Position numbers and translations under genes: made by a program. This document shows positions 1-63,530 of a DNA stretch of 63,530 nucleotides, in pieces (the stretch's first letter is position 1; the number at the start of each line of letters is the position of its first letter). Origin of the DNA: Gemmatimonadales bacterium (GTDB taxonomy: Bacteria > Gemmatimonadota > Gemmatimonadetes > Longimicrobiales > Gaopeijiaceae); contig REBP01000142.1 in assembly GCA_007692665.1 (NCBI GenBank), positions 1-63,530 on the forward strand, in the 5' to 3' direction. The notes under the pieces are model-generated. The model did no database searches and had not been told where the DNA came from. It worked only from the letters and a program-made list of their open reading frames with translations.

Positions 1-1
1 T

Positions 2-46
2 GGCCGCACCGTCGGCGCCGGCGTCGTCACCGAGATCCTCGACTGA
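2..46 (+). CDS. tuf: Elongation factor Tu, C-terminal end only
   Basis: Partial gene entering from the left edge. The last 14 codons read GRTVGAGVVTEILD and then TGA, which is the near-invariant C-terminus of EF-Tu (domain 3), the GTPase that delivers aminoacyl-tRNA to the ribosome. A tuf gene directly before rpsJ is the classical str-S10 junction, which supports the call. Only these residues are visible, so nothing can be said about the GTPase domain. Confidence 0.9.
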   Translation, partial: GRTVGAGVVTEILD

Positions 47-242
47 CGAAGCTCCGCCGGAAGCTGGTGGGGGCTTCGGGAGGAAGACCGCGTCACCGCG
101 CGGTTGGATGGAAAAACTTCCCGGAGCCCCTTTACCAGCGGCAGCAAATGATAGACGTTACTAGGCTGTTTGACGATTGAAGCGGACGGGCCCGGAGACG
201 CCAGGCCCCGTTCACCGGAAGGACCCCGAGACGAGACAACAG
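47..242. other. tuf-rpsJ intergenic region
   Basis: 196 nt between the tuf stop and rpsJ. Just after the stop is an imperfect hairpin (about 57-80, GAAGC paired with GCTTC, 8-nt loop) that could attenuate tuf transcription; it has no T-run. I see no convincing sigma-70 promoter and no recognisable L4-binding S10 leader. Confidence 0.4.
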
Positions 243-551
243 ATGGCGGGACGGATTCGAATTCGACTGAAGGCCTTCGATCACTGGGTGGTGGACCAGA
301 CGGCCTCCGACATCGTGCGCACGGCCGAAAAGACCGGCGCCACGGTGAAGGGGCCGATCCCCCTCCCGACGAAGCGGGAACGGTGGACGGTCCTCCGGTC
401 TCCGCACGTTGACAAGAAGAGCCGGGAGCAGTTTGAGCTCCGGACGCACAAGCGGGTGATCGACATCGTCGACTCCCGACCGGCCACGGTGGACGCGCTG
501 ACCAAGCTCGATCTTCCTGCCGGCGTAGACGTGGAAATCAAGGTCGACTGA
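243..551 (+). CDS. rpsJ: 30S ribosomal protein S10
   Basis: 102-residue S10, the usual family length. It assembles into the 30S head and, as NusE, also takes part in antitermination complexes with NusB. The start was placed at the ATG giving [14 protein letters not shown], because a TTG 66 nt upstream would add a non-homologous basic tail. Diagnostic segments such as [20 protein letters not shown] are intact. It is the first gene of the S10 operon. No strong Shine-Dalgarno is visible. Confidence 0.97.
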
Positions 552-624
552 ACCGTTGCGGGTTCGGGCTTCCGGCAGGACCGGGACCCTGGAATCTTCA
601 GCGCAGACTCAAGGATAGAAGACG

Positions 625-1242
625 ATGGCAGCACTGATTGGACGGAAGATCGGGATGACCCGGGTCTTCGACGAAGCGGGGGCCGCAATTCCCGTGACCG
701 TCGTCGAGGCCGGTCCCTGCCCGGTTACCCAGGTCAAGACCACGGAGCGGGACGGCTACCAGGCCGTGCAGCTGGGGTTCGGGGAGCAGAAGGCTTCCCG
801 GGCCACGCGGGCTGAGGTCGGCCACGCAGCCGGGGCCGGGGTCGAGCACGCTCCGCGCGTTCTCCGTGAGTTCAAGATCTCCGGGGACGAGAGCTTCGAG
901 CTGGGCCAGCAGGTCACCGTCGAGGTCTTCGCACCCGGGGACTCGGTCAAGGTGACGGGGACTTCCAAGGGGCGCGGCTTCCAGGGCGTCGTCAAGCGGC
1001 ACGGCTTCGCCGGCCGCCCGAGCAGTCATGGTCACCCCATGTCCCGGACGCCCGGTTCGATGGGGCCCGGAACGGATCCGTCCCGCGTCATCAAGGGCAA
1101 GAAGCTCCCCGGACGCATGGGTGGACACCGCGTGACCGTTAGAAATCTGGAGATCGTGAAGGTCGATGCCGAGAGGAACCTGCTCTTCGTGAAGGGCGCG
1201 CTCCCCGGTACTCGAAACAGCTACCTCTTCATCGCCAAGTAA
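625..1242 (+). CDS. rplC: 50S ribosomal protein L3
   Basis: 205 residues, standard for bacterial L3, an early-assembly protein that binds 23S rRNA near the peptidyl-transferase centre. It starts [17 protein letters not shown] and carries the central signature [10 protein letters not shown] and the [11 protein letters not shown] loop with its conserved glutamine-site region. An AAGGAT motif about 9 nt before the ATG serves as ribosome-binding site. The TAA stop shares one base with the rplD start, indicating translational coupling. Confidence 0.97.
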
Positions 1243-1937
1243 TGACCATGGCCAAGGCACGCTACTACAAGGCTGACGGAAAGATGGGTCAGGCCCGGGA
1301 TCTTCCGGCGACCCTCTTCGACGGCGTCGTGAATGAAGGGGTTCTCCACCAGGTGGTGAAGGCGTACCTCTCCAACCAGCGACAGGGCACGGCATCCGGG
1401 AAGAATCGCTCTGCGGTTCGAGGCGGGGGCCGGAAGCCCTGGAAGCAGAAGGGAACCGGACGCGCGCGTCAGGGAACGATCCGGGCGCCCCAGTGGACCG
1501 GTGGTGGGCTCGCCTTTCCGCCGCAGCCGCACGGATGGAGGGTCACGGTACCCAAGAAGGTTCGAGGCCTCGCAAGGCGCTCTGCGCTGAATGCGCGGGC
1601 GGAGGCGGATCGCGTGGTCCTCATCGATCCCATTGCCTTCGAGGGCCCGAAGACACGGCAGCTCCTGGACTACCTGGCAGGGATCGAGATCGAGGGCAAG
1701 GTCCTGATCCTCACCTACGGAGTCAACGAGAACCTGGTCCTCTCGGCTCGGAACGTCCCGGGCATCGAGGTCATGCCCTTCGGTGAGGAGTCGAGCTACG
1801 ACATCCTCAGCGCCGGCACGATCCTCATCGAGCGACCGGCCATCGAGGCCTGGGAACAGGCAAATGCGGGCACCGCCGATAGCGGCGCGGCCCCGGACCA
1901 GGCCGAGGACGAGGCCGAGGAGACGACCGATGCGTGA
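1242..1937 (+). CDS. rplD: 50S ribosomal protein L4
   Basis: 231 residues. L4 lines the exit tunnel and in some bacteria represses its own operon. The basic loop with GGGRKPWKQKGTGRARQG is clear at about residues 63-84. The C-terminus carries an acidic tail of about 25 residues ([10 protein letters not shown] at the end) beyond the normal fold, so the protein is a little long. The ATG overlaps the rplC stop; a second ATG at 1248 giving MAKARYY is an equally good start. It overlaps rplW by 8 nt. Confidence 0.96.
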   Translation: MTMAKARYYKADGKMGQARDLPATLFDGVVNEGVLHQVVKAYLSNQRQGTASGKNRSAVRGGGRKPWKQKGTGRARQGTIRAPQWTGGGLAFPPQPHGWRVTVPKKVRGLARRSALNARAEADRVVLIDPIAFEGPKTRQLLDYLAGIEIEGKVLILTYGVNENLVLSARNVPGIEVMPFGEESSYDILSAGTILIERPAIEAWEQANAGTADSGAAPDQAEDEAEETTDA

Positions 1938-2241
1938 CCTGTTCGATGTGATCATCGCCCCGGTGATGACCGAGAAGGCGACACAGGCGACGGAAGACAC
2001 CAATGTCTACACGTTCGTCGTGCACCCGAAGGCCAACAAGGCACAGATCGCCGCCGCTGTCGAGAAGGCCTGGGATGTGAAGGTCGAAGACGTGCGGACG
2101 GCAAGTTACGCCGGGAAGGAACGCAGGGCCTTCATGGGGCGCTCGATCCGGTCCCGGAAGGTTGGGCGTCAGCCCTCCTGGAAGAAGGCCATGGTGCGTG
2201 TCGCCGAGGGTGACACCATCGAGTTCTACGAGCTGGGTTGA
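1930..2241 (+). CDS. rplW: 50S ribosomal protein L23
   Basis: 103 residues. L23 sits at the exit-tunnel rim and docks trigger factor and SRP. The start [17 protein letters not shown] is the family N-terminus and falls inside the last codons of rplD (8-nt overlap), so the two are coupled. Conserved [15 protein letters not shown] and the C-terminal [17 protein letters not shown] are intact. Confidence 0.96.
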
Positions 2242-2251
2242 GGAGCTAGTC

Positions 2252-3094
2252 ATGCCGCTGAAGAAATTCAAGCCGATCACCGCCGGGCAGCGATTCCGGA
2301 GCGTGGTGGCGAACACCGAAATCACCCGCAAGGGGCCCGAGCGGTCCCTCACCGAGGAGCTTCACGGCTCCGGCGGGCGGAACCATCACGGACGCATCAC
2401 GATGCGGCGGAGGGGTGGCGGCCACAAGCGCCGTTACCGGGTCATCGACTTCAAGCGCAACAAGTTCGGAGTTCCCGGACGTGTCGCGGAGATCGAGTAC
2501 GATCCGAACCGCTCGGCCAACATCGCGCTGATCCACTACGCCGACGGCGAGAAGCGCTACATTCTGCATCCCCGGGATCTCCCGGTGGGCGCTGAAGTGA
2601 TCGCCGGGCCCGATGCGGACATCAAGATCGGGAATGCCACGACCATCGGTCGCATCCCCCTGGGGACCACGGTTCACAATGTGGAACTGAAGCCGGAGAA
2701 GGGTGGCCAGATGGCCCGCTCCGCCGGCTCGGGCGTCCAGATCGTCGCGAAGGAAGGAGACTATGTCACGGTCCGCCTTCCGTCCACCGAGGTTCGCCGC
2801 GTCCGCAAGGATTGCCTGGCCACGGTGGGACAGGTTGGAAACGTGGACCACGAGCTCCGCGTGCTGGGCAAGGCCGGCGCAACCCGCTGGAGTGGACGGC
2901 GGCCCAAGGTTCGTGGCGTTGCCATGAACCCCGTCGACCACCCCCTCGGAGGTGGTGAAGGCCGCACCTCCGGCGGTCGCCCGCCGGTTTCGCCCTGGGG
3001 GAAGCCCGAGGGTGTGAAGACCCGGAAGCGCAAGAAGGGCTCCAACAAGTACATTGTCCGCGGGCGTCGCCGCGGCAAGGCCACCAAGTCATAG
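2252..3094 (+). CDS. rplB: 50S ribosomal protein L2
   Basis: 280 residues, the normal length. L2 is a primary 23S binder needed for subunit association and peptidyl transfer. The start [15 protein letters not shown] is preceded by a GAGGAG Shine-Dalgarno at 2240-2245. The conserved GRNHHGRIT near the N-terminus and the C-terminal [19 protein letters not shown], with the histidine important for peptidyl transferase, are both present. Confidence 0.97.
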
Positions 3095-3112
3095 GCCACA
3101 AGGAAGAGAAAG

Positions 3113-3397
3113 ATGCCGCGTAGTGTAAGGAAGGGACCGTTCATCGAAGAGAAGCTTCTCGCGAAGATTCAGCGGATGAACGCAAGCAGTGAGAGGAAGG
3201 TATTCCGGACCTGGTCCAGGGCCTCCACCATTTCCCCCGAGTTCGTGGGACACACGGTGGCTGTGCACAATGGAAACAAGTTCATTCCGGTATACATCAC
3301 CGAATACATGGTGGGCCACAAGCTGGGTGAGTTCTCGCCGACGCGGCTGTTTCGCGGTCATGGCGGGAAGCTGGCTGACAAGCGGTCCAAGCGCTGA
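3113..3397 (+). CDS. rpsS: 30S ribosomal protein S19
   Basis: 94 residues. S19 binds the 30S head with S13 and contacts the A-site tRNA. N-terminal [14 protein letters not shown] and the C-terminal [18 protein letters not shown] are typical. It lies 18 nt after rplB with an AAGGAAGAGAAAG purine-rich ribosome-binding region. Standard S10-operon position. Confidence 0.97.
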
Positions 3398-3420
3398 CGA
3401 CCCGGTTGGGGATAGAGATC

Positions 3421-3771
3421 ATGGAAGCGAAGGCAACAGCCAGACACATCCGCATGAGCCCCCGCAAGGTGCGGCTCGTCGTGGACCAGATCCGCGGCAC
3501 CTCGGTCAACGAGGCGTACGCGCTCCTGCAGTTCTCCAAGAAGGCAGCGGCGGAACCCGTGGGCAAGACGCTCCGGTCCGCGGTGGCAAACGCCCAGGTT
3601 CGGGCGGAGGAGGGCGGCGGGTTCGTGGACGCTGACGAGCTGGTGGTGCGGGGGGCCTGGGTCAACGAGGGTCCGACCCTGCGTCGCTTCCGCGCCGCAG
3701 CCATGGGCCGAGCCGCACCGCAGCGAAAGCGTTCGGCCCACATCACCGTCGTCGTCGGAACGAAGGAGTAA
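3421..3771 (+). CDS. rplV: 50S ribosomal protein L22
   Basis: 116 residues. L22 extends a beta-hairpin into the exit tunnel and contacts all 23S domains. The ATG at 3421 (MEAKATARHIRMSPRKVRLV) was preferred over an in-frame TTG 15 nt upstream. The tip-of-hairpin motif GPTLRRFRAAAMGRA is intact. It lies between rpsS and rpsC as expected. Confidence 0.97.
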   Translation: MEAKATARHIRMSPRKVRLVVDQIRGTSVNEAYALLQFSKKAAAEPVGKTLRSAVANAQVRAEEGGGFVDADELVVRGAWVNEGPTLRRFRAAAMGRAAPQRKRSAHITVVVGTKE

Positions 3772-3777
3772 CGAGGC

Positions 3778-4437
3778 ATGGGACAGAAGACGCATCCGAT
3801 CGGGTTCCGCCTTGGGGTACTCAAGGACTGGAAGTCCCGCTGGTACGCCGAGAAGGACTTCCCCCGTCTCCTCCAGGAAGACGAGACGATCCGGAAGTAC
3901 CTGGAAGCACGGCTCAGCCACGCGGCCATTTCCTCCATCGACATCGAGCGGAAGCCGTCGAAGATCGTCGTGACCGTGCACACCGCCCGTCCGGGCGTGG
4001 TCATCGGGAAGCGGGGTTCGGAAGTCGACAAGCTTCGCGATGAGCTCGGGTCGATCACGAAGAGCGAAGTCTCCGTGAACGTCGAGGAGATCAAGCGCCC
4101 GGAGATGGACGCGCGCCTGATCGCCGAGAACGTGGCGCACCAGATCCGCAACCGCATTTCCTTCCGGCGGGCCATGAAGCGGGCCGTTCAGGCGGCCATG
4201 CGCTCCGGTGCCGAAGGGATCAAGATCCAGTGTGCCGGGCGCCTTGGCGGAGCCGAGATCGCGCGGACCGAAGGATACAACGAGGGCCGTGTCCCCCTCC
4301 ACACGCTGCGTGCCGACATCGATTACGCACACGTGGAGGCGCACACGACGTACGGCGCGGTCGGGATCAAGTGCTGGGTGTTCCTCGGCGAGGTGGTCGA
4401 GAACCGCCGAGGCCGCACCTACTCAACCGATAGCTGA
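3778..4437 (+). CDS. rpsC: 30S ribosomal protein S3
   Basis: 219 residues, typical S3, part of the mRNA-entry helicase with S4 and S5. N-terminal [13 protein letters not shown] is diagnostic. A type-II KH domain with the loop [13 protein letters not shown] is present (about residues 75-87), and the C-terminal half contains [16 protein letters not shown]. It lies 6 nt after rplV with an AACGAGG ribosome-binding region. Confidence 0.97.
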
Positions 4438-4451
4438 CGGGAAGGAAGACA

Positions 4452-4874
4452 ATGCTTTCGCCCAAGCGAGTAAAGCACCGCAAGCAGTTCAAGGGGAACA
4501 TGCGGGGGAAGGCCACCCGGGGAAACCTGGTGTCCTTCGGTCAGTTCGGCCTTCAGGCTGTGGAGCCGGGCTGGATCACGAACCGCCAGATCGAATCTTC
4601 TCGTGTCGCCATGACGCGGCACATCAAGAGAGGTGGGAAGATCTGGATCCGTATCTTTCCCGACAAGCCCATTACCCGGAAGCCCGCGGAGACGCGGATG
4701 GGGAAGGGGAAGGGAAATCCCGAGGCCTGGGTTGCTGTTGTCAAGCCTGGCCGCATGATGTTCGAGATGGAGGGGGTAACCGAGGAAGTGGCGCGACGCG
4801 CCATGGAACTTGCGGCTGCCAAGCTCCCCATCAAGACCCGGTTCGTGGCGCGCGATCGCCAGCTGGGAGGGTGA
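4452..4874 (+). CDS. rplP: 50S ribosomal protein L16
   Basis: 140 residues. L16 organises the A-site tRNA pocket in 23S rRNA. N-terminal [15 protein letters not shown] and the conserved GRMMFEM are present, as is the segment around [20 protein letters not shown], whose arginine is a hydroxylation site in some species. GGGAAGGAAG precedes the ATG. It ends 4 nt before rpmC. Confidence 0.97.
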
Positions 4875-4878
4875 CGAA

Positions 4879-5085
4879 ATGACCAAGGCCAGTGATGTGC
4901 GGGACATGTCCGACGATCAGATCATCGAGCGAATCGGGGAACTGCGGGAGGAGCTGTTCAGGCTTCGCTTCCGGGGGGCCATGATGGAGCTCGAGAACCC
5001 GCAGCTGCCCAAGACAATCCGCCGGGATATTGCCCGGATGAAGACGATACTCCGCGAGCGTGAGCTTGCCGGGGGTGCCGCATGA
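4879..5085 (+). CDS. rpmC: 50S ribosomal protein L29
   Basis: 68 residues, a small two-helix hairpin near the exit tunnel beside L23. The start is the ATG giving [15 protein letters not shown]; frames opening further upstream overlap rplP and have no homology. The signature [13 protein letters not shown] (family consensus LRFQ-x-x-x-G-QLEN) and [17 protein letters not shown] identify it. ATGA overlap (5082-5085) couples it to rpsQ. Confidence 0.95.
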
Positions 5086-5381
5086 GCGAGGCAACGATGG
5101 ACGAGGCCCAGACCCCGGGGGATGCCCGGAATCGGCGCAAGGTGCGCCAGGGCGTCGTGGTCAGTGACCGCGGAGACAAGACGGTGGTGGTGTCGGTGGA
5201 ACGACGCTTCCCCCATCCCCTCTACGGCAAGGCCGTGACGCGAACGAAGAAGTACCACGCGCACGATCCCGAGAACCAGTACCAGCTGGGTGACGTCGTC
5301 CGGATCACGGAGACCCGCCCCATATCCAAACTGAAGCGCTGGCGCGTTCTCGAGCTCGTCGAACGTCCCGAGCGGGTCTGA
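5082..5381 (+). CDS. rpsQ: 30S ribosomal protein S17
   Basis: 99 residues, slightly longer than the usual 80-90 because of an N-terminal extension of about 20 residues ([14 protein letters not shown]). S17 is an OB-fold primary 16S binder. Core motifs [19 protein letters not shown] and [18 protein letters not shown] are clear. It overlaps rpmC by 4 nt. Confidence 0.96.
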
Positions 5382-5397
5382 CCAGGAAGGGCCGAAA

Positions 5398-5766
5398 ATG
5401 ATTCAGCAGGAATCCGTACTCAAGATCGCGGACAACACGGGCGCCAAGAAGGCGCTCTGCATCCGCGTGATGGGTGGCTCCCGGAGGCGCTATGCCCGCG
5501 TGGGCGACGTGATCGTCGCTACCGTGAAGGATGCCATCCCCAACGCCGGGGTGAAGAAGGGTGATGTGGTGAAGGCCGTCGTCGTGCGCACAGCGAAGGA
5601 AATGCGCCGCAAGGACGGTTCCTACATTCGCTTCGACGACAACGCGGCGGTTCTCATCAACCCGAATGGCGAGCCCAGGGGCACCCGGATCTTCGGACCC
5701 GTGGGACGCGAGCTTCGCGAAAAGAAGTACATGAAGATCGTTTCGCTGGCGCCCGAGGTGATTTGA
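5398..5766 (+). CDS. rplN: 50S ribosomal protein L14
   Basis: 122 residues, standard. L14 forms part of the intersubunit bridges with 16S h14 and the docking site for silencing factor Rsf[21 protein letters not shown] is the family start; [20 protein letters not shown] and [20 protein letters not shown] are intact. AGGAAGG precedes the ATG. First gene of the spc block, following rpsQ by 16 nt. Confidence 0.97.
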
Positions 5767-5767
5767 C

Positions 5768-6133
5768 ATGGCGACGAAGAAGGAAGCAAAGCAGGCGCGG
5801 CGCGCGAAGAGCCGCACCTCGATCGTGAAGGGGGACCGGGTGAAGGTAATCTCGGGCAACCATCGCGACCTCGAGGGGAACGTGCTTCGCGTGATGCCCG
5901 ATCAGGGCAGGGTGGTCGTGGAGGGCGTCAATCTTCGCAAGAAGCATCAGAGGCCCTCCCAGCAGAACCCCGATGGCGGGATCGTGACGATGGAGATGGC
6001 AGTCGACATCTCCAACGTGATGCTCATTGATCCCACCAGCGGTGAGGCGTCCCGGGTTCGAATCCGGGTTGAGAAGGACGGCACGAAGGAACGTATTGCC
6101 GTCAAGTCCGGAAATCCGATTCCCCGTCCGTGA
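5768..6133 (+). CDS. rplX: 50S ribosomal protein L24
   Basis: 121 residues, somewhat longer than the usual 100-110 because of a basic N-terminal extension ([16 protein letters not shown]). L24 is an assembly initiator with a KOW domain: [17 protein letters not shown] at about residues 21-37. [20 protein letters not shown] is the conserved rRNA-binding loop. It begins one base after the rplN stop. Confidence 0.96.
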
Positions 6134-6153
6134 CGGGGGGGAAGCGAAACCTG

Positions 6154-6732
6154 ATGGCACCGAGACTCAAGCAGCACTACAAGGATCACGTGCGCCCCCG
6201 CCTGACGGAACGGTTCGGATTCGAGAATCCGCACCAGGTTCCAGGTGTGACGAAGGTCGTGCTCAACGTTGGCGCCGGCGACGCCGGGAGGAACCAGAAG
6301 CTTCTGGACTCCATCCTGGAAGAACTTGGCATCATCACCGGGCAGCGGGCCGTCGTGACCAAGGCGCGGAAGTCGATCGCAGGCTTCTCTCTCCGTGAGG
6401 GAATGCCCGTGGGCGCATCCGTGACCCTTCGCGGCGACCGGATGTACGAATTCCTGGATCGGCTGGTGTCCGTCGCCATGCCCCGGATCCGGGACTTCCG
6501 GGGGATTCCGACGAAGTCATTCGACGGACGCGGCAACTTCACGCTCGGCGTGAAGGAGCAGCTGATCTTCCCGGAGATCGAATACGACGACGTGGAACAG
6601 GTTCACGGCCTGGACATCACCATCGTCACTTCTACGGACAAGGACGACGAGGCGCTTGAGCTGCTCTGGCTCATGGGCTTTCCGTTCCGCGGTGAGCAGC
6701 GGCCGGTAGTAGTCGGCGCGGCTGCAGAATGA
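6154..6732 (+). CDS. rplE: 50S ribosomal protein L5
   Basis: 192 residues. L5 binds 5S rRNA and contacts P-site tRNA. ATG 6154 ([17 protein letters not shown]) was chosen because it matches the family N-terminus and has a G-rich Shine-Dalgarno (GGGGGGAAG) upstream; a GTG at 6130 overlapping the rplX stop would add 8 residues. Conserved [17 protein letters not shown] and [19 protein letters not shown] are intact. Confidence 0.96.
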
Positions 6733-6763
6733 CCGCTTCACAGACCCGACTGGAGCAGGACTG

Positions 6764-6949
6764 ATGGCGAGGAAGGCTCTCATCGAGAAGGCAAATCGCG
6801 ACCCCAAGTACGGGGTACGCGGATACAACCGGTGCAACCGGTGCGGACGTTCGCGCGCATATCTTCGGAAGTTCGGCATCTGCCGAATCTGCTTCCGTCA
6901 GATGGCGCTCCGCGGGGAAATCCCCGGCGTCCGTAAGGCCAGCTGGTAA
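6764..6949 (+). CDS. rpsZ: 30S ribosomal protein S14, zinc-binding type Z
   Basis: 61 residues, the short zinc form of S14. Two CxxC pairs (Cys24, Cys27, Cys40, Cys43) coordinate zinc, in RCNRCGR and GICRICFR. S14 is a late-assembling 30S head protein near S3 and S10. No zinc-free paralogue appears in the window. The normal spc-operon position between rplE and rpsH supports the call. GGAGCAGG lies before the ATG. Confidence 0.97.
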
Positions 6950-6964
6950 AGGACGCATCAAGCC

Positions 6965-7357
6965 ATGATGACAGATCCGATTGCGGATATGCTGACGCGA
7001 GTGCGGAATGCCGGCCAGGCCGGTCACCGATGGGCGGACATGCCGGTCTCCAAGTTGAAGGTGGAGGTTGCACGTCTGCTTCGGGAGAACCACTACGTCT
7101 TTGATTACAAGATCCTGGACGATGGTCGCCACGGAGTGCTCCGCGTCTACCTGAAGTATCACGAGGGGAAGCCGGTGATCCGGCACCTGGAGCGTGTTTC
7201 CAAGCCCGGCCGACGTCGGTACGTGGCTTCCGGAGACATTCCCCGGGTGCGGAATGGCCTGGGGATGGCCATCCTCTCCACCTCCCGGGGGGTCCTTTCG
7301 GATCGCGGTGCCCGGCAGGTTGGAGTGGGTGGCGAGATCCTGGCCATGATCTGGTAA
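6965..7357 (+). CDS. rpsH: 30S ribosomal protein S8
   Basis: 130 residues, normal. S8 binds 16S helix 21, and in enterics it represses the spc operon by binding mRNA near rplE; no such site was sought here. MMTDPIADMLTRVRNA and the C-terminal GLGMAILSTSRGVLSDRGAR are diagnostic. It lies 15 nt after rpsZ. Confidence 0.97.
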   Translation: MMTDPIADMLTRVRNAGQAGHRWADMPVSKLKVEVARLLRENHYVFDYKILDDGRHGVLRVYLKYHEGKPVIRHLERVSKPGRRRYVASGDIPRVRNGLGMAILSTSRGVLSDRGARQVGVGGEILAMIW

Positions 7358-7394
7358 GGCCGACTCCTCCCCCCTTCGAAAGAACGAGTGAACG

Positions 7395-7934
7395 ATGTCG
7401 AGAATCGGTAGACAACCGGTCGACCTCCCCAAGGGTGTGGAGGCGCGGCTGGAAGATGGGACCCTGACGGTAACGGGTCCGAAGGGAGCCCTCGAACTGA
7501 GGGTCAACCCCGAGATGAAGGTGTCCATGGAGGACGCCGTCCTCACGGTGGAGCGTCCTTCGGATGAGCCCCGTCATCGGGCCCTGCACGGCCTGACGCG
7601 GTCCCTGATCGCGAACATGGTCGAGGGCGTCACCGACGGGTTTCAGCGGAAGCTGGAGATCGTTGGCGTCGGGTATCGGGCAGAGAAGAAGGGGCCGGGC
7701 ATTACCCTGCACCTCGGCTACTCCCATACCATCGAGTATCCCGCCCCCACGGGCATCGAACTGGAGGTTCCCATCCAGACCGAAGTCGTGGTGAAGGGGT
7801 CAGACAAACAGCTCGTCGGCCAGGTTGCCGCCGAGATCCGCGGCTTTCGGCCTCCCGAGCCCTACAAGGGCAAGGGCGTCCGGTATGCCGGTGAGCAGAT
7901 CCGCCGCAAGGCCGGCAAGACCGCCGGGTCCTGA
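7395..7934 (+). CDS. rplF: 50S ribosomal protein L6
   Basis: 179 residues with the two-fold repeated alpha/beta domain of L6, which sits near the factor-binding site. [26 protein letters not shown] and the C-terminal [18 protein letters not shown] are all canonical. The 37-nt gap from rpsH is one of the longer spacers in the spc block and contains a GAAAGAACGAG purine tract. Confidence 0.97.
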
Positions 7935-7951
7935 GGAGATAGGAGAAAAAC

Positions 7952-8344
7952 GTGAGCAGGCTGAAACTTTCAGAAATCAGGAAGAGCCGCCGTCTCCAGC
8001 GGACGCGCCGCCACTTTCGAGTGCGGAACAAGGTCCATGGGTCGGCGGAGCGCCCCCGGCTGGTGGTGTTCCGGTCCAACCGGAACATCGAGGGCCAGGT
8101 CGTGGACGACGAGTCCGGTCGCACGGTCATCGGGCTGTCCACGATCGCACCGGACCTGCGCGGCTTCGAGGCCGAGGGGAAGAACCGCAAGGTGGAGCAT
8201 GCCTTCGCTGCGGGGAAGCTCCTGGGCGAGCGCGCCCGGGAAGCTGGCATCGAGTCCGTGGTATTCGACCGCGGCGGCTACAGGTACCACGGCCGGGTCA
8301 AGGCCTTCGCCGAGGGTGCCCGCGAAGGAGGGCTTAGGTTCTGA
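7952..8344 (+). CDS. rplR: 50S ribosomal protein L18
   Basis: 130 residues, starting with GTG after a strong GAGGAGATAGGAG Shine-Dalgarno. L18 delivers 5S rRNA to the 50[21 protein letters not shown] and the C-terminal [20 protein letters not shown] are intact. The stop shares one base with the rpsE start. Confidence 0.96.
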
Positions 8345-8868
8345 TGGCCAGAGAGAAGAAGCAGTCCAGGACCCGCGAGTCCGAGTTCGTCGAGAACGTG
8401 ATCCACATCAACCGCGTGGCGAAAGTCGTCAAGGGCGGACGTCGGTTCTCGTTCACGGCGCTCGTTGCCGTGGGTGACCAGAAGGGGAAGGTCGGCGTCG
8501 CCTACGCGAAGGCGAACGAGGTCGCCGAGGCCATCCGGAAGGCCATGGAGAGGGCGAAGATCGACATGGTCGAGATTCCCCTCATGCATGGCTCGACCAT
8601 TCCGCACGAGATCATCGGAGAGTGGGGCGCCGGTCGCGTGTTCATGCGGCCCGCTGCGCCCGGTACCGGTGTCATCGCAGGTGGACCCGTGCGCGCAATC
8701 CTCGAGGCTGCGGGCGTGAAGGACGTACTCACGAAGAGCCTCGGGAGCAACAATCCCATCAACGTCGTGCGGGCCACCATGGACGCGATCGACAATCTCG
8801 TGACCCCGGCGCAGGCAGCTCGGGAGCGCGGGATCACGGTGGAAGAGCTGGAGGCCAGCCATGTCTGA
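8344..8868 (+). CDS. rpsE: 30S ribosomal protein S5
   Basis: 174 residues. S5 is involved in decoding fidelity and mRNA unwinding. The dsRNA-binding-like N-domain ends in the loop around [10 protein letters not shown], and the C-domain has [20 protein letters not shown] and [16 protein letters not shown]. It overlaps rplR by one base and rpmD by 8. Confidence 0.97.
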
Positions 8869-9058
8869 CGAGGCAAGAAAGATTGCGGTGACCCAGGTGC
8901 GAAGCCTGAGCGGTCGCCCGGATATTCATCGCCGCACCATGCGGGCGCTGGGATTCACGAAGAACCAGCAGACCCGATATCATACTGAGACACCGACCAT
9001 CCGTGGCATGCTCTACCAGGTACGTCACCTGGTCGAGGTCACCGAGGTCGAGGAGTGA
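8861..9058 (+). CDS. rpmD: 50S ribosomal protein L30
   Basis: 65 residues, the short bacterial L30. The core [21 protein letters not shown] matches the family pattern (V-x-x-x-x-S-x-I-G-R), followed by TMRALGFTK and [17 protein letters not shown]. The ATG lies inside the rpsE C-terminus (8-nt overlap), so it is translationally coupled. Confidence 0.93.
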
Positions 9059-9065
9059 CCAAGAG

Positions 9066-9524
9066 ATGACCGAGCTTCATGATCTCCGGCCCAGCCCGGG
9101 ATCCCATCGGAACCGCAAGCGCGTGGGCCGGGGCCCGGGTTCCGGGACTGGCAAGACCTCCGGGCGTGGCCAGAAGGGCCAGAAGGCCCGGTCCGGCGCC
9201 TCCATTCCGGCAGGCTTCGAAGGCGGCCAGATGCCGCTGCAGCGGCGTATCCCGAAGGGTGGCTTCACGCCCCTCAACCGGGTGGAGTACGAGGTGGTGA
9301 ACGTCCGTACTCTCCAGGAGATGGAGGACACCGACGTTTCCCCGAGGGTCCTCCAGGCCCGGAGCCTCATCGGCTCGGGGAAGGTGAAGCTGAAGATTCT
9401 GGGCACCGGTGACCTGAGCCGCGCCGTGCATGTGCACGCGCACGCGTTCAGCGCCAGTGCCAGAGAGAAGATCGAGGCCGCCGGTGGCTCCGCCACCGTC
9501 ATCGGCACCGACACCGACGCCTGA
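9066..9524 (+). CDS. rplO: 50S ribosomal protein L15
   Basis: 152 residues. L15 is a late-assembly protein with an extended glycine-rich N-terminus running through 23S rRNA: KRVGRGPGSGTGKTSGRGQK then FEGGQMPLQRRIPKGGF. The ATG 7 nt after the rpmD stop (MTELHDLRPSPGS) gives the family start. It is followed by secY after 20 nt, as in most bacteria. Confidence 0.97.
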   Translation: MTELHDLRPSPGSHRNRKRVGRGPGSGTGKTSGRGQKGQKARSGASIPAGFEGGQMPLQRRIPKGGFTPLNRVEYEVVNVRTLQEMEDTDVSPRVLQARSLIGSGKVKLKILGTGDLSRAVHVHAHAFSASAREKIEAAGGSATVIGTDTDA

Positions 9525-9544
9525 GTCGACGGGACCAAAGCCGC

Positions 9545-10858
9545 ATGTCGAACCCGATTCCGAACCTGTTCCGCTTTCCGGAGCTGAAGGACCGGATCCT
9601 CTTCACCCTGATGATCCTGCTGATCTATCGGGTGGGAGCCCATATCACGGCCCCGGGGGTGAATCTCCCCGCACTGCAGGCCCAGTTCGGAGCGCTCGAG
9701 GGTACCCTCTTCGGGATCTACGACATGTTCACGGGCGGGGGCCTCTCCCGGGCGACGATCTTCGCGCTCGGGATCATGCCGTACATCTCCGCCTCCATCA
9801 TGTTTCAGCTTCTCGCCGCGGTCTTCCCGACCGTGGAGAAGCTGCAGAAGGAGGGGGAGGAGGGCCGCAAGAAGCTGACGCAGTGGACCCGCTACACCAC
9901 GGTGGTGCTCTCCATCGCCCAGGCGTACGGATATTCCGTGTTCGTGGGCTCCATCGAGGGGGCCGTGGTCATCCCGAGCCTGATGTTCACCTTCACGACG
10001 GTCCTCACGCTCACCGTCGGTGCCATCTTCATCATGTGGCTCGGTGAGCAGATCACCGAGCACGGTGTCGGGAACGGGATGTCGCTGCTCATCTTCTTCT
10101 CGATCATCGAGGGTTTCCCGGCCGCGGTAGCCCGCACCTGGGAAGCGATGATGGTCGGCGAGATCGGCCTGGTTGCGATGATCGCGCTGCTTGCGGTGGT
10201 GATTGGTGTGACCGCAGGCGTGACCTCGATGACCATGGCGGCACGGCAGGTCCCGGTCCAGATTCCCAGGAAGGTGGTGGGGCGGGGACGAATCCAGGAG
10301 GGGCAGAAGAGCTTCATTCCCATCCGCGTGAACGCGGCCGGCGTGATGCCCATCATCTTTGCGCAGTCCTTCATCATCGTCCCCGGTACGCTGGCAGCCT
10401 TCACGAGCTCCGGGCTGATCGCCGACATCTCCGACATGTTCCAGCCCGGCAGCTGGCTCTACTACGGTACGTACGGCATCCTGACCATCTTCTTCACCTA
10501 CTTCTACACGGCCATCATCTTCAATCCCGTGGATCTCGCGGAGAACCTGAAGAAGCAGGGTGCGTTCATCCCCGGTGTGAAGCCCGGAAGCAGGACCGCC
10601 GAATACATCGATCGCGTGCTGACAAGGGTGACGCTTCCAGGCGCCATCTATCTGGCACTCATCGCGATCCTTCCGTTCTGGATCTTCGACCTGTTCAACA
10701 TCCAGACCTTCTTCTTCGGGGGAACCGGACTCCTCATCGTGGTCGGTGTGGGGCTGGACACGGTTCAGCGCGCGCAGCAGCACCTCCTTCTTCGCCATTA
10801 CGATGGCTTCATGAAGAAGGGCAGGGTCAAGGTGCGCGGTCGCCAGAACTACATGTAA
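9545..10858 (+). CDS. secY: Preprotein translocase subunit SecY
   Basis: 437 residues with ten predicted transmembrane helices; the protein-conducting channel of the Sec system in the inner membrane. Motifs: plug-region GIYDMFTGGGLSRATIFALGI, GNGMSLLIF in the middle and the cytosolic loop PVQIPRKVVGRGR. It works with SecA, which is also encoded in this window (37008-40343), and with SecE/SecG, not seen here. Standard position at the end of the spc block before adk. Confidence 0.98.
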   Translation: MSNPIPNLFRFPELKDRILFTLMILLIYRVGAHITAPGVNLPALQAQFGALEGTLFGIYDMFTGGGLSRATIFALGIMPYISASIMFQLLAAVFPTVEKLQKEGEEGRKKLTQWTRYTTVVLSIAQAYGYSVFVGSIEGAVVIPSLMFTFTTVLTLTVGAIFIMWLGEQITEHGVGNGMSLLIFFSIIEGFPAAVARTWEAMMVGEIGLVAMIALLAVVIGVTAGVTSMTMAARQVPVQIPRKVVGRGRIQEGQKSFIPIRVNAAGVMPIIFAQSFIIVPGTLAAFTSSGLIADISDMFQPGSWLYYGTYGILTIFFTYFYTAIIFNPVDLAENLKKQGAFIPGVKPGSRTAEYIDRVLTRVTLPGAIYLALIAILPFWIFDLFNIQTFFFGGTGLLIVVGVGLDTVQRAQQHLLLRHYDGFMKKGRVKVRGRQNYM

Positions 10859-10871
10859 GGGAGGGGCGCAG

Positions 10872-11543
10872 ATGGTGGTCATTCTCCTGGGTCCGCCCGG
10901 GGTTGGAAAGGGTACACAGGGCGCGCGCCTTGTGGATGATCTGGGGTGGGTCCGCATCGCGACGGGCGACCTTCTCAGGTCGGCCCGACGCGCGGGTTCG
11001 GAACTGGGAGACAAGGCCCGGGAGTACATGGACGCCGGTGAACTGGTCCCCGACGATCTCATCGTGGCGCTGGTCCGCGAACATCTCGAAAAGCTCGATC
11101 CCGAGGTGGGCGTCCTCTTCGACGGTTTCCCCCGGACGGTTCCGCAGGCCGTATCCCTGGATGCCATGCTGCCGGAGGTATCCCGGAAGGTCGACGGGGT
11201 CCTGCTCTTCGAGGCGCCGGACGACGTCCTCTTCAAGCGGATCAGCGGTCGCCGCTCCTCGCCGGAAGGGCGCGTCTACAATGTGTATTTCGATCCCCCG
11301 AAGGCAGACGGGGTCTGCGACGTGACAGGGTCTCCCCTTGTCCATCGGGAAGATGACCGCCCCGAGACGGTGGAGCGGCGCCTCGAGGTCTACCAGAAGC
11401 AGACCTCCCCGCTGATCTCCTATTACGACGCGGCGCCCACGAGGGTCATGAGGATCCAGGGAGACGGCGACATGGAAGAGGTCCGAGGGGCCGTCCGCGA
11501 GGCTCTGGCGACCGAACTGGGCGCAGGAGCCGCAGGGGCGTGA
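10872..11543 (+). CDS. adk: Adenylate kinase
   Basis: 223 residues; interconverts ATP+AMP and 2 ADP. The P-loop is GPPGVGKGTQ (residues 7-16), followed by the AMP-binding segment RIATGDLLR. A long LID domain is present (GRRSSPEGRVYN, then FDPPKADGVCD), without the four-cysteine zinc site of Gram-positive enzymes. It lies between secY and map, and the stop overlaps the map GTG by 4 nt. Confidence 0.97.
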   Translation: MVVILLGPPGVGKGTQGARLVDDLGWVRIATGDLLRSARRAGSELGDKAREYMDAGELVPDDLIVALVREHLEKLDPEVGVLFDGFPRTVPQAVSLDAMLPEVSRKVDGVLLFEAPDDVLFKRISGRRSSPEGRVYNVYFDPPKADGVCDVTGSPLVHREDDRPETVERRLEVYQKQTSPLISYYDAAPTRVMRIQGDGDMEEVRGAVREALATELGAGAAGA

Positions 11544-12328
11544 TCGAATTGAAGAGCGCGTCCGAGATCGAGCGGATGGCGGCGGCCGGGGCAATCATTC
11601 ATGCCCTGTTCGCCGAGCTCGAGCCCCGGGTGGTACCCGGCGCCACGACGCTGGATCTCGACAGCTTTGCCGAGGAGTTCATTCGGTCCCACGACGGAGC
11701 GATTCCGCTCTTCAAGGGGCAGTACGGCTTCCCCGGCTCGCTGTGCACTTCGATCAACGAGGAGGTCGTCCACGGGATTCCGTCGGCAGACCGCCCCCTG
11801 GTCGAGGGTGACATCGTGTCGGTGGATGTCGGTGTCCGGCTCGAGGGATGGTGCGGTGATTCCGCACGAACCTTCGGGGTCGGGAACATTGGGGCCCAGG
11901 CGGAGCTCCTGCTGGATGTGACGCGACGGTCGCTGGACGCTGCAGTCGCGGCGGCGGTTCCCGGAAACCACGTGGGAGACATCGGGGCTGCGGTGGAGAA
12001 GGCGGCCAGGGGGTCGGGGTTTCACATCATCCGTGACCTCGTCGGTCACGGGATCGGGAGGGAACTCCACGAGGACCCCCAGATTCCGAACCGGGGAAAG
12101 CCGGGAGACGGACCGGCGCTGCGGGAGGGAATGGTTGTCGCCATCGAGCCGATGATCGCCACGGGAACCTGGCGCATCCGCACGATGGAGGATGGGTGGA
12201 CCATGTCCACAGCCGACAACTCGCTGTCGGCGCATTTCGAGCACACGGTGGCCATCACGGCACGAGGTCCCCGGATCCTGACGGGACCAAGTGCTCCGGT
12301 CACCTCGACCCTTGAGATGGGTTCCTGA
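11540..12328 (+). CDS. map: Methionine aminopeptidase type I
   Basis: 262 residues starting with GTG; removes N-terminal Met from nascent proteins. The pita-bread fold metal ligands are visible: Asp in VDVGVR, Asp in GDSARTFG, His in [10 protein letters not shown], Glu in IEPM and Glu in FEHTVAI; the substrate His is in EEVVHGIPS. There is no N-terminal SH3-like extension, so it is type Ia. It overlaps adk by GTGA. The end of the gene carries the candidate rpmJ promoter. Confidence 0.97.
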
Positions 12329-12340
12329 AGGGGTTATACT
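12312..12340 (+). promoter_or_regulatory. Candidate sigma-70 promoter ahead of rpmJ
   Basis: TTGAGA (12312-12317) and TATACT (12335-12340) are separated by exactly 17 nt, each matching the consensus hexamer at 5 of 6 positions. The -35 box lies inside the 3' end of map. It would start transcription around 12347, 30 nt before rpmJ, giving the alpha operon its own promoter. Confidence 0.6.
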
Positions 12341-12375
12341 TCCAAGCTCTGCAACGTACGGACGGTGAGGATCCC

Positions 12376-12492
12376 ATGAAGGTCAGAAGTAGTGTCAAGC
12401 CAATCTGCGAACACTGCAAGGTGATTCGCCGTCGCGGAGTCGTTCGGATTATCTGCAAGCGGAATCCGCGTCACAAGCAGCGTCAGGGGTAA
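12376..12492 (+). CDS. rpmJ: 50S ribosomal protein L36, zinc type
   Basis: 38-residue L36, the smallest 50S protein. It reads [17 protein letters not shown] and ends [10 protein letters not shown]. Cys11, Cys14, Cys27 and His33 form the zinc site. A GGTGAGGA sequence precedes the ATG. It sits just before rpsM as in most bacteria. infA, often between map and rpmJ, is absent here. Confidence 0.96.
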
Positions 12493-12498
12493 AGGCTC

Positions 12499-12879
12499 AT
12501 GGCAAGAATTGCGGGAGTCGACCTCCCTCGGAACAAGCGTATCGTCATCGCCCTCCAGTACATCTATGGAGTGGGCGAGACCCGCGCGAAGAAGCTTCTC
12601 GAGGCGGCGGGCGTGAGCCCGGACCTCCGGACCTACGACCTCTCCGAAGAGGACGTGAGCCGGCTGCGTCGCGAGATCGAACAGAACTTCAAGGTGGAAG
12701 GCGCGCTTCGCACCGAGATTTCCATGAACATCAAGCGTCTCATGGACATCGGGTGTTATCGCGGGCTCCGCCATCGGCGAGGCCTGCCGGTCCGAGGTCA
12801 GCGTACGCATACGAATGCGCGCACCCGGAAGGGCAAGGCCAAGTCCATCGCGGGCAAGAAGAAGGCGCCCCGGAAGTAA
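12499..12879 (+). CDS. rpsM: 30S ribosomal protein S13
   Basis: 126 residues. S13 is at the top of the 30S head and contacts P-site tRNA and L5. [15 protein letters not shown], the helix-hairpin-helix [19 protein letters not shown] and the basic C-terminal [20 protein letters not shown] are canonical. It starts 6 nt after rpmJ. Confidence 0.97.
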
Positions 12880-12903
12880 GCATTCAGCCTGAAGGATATT
12901 CTC

Positions 12904-13299
12904 TTGGCGAACAAGAAACAGGCGGCGAAGCCGCGACGAAGCAAGAAGGTTGTCGAAGCCGACGGTGTTGCACACATCCAGGCATCGTTCAACAACACCA
13001 TCGTGACGATCGCCGATTCGAAGGGTGACGTGATCACCTGGTCGAGCGCAGGGAAGGCGGGGTTCAAGGGGTCGAAGAAGTCGACCCCGTTCGCCGCGAC
13101 CATGGCCGCAGAGATCGCGGGGCGCGAAGCCTTCGGGATGGGGGTGCGCCGCGTCAGCGTGCGCGTCCAGGGACCGGGGTCGGGTCGCGAGTCGGCGATT
13201 CAGGCGCTGGCTGCCGCGGGACTTGCGGTGAAGTCGATCGAGGATGTGACGCCGCTCCCGCACAACGGGTGCCGGCCTCCGAAGAAGCGCCGGGTCTGA
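12904..13299 (+). CDS. rpsK: 30S ribosomal protein S11
   Basis: 131 residues. S11 lies on the 30S platform. The only plausible start giving the full basic N-terminus is TTG ([15 protein letters not shown]), with GAAGGATAT upstream. Conserved [18 protein letters not shown] and the C-terminal [18 protein letters not shown] are intact. A rare TTG start could moderate expression relative to rpsM. Confidence 0.95.
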
Positions 13300-13435
13300 T
13301 TCCGGCGCGCTTTACAGGGTTTTCACGCACGTTTCATATCGCAAACGCAGCACTCCGGGGCGCCGGAGGCGGGCGGGGGCTCGTCTCCGTCCTCGCGTTT
13401 CAACGGACCTAGCTGGTCAGGACAGGTTTCTTTCG
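13300..13435 (+). promoter_or_regulatory. rpsD leader: candidate promoter and hairpins
   Basis: 136-nt gap, the longest inside the ribosomal block. It holds TTTACA (13311-13316) and a weak -10 (TCATAT, 13334-13339) at 17-nt spacing, then a perfect hairpin CTCCGG-GGCG-CCGGAG (13353-13368) and a short GACC/GGTC hairpin (13406-13418) just before the start. The start codon lacks a good Shine-Dalgarno. This layout would fit S4 autoregulation of rpsD, which is known in other bacteria; here it is inference only. Confidence 0.35.
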
Positions 13436-14071
13436 ATGGCTCGATATACCGGACCGGTCTGCAAGCTGTGCCGCCGTGAGGGGACGAAGCTCTTCCTCAA
13501 GGGCGCCAAGTGCTACACCGAGAAGTGCCCCGTCGACAGGCGGAGCTATCCCCCGGGTCAGCACGGCCCCGCACAGGCGCGTCGCCGCAAGCAGTCCGAC
13601 TATGCCCTGCAGCTTCGCGAGAAGCAGAAGGTTAAGCGGATCTATGGCCTCATCGAGGGCCAGTTCCGCAACCTGTTCGAGGCGGCGGCAAAGCGTGACG
13701 GCGTCACCGGCGCCAACCTTCTGGTTGGTCTCGAGACACGCCTGGACAACGTGGTTTTCCGGCTGGGGCTCGCTCCGAGCCGGAGTGCTGCGCGGCAGCT
13801 CGTTCGCCACCGCCATGTGCAGGTGAACGGCGAAATCGTCGACATCCCGTCCTACCGGGTTCGTTCCGGGCACGAGATCTCGATGAAGCCGGGCTCGAGG
13901 GACCTCTTTCCCGTGGAAGCCTCGCTTGCGGCGCGAACGCGGCCGCAGCTTGTGGAGTGGCTGACCCTGGACGAGAAGAACCGGGTCGCCCGCATGGTCC
14001 GCGAACCGACTCGGGACGACATTTCGGCCGATATCCAGGAGCAGCTCATCGTCGAGCTGTACTCGAAGTAA
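13436..14071 (+). CDS. rpsD: 30S ribosomal protein S4, zinc-type
   Basis: 211 residues. S4 nucleates 30S body assembly and is often a translational autorepressor. The N-terminus is the cysteine-containing (C+) form, with Cys9, Cys12, Cys26 and Cys31 in YTGPVCKLCRREG and KCYTEKCPVDRR. The S4 RNA-binding domain is at about residues 100-165 (RLDNVVFRLGLAPSRSAARQ). It is preceded by a 136-nt leader with hairpins. Confidence 0.97.
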   Translation: MARYTGPVCKLCRREGTKLFLKGAKCYTEKCPVDRRSYPPGQHGPAQARRRKQSDYALQLREKQKVKRIYGLIEGQFRNLFEAAAKRDGVTGANLLVGLETRLDNVVFRLGLAPSRSAARQLVRHRHVQVNGEIVDIPSYRVRSGHEISMKPGSRDLFPVEASLAARTRPQLVEWLTLDEKNRVARMVREPTRDDISADIQEQLIVELYSK

Positions 14072-14140
14072 TTCGCTCCAAGAATGCAGACGGGGGACCG
14101 GTTGGGTCTCCCGTGTGGCCCCGGGCATGGGAGGAAACTG

Positions 14141-15190
14141 GTGGAGATTGATCTTACGGGACTCGTGCTTCCCGAGAAGGTGGAAACCGAGGATACGTCC
14201 GACGCAGGTCGCATCGGGCGCTTCGTCATCGAGCCGCTGGAACGCGGTTTCGGGCATACGCTGGGCAACTCGGTACGCCGGGTGCTCCTCTCCTCCCTTC
14301 GGGGGTCCGCGGTCTGGGCATTCCGGATCAACGGGGTGGTGCATGAGCACCAGACCGTCGAGGGTGTGATGGAGGACGTTCACCAGGTCATCCAGAACCT
14401 CAAGAGTCTCGTCGTGGTCCTCGACGATGACGTGGACGAGGCTACGCTGGAGATCTCCAGCAAGGTTGCGGGTGCGGTCACCGCCGGCATGGTCAAGGCG
14501 AAGTCGGGTGTGCGGGTACTGGACGAGGGTCACCACATCCTCACGCTGCAGGAAGACCGGGATTTCCACATGGAGCTCCGGGTCAAGAAGGGGCGAGGCG
14601 TCGACCTCGCGGACCAGCATCCGCTGGAGAAGGGCTCACCGGTGGATCTGGTGCGGATCGATGCGATCTACAACCCGGTCCGGCGCGCCAACTTCGAGGT
14701 CCGTGAGACCCGGGTGGGCCAGCGTACCGACTTTGATCGTCTCACGCTCGACGTCGAAACTGACGGGTCTGTCCGACCGGCCGACGCCGTGGCCACGGCC
14801 GCAGAGCTGGTGCGGCGGCACATGGATTATCTCCTCCACTTCCGTACCGGAGGGATGCAGAAGGCTGCACCGGACGGCGGGGTGGAGGTGTCCGAGCGGC
14901 TCAGAGACCTGTTCGACCGCCCCATCGAGGACCTGGCGGAGCTTTCCGTGCGGTCCCGGAATTCTCTGCAGAAGGAGAACATCCGCACGCTCGGGGAGCT
15001 GATCCGGAAGACCGAGGACGAGATGCTGAACATCGAGAACTTCGGGAAGAAGTCCCTGAAGGAAATCCAGGACTTCCTTGCCGAGCATCAGCTCCGCTTC
15101 GGCATGCAGATTCGACAGGGTGAAAGTGGTGCTCTCTTCTTCATGGAAGAGGAAGCTGGTGCTGGAACCACGGATTCCGCCGACGAGTAG
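14141..15190 (+). CDS. rpoA: RNA polymerase alpha subunit
   Basis: 349 residues. The N-terminal dimerisation domain has ERGFGHTLGNSVRRVLLSSL, the scaffold for beta and beta-prime. The C-terminal domain has ELSVRSRNSLQKENI and ENFGKKSLKEI, which bind UP-elements and activators. GTG 14141 (VEIDLTGLVLPEKVE) was preferred over an ATG at 14084, because it has GGGAGG 6 nt upstream and matches family length. A short acidic tail ends the protein. Confidence 0.97.
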   Translation: MEIDLTGLVLPEKVETEDTSDAGRIGRFVIEPLERGFGHTLGNSVRRVLLSSLRGSAVWAFRINGVVHEHQTVEGVMEDVHQVIQNLKSLVVVLDDDVDEATLEISSKVAGAVTAGMVKAKSGVRVLDEGHHILTLQEDRDFHMELRVKKGRGVDLADQHPLEKGSPVDLVRIDAIYNPVRRANFEVRETRVGQRTDFDRLTLDVETDGSVRPADAVATAAELVRRHMDYLLHFRTGGMQKAAPDGGVEVSERLRDLFDRPIEDLAELSVRSRNSLQKENIRTLGELIRKTEDEMLNIENFGKKSLKEIQDFLAEHQLRFGMQIRQGESGALFFMEEEAGAGTTDSADE

Positions 15191-15216
15191 ACAAGCTCGC
15201 TTCCGGCTGATATATC
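15188..15216 (+). promoter_or_regulatory. Candidate promoter ahead of rplQ
   Basis: TAGACA (15188-15193, 5/6) and TATATC (15211-15216, 4/6) are 17 nt apart, and the -10 is immediately preceded by TGA, an extended -10 (TGN) element. The -35 overlaps the rpoA stop codon. It could uncouple rplQ and the genes after it from the alpha operon. Confidence 0.45.
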
Positions 15217-15242
15217 GGTAGCTTGAATCAGGAACAACAATC

Positions 15243-15608
15243 ATGCGGCATCGCAAGAAGGGACGGGCTCTCTCCCGTACGGCCAGTCATCGCAAGGCCA
15301 CGCTCCGGAACCTGGCAACAAGCCTGTTTCTCCACGAGCGAATCGAGACGACGACGGCGAAGGCCAAGGAACTCCGTCCCTACGCGGAGCGCCTCATCAC
15401 GCTCGCGCGCCGGGGGGACCTACATGCCCGCCGGCTGGCGGCCCGGTCCGTTCAGGACCGGGACGTGCTGGGGAAGCTTTTCAACGACATCGCACCCCGG
15501 TTCGAGGGGCGTCCGGGTGGCTACACCCGGATCCTCAAGCTGGGGACGCGAAAGGGGGACGCAGCAGAGATGGCGCTGATTGAACTCGTTGAGCGACCCG
15601 ACGCCTGA
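15243..15608 (+). CDS. rplQ: 50S ribosomal protein L17
   Basis: 121 residues, standard. L17 surrounds the tunnel exit. [20 protein letters not shown], the central [20 protein letters not shown] and the C-terminal [20 protein letters not shown] are canonical. Last gene of the alpha operon, 52 nt after rpoA, with the candidate promoter in that gap. GGAACAACAATC gives only a weak ribosome-binding site. Confidence 0.97.
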
Positions 15609-15630
15609 CAACCCTGGAGAACGGAAGACC

Positions 15631-16161
15631 ATGGCCCAGCAGACCAGTGAGAAGCTTCGTTTCCCCCTCATGATCCTTGCGGCGCTTTCCATCGCAGGGT
15701 TCGTCTGGTGGCTTTCGGTCTTCACCGAGCCCACGCAGTTTGCCGTCGCACAGGAGGAGAACGCGGAGGAGGCCAATGCCGCGCCTTCACTCGCGCTCGG
15801 GACCTTCGAGCAGCGCGCCGGCGAGATGGTGGGTTCCCGTGTGCGGCTCGAGGGGATGGAGGTCGCCACCTCCATCGGCCCCCGCGCCTTTCTGACGTCG
15901 CTTCCCGAAGGTACACCGTACGTCGTACGGCTCATGCCTGCGGCCGGTGACCTGCTCGTCACGGGTGGTGAGGTCATGGACCTTGTCGGGACGGTCCGAG
16001 CCATGTCCGACGACGTCCTCGACGCCTGGGAGGCGGAGGGCGTCATCACGGATCCCACCGCGCGGGACATCGCCGGGTTCGGGGCCACTTTTCTGGAGGC
16101 CGAAGCCGTGACGCTTCGAGCTGCCACCGAAACGCCGCCCGGCGGCGACGACGATCTCTGA
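15631..16161 (+). CDS. Hypothetical single-span membrane protein
   Basis: 176 residues, function unrecognised. Residues about 12-31 form one hydrophobic helix ([20 protein letters not shown]) after a short polar N-terminus, then an acidic linker and a soluble domain of about 110 residues. The soluble part alternates short beta-like segments ([27 protein letters not shown]), which recalls a small OB-like barrel facing the periplasm; that fold guess is weak. ATG 15631 with GGAGAACGGAAG upstream was preferred over an ATG 51 nt earlier that overlaps rplQ. It sits between rplQ and rpmB, so is likely co-expressed with them. Confidence 0.7.
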
Positions 16162-16214
16162 CGCCGGTTCCCCGCCCAGGCGGGGCCGACTCTCTGAACA
16201 AGGGTTTCAAGAAG

Positions 16215-16439
16215 ATGGCACGTATCTGCGCAGTGTGTGGCAAGGGCCCCTCCACGGGGAACAACGTGAGCCACGCCAACAACAAGACGAAGCGGCGCTG
16301 GTTGCCCAACCTCCAGACCGTCCGCGTGCTGGGTGCGGATGGCCAGCCGACGCGCATTCGCGTGTGCACTTCGTGCATCTCGGCAGGAAAGATCACGAAG
16401 GCACCCGCCCGGAAGGCGACGGCCCCGGGTCAGGGCTGA
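16215..16439 (+). CDS. rpmB: 50S ribosomal protein L28, zinc type
   Basis: 74 residues. L28 near the E-site, in the zinc-binding form: Cys5, Cys8, Cys51 and Cys54 ([12 protein letters not shown] and RVCTSC). [17 protein letters not shown] is the family core. A small GC hairpin (CCCCGC/GCGGGG, 16170-16185) lies in the gap before it. It is followed by the strong hairpin at 16495, probably its terminator. Confidence 0.96.
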
Positions 16440-16494
16440 TTCGCCCGGTACCGGCACCCGACATGAGTCCGGTCGAGCCGTTCTCTGACGACAG

Positions 16495-16523
16495 CCCCCT
16501 CGGCGCCTCCGGCGCCGAGGGGG
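16495..16523 (+). terminator. Terminator-like perfect hairpin after rpmB
   Basis: A perfect 13-bp stem: CCCCCTCGGCGCC (16495-16507), loop TCC, GGCGCCGAGGGGG (16511-16523), followed by TTCG rather than a T-run. It lies 56 nt after the rpmB stop and probably ends the ribosomal transcription unit. It overlaps the open frame upstream of the proposed hemD start. Confidence 0.6.
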
Positions 16524-16531
16524 TTCGTGCG

Positions 16532-17302
16532 TTGCGGGTGGCGGTAACCCGCCCCTTATCGGGAGAACGTCTGGAAAACCTGCTGCGGGATGCCGGCCAC
16601 GCGCCGGTGCACTTTCCGTTGACGAGGATCGAGGCTCCCTCGGACCCCCGCCCCCTCGCGCGGGGTGCTCGCGCGCTCCTCCGGGGAGAAATGGATGTTC
16701 TTCTCCTCACGTCGGTCCGGGCTGTCCGGTCCCTCGCCCAGGCGCTGGAGACCGTGGCCGAAGGCCCGTGGCGCCGCCCCGAAGGCCTCCAGGTCTGGGT
16801 CATCGGGGATGCGACGGGGGCTGCCGCGGCGAGGATGGGCCTCGTCCCGGACCGGATCCCGGAGCATTTCGTTGCCGAGCAGCTCCTGGAGGAGGCGAGT
16901 TCGTGGGCGCGCCTCGACGGCTTGAGGATCCTGTTCCCCCGCGCGGCAGCAGGGCGCTCGCTTCTCCCCGAGACGCTGGCCCGCGCCGGTGCCACGGTTA
17001 CCCTGGTGGAGGCGTACCGGTCGGTGGACGACGGGGAGGAGGCGGACCGCCTCGTCCGGGCCATGGGCCGGGGCGAGCTGGACCTGGTCACGCTGACGGC
17101 CGGATCCCAGGCGCGCGTGCTGGCCCGGGCCATGCGAGGGACAAGGCCCGCACTCCGTTGCGCCGTGCCCATGGTTGCCATCGGGCCCGCCACCCGAATG
17201 GCCATGGTCGCGGCGGGACTTCCGGAGCCCACCGTGGCGGCCCCCCACACCGTGGAAGGGGTGGTGGCCGCCGTGAAAACCGTGGCCGGAGGCTTGCAGT
17301 GA
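16532..17302 (+). CDS. hemD: Uroporphyrinogen-III synthase
   Basis: About 256 residues from the TTG at 16532 (MRVAVTRPLSGERLENLL), the typical family length. HemD closes and inverts hydroxymethylbilane to uroporphyrinogen III in tetrapyrrole synthesis. Two-domain HemD pattern: N-terminal VAVTRPLSGERL, LLLTSVRAVRSL, then DGLRILFPRAAAGRSLLPE and the C-terminal VAIGPATRMAMVAAGLP. The frame is also open from ATG 16463, but that start would place a 13-bp hairpin in the first codons; GAGGGGG 8 nt upstream suits TTG 16532. hemC is not adjacent; hemB and hemA are elsewhere in the window. Confidence 0.8.
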   Translation: MRVAVTRPLSGERLENLLRDAGHAPVHFPLTRIEAPSDPRPLARGARALLRGEMDVLLLTSVRAVRSLAQALETVAEGPWRRPEGLQVWVIGDATGAAAARMGLVPDRIPEHFVAEQLLEEASSWARLDGLRILFPRAAAGRSLLPETLARAGATVTLVEAYRSVDDGEEADRLVRAMGRGELDLVTLTAGSQARVLARAMRGTRPALRCAVPMVAIGPATRMAMVAAGLPEPTVAAPHTVEGVVAAVKTVAGGLQ

Positions 17303-17459
17303 AGGTGCCGGCTTCCCCCCTGCCGGATACCCGGATCCTGGGCTGCCACCTCCCGCGGGAGCTGTTCGCTCCTCCTGCGCCGCCCGGGTCCTCGGCGGGA
17401 GCCTCGCTTTCGTCCGACCCGACCCCCTGAATCTTTCTTACCTCTGCTCCGGACACGAT

Positions 17460-18842
17460 ATGCAGCGCGACACCGCAACCAATCTTCAGGACGGGGAAAA
17501 CTCCGACCTCACCTTCGGCATTCTCGGGCTCGGATACGTCGGACTTCCCCTTGCCGTCGAGGTCGGGAAGGTGGGGATTCCGACCCTGGGCTTCGACGTG
17601 GATGCCGGGGTCGTCGCCGGGGTGAATGCGGGCCGCAGTCACATTGGTGACGTGCCGTCGGAGGAGATCGCCGAGCTTCGTGAGGCCGGCGTGCTCGAGG
17701 CCACCACCGACATGGCTCGGCTCGCGGAATGCGATGCCATCTCGATCTGCGTGCCCACCCCCCTCGGGAAGACGCGGGACCCCGACATCTCCTACATCCT
17801 CAAGGCGGGGGAGTCCATCGCCGCTGCGCTCCGCCCCGGGCAGCTGGTGATCCTCGAATCCACGACCTACCCGGGGACGACACGCGACGTCCTTCTGCCC
17901 CTTTTCGAAGCGAGGGGGCTGGAGGTGGGCAAGGACTTCTTCCTCTGTTTCTCGCCGGAACGGGTGGATCCCGGGAATCTCCAGTGGCAGACGAGGAACA
18001 CGCCCAAGGTGGTGGGGGGCATTACCCCACGCTGCCTGGAGATGGCGGTGTCCGTCTACGAGCGCTTCATCGACACCATGGTTCCGGTGTCGTCGCCGGA
18101 GTCCGCCGAACTCGTGAAGATCCTCGAGAACACCTTCCGTGCGGTGAACATCGGTCTGGTGAACGAGACGGCGCAGATCGCAGATCGGCTGGGCGTGGAT
18201 GTCTGGGAGGTCATCGAGGCGGCGGCGACCAAGCCGTTCGGCTTCATGAAATTCACCCCCGGCCCCGGGCTGGGGGGGCACTGCATTCCGGTAGACCCTC
18301 ATTACCTGTCGTGGAAGATGCGGACGCTGGACTACCGGACCCGGTTCATCGAGCTGGCCAGCGAGGTCAATGCCGAGATGCCGCACTTTGTCGTCGGCAA
18401 GGTGCGGGAGGCGCTGAACGAGGAGCGGAAATCCGTCAACGGCTCCAGGATCCTGGTGCTGGGCGTGGCCTACAAGCCGAACATCAACGACGTTCGCGAA
18501 TCGCCGGCCATCGAGATCCTCAAGGAACTGGAGCTCGACGGCGCCGACGTCGCCTTCCACGACCCGCACGTGCCCACGTTCAGGGAGGAAGGGCGAGTCT
18601 GGGAGGGGGTCGAACTCACGGACGAGGTGGTCCGGGAGGCCGACGCCGTCCTCCTCGTCACGGACCATGCAGAGTTCGATCTGGAACGGATCTTCGACCT
18701 GTCCCAGATCCTGGTGGATTCCCGAAACGCAACGGGGCCCATCGCCGCAGGTCGGGGAGAAGGCTTCCCGCAGCGCTGGATCGTGAAGGGAGGCTCCCGC
18801 GTACCGAACCGGAGACTGGGGTCGGGGACCACTTCGCCCTGA
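17460..18842 (+). CDS. Nucleotide sugar dehydrogenase, WbpA-type
   Basis: 460 residues of the UDP-glucose/GDP-mannose dehydrogenase superfamily, which oxidises a UDP-hexose C6 alcohol to an acid with two NAD+. NAD Rossmann motif FGILGLGYVGLPLA near residue 19; catalytic Cys275 in GPGLGGHCIPVDPHYL; third domain with LGVAYKPNINDVRESP. The GGHCIPVDP form is that of UDP-GlcNAc or UDP-ManNAc 6-dehydrogenases (WbpA/WecC), unlike the YGGSCFPKD of the Ugd at 30774. It stands alone between hemD and moxR. The exact substrate is not certain. Confidence 0.88.
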   Translation: MQRDTATNLQDGENSDLTFGILGLGYVGLPLAVEVGKVGIPTLGFDVDAGVVAGVNAGRSHIGDVPSEEIAELREAGVLEATTDMARLAECDAISICVPTPLGKTRDPDISYILKAGESIAAALRPGQLVILESTTYPGTTRDVLLPLFEARGLEVGKDFFLCFSPERVDPGNLQWQTRNTPKVVGGITPRCLEMAVSVYERFIDTMVPVSSPESAELVKILENTFRAVNIGLVNETAQIADRLGVDVWEVIEAAATKPFGFMKFTPGPGLGGHCIPVDPHYLSWKMRTLDYRTRFIELASEVNAEMPHFVVGKVREALNEERKSVNGSRILVLGVAYKPNINDVRESPAIEILKELELDGADVAFHDPHVPTFREEGRVWEGVELTDEVVREADAVLLVTDHAEFDLERIFDLSQILVDSRNATGPIAAGRGEGFPQRWIVKGGSRVPNRRLGSGTTSP

Positions 18843-18856
18843 GGTGGCGGCTCCAG

Positions 18857-18875
18857 GCCCCGGGCTGACCGGGGC
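18857..18875 (+). terminator. Short GC hairpin after the WbpA-type gene
   Basis: GCCCCGG (18857-18863), loop GCTGA, CCGGGGC (18869-18875), 14 nt after the stop codon. A 7-bp stem without a T-run; weak terminator candidate separating the dehydrogenase from the MoxR cluster. Confidence 0.3.
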
Positions 18876-18919
18876 GGATCCGCTGGCTTCCGGGGGAGCC
18901 TGCCCGTAGGTTGTCCGCC

Positions 18920-19924
18920 ATGACCACCTCCCTTCAGACCCAGAGTCCGGCCCTGGACTTCCAGGCAGCCGTGGCGCTTGCCGCACGCCTCGACGCCGAG
19001 GTCGGACGCGTCATCATCGGGCAGAACCAGGCGCGCCGCGAAATCCTCCTCTGCCTGCTTTCAGGCGGCCATGTCCTGCTTCGCGGAGTCCCCGGGCTGG
19101 CCAAGACCCTGCTGATCCGGACGCTGGCCGACGCCGTGAGCCTGAGATTCGGGCGGATCCAGTTCACGCCGGATCTCATGCCATCGGACATCGTGGGGAC
19201 CGAGGTCATCGAGGAAGATCCCGCCACCGGACGCAGGAGCGTGCGCTTCATTCCCGGTCCGATCTTCGCCAACATCCTCCTGGCCGACGAGATCAATCGC
19301 ACGCCCCCCCGGACCCAGGCGGCCCTCCTCGAGGCCATGCAGGAGTACCAGGTCACGGTCGGGGGGGTGCGTCACGAACTGGAACGGCCCCTCTTCGTGC
19401 TCGCCACGGAAAACCCCATCGAACAGGAAGGGACGCACCCCCTCCCCGAGGCCCAGCTCGATCGGTTCATGATGAACGTGATCATGGAATACCCGAAGCT
19501 GGAGGAGGAGCGCCGCATCCTGGCGGAGACCACCACCGGTGCCCCCTTCACGGTGGACCCGGTGGCCACCGGAGAAGACCTGGAGGCCGCCAGGGCCCTC
19601 GTCCGTGCGCTTCCCGCCGCCAGCAACGTCGTCGACCAGGCCCTTCGCCTGGTCCGTTCCACCCGCCCGGGCGATGCGTCGGCTCCGGAAGAGGCGAGGC
19701 GGTGGATCGAGTGGGGAGCCGGTCCGAGGGCGGGCCAGTCACTGGTCATCGGAGCCAAGGCCCTCGCGCTTCTCGAGGGTCGGAAGGTTCCCACGCCTCA
19801 GGATGTCGACGCGGTGGCCCTTCCCGTACTCCGGCACCGGGTCCTCCTCAACTTCCATGCCCAGGCCGAAGGCGTCACCCCGGACCAGGTCATCGGGCGC
19901 CTCCTGGCTTCGGCCCGGGCGTGA
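18920..19924 (+). CDS. MoxR-family AAA+ ATPase
   Basis: 334 residues. MoxR ATPases act as chaperones, usually with vWA-domain partners encoded next door. Walker A RGVPGLAKT at residues 55-63; Walker B LLADEINR with Asp123-Glu124; sensor segment FVLATENPIEQEGTHPLPEAQLDRF; C-terminal lid with the family's conserved VDAVALPVLRHRV. ATG 18920 was chosen over a TTG 9 nt upstream. The TGA stop overlaps the GTG of the DUF58 gene, so the pair is coupled. Confidence 0.95.
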   Translation: MTTSLQTQSPALDFQAAVALAARLDAEVGRVIIGQNQARREILLCLLSGGHVLLRGVPGLAKTLLIRTLADAVSLRFGRIQFTPDLMPSDIVGTEVIEEDPATGRRSVRFIPGPIFANILLADEINRTPPRTQAALLEAMQEYQVTVGGVRHELERPLFVLATENPIEQEGTHPLPEAQLDRFMMNVIMEYPKLEEERRILAETTTGAPFTVDPVATGEDLEAARALVRALPAASNVVDQALRLVRSTRPGDASAPEEARRWIEWGAGPRAGQSLVIGAKALALLEGRKVPTPQDVDAVALPVLRHRVLLNFHAQAEGVTPDQVIGRLLASARA

Positions 19925-20826
19925 ACCCGGGCGGGCCGTCGGTCCTCTCCGCTCGGGTCGTCGCCTCGCTCGGCGACCTTGAACTCGCCGCCCGGCTGGT
20001 GGTGGAGGGGATGCGGAGCGGAGGGCACCGGAGCCTTCAGCGGGGGTTCGGAACGGAGTTTCTGAAGCATCGTCCGTACCGCCCCGGCGACAGCCTTCGG
20101 TACCTCGACTGGAAGCTCCTGGCGCGGACGGACCGCCTGTACACCCGGCAGTTCAGGGAGACCACGAACCTGACCCTCCTCCTCGTGGTGGACACCAGCG
20201 CATCCATGGGATTTCCCCAGCCTGATGCGGAAGAGGGGGGCCCGACCAGGCTGAGATACGCCGCCGTCCTGGCCGCCTCTCTCGCATGGCTGGCCTCGAG
20301 CCGCGGGGATGCCGTTGGACTGCTCGCCCGCCTCGGGGGCGAGGTGATCCACGTTCCGCCCCGATCGGGACAGACCCATCTCCGCCGCGTCATCGCGTCC
20401 CTGGACGGCCTCGTGGCCGAGGGGAACTGGGCCCCCGTCCAGGCCATCGAGGATGCCGCGTCCAGGCTGAAGCGGCGCGGAATCGTCGTGGTTCTCTCGG
20501 ATTTCTACGACGATGAGGAATCCGTCCGGGGCTCGCTGCGCCGGGTGGCCCGCAGGGGTCACGACGTGTCGATGATCCAGCTCACTTCGGACCCGGAAAT
20601 GGAATTCCGCTTTCGTGGGGAACTGGAATTCGAGGATGCCGAATCCGGGCGGCGGGTGGTGACCAGCGCGGCGGTCGCCGGGGAGCTGGTCCGCAGCCGG
20701 ATCCGGTCCTTCCACGAAAGCCTCCGCGAGGGTGCCCTCCGGGACGGGATCGATCACGTCTGCATCTCGACCTCCGAGCCCCCGGGTCCGGCACTGCGCC
20801 GGCACCTCCTGGCCAGGGGGCGCTGA
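19921..20826 (+). CDS. DUF58 protein with intact vWA MIDAS
   Basis: 301 residues. DUF58 signature RGFGTEFLKHRPYRPGDSLR and YLDWKLLARTDRLYTRQF, followed by a von Willebrand A-like fold with an intact metal-ion site D-T-S-A-S (Asp91, Ser93, Ser95). It is the usual partner of MoxR. The GTG start overlaps the MoxR stop by 4 nt (GTGA). No signal peptide or membrane helix, so it is probably cytoplasmic and recruited to the membrane by the next genes. Ligand unknown. Confidence 0.93.
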   Translation: MNPGGPSVLSARVVASLGDLELAARLVVEGMRSGGHRSLQRGFGTEFLKHRPYRPGDSLRYLDWKLLARTDRLYTRQFRETTNLTLLLVVDTSASMGFPQPDAEEGGPTRLRYAAVLAASLAWLASSRGDAVGLLARLGGEVIHVPPRSGQTHLRRVIASLDGLVAEGNWAPVQAIEDAASRLKRRGIVVVLSDFYDDEESVRGSLRRVARRGHDVSMIQLTSDPEMEFRFRGELEFEDAESGRRVVTSAAVAGELVRSRIRSFHESLREGALRDGIDHVCISTSEPPGPALRRHLLARGR

Positions 20827-20830
20827 TCCC

Positions 20831-22300
20831 ATGACCTGGATGAACCCGTGGGCCTGGATCGGTCTCGGATCGCTGGCCATTCCCGTACTCGTGCACCTGC
20901 TGGCCCGGAATCGGGCCCAGGTCCGGATGGTGGCCACGCTCCGTTTCCTGGAGGCAACACCACCGGCGGCCACCAGCCCGTCGCGGATCCGGGACCCGCT
21001 CCTCCTTCTCCTTCGCCTCCTCATCCTGGCCGTGGCCGTCTCGGCGCTGGCTCGCCCCACGATCTCTGCCAGCCCGGCCGCAGGCCCAGGGGATCCTCCG
21101 CTGACCCGGGTGATCCTCGTCGATGCCGGTTCGGCGATGTCACGACTCGCACCGGACGGGGGGTCTGCCCTGGAGATGGCGCGCCGGCTCGCGCTGGAGG
21201 ACGTCTCGACGCGCGCTCGTGGGGGCGGGGAGGCTGGTTTCGCGGAAGGAGGAGGGCGGGGGCCGGCACGAGCAGGAAGCACCTACCTCCTCGAGGTCCC
21301 GCGAACGGGCGCGCTCGGCGCGGCCGCCTCGGGCGCCGCGTCCTACCTGGCGCGGGTCCCCGGTCGCCGCGAGATCGTGGTCTATTCGGTCCTGGGGGCT
21401 GGAGCCCTCCCGTCGGAGGGCGAAGGGGACCGGCTGAACGGAATCCCGCTCGTGTTTCGGCAGATTGATCTGGCCGCGGCTTCCCCCGACACCGCGACCA
21501 TCCGTCACCCGGCATCCGAAACCCGGATCCCGGTCTTCTCGGCAGGCGGCGGCATCGTGGCCGGGTGGGAAGCGACGGATCCACGACCGGGAATGGCGGA
21601 TTCCCTCCTGGGAGCGGGATCTGCCTTCCTTGCCGCAGAGATCTCGCGGTCCCCCGCGCCGGATCCCGGCTTCCCGCTGACGCTGGTGCTCGGAGCCGGA
21701 GATGTCCCCGAAGCTGCGGTGGCGACCGGATGGATCGGGACCCCGGAGGAGGTGGGGGACCTGGTCCTCGCGCTCGGCCGCGACGCGGCACTCGGGGCCG
21801 CGGCCCGAACTGCGAGCGTGGATGCGGGAACAGGGTCCGACCTGCAGGCACGGGGCACGGGTTCAACCGCGTCGACGATGCTGATTCGCACGGTCACGGG
21901 CGAGCCGGCGGTCCTCGTGGCGCCTGCCCGCGTCGGGGGTGAACCCGGCGTGCTCGTCGCGTCGGCAACCGGACCCGACGCCTTCCTTTCATCCGCCGTC
22001 GTCGGGGCGGTGGGAAGGGGGGCTCGGCGGGAGACCGCCTCCCGCGAACTCGACCCTCGGCTCCATTCCCCCGAGGAGGTCCTGGCCTGGACGGAACGAT
22101 TCGGGGGCGAGGGGGGGATCGCGGCGGGTGCGGCGGGTGCGGCGGGTGCCCGAGGCTCGGGAGGGGCGGGAGGATCGGCACGGGAGGAGGCGCCGGACCC
22201 CGCGGAGGGCACGGGGGAAACCCGGTTCCTCTGGGCCCTGGTCCTCCTCCTCCTCACCGCGGAGTGGCGGCTGCGCCTTCGAACCGGGGGCGTCCGGTGA
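20831..22300 (+). CDS. BatA-like membrane protein with degenerate vWA site
   Basis: 489 residues. The N-terminus is the BatA 'aerotolerance' segment: a first helix (WAWIGLGSLAIPVLVHLLAR), then a second after an RDP motif (LLLLLRLLILAVAVSALARP). A vWA-like domain follows, but the metal site reads D-A-G-S-A (Asp98 onwards) where D-x-S-x-S is expected, so metal binding is doubtful. A Gly/Ala-rich linker (three 9-bp repeats) leads to a final helix FLWALVLLLLTAEW. It begins 4 nt after the DUF58 gene and overlaps the next by 4 nt. Likely a membrane platform for the MoxR-DUF58 pair. Confidence 0.85.
   Translation: MTWMNPWAWIGLGSLAIPVLVHLLARNRAQVRMVATLRFLEATPPAATSPSRIRDPLLLLLRLLILAVAVSALARPTISASPAAGPGDPPLTRVILVDAGSAMSRLAPDGGSALEMARRLALEDVSTRARGGGEAGFAEGGGRGPARAGSTYLLEVPRTGALGAAASGAASYLARVPGRREIVVYSVLGAGALPSEGEGDRLNGIPLVFRQIDLAAASPDTATIRHPASETRIPVFSAGGGIVAGWEATDPRPGMADSLLGAGSAFLAAEISRSPAPDPGFPLTLVLGAGDVPEAAVATGWIGTPEEVGDLVLALGRDAALGAAARTASVDAGTGSDLQARGTGSTASTMLIRTVTGEPAVLVAPARVGGEPGVLVASATGPDAFLSSAVVGAVGRGARRETASRELDPRLHSPEEVLAWTERFGGEGGIAAGAAGAAGARGSGGAGGSAREEAPDPAEGTGETRFLWALVLLLLTAEWRLRLRTGGVR
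22121..22147 (+). repeat. Three tandem copies of a 9-bp unit
   Basis: GCGGCGGGT repeated three times in the BatA-like gene, coding for an Ala-Ala-Gly linker before the last membrane helix. Being a multiple of three, copy changes would alter linker length only. Confidence 0.7.
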
Positions 22301-24696
22301 CCCCGGTGGACCCTCGCCTCCGCGCACCCCTCGGGGTGGTGTCTCGCCGCCTCGTCCTGCTGGCCGCGATGAACGGAGGGCTGGCCGGGCTCCTGGTCGC
22401 GGTCCTGGGACTCGTTGCCTGGATGCTGGCCCACCCCCTGCTTCCCCATGGTTCCGGTCCGGGCGTGTCTCGGGCCGCGGGATGGTTGGGCGTGGGCGCG
22501 GTGGCGGGGATGGCTCTCTCCCTCCACGCCCGGTTCCGGGCCCGCCGTCGCCATGGAGGGTGGCTCCGCGATGCTGCCCGGCAGGTGGAGTCAAGGATTC
22601 CGGAGAGCCGAAACCTGGTGCTGACGGCCGCCGAGTTCTCCGGGGCCCCTCGGCCGCCTGACGCGAAGGTCAGGGAGTCGATCCTGGCCGATGCGGCGGC
22701 CCTTCTGAACGACGGGTCATCCCGGGTCCTGGTGCCGCTGCACACCACCGGAATCTCCCTTGTCGGGACCGTCTCTCTGGCGGTCGGCCTCCTGCTCGCG
22801 GTCTCCGCCATGGGCGACCGTCGCGGCGATCCCTCCGGATTTCCCGCCCCCGGCGGCGGCCCCTTGTCGACGGCCGAGTCAGGCGCGCAGGCGGGACTGG
22901 ACGTCGTGCTCCGGGTCGTGCCCCCGGCCTACTCCGGCGACTCCGTGCAGGTGCACCGGAACCCCCAGCGGGTCGACGCCCTGAAGGGGAGTCGTCTGGA
23001 ACTCCAGGTGCGGCTGCCGGCTCGACCGGGCGGCCGGGCGCGGGGCGCCGACGGCGGCGAGACCGTCGTGCTCGAGACGCTCGACGGGCGCAGGGAACTG
23101 CGATACGAAGGTTCCGGAGAATTCGTGGGCGAGATGATGCTGGAAGTGGACGGCTTCCTGGCGCTCGAGCGCCAGGAGGCGGTTCGCCCGGCCGGAGCCG
23201 ACCCGGCGCCGTCCCCTCGACGCCTCATCGGGCTGGGTGCCCTCGCGGACCCCCCGCCCACCGTCCGCATCTCCGCACCGGGGCAGGACCTCTACCTGCC
23301 CGACGGAAACCGGGTCCTCGATCTCGAGATCGAGGCCACCGACGACCGCGCGCTCCGGACCCTCGAACTCCTCTTCACGAGGGTGAGTGGTTTCGGAGAG
23401 CTCTTCGACTTCAGGGAAGGCACGATCCCCCTCGAGATCACGCGTCACGAGCCGGGCCGGTGGACGGCTCGTGCGCAATGGAATCTCGGGGAACTCGACC
23501 TCGACCGCGGTGATATCGTGGTCTACCGGGCCGTGGCCCACGACCGGCTCCCGGGGGGTGCTCCCGGGGAATCCGACACCTGGACCGTGGAGATCCTGGG
23601 ATCCGAGGCCGCGCCTTCCGGGGGGTTTGCCGGGGAAGACGAAATGACCCGCTATGGCCTGAGCCAGCAGATGGTCATCCTTCTCACGGAACGAGTGCGG
23701 GAGCAGCGCGCCGTGCTGTCTGCGGAACGCCTCGCGGAGGAGGCCTTCCGGCTCGCCGCGGCACAGCGCCGCGTCCGTGCTGAATTCGTGTTCATGCTGG
23801 GGGGCGAGCTCGAGGACGGTCACGACCACGCCGATGCACCCGGGACGGGCGATGCCGGTCGTGCCGAGGACCGTCACGATCACGATCACGACCATGGCCA
23901 CGGCCACGCCGCCGGGGCCGGGGGGGCCGCCGTGGCCGGCGCCGGATTCGACGGCGGCGACGCCCGCACCGCGCAGGAACTCCACGAGGAAGCCCACGCC
24001 CGCGTCGATGCCGACGCCGCGGAAGGGCGACTCGCCCAGGCCGGACGCATCGAGCTTTCGAGGGCGATCCAGGCCATGAGCCAGGCCGTGAACCATCTGA
24101 ACGCCGTGGACCTCGACGCCGCGCTGGCGGCAGAAGCCCGCGCCCTGGAATACCTCCAGCGCGCCTTCTCGAGTTCGCGGTACCTGCTCAGGGCGCTGTC
24201 CGAACGGGAGGAACTGGATCCGGGTCGCCGGCTGAGCGGCGAACGGGGCAGCGCCGTGTCCGCCCGTCGCCCGCAGGTGGCGGACGGCCCCGACCGGGAC
24301 CTCGCCGAGCTTCGGGAGATCCTGGGGCAGGTGATCCGACTGGTCCCCGGGGGCGCGGGCCCCCCTCCCTCCGGACCTCCCTCCGCCCCCGGGGGCCGGG
24401 CCGATGCCGCGGCCTCGCCTCCGGTCCCGGAGGCCTCCCGCCTCGGGGCCCGCCTGCTGGCTGTCGACCCGGCATCCCGGACGCTTCAGCGCCTCTCTGC
24501 GTCGCTTTCCGGTCCTCTACCGCCGGGGCCGGACGGCGCTCCGGGGAGAGAGCTTCTGGACGTCATCACGGAGCTCTCCCGCTACCTTCGCACCCGTCAT
24601 CCTCCGCACCCCGGCACCCCTTCCATCCACGGTCTCAGGCACATGGAAGGCGCCTGGGCAGAAGCGCTCCAGCGCGCCGGTGCGGGGTCGCGGTGA
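22297..24696 (+). CDS. DUF4175-like large membrane protein with His-rich insert
   Basis: 799 residues from GTG 22297, which overlaps the previous stop. Three N-terminal hydrophobic helices (about residues 20-45, 60-80 and 145-165), then a long soluble part with beta-rich repeats (VVPPAYSGDSVQ; a DLEIEATDDRALRTLEL segment) and a C-terminal helical, probably coiled-coil part. An insert at about residues 508-538 is extremely histidine-rich (DRHDHDHDHGHGH). Length and layout resemble DUF4175 proteins, which occur in MoxR clusters; the assignment is from memory of that architecture and is moderate. It overlaps the following gene by GTGA. Confidence 0.65.
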   Translation: MTPVDPRLRAPLGVVSRRLVLLAAMNGGLAGLLVAVLGLVAWMLAHPLLPHGSGPGVSRAAGWLGVGAVAGMALSLHARFRARRRHGGWLRDAARQVESRIPESRNLVLTAAEFSGAPRPPDAKVRESILADAAALLNDGSSRVLVPLHTTGISLVGTVSLAVGLLLAVSAMGDRRGDPSGFPAPGGGPLSTAESGAQAGLDVVLRVVPPAYSGDSVQVHRNPQRVDALKGSRLELQVRLPARPGGRARGADGGETVVLETLDGRRELRYEGSGEFVGEMMLEVDGFLALERQEAVRPAGADPAPSPRRLIGLGALADPPPTVRISAPGQDLYLPDGNRVLDLEIEATDDRALRTLELLFTRVSGFGELFDFREGTIPLEITRHEPGRWTARAQWNLGELDLDRGDIVVYRAVAHDRLPGGAPGESDTWTVEILGSEAAPSGGFAGEDEMTRYGLSQQMVILLTERVREQRAVLSAERLAEEAFRLAAAQRRVRAEFVFMLGGELEDGHDHADAPGTGDAGRAEDRHDHDHDHGHGHAAGAGGAAVAGAGFDGGDARTAQELHEEAHARVDADAAEGRLAQAGRIELSRAIQAMSQAVNHLNAVDLDAALAAEARALEYLQRAFSSSRYLLRALSEREELDPGRRLSGERGSAVSARRPQVADGPDRDLAELREILGQVIRLVPGGAGPPPSGPPSAPGGRADAAASPPVPEASRLGARLLAVDPASRTLQRLSASLSGPLPPGPDGAPGRELLDVITELSRYLRTRHPPHPGTPSIHGLRHMEGAWAEALQRAGAGSR

Positions 24697-26576
24697 CGTT
24701 CGCACCGGCCCTTCCCCGTCTCCTCCGGACCCTTGCCGTCGCCATCGTGGTTCTGGCCCTCCTGGACCCGGCGCTTCCCTCCGGACGCCACGCAGACCGG
24801 GTTGTCGCCGTGGTCGCCGCAGGCGAGTCCCCGGGCGTGTCCGGGGCCGGCGCCTCCTGGCCCGATCAGGTTGCAGACCGACTTGCCGGCAGGTTCACGG
24901 TCGTCCGGGGGCCCTACCCCGGCGCCAGCGCGACCGTCCTGGCCGGAGATCACCTGCCGGCGGCCCTGTCGGAGGGGTCGCTCTTCCTGCCCCCCCCCGT
25001 TTTCGTCGCCCACCCCGCCGCCGCCGGGGCCCCGGCACGCCCTCGCCTGGTGCACCTGGAGGCCCCCCGCCGGGTTTCGCCCGAGTCGGCGATCCCCGTG
25101 CGGGCCTGGATCGCGCCGGGGGGCGAACCGGGGACCTCGCTTCGCGCCGCCCTCCGCGTGGACGGTGTGGTGGTGTCCGACACGGTCCTGCGGCGCCCGG
25201 AAGGGGGGACGGCTCCGGTGATGGTTCGGTTCGAGATCGTGCCGACACGGAGCGGACCCCTCCCGCTTCGCGTGGAGATCCATCCCGCGGGGGTCGGCGA
25301 CGACACGGTGCCCTGGAGCGCGGCCGATGTGCTCGTCCACGTGTCTCCCCGCCCGTGGGAAGTTCTCTTCTTCGAGGGTCGCCCCTCCTGGTTGTCGACC
25401 TTCGTGCGCCGGGCTCTCGAGCCCGATGCGCGCTTCGCCGTCACGAGCCGAACGGTGACGTCGCCTGGCCTCGCCACGCAGTTCGGCGCCCCTCCGGCCT
25501 CCCTCGCCTCCCCCCGGGCCCTGGACGGCTTCGACGCCGTGGTGGTGGGGGCCCCGGAGCTCCTTTCGGGGAATGACGTGGCCGCGCTCCAGCTGTTCAT
25601 GGAGATGCGTGGAGGATCGGTCCTCCTCCTTCCCGATCGAGAGGCGTCCGGGCCCCACGACCGCCTGACCGGCGTCACGGCCTGGACCCGCGGGGGCGCC
25701 GCCGATCCGGTGCGCCTGACCCCGGCCGCCGAGGCGGGGGTGGAACGGCCTGCCCTGGAGGCCCGCTCGATGATCTGGCCGGACCCGCTTCCACCGGGGG
25801 CCCAGGTCGTCGCGGCGACGCCGTCCGGGGACCCCGTCATCTGGAGGCGCCCGGTGGGGAAGGGACAACTCGTCGTGAGCGGGGCGCTGGACAGCTGGCA
25901 GTTCCGCGACCCCGAGACCACGACGTTCGAACCCGCCTGGCGCGAACTCGTGGGCGAAGCCGCCGACCTGGCCCCCGGTCCCCTCGCGGTCGAGTGGATC
26001 GGTACCCACGCGGGGGGCGGCGGGGGGTTCGGTGCCGCGTCGGGTGTGGTCGCCCCCGGGGCGCTCCTGCGGTTCGGTGTGACGCTGAGGGAGACTCCGG
26101 CGCCCGGAGCCCGGGTGTGGGCCCGTGCCGACCTGGGTCCGTCGGGGAAAGAGGTGGAGGTCGACCGCCTGATCCCGCTCTGGCCCGTCGAGGTGCCCGG
26201 TCGATTCGAGGGCCGGTTCCACGCTCCCGCCGCCTCCGGCCCCCACCTCCTCGAAATCCGTGTCGAGGGTGGGGACCCGTGGGGAGACGGAACGGCATGG
26301 CGTCATGCCGCCACGCTGCCCCTGGTGGTGCTTGCCGATGCGGCGAGCCCTCCTCCCGACGACCCTGCCCTCATGGAGGCGTGGGCCGCCTCGAGGGGTG
26401 GCACCCTTCGCGCCAGCGACGAGCTCGCCGCACTCGAGGCGGAGATCCTGCGAGCCGTCGGGGCCGAAGGGCCGTCCGACCCGTGGCATCCCATGAGGTC
26501 CCCGTGGTGGATCCTCCCCCTGGCACTCCTCCTGGGCGGGGAGTGGGCCTCCAGACGCCGGCGGGGACTGTCCTGA
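24693..26576 (+). CDS. BatA/GATase-like membrane protein
   Basis: 627 residues with one N-terminal helix (LAVAIVVLALLDPALPS) and a C-terminal helix near WWILPLALLLGGEW. Between them are beta-rich segments and a flavodoxin-like region starting WEVLFFEGRPSWLSTFVRRAL and continuing FDAVVVGAPELLSGNDVAAL, as in class I glutamine-amidotransferase-like domains of MoxR-cluster membrane proteins. No catalytic Cys nucleophile elbow is evident, so the domain is probably not an amidotransferase. Last gene of the overlapping five-gene cluster that starts with moxR. Biochemical role unknown. Confidence 0.65.
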   Translation: MTFAPALPRLLRTLAVAIVVLALLDPALPSGRHADRVVAVVAAGESPGVSGAGASWPDQVADRLAGRFTVVRGPYPGASATVLAGDHLPAALSEGSLFLPPPVFVAHPAAAGAPARPRLVHLEAPRRVSPESAIPVRAWIAPGGEPGTSLRAALRVDGVVVSDTVLRRPEGGTAPVMVRFEIVPTRSGPLPLRVEIHPAGVGDDTVPWSAADVLVHVSPRPWEVLFFEGRPSWLSTFVRRALEPDARFAVTSRTVTSPGLATQFGAPPASLASPRALDGFDAVVVGAPELLSGNDVAALQLFMEMRGGSVLLLPDREASGPHDRLTGVTAWTRGGAADPVRLTPAAEAGVERPALEARSMIWPDPLPPGAQVVAATPSGDPVIWRRPVGKGQLVVSGALDSWQFRDPETTTFEPAWRELVGEAADLAPGPLAVEWIGTHAGGGGGFGAASGVVAPGALLRFGVTLRETPAPGARVWARADLGPSGKEVEVDRLIPLWPVEVPGRFEGRFHAPAASGPHLLEIRVEGGDPWGDGTAWRHAATLPLVVLADAASPPPDDPALMEAWAASRGGTLRASDELAALEAEILRAVGAEGPSDPWHPMRSPWWILPLALLLGGEWASRRRRGLS

Positions 26577-26590
26577 GGGCGGGCCGAGGC

Positions 26591-26620
26591 TTGACGATGG
26601 ACCTCCCCCGGGCGTACGAT
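26591..26620 (+). promoter_or_regulatory. Candidate sigma-70 promoter for tldE-tldD
   Basis: TTGACG (26591-26596, 5/6) and TACGAT (26615-26620, 4/6) with 18-nt spacing, placed in the 97-nt gap between the five-gene MoxR cluster and tldE. Predicted start about 26627, leaving a leader of about 47 nt. Confidence 0.5.
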
Positions 26621-26673
26621 GCCCGGTTCATCCACCCATCCAGCACGGCCCCCTCCGCCCAGACCCCGGATTC

Positions 26674-27978
26674 ATGTACACACGCGAAGAGTTCCGAGCC
26701 ATCGCCGAGCAGATCATCGACATGGCCGCGCCCGATCCCATCGAGGTCAACCTGCGGGGTGGAGAGCGCTCCGGCACGCGCTGGGCCAACTCCTCGATCA
26801 CGGTGAACCTCGTCCAGTACGACCGGCAGGTCTCGGTTTCCCTCCACCGCGGGATGCGGGTGGGAATGGCGAACACCCGGGACTTCAGCGAAGCCGGCCT
26901 GAGGGCCCTGGTGGCCGAGGCGCGGGCCGACGCGGAGAGTTCGGAGGAGCGGGAGTCCCTTCCCGAACTCATCGGGCCCCAGGACTATCTCGAGATCGAT
27001 GCGGCCCTCCCCGACATGGTGGATTTCGGGCCCGGGGGTCGTGCCGAGATGGTGCGCCAGAGCCTGGACCTCTCCGAGGGGATGGGGGTGATCGGCTACG
27101 GGTACATCCCGAAGAACGACCAGGCCACCTGCCGGGCCAACTCGGAGGGCCTCTTCGCCTACGAGCGCGAGGCACAGAGCAGCTTCGTGCTGACCTGCCG
27201 CACACCGGACGGCAGGGGCTCGGGGTGGGCCGGCACCACGGGGATCAAGGACCTTTCCATGATCGACGCCCGTGAACTCACGCGGAGAGCTGGAGAAAAG
27301 GCACTCCTCAGCGCGAATGCCCGTGCCATCGAGCCGGGCCGCTACTCGGTGATTCTCGAGCCGCGGGCCAACGCTCGGTTCCTCTCGCTGATGACCGGGA
27401 TCTTTACCGGCGGGGGTGGCGGCAGCGGCTTCATGGAAGGGCGGGAGCGCGGGGAGAAGCTCTTCAGCGATCTCCTCACCCTCCGGAGCGACATCGGGAA
27501 CCCCATCCTCCGGCAGTCCACGATCCTTCCGAACTTCCGTCCCGCCGCACCGGTGACCTGGGTGGAGAACGGTGTCCTCCGGAACTTCGGGACCGGGCTG
27601 GGGGCGACGCCCGGCATGAGCCTCGTCATGGAGGGGTCGAACCAGTCGCTGGAAGAGATGATCTCGCAGACCCGGAGAGGTCTTCTGGTGAGCTTCTTCT
27701 GGTACATCCGCGGCGTTCCGGCGACCGATCAGCCACTCCTGAATACCGGCATGACCCGGGACGGCCTGTTCCTCATCGAGAACGGCGAGGTCACCGGGGC
27801 CGTGCAGAATTTCCGGTGGAATATGTCGCCCATCGTGGGCTACAACAATCTGGTCGCCGTCGGACGTCCCGAGCCCATGCACATGGGCGAATCCTACGAC
27901 GGCGGGAACACCGCCCTCATTCCGCCCGTGCGAATCGAGGACTTCAACATGTCCTCCAGCTCCCCGGCGGTCGAGTGA
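26674..27978 (+). CDS. tldE: TldE/PmbA-family protein
   Basis: 434 residues of the TldD/PmbA family, without the HEXXXH zinc motif, so this is the non-catalytic TldE-type half of the TldD-TldE protease known to process small peptides such as microcin B17. Visible features: N-terminal domain with the antigen-like WANSSITVNLVQYDRQVSV, central ARAIEPGRYSVILEPRANAR, and C-terminal NGEVTGAVQNFRWNMSP. No signal peptide is visible, whereas the partner TldD has a twin-arginine signal. It is 31-37 nt before tldD, so the two are co-transcribed. Confidence 0.9.
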   Translation: MYTREEFRAIAEQIIDMAAPDPIEVNLRGGERSGTRWANSSITVNLVQYDRQVSVSLHRGMRVGMANTRDFSEAGLRALVAEARADAESSEERESLPELIGPQDYLEIDAALPDMVDFGPGGRAEMVRQSLDLSEGMGVIGYGYIPKNDQATCRANSEGLFAYEREAQSSFVLTCRTPDGRGSGWAGTTGIKDLSMIDARELTRRAGEKALLSANARAIEPGRYSVILEPRANARFLSLMTGIFTGGGGGSGFMEGRERGEKLFSDLLTLRSDIGNPILRQSTILPNFRPAAPVTWVENGVLRNFGTGLGATPGMSLVMEGSNQSLEEMISQTRRGLLVSFFWYIRGVPATDQPLLNTGMTRDGLFLIENGEVTGAVQNFRWNMSPIVGYNNLVAVGRPEPMHMGESYDGGNTALIPPVRIEDFNMSSSSPAVE

Positions 27979-28015
27979 ACCCGGCAGCGAACGCCCCCAA
28001 CCGAAAGGCATGTCC

Positions 28016-29671
28016 ATGACCCCGTCCCGCCGCGAGTTTCTCGCAACCATGGGCGCCGGCACGCTGGCCCTCTATTCCCATGACCTCGTCGCGCAGCTCC
28101 TGGCGGACGGTCCGCGTGGGGACCCCGAAAACTCGCGATTCCGGGGGCTCTCGGACATTGCCCTGGCGGAGGCCCGCCGCGAGGGATGCACGTACGCGGA
28201 CATCCGGTTCACGCTGAACCAGAACCTCCCGGGCGCCTCCGCCAGCTACACGGCGGAGGGGGAAGGTGGCGGTGGCGGTGGTGGCGGTGGTGGCGGGGGT
28301 GGTTTCGGCGGCGGTGGTGGGGCCGGGGCCTTCACCGGCCTGCCCACCGACGAGGAGCGTCAGCCGGCGGGCTTCGGGATCCGGGTCATCCACAGTGGCG
28401 TCTGGGGCTTCGCCTCGAGCCCCATCGTCACCGAGGACGAGATCCGCCGCATCGCACGGATGGCCTCGGAGGTGGCACGGGCGAGCGCCATCGCGAAGCG
28501 CGACGACGTCCGCCTCACCCCGGTGGACCCGGTCATCGCCAGCTGGAAGACGCCCCTGCGCGTCGACCCGCTCACCGTCTCCGAGACGGACCGGGAGAAC
28601 TGGGCCCAGTCCATCGTGGACAGGGCGTCCGCCGTGCCGGGGGTGATCCGGGTCGCGGCGGCGGCGCGCATCGCCTACGAGTGGCGCTACTTCGCATCCA
28701 CCGAAGGGTCCTACATCGAGCAGGAGTCCTACACGACCACCCCGACGCTGAGCGTGACGGGACGCGTGAACGGCGAGACGCGCACGCGGAACTACCCGGG
28801 CGAGGCCCTCATGGGCGGCTGGGAGGTTGCCGCGGAATCCAAGCTGCTGCGGGATGCCGAGAAGGCGGCCGTGGACGCGGTGGAGATGTGCACGGCGCGT
28901 CCCCTGGGAGGCCCGGGGATGCGGGACCTGATCCTGTCGCCCTCCCATGCCATGCTCACGATCCACGAGATCATCGGCCACGCCACCGAGCTGGACCGGA
29001 TCGTGGGGATGGAGGCGAACTACGCCGGGACGAGCTTCATCGGCCTCGAGGACGTGGGTCGCCTCAAGTACGGATCCGAGATGTTCAACGTCACGGCGGA
29101 CCGGAACTCGAGGGGCCTGTCCTCCATCGGGTACGACGACGACGGCGTGGAGACCCAGGAGTGGCCCATCGTCCGGGACGGGATCCTGGTGGGGCTGCAG
29201 ACGAACCGGGAGACCGCCCATTACCTGGGCGAGGACTTCAGCAGGGGGTGCACCTACGCGTCCTCGTGGCGCGACTACCCGTTCCTCCGCATGCCCAATG
29301 TCCACGTGGATGCGGGCCCGGTGGGGTCTCCCTCGCTTGCGGAGCTGATCGCCGACGTGCGGGACGGCGTGATGATCGACGGGCGCGGGAGCTACTCCAT
29401 CGATCAGCAGCGCTACAACGGCCAGTTCGGCGGTCACATCTTCTGGGAGATCAAGGACGGCGAGATCACCCGCCAGTGCACCGACGTGACCTACCAGGCG
29501 ATCACGACGGACTTCTGGGCCAACCTCGACGGGATCACGGGCCCGGACGAATACGAGATGCATGGCACGGGAGGCGATGCGAAGGGACAGCCCACCCAGA
29601 CCCAGAGCCTGTCCCACGGGTCGCCCTGGCTGCTCATCCGGAACACCATGGTGAACGGGGCCTTCGGCTGA
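28016..29671 (+). CDS. tldD: TldD-family metallopeptidase with twin-arginine signal
   Basis: 551 residues. The zinc-peptidase half of TldD-TldE: HEIIGH (His317 to His322, the HEXXXH motif) followed by ATELDRIVG. N-terminus MTPSRREFLATMGAGTLAL is a twin-arginine signal (Arg5-Arg6), so export is predicted; TldD is normally cytoplasmic. ATG 28016 has GAAAGG 7 nt upstream; ATG 28010 adds two residues. A run of 13 glycines (84-96) interrupts the N-terminal domain. The Cys normally found in the C-terminal CGKGQP-type motif is replaced (GGDAKGQP), so the third zinc ligand may differ. Confidence 0.9.
   Translation: MTPSRREFLATMGAGTLALYSHDLVAQLLADGPRGDPENSRFRGLSDIALAEARREGCTYADIRFTLNQNLPGASASYTAEGEGGGGGGGGGGGGGFGGGGGAGAFTGLPTDEERQPAGFGIRVIHSGVWGFASSPIVTEDEIRRIARMASEVARASAIAKRDDVRLTPVDPVIASWKTPLRVDPLTVSETDRENWAQSIVDRASAVPGVIRVAAAARIAYEWRYFASTEGSYIEQESYTTTPTLSVTGRVNGETRTRNYPGEALMGGWEVAAESKLLRDAEKAAVDAVEMCTARPLGGPGMRDLILSPSHAMLTIHEIIGHATELDRIVGMEANYAGTSFIGLEDVGRLKYGSEMFNVTADRNSRGLSSIGYDDDGVETQEWPIVRDGILVGLQTNRETAHYLGEDFSRGCTYASSWRDYPFLRMPNVHVDAGPVGSPSLAELIADVRDGVMIDGRGSYSIDQQRYNGQFGGHIFWEIKDGEITRQCTDVTYQAITTDFWANLDGITGPDEYEMHGTGGDAKGQPTQTQSLSHGSPWLLIRNTMVNGAFG
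28265..28321 (+). repeat. Glycine-codon microsatellite in tldD
   Basis: Thirteen consecutive GGN codons (GGT/GGC), then TTC and five more GGN codons. A length-variable triplet tract would alter the poly-glycine loop without shifting the frame. Confidence 0.75.
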
Positions 29672-29683
29672 GGCGGGCGCAGG

Positions 29684-29715
29684 GGGCCGCCCCGGGGGTG
29701 CCGCCCGGGCGGCCC
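29684..29715. terminator. Bidirectional hairpin between tldD and the DUF4159 gene
   Basis: GGGCCGCCC (29684-29692) pairs perfectly with GGGCGGCCC (29707-29715) across a 14-nt loop, in the 74-nt gap between two convergent genes. No T-run on either strand; plausible shared terminator. Confidence 0.5.
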
Positions 29716-29745
29716 GATCTGCGCGCGACGTTCGCTGTCGAGCCC

Positions 29746-30549
29746 TCAGGTCATGGCGTAAACCACCAGATTCACCGCGAATCGCGTGTTGTCTTCGGAG
29801 CGGAAGCGCTTGTTCCGCCAGTCATAGTCCCATTCGCAGCCGTAGTCCTTGTAGGAATAGAGCACGCCGATCCGGTTGCGGTGCTCGACGGCCTTCAGGT
29901 ACTCGTGGACCATGTTGTCCCCCCAGCCGTTCAGCTCGTGGCTGGTCTGGGGAGGGCCGTCCGGGAAGGAGAAGAAGGCGGAGTAGAGCGGGTGGGAATT
30001 CGGGATCTTCGGGAGCGGGTCGTAGTCGGGGCCGGCACCCGGGAACACCCGCGCCATCTCCGCCTCGAACGACTTGGCGTAGAGCCCCTCGATGTCGTGG
30101 TTGCAATCGTCGGAAAAGAGGAAGCCTCCGCTTCGGACGTAGCGCCGGATTCCCTCCCTCTCGGCCTCGCTGAACCTGACGAGCTTGTGGCCCGTCATGA
30201 AGACGAAGGGAAACGCCGAAAGCTCTTCCGAGTCCGCGGTGATCACGACCTCTTCGCCGTGCACCGGGATCTGCGTATACTGGAGGACGGAATCGAGCAC
30301 GTTGGCGCAGACCTTGGGATTGTAGTCCCAGTCGCCGGAATCGTACCGGAGTCGGGCGAAGACGAATTCATGGCGGTCCGCACCAGAACCGGATCTCGAG
30401 GCCGAAGAAGATGTGCTCCCGCTGCTCTCGTCCATGGTACCCAGGAGATCCGCCGGCGTGACGGCTCCCCCCAGGGTTCCGGCCGCAACCCCCGCTGCGG
30501 CCTGTCCGAGACGGCGAAGAAACTTTCGACGATCGAGGGGGGCATCCAT
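29746..30549 (-). CDS. DUF4159 protein with twin-arginine signal
   Basis: 267 residues. The start was set at the ATG giving MDAPLDRRKFLRRLGQ, a twin-arginine signal (Arg7-Arg8) with a hydrophobic stretch and an Ala-rich cleavage region; the frame is open further upstream but with no homologous content. The mature part matches DUF4159: FARLRYDSGDWDYNP, FPFVFMTGHKLVRFS, RYVRSGGFLFSDDCNHD and NRIGVLYSYKDYGCEWDY. DUF4159 is commonly fused to or next to BatA-like proteins in MoxR clusters; here it is a separate exported protein convergent to tldD. Function unknown. Confidence 0.88.
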   Translation of the reverse strand: MDAPLDRRKFLRRLGQAAAGVAAGTLGGAVTPADLLGTMDESSGSTSSSASRSGSGADRHEFVFARLRYDSGDWDYNPKVCANVLDSVLQYTQIPVHGEEVVITADSEELSAFPFVFMTGHKLVRFSEAEREGIRRYVRSGGFLFSDDCNHDIEGLYAKSFEAEMARVFPGAGPDYDPLPKIPNSHPLYSAFFSFPDGPPQTSHELNGWGDNMVHEYLKAVEHRNRIGVLYSYKDYGCEWDYDWRNKRFRSEDNTRFAVNLVVYAMT

Positions 30550-30773
30550 GGAAGTCCGGGGTGGGGGGAGCAGGGTCTGGGGGGTTCGCCTGACGAGACG
30601 AGAGAAGGGCCGTCTCCTCGCGGATGAACCCTTTCCCACGGTAGCCCGCTCCCCGCGCTGGCGCAACGTGGATGTGAGGGCTGCGCCGAACCTGGATGGG
30701 GTATGATTCCTGCTCACATGCTGCGCCATTGCACGCAGCGTCCTCAGAGCCGAAGCCCAGAAAAGGGAACTAC
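30550..30773. other. Divergent intergenic region
   Basis: 224 nt separate the divergent starts of the DUF4159 gene (minus) and ugd (plus) and must hold both promoters. A good -10 for ugd, TATGAT (30702-30707, 5/6), is visible but no matching -35. No clear minus-strand promoter was found. Confidence 0.35.
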
Positions 30774-32111
30774 ATGAAGATTGGAGTGATCGGGACCGGG
30801 TACGTGGGACTCGTGGTGGGGGCCGGTTTTGCCCATTCAGGCAATGACGTCGTCTGCGCCGACATCGACAGCGACAAGATCGAGCGCCTCAGGCGGGGAG
30901 AGATTCCCTTCTACGAGCCCGGACTGGAGGAACTGGTAGGGGAGAACCTTTCAGCCGGTCGCCTCGTCTTCACGACCGACCTGGAGGAGGCGGTCAGGAA
31001 GTCCCGGATCCTCTTCATCGCGGTGGGCACCCCACCAGGTGCGGATGGCGCCGCCGATCTCAATCAGGTCCTTTCGGTGGCACGTTCCATCGGCCGCGCC
31101 ATGGATGGGGAACGGATCGTCATCACGAAGAGCACGGTGCCCGTGGGGACGGCTGCCCGGGTTCGCGAGGCCATCGAGGCGGAGACCTCCCACCCCGTCC
31201 ATGTATGCTCCAACCCGGAATTCCTGAAGGAGGGGGCGGCGGTCGAGGATTTCATGAAGCCGGACCGTGTCGTTCTCGGCGTGGACGATCCTGCGGTCGG
31301 TGTCGAGCTGGGGGAGCTCTATGCGCCCTTCGTCCGGACCGGAAACCAGGTCCTGATCATGGACATCGCATCGGCCGAGATCACCAAGTACGCCGCGAAC
31401 GCGATGCTGGCGACGAGAATCTCCTTCATGAACATGATCGCCTCGCTCTGCGAGCAGTCCGGGGCGAAGGCGGATGACGTCCGCATGGGCATCGGGAGCG
31501 ACCCCCGCATTGGCCCCGCCTTCCTGTTCCCGGGCATCGGCTATGGCGGCTCCTGTTTTCCGAAGGATGTGAAGGCCCTGATTCGGACCATGAAGGAGGG
31601 GGGCCTGGATGCCGCGATCCTCGAGGCGGTGGAAGCACTGAACGAGCGGCAGAAGAGCTTCCCGCTCCGGGCACTGGAGTCCCGGCTGGGGGACGATCTC
31701 TCCGGGCGAACCATCGCGGTCTGGGGACTCGCCTTCAAGCCGAACACCGACGACATGCGCGAGGCCCCGTCCCTGGTGACCATCGAAGGGATTCTTGCCC
31801 GGGGCGGGCGCGTGGTTGCCCACGACCCCGTGGCCATGGACGAGGCCCGGAGCCACCATTTCGGGGAGCGGATCTCCTACGTGGAGACGAACTACGAGGC
31901 ACTTGCCGGTGCCGACGCCCTCGTGCTGCATACCGAGTGGCACCCCTACCGGCGCCCGGACTTCGCTCGCATGCGTTCCGAGATGCGGGGGAACCTCGTC
32001 ATCGACGGGCGCGGCATCTTCCCGGCGGCACGCATGCGCGAGCACGGATTCGACTACGTGGCCGTCGGTCTCACGCCGCAGGCCGCAGCTCCTGCGGAGA
32101 CCACATCATGA
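30774..32111 (+). CDS. ugd: UDP-glucose 6-dehydrogenase
   Basis: 445 residues; oxidises UDP-glucose to UDP-glucuronate with two NAD+. NAD motif [20 protein letters not shown]; catalytic Cys261 in [31 protein letters not shown] in the C-terminal domain. AAAGGGAAC precedes the ATG. The TGA overlaps the ATG of the next gene, a UDP-glucuronate decarboxylase, so the pair makes UDP-glucuronate and then UDP-xylose. Distinct from the WbpA-type enzyme at 17460. Confidence 0.95.
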
Positions 32112-33169
32112 CGGCGGCCGCGGGGGCGCCCACCCCGGACTCGCCTCGGCGCATCGTCCTCACGGGCGCCGCCGGATTTCTCGGATCCCATCTGGCCGAG
32201 CGCTTTCTCGACGAGGGCTACGAAGTCGTGGGCGTGGACAATTTCATCACGGGCTCGCGGGACAACATCGCCCTTCTGCAGGAAAGAAAGGGCTTCCATT
32301 TCCAGATGCACGACGTGTCCACGCCCCTCTTCCTGGCCGGTCCCGTGCACGGCATCCTGCACTTCGCCTCCCCGGCGAGCCCCGTGGACTACCTGGAATA
32401 TCCCATCCAGACCCTGAAGGTAGGGAGCCTGGGCACGCACAACATGCTCGGGCTGGCCCGCGAGAAGCGCGCGCGATTTCTCCTCGCATCCACCTCCGAG
32501 GTCTATGGCGACCCGGCGGTACACCCCCAGCCCGAGAGCTACTGGGGAAACGTGAACCCCGTGGGCCCCAGGGGCGTCTATGACGAGGCGAAGCGATTCG
32601 CCGAGGCCATCACTTCCGCGTACCGGACCCATCATGGGCTCGATACCCGGATCGTGCGAATCTTCAACACGTATGGGCCGAGGATGCGGCCCGGGGACGG
32701 TCGCGTCGTCTCGAACTTCATCGTCCAGGCGCTCCGGGGGGAGGCCCTCACCCTGTACGGGGACGGGTCGCAGACGCGCTCCTTCTGCTACGTGTCCGAC
32801 CTGGTGGAGGGGATCTATCGGCTGTTCCATTCCGAGCATCCGGGCCCGATGAACCTGGGGAACCCGAACGAGTTCACGGTACGGGAGCTCGCGGAGGAGG
32901 TTCTCCGGGCGGTGGGTCCGCCGGGGGGAGAAGGCTCGGGAACGAAGCCGGACCCGGAAGGAAGATCGGAGGGTGGCGAACCTGCGGGGACCCGCAGTCT
33001 GCCGCTTCCGGAGGACGATCCCAAGGTTCGCCAGCCCGACATTGCCCTGGCGCGGGGGGCACTCGGATGGGAGCCCTCGGTCAGTCTTCCCGACGGTCTA
33101 GCCCGAACAATCCCGTGGTTCAGATCCCAGGTGGAGGGATTCGACGCGAGGGCTCGCCCGCTGACCTGA
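32108..33169 (+). CDS. uxs: UDP-glucuronate decarboxylase (UDP-xylose synthase)
   Basis: 353 residues of the extended SDR family. NAD motif [12 protein letters not shown] (residues 18-29), the UXS-specific [20 protein letters not shown], catalytic Tyr and Lys in YDEAKR, then [15 protein letters not shown]. Converts UDP-glucuronate to UDP-xylose, directly downstream of and overlapping ugd (ATGA). A low-complexity loop of about 35 residues rich in Gly, Glu and Pro is inserted near residues 275-310, which is unusual for the family. Confidence 0.93.
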
Positions 33170-33198
33170 GCCGGGCGACCTTTTTCCCGGCGGTGGGT

Positions 33199-33204
33199 TA
33201 TATT
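33199..33204 (+). promoter_or_regulatory. Candidate -10 element directly before the TPR lipoprotein gene
   Basis: TATATT lies 5 nt before the ATG at 33210 in a 40-nt gap. No good -35 is visible. If used, transcription would begin at or next to the start codon, giving a leaderless mRNA. Confidence 0.3.
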
Positions 33205-33209
33205 CTGGA

Positions 33210-34229
33210 ATGATTCGGAAGCAGAGAAACCCTGTCACGGTTGCGGCACCGGCAGCCCCGGGCCCGCCCGGACGGTCAGCCCCGTTGCTGCCTCGATTCG
33301 GGGCGTCCCGGTTCCTGGCGCCCCGGTTCCTGGCGCCCCTCGTCCTCTTCCTCACGGTCCTGGCGGGATGCACCGTGCCCGGCTCGGAGGAGGAAGCCAT
33401 CCGGAGAGGGGACACGGCCTTCTCCCAGGGGAGCTTCAATGATGCCCTCTCGGAGTACCGCCTCGCGCTTCGGCAGGGGAACGATGACGCCACGACCTGG
33501 CTCCGCACGGCCCACGCGTTTGCGCGTCTGAGTCGAATCGACGAAGCCCGGGAGTACTACGAGGCGGCCATCGCCCGGGACTCGACCCTCGTGGACCAGG
33601 CAGCGGCGGATCTGCTCCGTGTGGCCCGCCGCGCCATGGAGCGGGGTGACGGCGTGGTGGCGAGCGCTGCAGCGGACGCCGCCGTCCGAATCCAGCCCGG
33701 GGTGTCGCTCTCCGGCGTTGCCCTTGATCTGGCGCGGCACTACGTGAGGAATGCCCAGGCAGCCGAGGCGCTCCCCTACTTTCAGAAGGCCCTGGCCGAG
33801 AGCGACGAGGATCCCGGGATTCTCCTCGAACTCGCCCTGGCCCACGAGCAGCTCGGCGACTGCGAACGCGCCCTGGCGTTCTTCGAACAGGTTCGCCCGA
33901 GAATTGCTCCGAACCGCCGGTCCGAGGTGGACTGGCAGGTGGGGAACTGCTCGTACCAGCTGGCCCGAGAAGCGCAGGATCGAGGGTTCTCCGACGAGGC
34001 CCTCCGTCTCTACCGCGCCGTCACCGACCTCGGAGAGCCCCGAAACCTGGTGAGCCCGGCCTGGTTCGACTCCGCCGAGATCCTGGCGCGCCGCGGAGAA
34101 TGTACCGCTGCCGCAGCGGCGTTCGAGCGGGTCATCGAATTCGATCCCGGGACCGGCGCCCTGGCGGCGAGGGCCCGGGACAGGATCGACCAGATCCTTT
34201 TCCGCCGCGCAGGCGAGGGGCCATGCTGA
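33210..34229 (+). CDS. TPR-repeat lipoprotein
   Basis: 339 residues. A long N-terminal region ends in a hydrophobic stretch and lipobox LTVLAGC (Cys54), so the mature protein is probably a lipid-anchored periplasmic protein. It contains several tetratricopeptide-like repeats (AFSQGSFNDALSEYRLAL; EALPYFQKALAESDEDPG; LAHEQLGDCERALAFFEQ), so a protein-protein scaffold role is likely. Residues 35-44 contain an exact RFLAP-RFLAP duplication. Position between uxs and a sugar aminotransferase suggests a cell-envelope role. No specific family recognised. Confidence 0.75.
   Translation: MIRKQRNPVTVAAPAAPGPPGRSAPLLPRFGASRFLAPRFLAPLVLFLTVLAGCTVPGSEEEAIRRGDTAFSQGSFNDALSEYRLALRQGNDDATTWLRTAHAFARLSRIDEAREYYEAAIARDSTLVDQAAADLLRVARRAMERGDGVVASAAADAAVRIQPGVSLSGVALDLARHYVRNAQAAEALPYFQKALAESDEDPGILLELALAHEQLGDCERALAFFEQVRPRIAPNRRSEVDWQVGNCSYQLAREAQDRGFSDEALRLYRAVTDLGEPRNLVSPAWFDSAEILARRGECTAAAAAFERVIEFDPGTGALAARARDRIDQILFRRAGEGPC
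33310..33339 (+). repeat. 15-bp perfect tandem duplication
   Basis: GGTTCCTGGCGCCCC occurs twice head to tail (33310-33324, 33325-33339) within the signal-peptide region of the lipoprotein gene, duplicating RFLAP in frame. Confidence 0.85.
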
Positions 34230-34341
34230 TCCCCCGGGGAGGCCTTTCGAGGTCATCCCCGGGAGAACGGCGGGTCGTCCTCGGCCTTCGTCGCGCGTCC
34301 ACGATCCGCCACTCCACCGCAGATTCCTACCGGAGCACCTG

Positions 34342-35472
34342 ATGCAGGTCCCCCTCCTGGATCTCAAGCCTCAGTATCACGCCCTCAAGGATGCCATTGA
34401 TGCCGCCATCGAGCGGGTCGTGGCCTCCCAGGGCTTCATCATGGGGCCCGAAGTCGAGGGGCTCGAGAGGGAACTCGCCGAATACCTGGGCGTCCCCCAC
34501 GCGGTCGGGTGCGCGTCCGGCACGGACGCGATCCTTCTCCCCCTGCGTGCCCTCGATCCGGAGCCGGGCGACGAGGTGGTCCTTCCGGCCTTCACCTTCT
34601 TCGCCACCGCGGGAGCTGCGTGGAATGCGGGTTTCCGCCCGGTCTTCTGCGACATCGACCCGGTCACCTTCAACGTGACCAGGGAGACGCTGGAGCCGGT
34701 CTGGAGTGATCGGGTTCGCGCGGTGATCCCGGTTCATCTCTTCGGCCAGATGGCCCCCATGGCGGAAATCAACGCCCTGGCCGGTGAGCGGGGCGCCTGC
34801 GTGCTGGAAGACTGCGCGCAGGCCATCGGAGCTTCCCAGGAGATCGAGCCCGGCGCGGCGCCCGTCCGTGCGGGAGCGAGCGGTGATTTCGGGGCCTTCT
34901 CCTTCTTCCCGACCAAGAATCTCGGGGGGTTTGGCGACGGGGGGCTCGTGACCGCACGGGATCCGGAACTCGCAGGGAAGGTCGCGAAACTCCGGTTGCA
35001 CGGGGGTCGTCAGATGTACCAGCACGAGATGGTGGGAACGAACTCCCGGCTGGACGCCCTGCAGGCGGCCATCCTGCGGGTGAAGCTTCCCCATCTCGAC
35101 GAATGGGCACGGGCGCGCAGGGAGAATGCCTGTGCGTACCATGGGGGGCTGGACGAGGTGGCCGAGGTGAGGCTTCCCGAGGTCATGACCGGCAACTTCC
35201 ACGTGTACAACCAGTTCACGATCCGGGTAGAGCAGCGCGACGAACTGAGGGAGCACCTCGCCGGGGAAGGGATCGGTTCCGGAATCTACTACCCGGTTCC
35301 CCTGCACCTTCAGGAATGCTTCGCCGGGCTGGGGGGAAGGGAAGGGATGCTCCCCGAAACCGAACGGGCCTGCCGGGAGGTCCTTTCGCTTCCCATCTTC
35401 CCCGAACTGGGGGAGGATCGCCTTCGGCGGGTCATCGATGCCGTCCGCTCCTTCTTCGGGTACGGAGCTTGA
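34342..35472 (+). CDS. DegT/DnrJ/EryC1/StrS sugar aminotransferase
   Basis: 376 residues, a PLP-dependent aminotransferase acting on nucleotide-sugar ketones. Schiff-base Lys192 in FFPTKNLGGFGDGG; N-terminal VPLLDLKPQY and the catalytic EDCAQAIGA are as in WbpE/WlbC-type enzymes making amino-uronic sugars. C-terminal GIYYPVPLHLQECF binds the sugar. Together with the WbpA-type dehydrogenase it could serve a diacetamido-sugar pathway, but WbpB and WbpD partners are not in the window. The 112 nt before it contain no gene. Confidence 0.9.
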   Translation: MQVPLLDLKPQYHALKDAIDAAIERVVASQGFIMGPEVEGLERELAEYLGVPHAVGCASGTDAILLPLRALDPEPGDEVVLPAFTFFATAGAAWNAGFRPVFCDIDPVTFNVTRETLEPVWSDRVRAVIPVHLFGQMAPMAEINALAGERGACVLEDCAQAIGASQEIEPGAAPVRAGASGDFGAFSFFPTKNLGGFGDGGLVTARDPELAGKVAKLRLHGGRQMYQHEMVGTNSRLDALQAAILRVKLPHLDEWARARRENACAYHGGLDEVAEVRLPEVMTGNFHVYNQFTIRVEQRDELREHLAGEGIGSGIYYPVPLHLQECFAGLGGREGMLPETERACREVLSLPIFPELGEDRLRRVIDAVRSFFGYGA

Positions 35473-35543
35473 ACGGATTGCGTCCGGCTCCTTCTTTGGC
35501 GACCATTGATGGCTGCAGGATTCACGAGAAGAGAGGACGTGGG

Positions 35544-36395
35544 ATGCGACGCTGGTACATGCGGGCGTGGGAAGGCAGGGAAGGCAGACGCCGAAGCCGA
35601 GAGGGACTTCCGGGAGGTGCGCCGGGCCGGGGCCCCGGCCTCGCCGTCGTGCTCCTCCTGCTCGCCCTCGTGCCGGCCTGCGCTTCCACGCCGGGCTACT
35701 TCGGCCTCGACGCAGATCCTCTCTATGAGCGGGCTGTCGGGTATTTTGACGACGAGGACTGGGACGACGCCATCAGCGCCTTCGACCATTTCCTCTTTGC
35801 GTACCCCGGAGAACCCCGGTCGCCCGACGCTCGAATGTACCTGGCCCGGGCGCACTTCGAGCGGGAGCAGTACATCACGTCCGCAGCGGAGTACGAGCGC
35901 TTTCTCCAGTTCTACCCGAGTCATGGTCGGGCGCCCGAAGCCTCGCTCGGGATCTGCCGGAGTTACCAGCGGCTCTCCCCGACCTCCCAGCGTGACCAGG
36001 GCTACACGGAGCGCGCCGTCGATGCCTGCCGGAACACCGTCAACGAGTTTGCCGGGATGACGGTGGCCGAGGAAGCGCGCGAGATCCAGCGTGCGATGAT
36101 CGAACGGCTGGCCCAGCGGGAGTACGAGGACGGCTTCTTCTACGAGCGCCGCGGCCTCTACGATTCGGCCATCCTTGTCTACCAGGACCTGGTGGATTTC
36201 TTCCCCCAGACAACCTGGGCCCCGCGGGGGTTTCTCGGGCTCTACCGGTCGTATCGAGCCATCAACTGGGACACGGAAGCTGAACAGGTCCGATCCCGCC
36301 TGCTGGCCAACTACCCCGATTCGCCGGAGGCCGACCAGGTCCGGGAGGGGAGTGCGAATGGAGGAGCTGCGCGTGGAACCGACCCACCCGCCTGA
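35544..36395 (+). CDS. bamD: BamD-like outer-membrane assembly lipoprotein
   Basis: 283 residues. Basic N-terminus, hydrophobic LAVVLLLLALVPAC with lipobox Cys46, then TPR-type helices typical of BamD: AVGYFDDEDWDDAISAFDHF, YPGEPRSPDARMYLARAHF and EYERFLQFYPSHGRAPEA. BamD is the essential lipoprotein of the BAM complex that inserts outer-membrane beta-barrels. ATG 35544 has GAGAGGACG upstream. It overlaps nadD by 38 nt, so they are co-transcribed. Confidence 0.85.
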   Translation: MRRWYMRAWEGREGRRRSREGLPGGAPGRGPGLAVVLLLLALVPACASTPGYFGLDADPLYERAVGYFDDEDWDDAISAFDHFLFAYPGEPRSPDARMYLARAHFEREQYITSAAEYERFLQFYPSHGRAPEASLGICRSYQRLSPTSQRDQGYTERAVDACRNTVNEFAGMTVAEEAREIQRAMIERLAQREYEDGFFYERRGLYDSAILVYQDLVDFFPQTTWAPRGFLGLYRSYRAINWDTEAEQVRSRLLANYPDSPEADQVREGSANGGAARGTDPPA

Positions 36396-37002
36396 GGGTC
36401 CGGGCCCGGGGCAGGCGCGCATCGGGGTGCTCGGGGGCACCTTTGATCCGTTTCACACAGGACACCTCATCGCGGCGCAGGACGTCGTGGAAGCGCTGAG
36501 CCTGGACCAGCTCTTCCTCGTTCCCGCTGCGCATCCCCCGCACAAGGACGAGGAGGGCCTCACGCCGGGCTCCCTGCGGATGAGGATGATCCGTGCGGTG
36601 GTGGAGGACGACCCCCGCTTCTCCGTGTCCGATGTCGAGCTGCGCCGGGACGGCGTCTCGTTCACCGTGGACACGTTGCGTGCATTTCGGGACCTTCATC
36701 CGGACGCCCAGCTCTTCCTGATCCTCGGGGCGGACCAGTGGCGGGCCTTCGGCGGGTGGCGCGACCCGTGGGAGATTGCCCGAATGGCGACCCTCGTCGT
36801 CATGACCCGAGAGGGCGAAGGGGCGGCCGGAGACGCCGGGTTCGGCGAGGCCGTCGCCCCCGCCTGCACCGAGGTTCCCGTTCTGCGCATTGACATCTCG
36901 TCCACCCACATCCGGGAACGGGTGCGGGCGGGACGTTCCATCCGGTACCTCGTCCCCGAGGCCGGCCGTCGGATCATCGAGGCTGCAAAGCTGTATCTCT
37001 GA
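36358..37002 (+). CDS. nadD: Nicotinate-nucleotide adenylyltransferase
   Basis: 214 residues. Transfers AMP from ATP to nicotinate mononucleotide in NAD synthesis. GGTFDPFHTGHL (about residues 26-37) is the nucleotidyltransferase signature with the HxGH motif; LILGADQWRAF and the C-terminal ISSTHIRERV complete the active site. GGGAGGGG precedes the ATG, which lies inside bamD. It is 5 nt before secA. Confidence 0.94.
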   Translation: MEELRVEPTHPPEGPGPGQARIGVLGGTFDPFHTGHLIAAQDVVEALSLDQLFLVPAAHPPHKDEEGLTPGSLRMRMIRAVVEDDPRFSVSDVELRRDGVSFTVDTLRAFRDLHPDAQLFLILGADQWRAFGGWRDPWEIARMATLVVMTREGEGAAGDAGFGEAVAPACTEVPVLRIDISSTHIRERVRAGRSIRYLVPEAGRRIIEAAKLYL

Positions 37003-37007
37003 GAACC

Positions 37008-40343
<3,336 letters not shown>

Positions 40344-40367
40344 CGGTCTCCTTCCCGACGGGCGACT

Positions 40368-40402
40368 ACGCCCCCCTGGTGCATGACGCGCCAGGGGGGC
40401 GT
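40368..40402 (+). terminator. Strong hairpin terminator after secA
   Basis: ACGCCCCCCTGG (40368-40379) and CCAGGGGGGCGT (40391-40402) form a perfect 12-bp stem with an 11-nt loop, 24 nt after the secA stop, followed by TCCC rather than a T-run. Likely end of the bamD-nadD-secA unit. Confidence 0.65.
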
Positions 40403-40493
40403 TCCCGTGGGATCCCCATCCCGGCGCCATCGGTTCGTCCCCGCGGCTGATGCTGTGACGGGATGCTGATGGGCAGGCACCAGATTGTCGGGC

Positions 40494-41114
40494 ATGCCTT
40501 CTCGTCCACTCATTCCACGGAACCGGTCCACCGCCGAGCTGCTGGCCCGGGTCATGGGCCTTCGAGGATCCGCCGGAATTGTGGCCGCCCGAGAACTCCT
40601 GGGGAGGTCCGGAGGGCGGCTCGCGGACCTCGAGCACGGAACGGCGCATGGGGTGGCCGGCGTTGGCGCCGCTGCCAGAGACAGGCTTGCTGCGGCGCTC
40701 GAGCTGGGTCGGCGGTTGGCCTCTCCTCCGCCGGAAGAACGACCCCGTCTCAGGGGGCCGGAAGACGTTGTGCGATTCATGGCTCCCCGGCTCCGGAGTC
40801 TTCGACACGAGGAATTCCACGTCATCATCCTGAACACGAGGCATCGGGTTCTCGCCACCGCCCGAGTCAGCCAGGGGATCCTGGACGCATCTCTTGTGCA
40901 CCCGAGAGAGGTCTTTGCCCCCGCGCTCGAGGCACGTGCCTCCGCCATCATCCTCGTTCACAACCACCCTTCCGGAGATGCGGAGCCTTCTCCGGAAGAC
41001 CGGCGTGTCACCCGCCAGATGTCCGAGGCCGGTTCAGTTCTCGGAATTCGAGTACTGGACCACGTGATCGTGGGAGATCCTGGATGGAGCACCGTGCCTC
41101 CGGAGGACCCCTGA
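40494..41114 (+). CDS. radC: RadC-family JAB/MPN domain protein
   Basis: 206 residues. The C-terminal JAMM metal motif is complete: His156, His158 and Asp169 in HNHPSGDAEPSPED, after the typical EEFHVIILNTRHRVL and VHPREVFAPALEARAS. The N-terminal helix-hairpin-helix region (LEHGTAHGVAGVGAAA) is present. ATG 40494 was chosen over a TTG 9 nt upstream. RadC has no settled biochemical role; a DNA-repair role is doubtful. A single gene between two hairpins. Confidence 0.93.
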   Translation: MPSRPLIPRNRSTAELLARVMGLRGSAGIVAARELLGRSGGRLADLEHGTAHGVAGVGAAARDRLAAALELGRRLASPPPEERPRLRGPEDVVRFMAPRLRSLRHEEFHVIILNTRHRVLATARVSQGILDASLVHPREVFAPALEARASAIILVHNHPSGDAEPSPEDRRVTRQMSEAGSVLGIRVLDHVIVGDPGWSTVPPEDP

Positions 41115-41375
41115 AGGAACCCGGGGGTCGCCTTGCGGGTGACACCGATAGCGTTGTGGTCTCTCCCATGTCGCCTGCCCGACTCTTCCCGAGTCTCCCG
41201 GAGACTTCCCGAACCTTCCCGAGTCCCTCCCCTGAGGGAGGGCCCCCGGGGATCTGCGCCCCGCGACCCTTCCCCGTCCCAAGCTCTGCCTGATCGTCAC
41301 GCGGTCGGGGGTCAGGTCGTGGGCCACGAATCGGATGCCTTCTCCCCCCTCCTCTCTGGACAACGGGAATTCCCC
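41115..41375 (+). other. radC-LEA intergenic region with hairpin
   Basis: 261 nt. It contains several TTCCCGA copies (41190-41225) and a perfect hairpin CCCTCCC-CTGA-GGGAGGG (41225-41242) that might end radC transcription. No convincing promoter for the next gene was found, and no small gene. Confidence 0.4.
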
Positions 41376-42002
41376 ATGATCCGATCGGTTCGACTTCGCT
41401 CCCTTGGCCGAACATGCACCGCACTGGCGGCTGCCGGCCTGATGACAGGGTGTGCTGCGCTCTCCTCCGTCGCTGCGCTGAGGCAGGTCGCTTTCGACCT
41501 CGATGGAGTCACCCGGGTCGAGCTGGCCGGCGTTGATCTGACCCGTGTGCGCGGCTACGAGGACCTCTCCCCTCTGGATGCGTTTCGCATTGGCACCGCG
41601 CTTGCGCGGGGGGCTCTCCCTCTCGAGATGGTTCTCGACGTTCGCGCCGACAACCCCGGCGGGAATCCCGAGGCGCGTCTACTGGCCCTTGAGTGGGATC
41701 TCTTCCTGGAAGGGAGGCGGACCGTGAGTGGTGAACTGTCCCAGGCACTGGCCCTTCCCTCCGGAGTGTCCACTCAGATTCCGCTTCTGGTCCGCCTGGA
41801 ACTGCTCGAGTTCTTTGATGGGAGTGCGCGGGATCTCGTCAATCTCGCAGCCGGCCTCGCCGGCGTCGGCGGTGAACCCGTGGCGGTCAGGCTGGATGCC
41901 ACGCCGACTGTCGACACACCGATCGGGCCGATCCGCTATCCCCGCCCCATTTCCATGGGTTCGACGGTTGGGTCGTCAGGAAACCTCCCCCGGGCGCCGT
42001 GA
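41376..42002 (+). CDS. LEA14-like (WHy-domain type) lipoprotein
   Basis: 208 residues. Basic N-terminus, hydrophobic stretch and lipobox GLMTGC (Cys26), then one beta-rich domain: RVELAGVDLTRVRGYEDLS, VLDVRADNPGGNPEARLLAL and EWDLFLEGRRTVSGEL. The V-x-N-P-x-x-x-x-x-x pattern resembles the LEA type 2/WHy domain linked to desiccation and stress tolerance. Upstream frame extension has no homologous content. The 3' end overlaps the convergent transposase-like gene by 27 nt. Confidence 0.65.
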   Translation: MIRSVRLRSLGRTCTALAAAGLMTGCAALSSVAALRQVAFDLDGVTRVELAGVDLTRVRGYEDLSPLDAFRIGTALARGALPLEMVLDVRADNPGGNPEARLLALEWDLFLEGRRTVSGELSQALALPSGVSTQIPLLVRLELLEFFDGSARDLVNLAAGLAGVGGEPVAVRLDATPTVDTPIGPIRYPRPISMGSTVGSSGNLPRAP

Positions 42003-43136
42003 GCCGGCCCGGAGCCACGAGCGGGACGCCAGAACGAGGAGGGTCCGAACCCTGGAAGAACCCGTCACGAGTGCGAGGTCCGGGGTGAGAATGGCGAGAT
42101 ACCAGTCCAGGTATCGTTGCAGGTTGGCGGCTGCCACCCCGCGGAAGCGGCGCAGCCAGGCCTTGAACTTCCCGACGTACCTGTTGAGCGCGAGAACCCC
42201 GGCACCTACCGTCGTTCGCTCGGCGCGAGCCAGCGAGAGTGAGTCCGTGACAGGCCCGCGCGCTGCCATCTGGCGCTTGCCTGCCCTGCGCTTTGCCCAG
42301 GCTTCGAGCGGGTGAGGGGTTTCCCACCCCGCCGCAGCCGCGGCGTCGCGGAGAGGCTTGCTGTCCCGGGGGTGGGGCAGGAGGCGCAGGGAGTGGTGTT
42401 CGAGGGTTGCGAGCTCCGCCGATATCGACTCGGTCGTTCCGCCTTCCCGGCCGGGACGGATCACCCGCTGGAGGAGGATTCCCCGGTAGTCCTCCTCCGG
42501 TTCCGTCGGTGAGTTCCTGCTTCGCACTTCTCCCTCCGCAACAATCCTCTCGCATTTGCGGACCAGGAGAATCCCGGTACCACTTGCGCGCCCGGGTCTT
42601 CCCGAGCGTTCGCGAGGCCGGACAAAGGGATGAAGCATTCCAAGCAGGAGAAAAGTGGACGTCGGGGCCTCCCCGTCGCCAGCAGCGGAGGCGCCCAGCG
42701 TTCCGACTCCCGCCCGACCCCCGGAACGTTGCCGGGCCCGGGCCTGAGGAGCCAAATCCAGCGCGTCCAGGAGCCTGTGGCGCCACCTGAGGGCCGTGTC
42801 CTTGTTGATTCCGACCGCACGTGCGCTTTCCCGAACTGTCGGGGTTTCCTTCAGGTGCTCCACAAACGTGAGCCACGCCGCCGGCTCCCACGTCCGGGAC
42901 AACAGTGTTCCCGTGAGGTCGCTGAAGGTCCGCCGGCATCCGAGGCACCGCCACCGCTGACGTCCGCGGAAAGAACCCCACCGATGGGTCCGAGTGCAGC
43001 GGCAGCGGGCACAGGGTGGGTTCCTCCGATCCACTCCCAGGGAGCCGGGCGACGCGGAGAGGGCGTCCGGATCGGCAGTCTCCTGGATCCGGCGAGCGCG
43101 CAGCCAGACGATGAGGTCGAGGGTGCGGGCCTCCAT
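41976..43136 (-). CDS. Zinc-ribbon/HTH transposase-like orphan protein (IS1595/ISXO2-like)
   Basis: About 386 residues from the ATG at 43136; the frame is open further upstream (ATGs at 43226 and 43373), so the start is uncertain. N-terminal zinc ribbon with Cys42, Cys45, Cys64, Cys67 (CARCRC, WRCLGCRRTFSDLTGT), then a helix-turn-helix (about 98-122, VRESARAVGINKDTALRWRHRL). The C-terminus LNRYVGKFKAWLRRFRG matches the C-terminal segment of IS1595-type transposases. The middle lacks recognisable DDE/N acidic residues in order. No inverted repeats found. Probably a relic or domesticated transposase. Confidence 0.6.
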   Translation of the reverse strand: MEARTLDLIVWLRARRIQETADPDALSASPGSLGVDRRNPPCARCRCTRTHRWGSFRGRQRWRCLGCRRTFSDLTGTLLSRTWEPAAWLTFVEHLKETPTVRESARAVGINKDTALRWRHRLLDALDLAPQARARQRSGGRAGVGTLGASAAGDGEAPTSTFLLLGMLHPFVRPRERSGRPGRASGTGILLVRKCERIVAEGEVRSRNSPTEPEEDYRGILLQRVIRPGREGGTTESISAELATLEHHSLRLLPHPRDSKPLRDAAAAAGWETPHPLEAWAKRRAGKRQMAARGPVTDSLSLARAERTTVGAGVLALNRYVGKFKAWLRRFRGVAAANLQRYLDWYLAILTPDLALVTGSSRVRTLLVLASRSWLRAGSRRPGEVS

Positions 43137-43440
43137 GAAGGCGGCTCGGAGGGGGTCGGAACGGCGACCACACCCTGAACCGGCGCGGGTCTCATGACCG
43201 TGCCCAGCCGACTGTCCGGATCGCATGTTGGTTTCTCTGGATGCAGGGGGAGGGTGACTGAGCCGGGCTGCCCCGATGCGGAAAAATGCCTCCGATGATG
43301 GCCGAACCGGAGGTCTCCCAGGCACAGGGCCAACCTTTTTCACAAAGATGGGTTTCAGAGGGGGCGATGCCATGCGTGATTCGGACCGAGTCGCTGGGTG
43401 CCGGGCAGGCTCCGGGGGGACGCATCCGCCGGGACTCCAC

Positions 43441-43470
43441 ATTATCTTCGGACAGCGGCTGATCCCCCAA
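43441..43470 (-). promoter_or_regulatory. Weak candidate promoter for the transposase-like gene
   Basis: On the minus strand, TTGGGG (plus 43465-43470) and GATAAT (plus 43441-43446, 5/6) are 18 nt apart. The -35 matches only 3 of 6 positions. The predicted start about 43434 would allow the ATGs at 43373, 43226 or 43136. Confidence 0.3.
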
Positions 43471-43497
43471 CCGGTACGGATGATGTGAATCCGATGA

Positions 43498-43525
43498 CAG
43501 ACCACCAGCTACAGACCACCAGCTA
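43498..43525 (+). repeat. 14-bp perfect tandem repeat upstream of relA
   Basis: CAGACCACCAGCTA occurs twice without spacer (43498-43511, 43512-43525), 68 nt before the relA ATG. Could be an operator pair or a chance duplication. Confidence 0.85.
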
Positions 43526-43592
43526 TTGGTCGGCCCCCTCATGTGCCACCCTGAACGGAGCACGCGGAGTTCCCGCGGGTAAACCCTAGTTC

Positions 43593-45896
43593 ATGCCCCA
43601 GATTTCCCAGTCCGCCTCCGAACCCGCTTCCCCTACCATCCGGGGACTCCCTCGCCCCCTCGCGCGGGAATTGGAGGCGTATGCCGGTCGGCTGGACGTT
43701 ACTCGCATCCAGGACGCTTTTTCGTTGGCGGAGTCGGCCCACCGGGGGCAGACGCGGGCATCGGGTGAGAGCTTTGTGAACCACGCCGTCGAGGTGGCCA
43801 CGATTCTGGGACAGTTGCGCCTCGATTCTGACTCGATCGTCGCGGGCCTCATCCACGATGTCGTCGAGGACACCGAGTTCACCCTGGCGGATGTGGAGGA
43901 GCGGTTCGGAAAGGACGTCGCCGCCATCGTCGACGGGGTCACGAAAATTGGAAAGGTCGAGTTTCGCTCGCATACCGAGAGGCAGGCAGAGAATTACCGG
44001 AAGCTCCTGCTCTCCATGGCGGAGGATGCCCGGGTCATCCTGATCAAGCTCGCCGACCGCCTGCACAACATGAGGACCCTGGAATATCTCCCCCCCGAAA
44101 AGCAGCGGCGTATCGCCCTCGAGACGAGGGAAATCTACGCACCTCTCGCGCATCGACTGGGGATGGCGCAGGTGAAGTGGGAGCTCGAAGATCTTTGCTT
44201 CAAGTTCCTGGAACCGGAGGAGTACGAGGACCTCCGCAGCCTGGTTCAGCAGCGACGGAAGGAACGGGAGCGGCAGATCCTCGAAATGCAGCGCCCGATG
44301 GAGGATCTGCTGCGCGACGCCGGTATTGCGGCAGAAGTGACCGGGCGACCGAAGCACCTCTGGTCGATCTACCGGAAGATCACGCACCGGGGCAAGCCCT
44401 TCGCGGAAATCTACGACCTCATGGCCATGCGGGTCATCACCGATTCCGTGCAGAGCTGCTACGCGGCCCTTGGACTCATCCACTCCCGGTACACCCCGAT
44501 CCAGGATCGCTTCCACGACTACATCGCCACCCCGAAGTCCAACATGTATCGATCGCTGCATACCACCGTCTTCGGGCCTGGGGGGCGTCGCTACGAGGTC
44601 CAGATACGGACCGATGAAATGCACCGGACTGCGGAACAGGGCATCGCGGCACACTGGCGATACAAGGAGGGTGGCGGGGCGCCACCCGCTGGGGGAAGCG
44701 CTGAAGGAGGGGCTGACGCCGTGGGAGCCTCGAGAGGGACCCCCGGGGAGGTGGGCCGCGCCGATGAGTTCGACGAGGCGCTTTCCTGGTTCCGACAGGT
44801 GCTGGAGTGGCAGCAGGAAGCGGCGGAGCCCGAGGAGTTCATGGAATTCCTCCGGATGGACCTCTTCCTCGGAGAGATCTTCGTCTTCACCCCCAAGGGA
44901 GAGGTCAAGCAGCTCCCGGTGGGCGCCTCCCCCATCGATTTCGCCTTTGCAGTTCACACCGAGGTAGGGCTCCACTGTGCCGGTGCCAAGGTCAATGGCC
45001 GGATTGCTCCGCTTTCGCGAGAACTGCGGAATGGGGACACGGTCGAGATCCTGACCTCCCAGAAACAGACTCCGTCCCGCGACTGGCTTGCCTTCGTGAA
45101 GACCTCCCGCGCCAGGCAGAAGGTCCGGCAGTGGATCCGCCAGACGGAGCACGACCAGTCCGTGCGCCTGGGCAAGGACTTTCTGGAACGGGAACTCCGG
45201 AAGCTTCGGACTCCTCTCCCGGCCGAAGGGGTTCTCGCGGATGCGGCCGACGCCCTCGGGTATCAGGACTGGGAACATGTCTATGCCGCTCTCGGGCGGG
45301 GTGACATCGGTCCCGCGGGGGTGATCCGGGAAATCGTGCCGAAGAGCGAGGTGGAGGAAGCGCAGCGGAAGGCCGACTCTCCCCTGCGAAAGATGGCGCG
45401 GAAGATCGGGAAGTCCGACAAGGGGGTCCGCATCCAGGGGCTGGACAACCTCCTCGTGCGATATTCGCAGTGCTGCCAGCCTGTCCCCGGAGACGATGTC
45501 ATCGGGTACGTGACCGCAGGGCGGGGGGTCTCGATCCACCGAAAGGACTGCCCCAACGTCCTCAATCTGACGAGGGACCCCGAGCGACGGGTCGAGATCG
45601 AATGGACGGCTGAAACCGGCGAGCGGTTCTTCGTGAAGCTCTATACCCGTGGGACCGATCGCCGGGGTCTCCTTTCGGATATCGCCAAGGCCATCTCCGA
45701 GACGGGGACGGATATCCAGCATGCCGACATCCGCTCCTCGGACGATGGAATGATCGGAGAATTCGTCGTGGAGGTGCAGGATCTCCAGCACCTGAAGAAG
45801 GTGGTCCGGGGCGTATCCCGCGTCAAAGGCGTTCTCACGGTTGAACGCCGGGAATCCCTCGGAGACTCGGACCTCCTGGAGTTCGAGGGGCGCTGA
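43593..45896 (+). CDS. relA: Bifunctional (p)ppGpp synthetase/hydrolase, RelA/SpoT
   Basis: 767 residues with the long Rsh layout. HD hydrolase: HAVEVA with His64, HDVVEDT with His88-Asp89, and [14 protein letters not shown], all intact, so hydrolysis is expected. Synthetase: [40 protein letters not shown] Gly/Ala-rich insert of about 30 residues precedes the TGS domain ([17 protein letters not shown]). Zinc-finger-like [10 protein letters not shown] and a C-terminal ACT domain follow. Likely the only Rsh enzyme, controlling the stringent response. Overlaps uvrB by one base. Confidence 0.96.
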
Positions 45897-47923
45897 TGCC
45901 TGACTTCCTGGTGGAATCACCCTATACGCCCAAGGGAGACCAGCCCCGTGCCATCGGTGAGCTGTCGGCAGGGCTCCTGCGGGGCGATCGGTTCCAGACG
46001 CTCCTGGGTGCCACGGGCACGGGAAAGACGCTGACCATGGCCCACGTGATTGCCGAGTACGGGCGTCCGACCCTCGTCATGTCCCACAACAAGACGCTGG
46101 CCGCCCAGCTGTACGGGGAGATGAAGCAGCTTCTCCCCCGAAACGCGGTGGAGTATTTCGTCTCCTACTACGACTACTACCAGCCCGAGGCCTACGTCCC
46201 GGCCACCGACACCTACATCGAGAAGGACTCGGCGATCAACGAGGACATCGACCGCCTCCGCCTCAGGGCCACCTCCTCGCTCTTCGAACGGGAGGACGTG
46301 GTGGTGGTGGCTTCGGTCTCGTGCATCTACGGGCTCGGCAACCCGGAGGACTACCGGAGCCTGATGTTCGAGATGAACGTCGGGGACGAGATGCGCCGCG
46401 ATGACCTGCTGCGGGCGCTGGTGGAGATCCAGTACCGCCGGAATGACATCGCGTTCGAACGGGGGACCTTCCGCGTCCGGGGGGACACGGTGGAGGTCCT
46501 CCCTGCGTACGAGGAGCAGGCGATCCGGGTCGAGTTCTGGGGCGACGAGGTGGAACGGATCACCCGCTTCGACCCGCTCACCGGAGAACTGATCACGCAG
46601 CTCGAGCGCACGGCGGTCTACCCGGCCTCCCACTACGTTACCCACCGCCGGACCATCGAGCAGGCCGCCCCGATGATCCGGGCGGAAATGGAAGCGCAGG
46701 TCGAACAGTTTCGTCGCACGGGGCGGCTTCTCGAGGCGCAGCGCATCGAGTCCCGAACGAACTTCGACCTCGAGATGATGCTGGAGATCGGTACCTGCCC
46801 GGGGATCGAGAATTACTCCCGCTACATGGCGGGTCGGCAGGAGGGGGATCGCCCGTCGTGCCTGCTCGACTATTTTCCCGATGACTGGCTGATCATCGTG
46901 GACGAGTCCCACCAGAGCCTCCCCCAGATCGGGGGGATGTTCAAGGGAGACCGGGCCAGGAAACTGACCCTCGTCGAACACGGGTTCAGGTTGCCCTCGG
47001 CCCTGGATAACCGCCCCCTGACCTACGAGGAGTGGGAGAGCCTGGTCCCGAAGGCCGTGTTCGTGTCGGCGACACCGGCGGACAAGGAGCTGGAACTGTC
47101 GGGCGGAGTCGTCGTCGAGCAGATCATCCGGCCCACCGGGCTCATCGACCCCGAGGTGGAGGTGCGCCCCGTGAAGGGCCAGGTTGACGACCTTCTCCGG
47201 GAGATCAGGGCCCGGGAGGTTGTTGGAGAACGGGTCCTCGTGACGACCCTCACCAAGCGCATGGCGGAGGATCTCTCGGAGTACCTCCACGGCGTCGGGG
47301 TGCGGGTGCGCTACATGCACTCGGACATCGACACCATCGAACGGATGGAGATCCTGCGGGGCCTGAGGCTGGGGCGCTTCGACGTGCTCGTCGGCATCAA
47401 CCTCCTCCGGGAAGGCCTCGACCTTCCGGAAGTCTCGCTGGTGGCCATCCTCGACGCCGACAAGGAGGGCTTTCTCCGGAACGCCCGCTCCCTGATCCAG
47501 ACCATCGGGCGTGCCGCCCGGAACTCGAACGGCCGGGCCATCCTGTACGCGGATCGGGTGACGCGGTCCATGGCCCAGGCGCTCGACGAGACCGACCGCC
47601 GGCGGGAAATCCAGGTGGCCCACAACCTCGAGCATGGCATCACCCCGGAGACGATCCGGAAATCGATCCAGGAGATCGAGTTCTCCACGCGTGTAGCCGA
47701 CGCCCGGGAGGGCCCGATCCCCGGGCTCCCCGGCCAGGCCGCCCGGGTTGCCGAGACCGCGCCCTCCTACCAGGATGAACTGAACGCGGAAGAGCGGGTG
47801 AAACAGCTCGAAGCGGAGATGGAGGCGGCGGCGGAGGGGCTCGACTTCGAGCGAGCGGCGCTTCTCCGGGATGAACTCTTCGAATTGCGCGTGAGCCTCG
47901 GACCAAGGAAGGGGTCGTCGTGA
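45896..47923 (+). CDS. uvrB: Excinuclease ABC subunit B
   Basis: 675 residues, normal. UvrB is the damage-verifying helicase-like component of nucleotide excision repair. Walker [11 protein letters not shown] (residues 37-45), the damage-binding beta-hairpin [15 protein letters not shown], helicase motifs [14 protein letters not shown] and [23 protein letters not shown], and a C-terminal UVR motif ([23 protein letters not shown], given here only as location). It overlaps relA by 1 nt and tsaE by 4 nt, an uncommon operon partner set. Confidence 0.98.
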
Positions 47924-48384
47924 TCCTCACCGAAACGGAACTCGTCCAGTGGGGACGAAGGATCGGGGGCGAGGTCGAGGCTCCGATCTTTCTCGGGCTC
48001 CGGGGCCCCCTGGGCGCGGGAAAGTCGGTCCTGGCCCGTTCGATTGCCCGGGGAGCGGGGGTGGAGGGCGCCCTCCCGTCTCCCACTTTCAACCTTCTCT
48101 TCCGGTACCAGGGCGAAAGCGGCACCGAGGTTGCCCACCTGGACCTCTACCGGCTGCGAGATCCCGAAGAACTCTGGGAACTCGGATGGGAGGAGCTTGG
48201 TCAGGGCGCCGAAATCGTCCTCGTGGAATGGCCGGAGCGCGCCGGCAGCCATCTTCCCGACGATCGATGGGACATCGAACTCTCGGTTCCGGACCCGGGG
48301 GCGAACGTGCGTGCCGTTCAGGTTCACCGGGTCGGGGCCCCGCCCCATCTTCCAGGCTTCCCGGTATCACTGGCGGGCCGATGA
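47920..48384 (+). CDS. tsaE: tRNA t6A biosynthesis ATPase TsaE
   Basis: 154 residues from a GTG start. Small P-loop ATPase assisting TsaB-TsaD in forming N6-threonylcarbamoyl-adenosine 37 of ANN-decoding tRNAs. Walker A GPLGAGKS (29-36), the switch [31 protein letters not shown], and [14 protein letters not shown] overlap with uvrB and ATGA overlap with tsaB. Confidence 0.95.
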
Positions 48385-49292
48385 GCGAGGCAACCGACCG
48401 TGCAGCAGGGCGGGGGGCGGCCGGAGCGACCGGTCCCGTTCTCGCCTTCGACACGTCGTCGGACCTCGGATCGGTCGCCCTTCTCGTGGACGGGGAGATC
48501 CTGGGACGGCGCTTTCTTCCGGACCGGGGCCGCCAGGCGGCGCTTCTCGTCCCGCGGATCCGCGAGGCCCTCGAGGCCTCGAACCTGGCACCCTCCGACC
48601 TGTCCGGTCTGGTCGTGGGCCGGGGTCCCGGTTCGTTCACCGGTGTCAGGATTGCCGCGGCGACGGCCCGCGGCCTCTCCCACGCGCTGGGCCTCCCGGT
48701 GTGGACATTCTCCTCCCTTCAGGCGGGTGCCGCGTCCTATGGTGCCCTTGCCGGGGAACTGGGGGGGGACACCCCGTCAGCCCTTCCCGTGAATCCGCCT
48801 GCGCCGGCGCGAACCGCGAGACTCGACCTGTCGGCGGAAGCGGAGGGGTTGCCCCGGTTCGTGCTCTTCGACGCCCGTGCGGACCGGCTCTACGGGGGCT
48901 GCTGGCGTTTTCACGCCGATCGGGTGGAAGAACTGGCTCCGCCCGCCGCCCTCACGCTGGACGACTTCCTCGATCTGGACCTGCCTCCCCACCTGCTACT
49001 GTGCGGGAGCGGCGCACACCGACATGCCGAGGTCCTCGAGGCCCACGACCACCGGATTCTTCCCTACCCGGCCGGGCTTCCCCTGGCAGAGGGCCTTCTT
49101 CGCCTCTTCCAGCTTCGTGGAAACCGGAATCCGGAGCGTCCCGGCTCCGCATGGGAGCCCGACTACCTGCGCCCCTCCCAGCCGGAGCGGGAGGCCCGGG
49201 GTCCCGGGAGCGGGGATGCGAAGGGACGAAGCCCGACGAATGCCTCCGGGTCCGGGGGGCGCTCGCTGGGAGCTCTGGAGCCGCGTCCGTGA
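48381..49292 (+). CDS. tsaB: tRNA t6A biosynthesis protein TsaB
   Basis: 303 residues. ASKHA-fold scaffold of the t6A complex (TsaD not in window). LAFDTSSDLGSVALL, GRGPGSFTGVRIAAATARG and WEPDYLRPSQPE are the landmarks. N- and C-termini carry low-complexity extensions, and the last 35 residues (rich in Gly, Ser, Arg) are beyond the family core. The ATG lies in the tsaE stop (ATGA). Confidence 0.93.
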   Translation: MSEATDRAAGRGAAGATGPVLAFDTSSDLGSVALLVDGEILGRRFLPDRGRQAALLVPRIREALEASNLAPSDLSGLVVGRGPGSFTGVRIAAATARGLSHALGLPVWTFSSLQAGAASYGALAGELGGDTPSALPVNPPAPARTARLDLSAEAEGLPRFVLFDARADRLYGGCWRFHADRVEELAPPAALTLDDFLDLDLPPHLLLCGSGAHRHAEVLEAHDHRILPYPAGLPLAEGLLRLFQLRGNRNPERPGSAWEPDYLRPSQPEREARGPGSGDAKGRSPTNASGSGGRSLGALEPRP

Positions 49293-49894
49293 GCGCCCGC
49301 GCGCGGGCCGGCTCGGAGCGCCCCGAGGGTCCGGAGGGAAGGGCGGCGGCGAAGCACGACCCGCGGGTTCTCGCCGCGGCGGATACGCCGGGTGAACCCG
49401 GCCCGGGGACGGAAACGGAGTTCGCCACCCGCCCGGCCACCCGCCATGACCTCCCGGCCGTCCTTGCAACCGAAGGCAACTCCTTCTCGACCCCCTGGAG
49501 CCGGCGCGCCTTCGAGGCGCTTCTCGGCCGGGAGACCGTTTCCTTCCTGGTGCTCGAGGAGAAGGGGGAGGTGGCCGGCCATGGCGTCCTCTGGTGGGTC
49601 GGCCCCGAGGCCGAGGTGGCAAACCTGGCGGTGGCCCCGGCCTTCCGCGGCCGGGGGGGTGGGGCGCTCCTCCTGGACGCCCTTCTTGCCGCCGCGTCGG
49701 TCCGGGGCGTGGGCAAGGTCTTCCTCGAGGTGCGGGAATCCAACGACGCGGCAAGATCTCTCTATGCGCGGCGAGGTTTCGTTCCCGTGGGACGCCGCCC
49801 GCAGTACTATCGGATGCCGCCGGAGGACGCGGTGATCATGGCCCTGGATCTGACGTCCGATCAGGTTTCCGACTCCGACCCCACCCCCGGTTGA
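49289..49894 (+). CDS. rimI: Ribosomal-protein-alanine N-acetyltransferase RimI-like
   Basis: 201 residues from GTG 49289, which overlaps the tsaB stop. GNAT fold: acceptor segment [36 protein letters not shown], acetyl-CoA-binding [19 protein letters not shown], and [20 protein letters not shown]. The N-terminal 45 residues are low-complexity and may not be translated if a later start is used. tsaB-rimI pairing is common. Acetylates S18 in enterics; the substrate here is not known. Confidence 0.88.
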
Positions 49895-49979
49895 TCCGGG
49901 CGACCTGCCAGCTGCGGGCGCGGGGACTTCCCGCTTCCGCCCCATTGTCCCCCTCGCATCCTTCCGGATCCACGCCCAG

Positions 49980-50969
49980 ATGAACGATTTTCCCCGCTTC
50001 CGCGGGCGCCGACTGCGCCAGACCGCACGACTCCGGAACCTCGTGCAGGAGACCCGACTCACGCCGGACCGGCTCGTGCTTCCCCTCTTCGTGGTGCCGG
50101 GGCAGGGGATTCGCGAACCGGTGGGGTCCATGCCCGGGGTGGAGCGGGTTTCGGTGGACGAGCTGGCGAGAGACGGGGCGGAGGCCGCGGAACTCGGGCT
50201 CGGGGGCGTCATTCTCTTCGGGATCCCCGAGTCCAAGGATGCGGAGGGCACGGGGGCCTGGGTCGAGGACGGCATCGTTCAGCGGGGGCTGCGCGCGCTC
50301 CGGGCGGAGGTGCCCGACCTCCTCCTGGTGTCCGACGTCTGCCTCTGCGAGTACACGGACCACGGCCACTGCGGCCTTCTCGACGGCGGTGGCGAGGTTC
50401 GAAACGACGCCACGCTGGAACTCCTTGCGCGCACGGCGGTGAGCCATGCCCGGGCCGGTGCGGATGTCGTCGCACCCAGCGACATGATGGACGGCCGTGT
50501 CGGAGCGATCCGGGAGGCACTGGATTCGGAGGGGATGGAGCAGGTCCCCATCCTGAGCTACGCCGCCAAGTACGCCTCCGCCTTCTACGGACCCTTCCGG
50601 GATGCGGCGGATTCGACCCCGTCCCACGGGGACCGGCGGGGATACCAGATGGACCCCGCCAACGCCCGGGAAGCCCTCCGGGAGGTGGAGGCGGACCTCC
50701 TCGAGGGGGCCGACATGGTCATGGTGAAGCCCGCCCTCGCCTACCTCGACATCATCCGGCAGGTTCGGGATTCGGTGGATGTGCCCGTCGCAGCGTACCA
50801 CGTGTCGGGCGAGTACGCGGCGGTCATGGCGGCGGCGGAGCGCGGGTGGCTGGACGGTCCCAGGGCGATGACCGAGGCGCTCGCGTCAATTCATCGGGCC
50901 GGTGCAGACATCATCCTGACCTACTGGGCCCGGGAGTTCGCCCGGCAGGAAGGGCGGTCCCGGGGGTAA
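49980..50969 (+). CDS. hemB: Delta-aminolevulinic acid dehydratase (porphobilinogen synthase)
   Basis: 329 residues; condenses two aminolevulinates to porphobilinogen. Active-site zinc cysteines Cys121, Cys123 and Cys131 in [14 protein letters not shown] make it the zinc-dependent type. Schiff-base lysines Lys197 ([15 protein letters not shown]) and Lys250 ([12 protein letters not shown]). 85 nt after rimI. hemA lies 2.2 kb downstream and hemD 33 kb upstream, so the pathway is dispersed. Confidence 0.97.
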
Positions 50970-51006
50970 ACGGGCGGCCCCGGGGAAACATCTGACGCCG
51001 GCTTCG

Positions 51007-51035
51007 TTGACCCCTTTCCCCCTCCCCCGTATCTT
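51007..51035 (+). promoter_or_regulatory. Candidate sigma-70 promoter for the LysM gene
   Basis: TTGACC (51007-51012, 5/6) and TATCTT (51030-51035, 4/6) with 17-nt spacing, 38 nt after hemB. Predicted start about 51042, giving a leader of about 49 nt before the ATG at 51091. Confidence 0.55.
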
Positions 51036-51090
51036 GCGGGAGCGGCGGCACCTCCCTGCCCGTCGTTCCCCCTCGAACCCGGGAACCGTC

Positions 51091-52314
51091 ATGTCGCGAA
51101 CGGCGGCGGTGAGTTTCGTAGTTGGTCTTCTCGTTGTGTCCTCGGCACTTCTGGCTCCTGCCCCGGTTTCCGGACAGGTTTCCGCCCAGGCCTCGGCGGC
51201 GAGCCAGACCACCCACACCGTGCGTCCCGGCGAGACGCTGGGCAGCATCGCGGAGGCGCGGCTGGGTTCTGCGGCGGCCTGGCGACAGATCCACGAACTG
51301 AACCGCGACCGGGTCCCCGACCCCAGCCGCATGGCGGCGGGGACGGTCCTCGTGCTTCCGGGTGCCGCCGCGGAATCGGGCGCCGCTCGCGTCGTCCACG
51401 TCCAGGTCACCGGAACGGCACCCGGCATGCAGGCCGCGTCGCCCGTGGCCTCGGGGTCGGGGGACTACCGTGACCGGAGGGCGCTCCTCGAGCGCCGGCG
51501 CTTCGAGCCCATGGCAGCTCCCCAGCCCCACGAGTCCGAGCGGACCATCTTCTTCGGCGCTGCCGCCCGCGAGGTTCAGTCGGAGATGTACGCGCAGGTC
51601 CTCCTCGTCCCCGAGAGCGAACTCCCCGTCGTGCCCCCCGCAGTGGCGCGGTCCGCCGGGTGGGTCGTCGCCGACGAGGCCTCCCTCGAGGAGCTGGGGC
51701 AGATCCGGCGGTTCGCCACGGAGCGGGCCCTCCAGATCAGCGAAGCGGCCCTTCTGGTCGGCGACGATGCCGTCGTGCGAGCCAGCCCCGGCATCGCGCT
51801 CCGGCCCGGCGACACCTTCACGACGGTGAGGCCGCCCCTGTTCGTGGATGGTTTCGGGTGGATCGTCATTCCCACCGGAGAGGTCGAGGTGCGCTCGGTG
51901 GACGAGGGGAACGCCGTGGTGCGGGTGACGCGGGCCTGGGAATCGGTGAAGCTCGGACAGTTCATCGTGGAGCCCTTCCATACCCACGTCCCCATCGGCG
52001 TGTCCGCCCGGGAGACGACGCAGGATCTGGACGCCGACATCGTGGCCTTCGAGGACCGGAAGGAACTCTACCTGGTGGGTGATCGCTTCTTCATCAACCG
52101 GGGTTCGGAGGCCGGCATCTCCATCGGAGACACCTTCATGGCCCTGACGCAGGCGTCCGAAGCAGCGGAGGGAACCGCCGGAGCCTCGGTGGCGGGACAC
52201 TTCCAGGTGGTCAGGGTACAGGACGGCGCGGCGACACTCCGCATCATGCAGACCATCGAACCGAGAGAGATCCGGGTCGGAACGCGGGTCCACCTGGTTT
52301 CGGAGATGCCCTGA
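51091..52314 (+). CDS. Secreted LysM-domain protein
   Basis: 407 residues. Sec signal peptide (VVGLLVVSSALLAPAPVSGQ), then a LysM domain at about residues 42-90 (HTVRPGETLGSIAEARLG ending GTVLVLP), which binds peptidoglycan. The rest, about 300 residues, is beta-rich with the repeated motif of small barrel-like domains (GDTFTTVRPPLFVDGFG; DRFFINRGSEAGISIGD) that I do not recognise as a named family. Likely periplasmic, wall- or outer-membrane associated. It has its own candidate promoter and precedes the HemX-like gene by 54 nt. Confidence 0.8.
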   Translation: MSRTAAVSFVVGLLVVSSALLAPAPVSGQVSAQASAASQTTHTVRPGETLGSIAEARLGSAAAWRQIHELNRDRVPDPSRMAAGTVLVLPGAAAESGAARVVHVQVTGTAPGMQAASPVASGSGDYRDRRALLERRRFEPMAAPQPHESERTIFFGAAAREVQSEMYAQVLLVPESELPVVPPAVARSAGWVVADEASLEELGQIRRFATERALQISEAALLVGDDAVVRASPGIALRPGDTFTTVRPPLFVDGFGWIVIPTGEVEVRSVDEGNAVVRVTRAWESVKLGQFIVEPFHTHVPIGVSARETTQDLDADIVAFEDRKELYLVGDRFFINRGSEAGISIGDTFMALTQASEAAEGTAGASVAGHFQVVRVQDGAATLRIMQTIEPREIRVGTRVHLVSEMP

Positions 52315-52368
52315 ACTCCGGGTTTCCGTAGTCCCGGTCCCATCGAACCCTCCCGCTGAACCGGCGGC

Positions 52369-53178
52369 GTGATTCATCTTCTCGCATTCTTCCTGTACCT
52401 GGGGGCCTTCCTCCTCTGGATCCGGTTCCTCGTTTCCGGAGCCAGGGGAGATGGGCCCAACCTCGCATCCGGGGTGGTGGGCCTCGCCGTGGTCGCGCAC
52501 GCGGTGGCCCTGGGTTCCTTCTGGGCCGAACACGGCGAGCTCCCGCTCGCGGGGCCCGGGGCTGCCCTCTCCACCCTGGCCTTCGTGGGCGGCCTGGCCC
52601 TCCTTGCCCTCCTTCCGGTCCGGCAGGTTTCGCGGGTCGGCGTGGCCCTCCTCCCCTTCATCACGGTATGCCAGGGGATCGCACTCCTGGTCGGCATCCA
52701 GCCTTCGGACCAGGCCCTCGCCTTCCAGGGGGCCGGCTTCATCCTTCACGTGACCTTCGCCTTCCTGGGGTACCAGGGTCTCGCCCTGGCTTCCTCGGCT
52801 GGATTCCTCTACCTCATCCAGCACCACGAGCTCAAGGCGAAGCGGATGGGCCGCTTCTTCCACTTCATCCCCCCCCTCGCCACTCTCGACCTGCTGGGGC
52901 AGATCGGTGTCTGGGTCGGCTTCGTCGCCCTCTCGCTGGCGCTGGGCTTCGGATGGGCCTGGACGGTCCAGCACCCGGAGGTCATCGCCCTGTCGGACCC
53001 CAAGGTGCTCTGGGCCATCCTCTCCTGGGTGGTCTTCGCGGCCGTTCTGCTCCTGCGGCGGGGCAGGGGGAGGCGGGAGTACCGAAGCGCCCTCGCATCG
53101 GTGGTGGGGTTCAGCCTCGTTCTCGGGAGTTATCTGGTGGTTCGGCTCACGTCGCCGGGCTCCGGATTCCTGCCCTGA
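52369..53178 (+). CDS. HemX/CcsA-family membrane protein
   Basis: 269 residues from a GTG, with about eight hydrophobic helices. It resembles HemX, the CcsA-like protein next to hemA in Bacillus, and cytochrome c assembly proteins. Helix contents FHFIPPLATLDLLGQIGVW and GFGWAWTVQHPEV hold the remains of a tryptophan-rich haem motif, but not the full WGxFWxWD. It is 4 nt before hemA, supporting a HemX role in control of glutamyl-tRNA reductase or haem handling; CcsA activity cannot be excluded. Confidence 0.8.
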   Translation: MIHLLAFFLYLGAFLLWIRFLVSGARGDGPNLASGVVGLAVVAHAVALGSFWAEHGELPLAGPGAALSTLAFVGGLALLALLPVRQVSRVGVALLPFITVCQGIALLVGIQPSDQALAFQGAGFILHVTFAFLGYQGLALASSAGFLYLIQHHELKAKRMGRFFHFIPPLATLDLLGQIGVWVGFVALSLALGFGWAWTVQHPEVIALSDPKVLWAILSWVVFAAVLLLRRGRGRREYRSALASVVGFSLVLGSYLVVRLTSPGSGFLP

Positions 53179-53182
53179 CGCC

Positions 53183-54631
53183 ATGGAACCCCGACGCTCG
53201 TTGCCCCTGGCGGTGGTTGGAGTCAGCCACAGGACCGCACCGGTCGAGGTCCGGGAGCGCATGGCCTTCGACACCCGGGATGCGGAGGAGGCGCTCCTTC
53301 GGCTCAGGGCCACCAGTGGCGTGGAAGAGGCGGTGCTTCTCTCCACCTGCAACCGGAGCGAATTCTACCTCTTCCCCACGGCGGATCGCCGCGGCCTGGC
53401 GGCGGCCGAGACCATCTTCCGGGAGCGGGCCGGTGACCTGGATCGCCCCACGGCCGACTTTCTCTTCCGCCGCCACGGCGAGGGGGTCGTGCGGCATCTC
53501 TTCCAGGTCTCCTCCGGGCTGGATTCCATGGTCACCGGCGAGGCGGAAATCCAGGGGCAGGTCAGGGACGCCTACGAACGGGCCACCTCTCTCCCGGTCC
53601 AGCCCCCCATGGCCGGGCCGGTCCTGAACCGCCTCTTCCAGATGGCGCTCTCGGTGGGCGGGGAGGTCCGGGCGGAAACCCCCATCGGCGAAGGCGCGGC
53701 ATCGGTGGCCTCGGTGGCCGTGGAGCTCGCGCGAAAGATCTTCGGATCCCTCCGTGGGAAGCGGGTCCTGATCATGGGCGCAGGCGCGACGGCGGAACTC
53801 ATGGTGGAGGCCCTGGCGCGAGACGGGGTCCGGGGGATCTTCGTCGCCAACCGCACCCTGGAGCACGCGGTCCCCCTGGCGGAACGCCTCCACGGGCACG
53901 CCCTCTCCCTCGACCGGCTGGGAGACGCGCTTCCCGCCGTCGACATCATCCTCTCCTCGACCTCGGCGCCCCACCCCGTCCTGACCCATGCCCTCTTCCG
54001 GGAGGCGTTCCCGCGGGGCCGGCGTCGGCCGCTGCTGGCCATCGACATCGCCATCCCCCGGGACATCGACCCCCGGATCGGCGACGAGTCGGAGGTGTTT
54101 CTCTACAATGTCGACGATCTCCGGAAGATCGTGGACGATCATGTGCGGGTGCGGGCCGGCGCCGTTCCCGCCGCCGAACGCATCATCCAGCGCCACTCCG
54201 AGGAGTTCCGGAGCTGGTACGCATCCCTGGAAGTCGTGCCGGTCATTCGCAATATGCGGGAGCGTGCGGAGTCGCACCGCCAGACGGAGGTGGACCGGCT
54301 CTTCCGGGGACTGGATCACATCAGCCCCGAAGACCGCGCCCGGGTCGAGGCGTTCTCCCGCAGACTGCTGAACAAGTTCCTGCACGACCCCACCGTCCGT
54401 CTCCGAAAGGGGATGCTGGAGGGCGGCGGGGCCGAACTGGTGGATGCGGTACGGTTCCTGTATGGGGTGGAGGGCGGGGCCGAGCGTGGGGAGAACCCGG
54501 AAGCGTTGCTCGGGGTGGAAGGCACACCCGAGATCGACGAGATTCCGCGACACTCTCACGACATGACAACCCCGCCCCACTCGGACACCATGTCGGGGAG
54601 GGATCCATCCAGGCCGAAGGAGACGGAGTGA
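53183..54631 (+). CDS. hemA: Glutamyl-tRNA reductase
   Basis: 482 residues. Reduces Glu-tRNA to glutamate-1-semialdehyde, the first step of C5 haem synthesis. Catalytic Cys56 in LLSTCNRSEFYL; N-terminal VVGVSHRTAPVEVRE; GLDSMVTGEAEIQGQV; NADPH domain with LIMGAGATAELM; C-terminal dimerisation helices. The last 60 residues are poorly conserved. It is preceded by the HemX-like gene and overlaps the next gene by its stop. Confidence 0.96.
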   Translation: MEPRRSLPLAVVGVSHRTAPVEVRERMAFDTRDAEEALLRLRATSGVEEAVLLSTCNRSEFYLFPTADRRGLAAAETIFRERAGDLDRPTADFLFRRHGEGVVRHLFQVSSGLDSMVTGEAEIQGQVRDAYERATSLPVQPPMAGPVLNRLFQMALSVGGEVRAETPIGEGAASVASVAVELARKIFGSLRGKRVLIMGAGATAELMVEALARDGVRGIFVANRTLEHAVPLAERLHGHALSLDRLGDALPAVDIILSSTSAPHPVLTHALFREAFPRGRRRPLLAIDIAIPRDIDPRIGDESEVFLYNVDDLRKIVDDHVRVRAGAVPAAERIIQRHSEEFRSWYASLEVVPVIRNMRERAESHRQTEVDRLFRGLDHISPEDRARVEAFSRRLLNKFLHDPTVRLRKGMLEGGGAELVDAVRFLYGVEGGAERGENPEALLGVEGTPEIDEIPRHSHDMTTPPHSDTMSGRDPSRPKETE

Positions 54632-55590
54632 TGAAAGTACTGGTGACAGGCGGCGCGGGGTTTATCGGTGGCCACGTGGCAGACGCGTACGTGGCTCGGG
54701 GGGACGAGGTCTGGGTGGTGGACGACCTGTCCACCGGGAAGCCCGCCAACGTGCCTGCGGGGGTGGCCGGATTCCTCCACGCCTCCGTGCTGAGCGCCGA
54801 GGCCCGGGAACTGTGCCGTACCGAGGCGTTCGACCTCGTGAACCACCATGCCGCTCAGGTCGACGTCCGGGTCTCGGTGGTGGATCCCGTCCGGGATGCC
54901 TCCACGAACCTCCTGGGACTCCTGAACATCCTCGAGGGTGTCCGGGACGGAATCCGGGAAACCGGCGGGTCCACCCGTGTCGTGAACGTCTCCTCCGGCG
55001 GCGTCGTCTACGGCGAGGGCGTCCCCCGTCCCACGGTGGAGACCGCGCACAAGCTGCCCGTCTCCCCCTACGGCGTGGCCAAGCTCACCGCCGAGGTCTA
55101 CCTGGACTACTACCGCCGCCTCCACGGGCTCGAGGCCGTGACGCTGCGGTACGCCAACGTGTTCGGACCCCGTCAGGATCCGCACGGCGAGGCCGGGGTC
55201 GTGGCGATCTTCTCCCAGCGCCTCCTCTCGGGGGAGCCCCTGACGATCTTCGGTGACGGGGAGCAGACTCGCGACTACGTTTTCGTGGGGGATGTGGTGC
55301 GCGCCAACCTGATGGTGGGGGAAGCCCCGCTTCCCACGGGCGCCGTCCTCGACGATTTCGCGTTCAACGTGGGAACCGGCGCCGAGACCTCCGTGCACCG
55401 CCTCGCGGACACGCTGGAGCAGGTCGCCGGGACCGGTACGGGCCGGATCTACCGGGACGCGCGCCTCGGCGAGCTGCGCTATTCGTCCCTGGACACCGAA
55501 CGCCTGCGCAGCCTCGGCTGGGCCCCCAGGGTCTCCCTCGAGGAGGGACTGCGTGCGACCTTCGGGTGGATCCGGGACTCCGCCTCCTGA
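54631..55590 (+). CDS. NAD-dependent epimerase/dehydratase (UDP-glucose 4-epimerase-like)
   Basis: 319 residues, extended SDR. NAD motif KVLVTGGAGFIGGHVA at the N-terminus; HHAAQVDVRVSVVDP; active-site YGVAKLTAEVYL (Tyr-x-x-x-Lys); GDGEQTRDYVFVGDVVRA. Closest in style to GalE-like UDP-sugar epimerases; the substrate is not determinable. A GTG one codon upstream (54628) also fits. It overlaps the hemA stop by one base. Could feed sugar nucleotides to envelope polysaccharide together with ugd and uxs. Confidence 0.88.
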   Translation: MKVLVTGGAGFIGGHVADAYVARGDEVWVVDDLSTGKPANVPAGVAGFLHASVLSAEARELCRTEAFDLVNHHAAQVDVRVSVVDPVRDASTNLLGLLNILEGVRDGIRETGGSTRVVNVSSGGVVYGEGVPRPTVETAHKLPVSPYGVAKLTAEVYLDYYRRLHGLEAVTLRYANVFGPRQDPHGEAGVVAIFSQRLLSGEPLTIFGDGEQTRDYVFVGDVVRANLMVGEAPLPTGAVLDDFAFNVGTGAETSVHRLADTLEQVAGTGTGRIYRDARLGELRYSSLDTERLRSLGWAPRVSLEEGLRATFGWIRDSAS

Positions 55591-55632
55591 ACCCGTGAAC
55601 CCCCTTTTCTTCTTCACCACCGGAACGTACTG

Positions 55633-56361
55633 ATGCTTTCGAGCCTTTCGCCCGCTTTCCTCCTCCAGGCCGTAGCCCCGCAGACCGCCATGGACCTGAT
55701 CCTCGGCGGGACGTGGCCCACGAAGGTGATCCTTCTGATCCTGGTGGCGTTCTCTGTGGCGAGCTGGGTGCTGATCTTCTGGAAATGGCGGCAGTTCCGG
55801 ACGGTGCGGGAGCAGGGTGACCGGTTCCTCGAGGCCATGGAGCGGGCCCAGCGGCTCGAGGACGCGTACCGCGTCATTCTCACCCTCCCAGAGTCCCCCT
55901 ACGGCAGGGTGTTTCGCCAGGGCGTGAACTTCTTCTCGGAACTCCGCCCCGGGTCCCTCCGGGAGGGCGCACCCACCGGCGACGGACTCTCGCTGACCCA
56001 GCTCGAGACCCTTCGCATGGTCCTCGAGAAGGGCGAGGCCGAGGAGCGTGACGAACTCTCCCACGGCATGACCTGGCTCGCCGTCATCGGCTCGATCTCG
56101 CCGCTCCTGGGGCTCATGGGGACGGTGATCGGCGTCATGAACGCGTTCCTCGGCATCGTGGCCACCGGCTCGACGAACATCGGCGCCGTGGCGCCCGGCG
56201 TGGCCGAGGCCCTGGTCACGACGGTGGTGGGACTGGCCGTCGCCATCCCCGCGGTCATCGGCTACAACTACTACGTCTCCCGGCTGAACCTCGTCAGCGG
56301 AGAGCTCCAGGGCTTCTCCAGCGAATTCATCGGGACGCTGGCCCGGGAAGGTCGGGTATGA
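55633..56361 (+). CDS. tolQ: TolQ (MotA/TolQ/ExbB proton channel)
   Basis: 242 residues with three transmembrane helices: ILLILVAFSVASWVLIFW, then WLAVIGSISPLLGLMGTVIG and AEALVTTVVGLAVAIPAVIGY. Together with TolR it uses the proton gradient to drive TolA, for outer-membrane constriction during division. The conserved GLMGTVIG loop and a Thr-rich pore helix are present. Start MLSSLSPAFLLQ. ATGA overlap with tolR. Confidence 0.93.
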   Translation: MLSSLSPAFLLQAVAPQTAMDLILGGTWPTKVILLILVAFSVASWVLIFWKWRQFRTVREQGDRFLEAMERAQRLEDAYRVILTLPESPYGRVFRQGVNFFSELRPGSLREGAPTGDGLSLTQLETLRMVLEKGEAEERDELSHGMTWLAVIGSISPLLGLMGTVIGVMNAFLGIVATGSTNIGAVAPGVAEALVTTVVGLAVAIPAVIGYNYYVSRLNLVSGELQGFSSEFIGTLAREGRV

Positions 56362-56798
56362 CGGGTTCGAGCTGGCGCTCCGCGGCGCGGCGCGGGGATC
56401 TCCCCATCACGGCCGAGATCAACGTCACCTCGCTCATCGACGTGGCGTTCACGCTCCTCGTCATCTTCATCATCACCGCGCCGGCCCTCACGGGCGGGCT
56501 GGAGGTGAACCTCCCCGAGACCCGGACCCAGCCCCTCACGGTGACCGACGACTCGTTCATCGTGTCGGTGGATGCCGACGGCGGCATCTACATCGGCGAG
56601 ACGCAGGTGACCCGTGAGGAGTTCCCCGCGGCCCTCGGACGCCTGATGGAGGTAGCCGGCGCGAGAAACGCATTCCTCAAGGCCGACGAGGAGAACCGGC
56701 TCGGCCTCGCCTTCTGGGTCTTCGGCTACCTGCTGGACGAGGCCCGTGCCCGGGGCGGCACCGCGGCCTTCATCGCCGAACCCGAGATGCGGCGCTGA
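56358..56798 (+). CDS. tolR: TolR (ExbD/TolR) proton-channel partner
   Basis: 146 residues. Single N-terminal helix with the essential proton-carrying Asp: INVTSLIDVAFTLLVIFIITAP. Periplasmic domain follows (LEVNLPETRTQPL, YIGETQVTREEFPAAL). A TolR role is supported by the tolQ-tolA-tolB context. The start overlaps tolQ by 4 nt. Confidence 0.92.
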   Translation: MTGSSWRSAARRGDLPITAEINVTSLIDVAFTLLVIFIITAPALTGGLEVNLPETRTQPLTVTDDSFIVSVDADGGIYIGETQVTREEFPAALGRLMEVAGARNAFLKADEENRLGLAFWVFGYLLDEARARGGTAAFIAEPEMRR

Positions 56799-56813
56799 TC
56801 CGGGCCCCCGCAG

Positions 56814-56832
56814 CGATGCGCGCGCCGCATCG
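56814..56832 (+). repeat. Hairpin between tolR and tolA
   Basis: CGATGCG (56814-56820), loop CGCGC, CGCATCG (56826-56832), a perfect 7-bp stem in the 73-nt gap. It could modulate transcription or mRNA decay between tolQR and tolA; no T-run. Confidence 0.4.
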
Positions 56833-56871
56833 GGACCCCCGGAGCCCCGCCCGTGGTACCACCCAAGTATC

Positions 56872-57636
56872 ATGACCGGATGGAATCGAAACCCGAATCG
56901 CCCTGACCGCGGCCCTGTGGTCGCCTCCGTCACCCTCCACGTGGCGGTGATCGTCGGCGCGCTCGTGCTTCACCACCTCACGTTCGCGCCTGCGGAGTTC
57001 GTGGCGTACGAGATCAACATCGTTTCCATGGCGGATCCCGATCTGCCCGAGGAGATCGCCCTTCCCGATCCTGACGAACTTGTCGTGGAGATCCCCGACC
57101 CGGATCCCCCGGCCCCCGAGCCGGAGCCCGAACCGGCGCCTCCGCAGCCCCGGCCGGACCCCGTGCCGCCGCCGCAGCCGGCACCAACCCGGGAACCGCC
57201 GCCGCCGGATCCCCCCCGGGTGGATCCGCCGCGTCAGCCGCCTCCGGCCCAGCGACCGCCGCCGTCCGATCCGCCGCCGGAGCGCCCCGAGACCCCGGCC
57301 AACGTCGACATCAATGTCCGGATGGCCGGGCTCCAGCGGGACTATCCGGCCTACTACGGCCGGATCCTGGCGGCCATGAGTGCCTGCTGGCGCTCCCCGC
57401 CCGGCGTGGAGGGGGTCTCCTCGACGCTGCGCTTCGAGATTGAACGCGACGGCACGATTCGGGCTCGTTCCATCGAACCCTTTCGGCGGTCCGGAAACGG
57501 GGTGTTCGACCTGCGGGCCGTTCAGGCGGTGGAGTGCGCAGGCGAGAACCAGCGCATCCCCCCGCTGCCCGACGACATTCCGGGAGATCGACTCCCTGTG
57601 CAGTTCACCTTCACGACTACCGGATTCCGCGAATGA
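56872..57636 (+). CDS. tolA: TolA/TonB-like energy-transducing protein
   Basis: 254 residues. N-terminal membrane helix (VVASVTLHVAVIVGALVLHH), then an acidic and proline-rich linker of about 110 residues (repeats of PEPEP, PPP, DPP) in place of the long Ala/Lys helix of enteric TolA, then a C-terminal TonB/TolA-like domain (YYGRILAAMSACWRSPPGV; FEIERDGTIRARSIEPF). Position between tolR and tolB supports TolA. The linker is TonB-like. Overlaps tolB by ATGA. Confidence 0.85.
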   Translation: MTGWNRNPNRPDRGPVVASVTLHVAVIVGALVLHHLTFAPAEFVAYEINIVSMADPDLPEEIALPDPDELVVEIPDPDPPAPEPEPEPAPPQPRPDPVPPPQPAPTREPPPPDPPRVDPPRQPPPAQRPPPSDPPPERPETPANVDINVRMAGLQRDYPAYYGRILAAMSACWRSPPGVEGVSSTLRFEIERDGTIRARSIEPFRRSGNGVFDLRAVQAVECAGENQRIPPLPDDIPGDRLPVQFTFTTTGFRE

Positions 57637-59078
57637 TCGGCCCACGAATCTCTCCAGGCCCAGGCTCCCACTCTTCCCCGCGTCGCGCCGCCGGGGCCCT
57701 CGCGGCCTTCGTGGCCGTCGCACTTCCCCTCCTTTCCCTTGCCGCACCGGCGAAGGCTCAGGTGGTGGAGGATCGGTTCCCCGGGGTATCGCTGGAACTG
57801 ATCTCCGAGGGCACCCGGGCGCTCCCCTTCGCGATCCAGCCCTTCGCCGCGCCCCCCGGACGGGAGGACCTGGCGCAGCGGGCCGAGAACATCGCCGCCC
57901 GAAATCTCCGGTACTCCAACCGATTCCAGGTGCTGGACTCGCTCCCGTCGTCCATCACGCGCGGGAGCGAGGTGGACTACGCGCTCTGGGACCAGGTGGG
58001 CGCGGCGTTTCTCCTGACCGGGCGCATCGAGGTCTCCGGCAACCGCGTGGAACTCGTCACCGAGGTCCACGACGTGATCTACCGGGAGCGACGGGGACAG
58101 GGGCGCTTTGCCCTTCCGGGCGTGGACACGCCCGAGTTCCGGATGGCCGTCCACGCCGCCTCCGACGCCGCGGTGGAATGGGCCACCGGGGAGCCGGGGA
58201 TGGCCGCATCCCGCATCGTCTTCTCCCGGCTGGGCGAGGGCGGGAACCGGGAACTCTGGGTCGTGGATTCGGACGGGGAAAACCTGCGGCGCCTCACGAA
58301 TCACGGAAACCTCGCCCTCACTCCGGCCTGGTCTCCCGACGGACGCCGGATTGCGTTCACCTCGTTCGTGAGCGGCCTCCCCCGCATCTACGAACTCGAC
58401 CTGGCCACGAACCGGGAGCGCCAGGTGCCTGCGCCGCGCTCCGGGGACTACATCACGCCGGCCTATGCCCCGGACGGCCAGACCCTGGCCTTCGCCATCA
58501 CCGGGAGTTCCGGGCGCTCCGGGCTCTACACGTACAACATCGGGCGCGAGTGCTGCTTCACCACGCTCATCGAGAGCCGGAACGAGGATCTGTCGCCGAC
58601 CTTCTCGCCCGACGGAAGGCGAATCGCCTTCATGTCCAACCGGCTGGGGGTGGGCGCGCCGCAGATCTACCTGATGCCCGCGGGTGGCGGGCAGGCGGAA
58701 ATCCTCTCCCCCTACCGCTTCGACCGGCGAGGCTACTACAGCTCCCCGGACTGGTCCCCCCGGGGAGACCGGGTGGCGTACTACGGGCGAATCGACCGCA
58801 TCGGCTGGCACCAGATCCTGATCTCGGAAGTCGGCCGGGGGAATCGAATCCTCCAGCTCACCCCGAACCAGAGCGGCAACAACGAGGACCCGAGCTGGGC
58901 CCCCGATGGCCGGCACCTGGTGTTTACCAACGGGTCCGGGCGGGGGGGGGCCACCAGTCTCCGCATCGTGGATGCCGTGACCGGGAACACGCGAACGCTC
59001 GTCTCGGGCATGGACGTGAAGTATCCGGACTGGTCTCCGTCCCTGGCCCGGCTGGTCACTGCGGTGGACGACCGGTAA
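57633..59078 (+). CDS. tolB: TolB beta-propeller periplasmic protein
   Basis: 481 residues. Signal peptide ending LSLAAPAKAQ, N-terminal TolB_N domain (IAARNLRYSNRFQVLDSLP), then repeated propeller blades with the SPDGRRIAF motif (WSPDGRRIAFTS, FSPDGRRIAFMS, WAPDGRHLVFTN). Interacts with Pal and TolA. The start MIGPRISPGPG lies in the tolA stop (ATGA). Last gene before the pal promoter region. Confidence 0.94.
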   Translation: MIGPRISPGPGSHSSPRRAAGALAAFVAVALPLLSLAAPAKAQVVEDRFPGVSLELISEGTRALPFAIQPFAAPPGREDLAQRAENIAARNLRYSNRFQVLDSLPSSITRGSEVDYALWDQVGAAFLLTGRIEVSGNRVELVTEVHDVIYRERRGQGRFALPGVDTPEFRMAVHAASDAAVEWATGEPGMAASRIVFSRLGEGGNRELWVVDSDGENLRRLTNHGNLALTPAWSPDGRRIAFTSFVSGLPRIYELDLATNRERQVPAPRSGDYITPAYAPDGQTLAFAITGSSGRSGLYTYNIGRECCFTTLIESRNEDLSPTFSPDGRRIAFMSNRLGVGAPQIYLMPAGGGQAEILSPYRFDRRGYYSSPDWSPRGDRVAYYGRIDRIGWHQILISEVGRGNRILQLTPNQSGNNEDPSWAPDGRHLVFTNGSGRGGATSLRIVDAVTGNTRTLVSGMDVKYPDWSPSLARLVTAVDDR

Positions 59079-59079
59079 C

Positions 59080-59095
59080 GGGCCGCCCGCGGCCC
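59080..59095 (+). terminator. Short hairpin just after tolB
   Basis: GGGCCG (59080-59085), loop CCCG, CGGCCC (59090-59095), directly after the tolB stop. 6-bp stem followed by CTTCC; weak terminator candidate. Confidence 0.3.
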
Positions 59096-59160
59096 CTTCC
59101 GGGTCGTGAGGATCTGGCTGAAACTCCCGGCCCCGCTTGGCAAAAAGCTTCCCGGACCTG

Positions 59161-59189
59161 TTGCGGAAAACCGCAATTTCCGGTATATG
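59161..59189 (+). promoter_or_regulatory. Candidate pal promoter and overlapping hairpin
   Basis: TTGCGG (59161-59166) and TATATG (59184-59189, 4/6) are 17 nt apart. TTGCGG also forms a perfect hairpin with CCGCAA (59171-59176) around an AAAA loop, so the -35 lies in an inverted repeat that could be an operator. Predicted start about 59196, leader about 93 nt. Confidence 0.4.
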
Positions 59190-59288
59190 AATACAGGTGT
59201 TTTTCCCCGGAGGTGCCGCGCGACTCCGGGGGTTCAATCAAGTCGCGCACCGCCTGTCCGATCATCACCCCCCTGTTCAGGAGCCACG

Positions 59289-59879
59289 ATGCACTTCCCC
59301 CGCCTTTTCATGGTTGCCGCGGTCATTTCCGCGGTGTCGGTGTCCGCATGCCGCCGCGACGCCCCGGAGCCCCCCGCGCCGCCGCCGCCGCCGCCGGCCC
59401 AGGCCGGCCCTGACATGGACTCTCTCCGTGCCTACCAGGACTCGGTCGCACGGGCCCAGGAAGCCGCCCGCGCCGAGGCCGAGCGTCAGCGCCGCGTGGA
59501 GGCCGCCCGCGCCACGCTCACCGCCATGGTCAACTTCGACTACGATGACTCGAGCATCCGCTCGGACATGGAGCCGATCCTGCGCCAGAAGGTGGAGATC
59601 CTCCGTGCCAGCCCCAACGTCCGTCTCCGGCTCGAGGGACACACCGACGAACGTGGATCCGGCGAGTACAACCTGGCGCTCGGAAGCCGACGCGCCCAGT
59701 CCGTGCTCAACTTCTTCCGTGACAGCGGGATTTCGGAGAACCGGTTCGAGACCACCTCCTATGGTGAGGAGCGGCCCCTGGTGAACCGCAGCGACGAGGC
59801 CGCCTGGGCACAGAACCGGCGCGTCGAGTTCGCCATCATTGCAGGGAACGACCAGATCAACCCTCCGGGTCAGGACTGA
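59289..59879 (+). CDS. pal: Peptidoglycan-associated lipoprotein Pal
   Basis: 196 residues. Signal and lipobox SVSAC (Cys21), a Pro-rich linker (PPPPPPAQ), a short Arg/Ala-rich helix, then an OmpA-like domain: VNFDYDDSSIRSDMEPIL, LRLEGHTDERGSGEYNLALG and NRRVEFAI. The conserved GHTDERG binds diaminopimelate of peptidoglycan. It links the outer membrane to the wall with TolB. Start ATG 59289 has CAGGAG upstream. Confidence 0.95.
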   Translation: MHFPRLFMVAAVISAVSVSACRRDAPEPPAPPPPPPAQAGPDMDSLRAYQDSVARAQEAARAEAERQRRVEAARATLTAMVNFDYDDSSIRSDMEPILRQKVEILRASPNVRLRLEGHTDERGSGEYNLALGSRRAQSVLNFFRDSGISENRFETTSYGEERPLVNRSDEAAWAQNRRVEFAIIAGNDQINPPGQD

Positions 59880-59989
59880 CCCGAGGGCGATGGTCCGGGG
59901 GAAGTTCCCTCCGAACCTGAAAACTGCCGCAGCCGAACGGCCCCGGGGTCTCCCGGGGTCGTTCCTGCGGCTCGAGGAGAGCAGCCAAG

Positions 59990-60805
59990 ATGTGCACGTC
60001 AAGGGAATCCCGCACTTCGACCTCCACCCTCCCTTCGTCCCTTTCCCGGCGACGTTCGGGGGGGATTCGCATGGGTGTGGTCCTCCTCCTCATGGTCCCG
60101 CTGGCAGCCTGCGCGACGAAGCGGGACATCCGGGACCTTGGCCTGGAAATCCGAGCCCAGAACGAGGCCCAGGCGGAAAGGATCGCCGAGCTTCGGGCCG
60201 AGCAGGAGTCCCTCGAGACGATGGTCCGCTCTCTCTCCTCCACCCAGGAGGAGCGTCAGACCCAGCTCCTTCGGCAGCTCCGGCAGTTGCAGGAGGAAGT
60301 CACGATGGTGGGCGAACTGGCCGGCGCCTCCCAGGCCGGGCTGGCAGCGGTCCGCGACGAGCTGACGAGAGGCGGTACCCCGGGGCGCACCGGCGCCGGA
60401 GGATTTCTCGATGAATCCGAGGGTGGGAGCACCGTCGATGACCTGTATTCCGAGGCGCTGACGGCGCACGGTCGTTCGAGTCTGGCCGCGGCGAGGCTCG
60501 GCTTCCAGGAGATCGTCGACCGCTATCCGAATCACCAGCTCGCACCTGACGCACGGTATTACCTTGCCGACATCCTCACCCGACAGGGCGAGCTGGACGA
60601 CGCGCTCCGGGGGTTCATGCAGGTGGCCGAGCTCTATCCCACGGCCCCACGCGTACCCGAGGCCCTCTACCGCGCCGGTCTCATTCACCGTGATCGCGGT
60701 GATTCGGACCAGGCCCGGGCCCTGTTCACCCGCATCGTGAATACCTGGCCCGAGAGCGAGGTGGCCGACATGGCCCGCGCCTTCCTGGGCGGCAGCCGGC
60801 GCTGA
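59990..60805 (+). CDS. cpoB: CpoB/YbgF-like Tol-Pal-associated lipoprotein
   Basis: 271 residues. N-terminus with a basic run SRRRSGG and lipobox VPLAAC (Cys41), then a coiled coil (EIRAQNEAQAERIAELRAEQ), then TPR repeats (LYSEALTAHGRSSLAAARLG; YPNHQLAPDARYYLADILTR), as in YbgF/CpoB, which coordinates PBP1B with Tol. Enteric CpoB is periplasmic without a lipid anchor, so the lipobox is a variation. ATG 59990 was retained because ATG 60071 would remove the basic part of the signal. Confidence 0.88.
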   Translation: MCTSRESRTSTSTLPSSLSRRRSGGIRMGVVLLLMVPLAACATKRDIRDLGLEIRAQNEAQAERIAELRAEQESLETMVRSLSSTQEERQTQLLRQLRQLQEEVTMVGELAGASQAGLAAVRDELTRGGTPGRTGAGGFLDESEGGSTVDDLYSEALTAHGRSSLAAARLGFQEIVDRYPNHQLAPDARYYLADILTRQGELDDALRGFMQVAELYPTAPRVPEALYRAGLIHRDRGDSDQARALFTRIVNTWPESEVADMARAFLGGSRR

Positions 60806-60817
60806 ACCGGCGCCAGC

Positions 60818-61315
60818 ATGCGCTGCCCCCAGTGTGACGCTCCCGAGAACAGGGTGGTCGATACCCGGGTTTCCCGGGGAGGTCGTGCGCTGCGCCGCCG
60901 CCGTGAATGCCTCGCCTGCTCGACGCGCTTCACCACCTACGAGTTCGTCGAGGAACGACCGGTCCAGGTTCTCAAGCAGAGTGGAGCCGTGGAGGAGTAC
61001 GACCGGGCCAAGCTTATCCGTGCCGTTCGAACGGCGTGTGCCAAGCGACCGGTGTCCATGAGCGCCATCGAGGAAATCGCGGACCGCGTCGAGGACACGC
61101 TGGGTGGCCAGGCGGGCGTCGAAGTCCCGAGCCACCGCATCGGCGAACTGGTCATGTCGCACCTCAAGCCACTGGACCGGGTTGCCTATGTCCGCTTCGC
61201 CTCCGTGTACCGGAACTTCCAGGATGTGGGGGAATTCCAGGAGTTCGTGGACGAGATGAACGAGCGGGGCCGCCTCGAACTCCAGCGACGGGAGCAGTCG
61301 GAGCTCCCCTTCTGA
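60818..61315 (+). CDS. nrdR: Transcriptional repressor NrdR
   Basis: 165 residues, normal. Zinc ribbon Cys3, Cys6, Cys31, Cys34 (MRCPQCDAPE, ECLACSTRFTTYE) plus an ATP-cone domain (VEEYDRAKLIRAVRTACAKR). Represses ribonucleotide reductase genes when dATP is high; NrdR boxes were not found here because no nrd gene is in the window. It lies 12 nt after cpoB and 16 nt before tatC. Confidence 0.97.
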   Translation: MRCPQCDAPENRVVDTRVSRGGRALRRRRECLACSTRFTTYEFVEERPVQVLKQSGAVEEYDRAKLIRAVRTACAKRPVSMSAIEEIADRVEDTLGGQAGVEVPSHRIGELVMSHLKPLDRVAYVRFASVYRNFQDVGEFQEFVDEMNERGRLELQRREQSELPF

Positions 61316-61331
61316 ACCGGAGCCACCCGCC

Positions 61332-62186
61332 ATGACCCCCCGTCTGCCCGGTTTCGGCCGCCGCTCGGCGCCGCCTTCGGCCGCCGCCGGCGAGATGCCC
61401 TTTCTCGATCACCTCGAGGAACTCCGGCACCGGCTCTTCAAGATTCTCGGCGCGCTCGTGGTCGGCGTCGGGATCGGCCTCTTCCTCGTGGTCCACTACG
61501 AGGGGATCGTCATGGGGCTGCTGGTTTCGCCCATCGAACCCTACCTCGACGGTGGCCAGCTGGCCTACTTCAGTCCCACCACCGCCTTCATGTTCACGCT
61601 GAAGCTCGGAATCCTGGTGGGGATCCTTCTCGCGCTTCCGGTCGTAGTATACCAGGTCTGGGCCTTCTTCTCGCCGGCGCTGGAAGTCGAGGAAAAGAAG
61701 GTCATCGTTCCGAGTCTCTATCTTGGCCTGGTCCTGTTCGGCGCCGGTGCCACCCTGGCCTACATCTTCGTGCTTCCGCTGGCACTCCGCTTTCTGATGG
61801 GGTTCCAGGTGGAGTATCTCCGGGCCACCATCGAGGCGGGGCAGTACCTGGGGTTCGTGATCCGGCTGCTACTCGCCTTCGGGGCGGTCTTCGAGCTCCC
61901 CGTCGTGATCATCATCCTGTCGGCCATGGGGCTCATCACCCCCGGGTTCATGCGCGAAAAGCGGCGCCACGCCATCGTCGGTGCCACCGTGCTTGCGAGT
62001 CTCCTGACGCCCGGAGACCTGGCCTCCACGCTCCTCATGATGGGGCCCATGATCGTTCTTTACGAAGTGAGCATCGTGTTGTCAGCCATGATCTATCGAA
62101 AGAAGAGAGCGCGGGAGGAGAGCGAGGCGGAAGCGTTGCGTCCCTCCGGCGAACCTCCCGAAGGCGCCGTGGAGTCGAGCCCATGA
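61332..62186 (+). CDS. tatC: Sec-independent translocase TatC
   Basis: 284 residues with six predicted transmembrane helices. TatC recognises the twin-arginine signal. N-terminal FLDHLEELRHRLFK with its conserved Glu, FSPTTAFMFTLKLG, LPVVVYQVWAFFSPAL, and the final two helices are all typical. Twin-arginine cargo candidates in this window are TldD and the DUF4159 protein. It overlaps the next gene by ATGA. tatA is not in the window. Confidence 0.96.
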   Translation: MTPRLPGFGRRSAPPSAAAGEMPFLDHLEELRHRLFKILGALVVGVGIGLFLVVHYEGIVMGLLVSPIEPYLDGGQLAYFSPTTAFMFTLKLGILVGILLALPVVVYQVWAFFSPALEVEEKKVIVPSLYLGLVLFGAGATLAYIFVLPLALRFLMGFQVEYLRATIEAGQYLGFVIRLLLAFGAVFELPVVIIILSAMGLITPGFMREKRRHAIVGATVLASLLTPGDLASTLLMMGPMIVLYEVSIVLSAMIYRKKRAREESEAEALRPSGEPPEGAVESSP

Positions 62187-63530
62187 CGGTGGCCCCGCTC
62201 GTCGGACTCCCGGCGCGGGCCGGACTGGTTTTCCTGCTCGCTGCCCTCGTGGTCCCCATGGGGCTCGTTGCCGAGCAGGCAGGCCCCCCTGCCTCCCCGC
62301 CTCCGGGCGCATCCACCGACACGCTCCAGACCCGGGCCGACTCCGTGCGGGCCCGGGTGCTGGATCGGGTTCGCGAGCAGACGAGCCCGGCGGTCCGGGA
62401 CACGGTGGGGGCGGTCCCGCTCCCCCCGGGGGCTCCCTCTCCCCAGGCGCCCCCTGTCCGCCCTGGACCGGGAACCCGGCCCGCCACGACGGGCCCGGCT
62501 GCGGTCTCCCTTCCCTCCGGGGCCGACTCCGTCATGCAGGCGCTGGCGGGACTGCCCGGGTTCACGGCGGCAACGTTCGAGGGCGCAAGGGCCGACTATG
62601 CTGCCCTGGATCGCCGGCTCGTGCTCTGGGGTGACCCCTCGGATGCCGAAAACCGGATCCCCGCCCGGTTCTACGGGCAGGGTGTCCGTGTGGAGGCTGA
62701 CACCTCGGTGGCCTTCGACGACAGGAGCGGAAGGGTCCGGACCCAGGGGGCCACGCTCCTCACGCCGGATCGGGGCGACCCGGTCCGCAGCCGGACGCTC
62801 ATCTACGATGTGGCCACGTCCAGGGGGACCGCCCTCGGTGCCGAGACGACCTATGCCGAGGGCGGCGGGGAGTGGATCGTCCGGGGAAACCTGGATTCGG
62901 TGGAAGACGGCCGCATCTACGGGTCCCGCACCCGCTTCACCTCCGACGACCGGCCCGAGCCCAACTCCTACTTCGAGGCCAGCGAGCTCAAGGTCATCGC
63001 GAACCAGATCCTCGTGGCCCGATCCGTACGGCTTCACTTCTCGGACGTCCCGGTGGCCTGGCTTCCGTTCCTCGCCCAGCCCCTCCATTCCGGGCGGCAG
63101 AGCGGGATCCTGACGCCGCGCTTCTCCGTGAATGACATCGTGCGCACGTCGGGAGGATACCAGCGGCGCATTTCGAACGTGGGACTCTACTGGGCCATGT
63201 CGGACTACTCCGATGCCACGCTCGCCACCGACTGGTGGTCCGGCCAGTACACCGCCCTCACCGGCAACGTCCGGTTCCGCTGGGCGGAGCGCTTCATGCA
63301 GGGAGAGCTCTCGGCTCGCCACTTCTGGCGCGAGGCCGGTGGGCGGGACCTGGCCCTTTCGACCCGGAACAACTGGGAGCCCACCGAGCGGACACGGCTG
63401 AACGTCTCGGGGAACTACGTCTCGAATACCCGCCTGGTCACGCAGAACTCCCTCGACCCGCGGGAACTGACCTCATCCATCAACTCCCAGGCCGGGGTGC
63501 AGCAGCGTTTCGACTGGGGAAGCCTCTCGG
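62183..63530 (+). CDS. lptD: LptD/OstA-type LPS-assembly protein, 5' part
   Basis: Open from ATG 62183 to the right edge, at least 449 codons with no stop. Signal-like N-terminus (AGLVFLLAALVVPMGLVAEQ), a Pro/Ala-rich stretch, a jellyroll-type domain (GATLLTPDRGDPVRSRTLIY, DSVEDGRIYGSRTRFTSDD) and the start of the barrel: VPVAWLPFLAQPLHSGRQSG then GILTPRFSVNDI, NVGLYWAMSDYSDATLATDW. This pattern matches LptD, which inserts LPS in the outer membrane. 3' end missing; it overlaps tatC by 4 nt. Confidence 0.85.
   Translation, partial: MTVAPLVGLPARAGLVFLLAALVVPMGLVAEQAGPPASPPPGASTDTLQTRADSVRARVLDRVREQTSPAVRDTVGAVPLPPGAPSPQAPPVRPGPGTRPATTGPAAVSLPSGADSVMQALAGLPGFTAATFEGARADYAALDRRLVLWGDPSDAENRIPARFYGQGVRVEADTSVAFDDRSGRVRTQGATLLTPDRGDPVRSRTLIYDVATSRGTALGAETTYAEGGGEWIVRGNLDSVEDGRIYGSRTRFTSDDRPEPNSYFEASELKVIANQILVARSVRLHFSDVPVAWLPFLAQPLHSGRQSGILTPRFSVNDIVRTSGGYQRRISNVGLYWAMSDYSDATLATDWWSGQYTALTGNVRFRWAERFMQGELSARHFWREAGGRDLALSTRNNWEPTERTRLNVSGNYVSNTRLVTQNSLDPRELTSSINSQAGVQQRFDWGSLS

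Follow-up and report, generated by a model that had tools for sequence, protein, structure and literature searches.

A twin-arginine signal on TldD and none on TldE suggests joint export of the pair in a Gemmatimonadales bacterium and its relatives

The TldD and TldE proteins are widespread and are treated as cytoplasmic, and to our knowledge the TldD/E protease is known only from the cytoplasm. The E. coli pair, a microcin-processing protease (PDB 5NJ5-5NJF), consists of TldD and a non-catalytic TldE; its activity depends on having both subunits, and the TldD homodimer was too unstable for purification (PMC5810440). The metal in E. coli TldD is coordinated by the two histidines of the HExxxH motif and by Cys454, a third ligand that can be replaced by Asp, as for example in Gemmatimonas (PMC5810440). 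Hitch-hiking of subunits without a signal through the Tat system is established for HybOC and PaoABC, where HybC, PaoB and PaoC travel with a partner that carries the Tat signal (PMC4273604). Full-text searches of an open-access collection turned up no publication that connects a Tat signal with TldD or PmbA.

The window, a stretch of 63,530 nucleotides from a Gemmatimonadales bacterium, carries tldE and tldD on the forward strand with a gap of 31 bp between them (Table 1), and the gene boundaries are as originally predicted. As in E. coli, PmbA/TldD domains are found in both proteins by Pfam (for TldD, PF19289 with E 2e-24 and PF01523 with E 5e-6), and the predicted fold of TldD matches that of E. 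coli TldD (5njc) with a Foldseek E-value of 7e-30. The two systems also share the division into a TldD with the HExxxH motif, of which H319, E320 and H324 are invariant in an alignment of 26 TldDs, and a non-catalytic TldE, the motif not being found in the window protein. Identity between the window and E. coli TldDs is only about 18%, however, and the former has a 38-residue Tat segment in front of the fold, a glycine-rich loop and Asp523 as third ligand rather than Cys; the window pair is moreover presumed to lie outside the inner membrane. Against the NCBIfam TldD equivalogs the window protein scores 89.5 bits for NF040952 (cut-off 635 bits) and 33.7 bits for NF008006 (cut-off 513 bits) and, because both scores are below the curated cut-offs, it is a homologue of these proteins that belongs to a different equivalog. 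TldE also has a glycine-rich loop of low confidence in the predicted structure, at about residues 243-252, and in the alignments the length of the loops in both proteins is highly variable between homologues. The source genome (95% complete, in 258 contigs) was found to contain only this one TldD/TldE pair.

Table 1. Coordinates of the features discussed, in positions of the window.
Feature	Position	Strand	Basis
Upstream genes: MoxR AAA, DUF58, BatA-type, DUF4175-like (weak), unnamed ORF	18911-26576	+	Pfam, ORFs
tldE, PmbA-type, 434 aa	26674-27978	+	ORF, Pfam
Probable ribosome-binding sequence AAAGG of start codon ATG 28016	28004-28008	+	Read from sequence
tldD, 553 aa	28010-29671	+	ORF, Pfam PF19289/PF01523, fold match 5njc
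Tat signal region preceding the TldD fold (N-terminal residues 1-38)	28010-28123	+	pLDDT 37-56; codon-level purifying selection
Twin-arginine codons R7-R8 (S-R-R-E-F-L)	28028-28033	+	Alignment of 26 TldDs
Low-confidence, glycine-rich loop in TldD (approximately residues 83-110)	28256-28339	+	Predicted structure, alignment
Zinc motif HExxxH (HEIIGH, H319-E320-H324, residues 319-324 of TldD)	28964-28981	+	Invariant in alignment
Asp523 (GGDAKGQ), third metal ligand of TldD replacing E. coli Cys454	29576-29578	+	Alignment; ligand identity PMC5810440
DUF4159 protein with own Tat signal, convergent to tldD	29746-30729	-	PF13709 E 7e-54; TIGR01409 over cut-off
tatC (Pfam match 61407-62048, E 1e-59)	61332-62186	+	ORF, Pfam; only TatC found in genome

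The N-terminus of TldD reads SRREFLATMGAGTLALYS (in a longer stretch, MSMTPSRREFLATMGAGTLALYSHDLVAQLLADG) and contains the RR.F[LVI] motif as SRREFL. R7, R8 and F10 are invariant in all 26 aligned TldDs, which come from Gemmatimonadota- and Acidobacteria-labelled records. Over the first 45 codons the tldD genes of L037 and L069 differ at 2 first, 3 second and 20 third codon positions and, because the differences concentrate at the third, the signal region is translated and under purifying selection at the codon level. AlphaFold assigns low confidence to residues 1-38 and has the fold beginning near residue 41. Translation is more likely to start at ATG 28016 (M3) than at 28010, because the AAAGG lies at a better spacing, 7 nt upstream of M3, and the RR motif is retained from either codon. 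Initiation behind the signal, which the original prediction had named as a possible refutation, is not borne out: the next start in frame, M14 (28049), was rejected, since it would drop the RR from a segment that is under codon-level selection.

The signal had been described as classical, which is an overstatement; it appears genuine but atypical. The isolated N-terminus of the window TldD scores 13.9 bits against TIGR01409, for which the cut-off is 16.7, and a full-length scan with the same model missed it. TIGR01409 matches 13 of the 26 aligned TldDs at E up to 1, the best at 4e-5, and PF10518 matches 11. In the clade of the window the uncharged stretch after the RR is short (median 12.5) and AxA occurs in 13% of sequences, as against 60% in the sister clade, where the signals are classical, all three figures being approximate as the motif used to split the clades also admits a few members of the sister clade. 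The window TldD has no obvious AxA cleavage site after the h-region, and in most sequences of its clade the uncharged stretch is followed by a conserved Asp. It is possible that the signal is left uncleaved in this clade.

TldE, as originally noted, starts directly in the folded domain (MYTREEFRAIAEQIID). Its residues 1-20 form a confidently folded helix in the predicted structure, and the 59 codons between the nearest upstream stop and the start contain no in-frame ATG, GTG or TTG. The 16 aligned TldEs begin near the same residue and none of them matches TIGR01409. Elsewhere in the survey, the TldE N-termini of L091 (METIRRRDAIRRAV) and L105 (MNRRELIGRAVPRAG) show an RR motif without a hydrophobic stretch, possibly by chance or as a remnant. 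Three proteins flagged by the script as TldEs with signals were rejected, L061_4958 being a third TldD (HEIVSH) and the starts of L081 and L099 falling inside the domain. The cysteine content of TldE, 2.2 versus 3.3 on average, is a weak marker of export and is uncorrected for kinship.

A survey covered TldDs and TldEs of Gemmatimonadota, Acidobacteriota and a third group, drawn from Gemmatimonadota-type relatives, from a set of genome contigs and from the phyla of G405 and G407. The 5′ end is complete in 198 of the TldDs collected, and for 187 of these the third ligand was readable by motif search; Tat signals were called by a motif-and-hydrophobicity script followed by inspection, SignalP not being used. 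About 120 of these TldDs carry a Tat motif. Among 83 pairs with a Tat-signal TldD no convincing export signal was found on TldE, a single case (L064) being ambiguous; this is the comparison that the original prediction had called for. The arrangement is not a peculiarity of this genome; a Tat signal on TldD and none on TldE is the family rule in two large TldD clades. The gene tldE stays adjacent to tldD, and the two proteins diverge in parallel (Spearman 0.75, 72 pairs), as expected for partners and partly also from shared descent. Three genomes (G019, which is one contig, G068 and G255) each contain four Tat-signal TldDs and four TldEs without a signal, and in rows checked by hand none of them has a TldD that lacks one. 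Only such rows of the per-genome tally are used, since some others count one gene twice through a truncated copy or list TldDs without HExxxH as TldE.

The survey also revealed departures from a simple pair. At six Acidobacteria-labelled loci (L051, L052, L053, L060, L062 and L064) two Tat-signal TldDs flank one TldE, and at L061 three TldDs follow one TldE. At L184, L185, L187 and L188 (genomes G017, G053, G098 and G006) the TldE is adjoined by Tat-signal TldD homologues (MTWSRRDFLRTGSAFAAAG) in which both the HExxxH motif (FNASIVN, for example, replaces HEIIGH) and the third ligand are missing. These ligand-less homologues, which occur in G006 and in g2, a genus in the same family as the window, are apparently exported and non-catalytic.

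The identity of the third ligand goes together with the signal. Of the TldDs with Asp at the position of the E. coli Cys zinc ligand (Asp-type), 123 of 126 carry the Tat motif, compared with none of the 61 Cys-type proteins. The three exceptions (L300, L301 and L307), placed near the base of clade B in the tree described below, show that the Asp ligand does not require export. Two other apparent exceptions were rejected: L313, flagged as Cys-type with a Tat motif, has SKRRRAIVPHEINE, which is not a signal, and L086, flagged as Asp-type without one, carries TTRRDFVKTLSAV. In a tree of 140 rows built from the TldD region without the signal, the rows with both features fall into two clades. Clade A comprises 28 rows including the window, with the Cys-type, Tat-less L304 and L305 as sisters, and clade B comprises 56 Tat rows and the three Asp rows without Tat, its sister being L068 and L313-L315, again Cys-type and without Tat. 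The tree requires two changes of ligand and three of the Tat motif; the two features thus switch together about twice, which is too few independent events for a significance test. The change from Cys to Asp is identical to that in the Gemmatimonas TldD of PMC5810440; the text of that paper makes no mention of periplasm or secretion, whereas here the Asp coincides with the Tat motif, an association that is new. One interpretation is that an oxidising compartment disfavours a Cys ligand.

The tatC gene lies in the window, as originally stated, and two TatA/B genes were found in the genome. Parts of the gene order at 18911-30729 recur at L036, L039 and L041, where two large ORFs lie upstream of tldE, L036 also having the DUF4159 gene. 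This neighbourhood suggests an envelope role for the Tld pair.

It would seem likely that the two proteins form one zinc protease outside the inner membrane, with TldE hitch-hiking on the Tat signal of TldD. Both would fold, bind metal and pair up in the cytoplasm, and the twin-arginine peptide of TldD would then take the pair through TatABC with the signal-less TldE carried along. Outside the inner membrane the HExxxH motif and Asp523 of TldD would hold the metal within a closed TldD/E shell, and in the window's clade the signal may be retained uncleaved and serve as an anchor. That the complex forms before joint export we infer from E. coli TldD/E and from the parallel divergence. The arrangement would resemble HybOC and PaoABC, which likewise have one subunit with a Tat signal, a partner without and linked genes. 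Counting against this reading are the score of the window N-terminus below the curated Tat cut-off, the short uncharged stretch and the scarcity of AxA in its clade, and the RR motifs in the TldEs of L091 and L105, even if these lack a hydrophobic stretch.

The atypical features of the signal, together with the conserved Asp behind it, the good conservation of the segment further downstream, which is not usual where a signal is cleaved, and the three Asp-type relatives without a Tat segment, could also mean that the RR segment does not work as an export signal and that the pair stays in the cytoplasm like that of E. coli. We consider this unlikely given the invariance of RR.F across 26 sequences of both labels, the matches of homologues to two curated Tat models, the classical signals of the sister-clade TldDs, the position of the segment outside the predicted fold and the absence of any such segment from Cys-type TldDs. 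The original prediction left open whether TldE is co-exported or TldD leaves alone, and of these it is hitch-hiking that is favoured, because several genomes have no TldD without a signal and the E. coli enzyme requires both subunits (PMC5810440). Export of TldD alone, as a homodimer or with some other partner while TldE remains in the cytoplasm, would account for the missing TldE signal and for the Acidobacteria-labelled loci with two TldDs beside one TldE, and an active TldD homodimer has been reported from Sulfolobus (cited in PMC5810440). It is nevertheless quite improbable: as the only TldD of the window genome carries the signal, a TldE that stayed in the cytoplasm would lack a partner, and the same holds in G019, G068 and G255 as no signal-less TldD is present there; moreover, tldE stays adjacent to tldD and diverges in parallel with it. 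Least credible, and very improbable, is a route of its own for TldE, through a missed upstream start or non-classical export; an upstream start would add a hydrophobic stretch at L064, but the window offers no such codon and the 16 aligned TldEs all begin similarly without a signal match.

Joint export of TldD with a hitch-hiking TldE may extend well beyond the window. Rather tentatively, and with somewhat less than even confidence, two TldD clades could have moved a cytoplasmic protease that shreds peptides to the envelope through a Tat signal confined to TldD, TldE hitch-hiking in every case, with Asp taking the place of the oxidisable Cys ligand at about the same time and the exported TldD later becoming non-catalytic in some lineages. 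If the proteins are exported in these clades, TldD/E gains an envelope function. The hitch-hikers described in PMC4273604 are redox enzymes, whereas the Tat hitch-hiker complex proposed here would be a metalloprotease, and the Asp in place of Cys would be a sequence marker of exported TldD.
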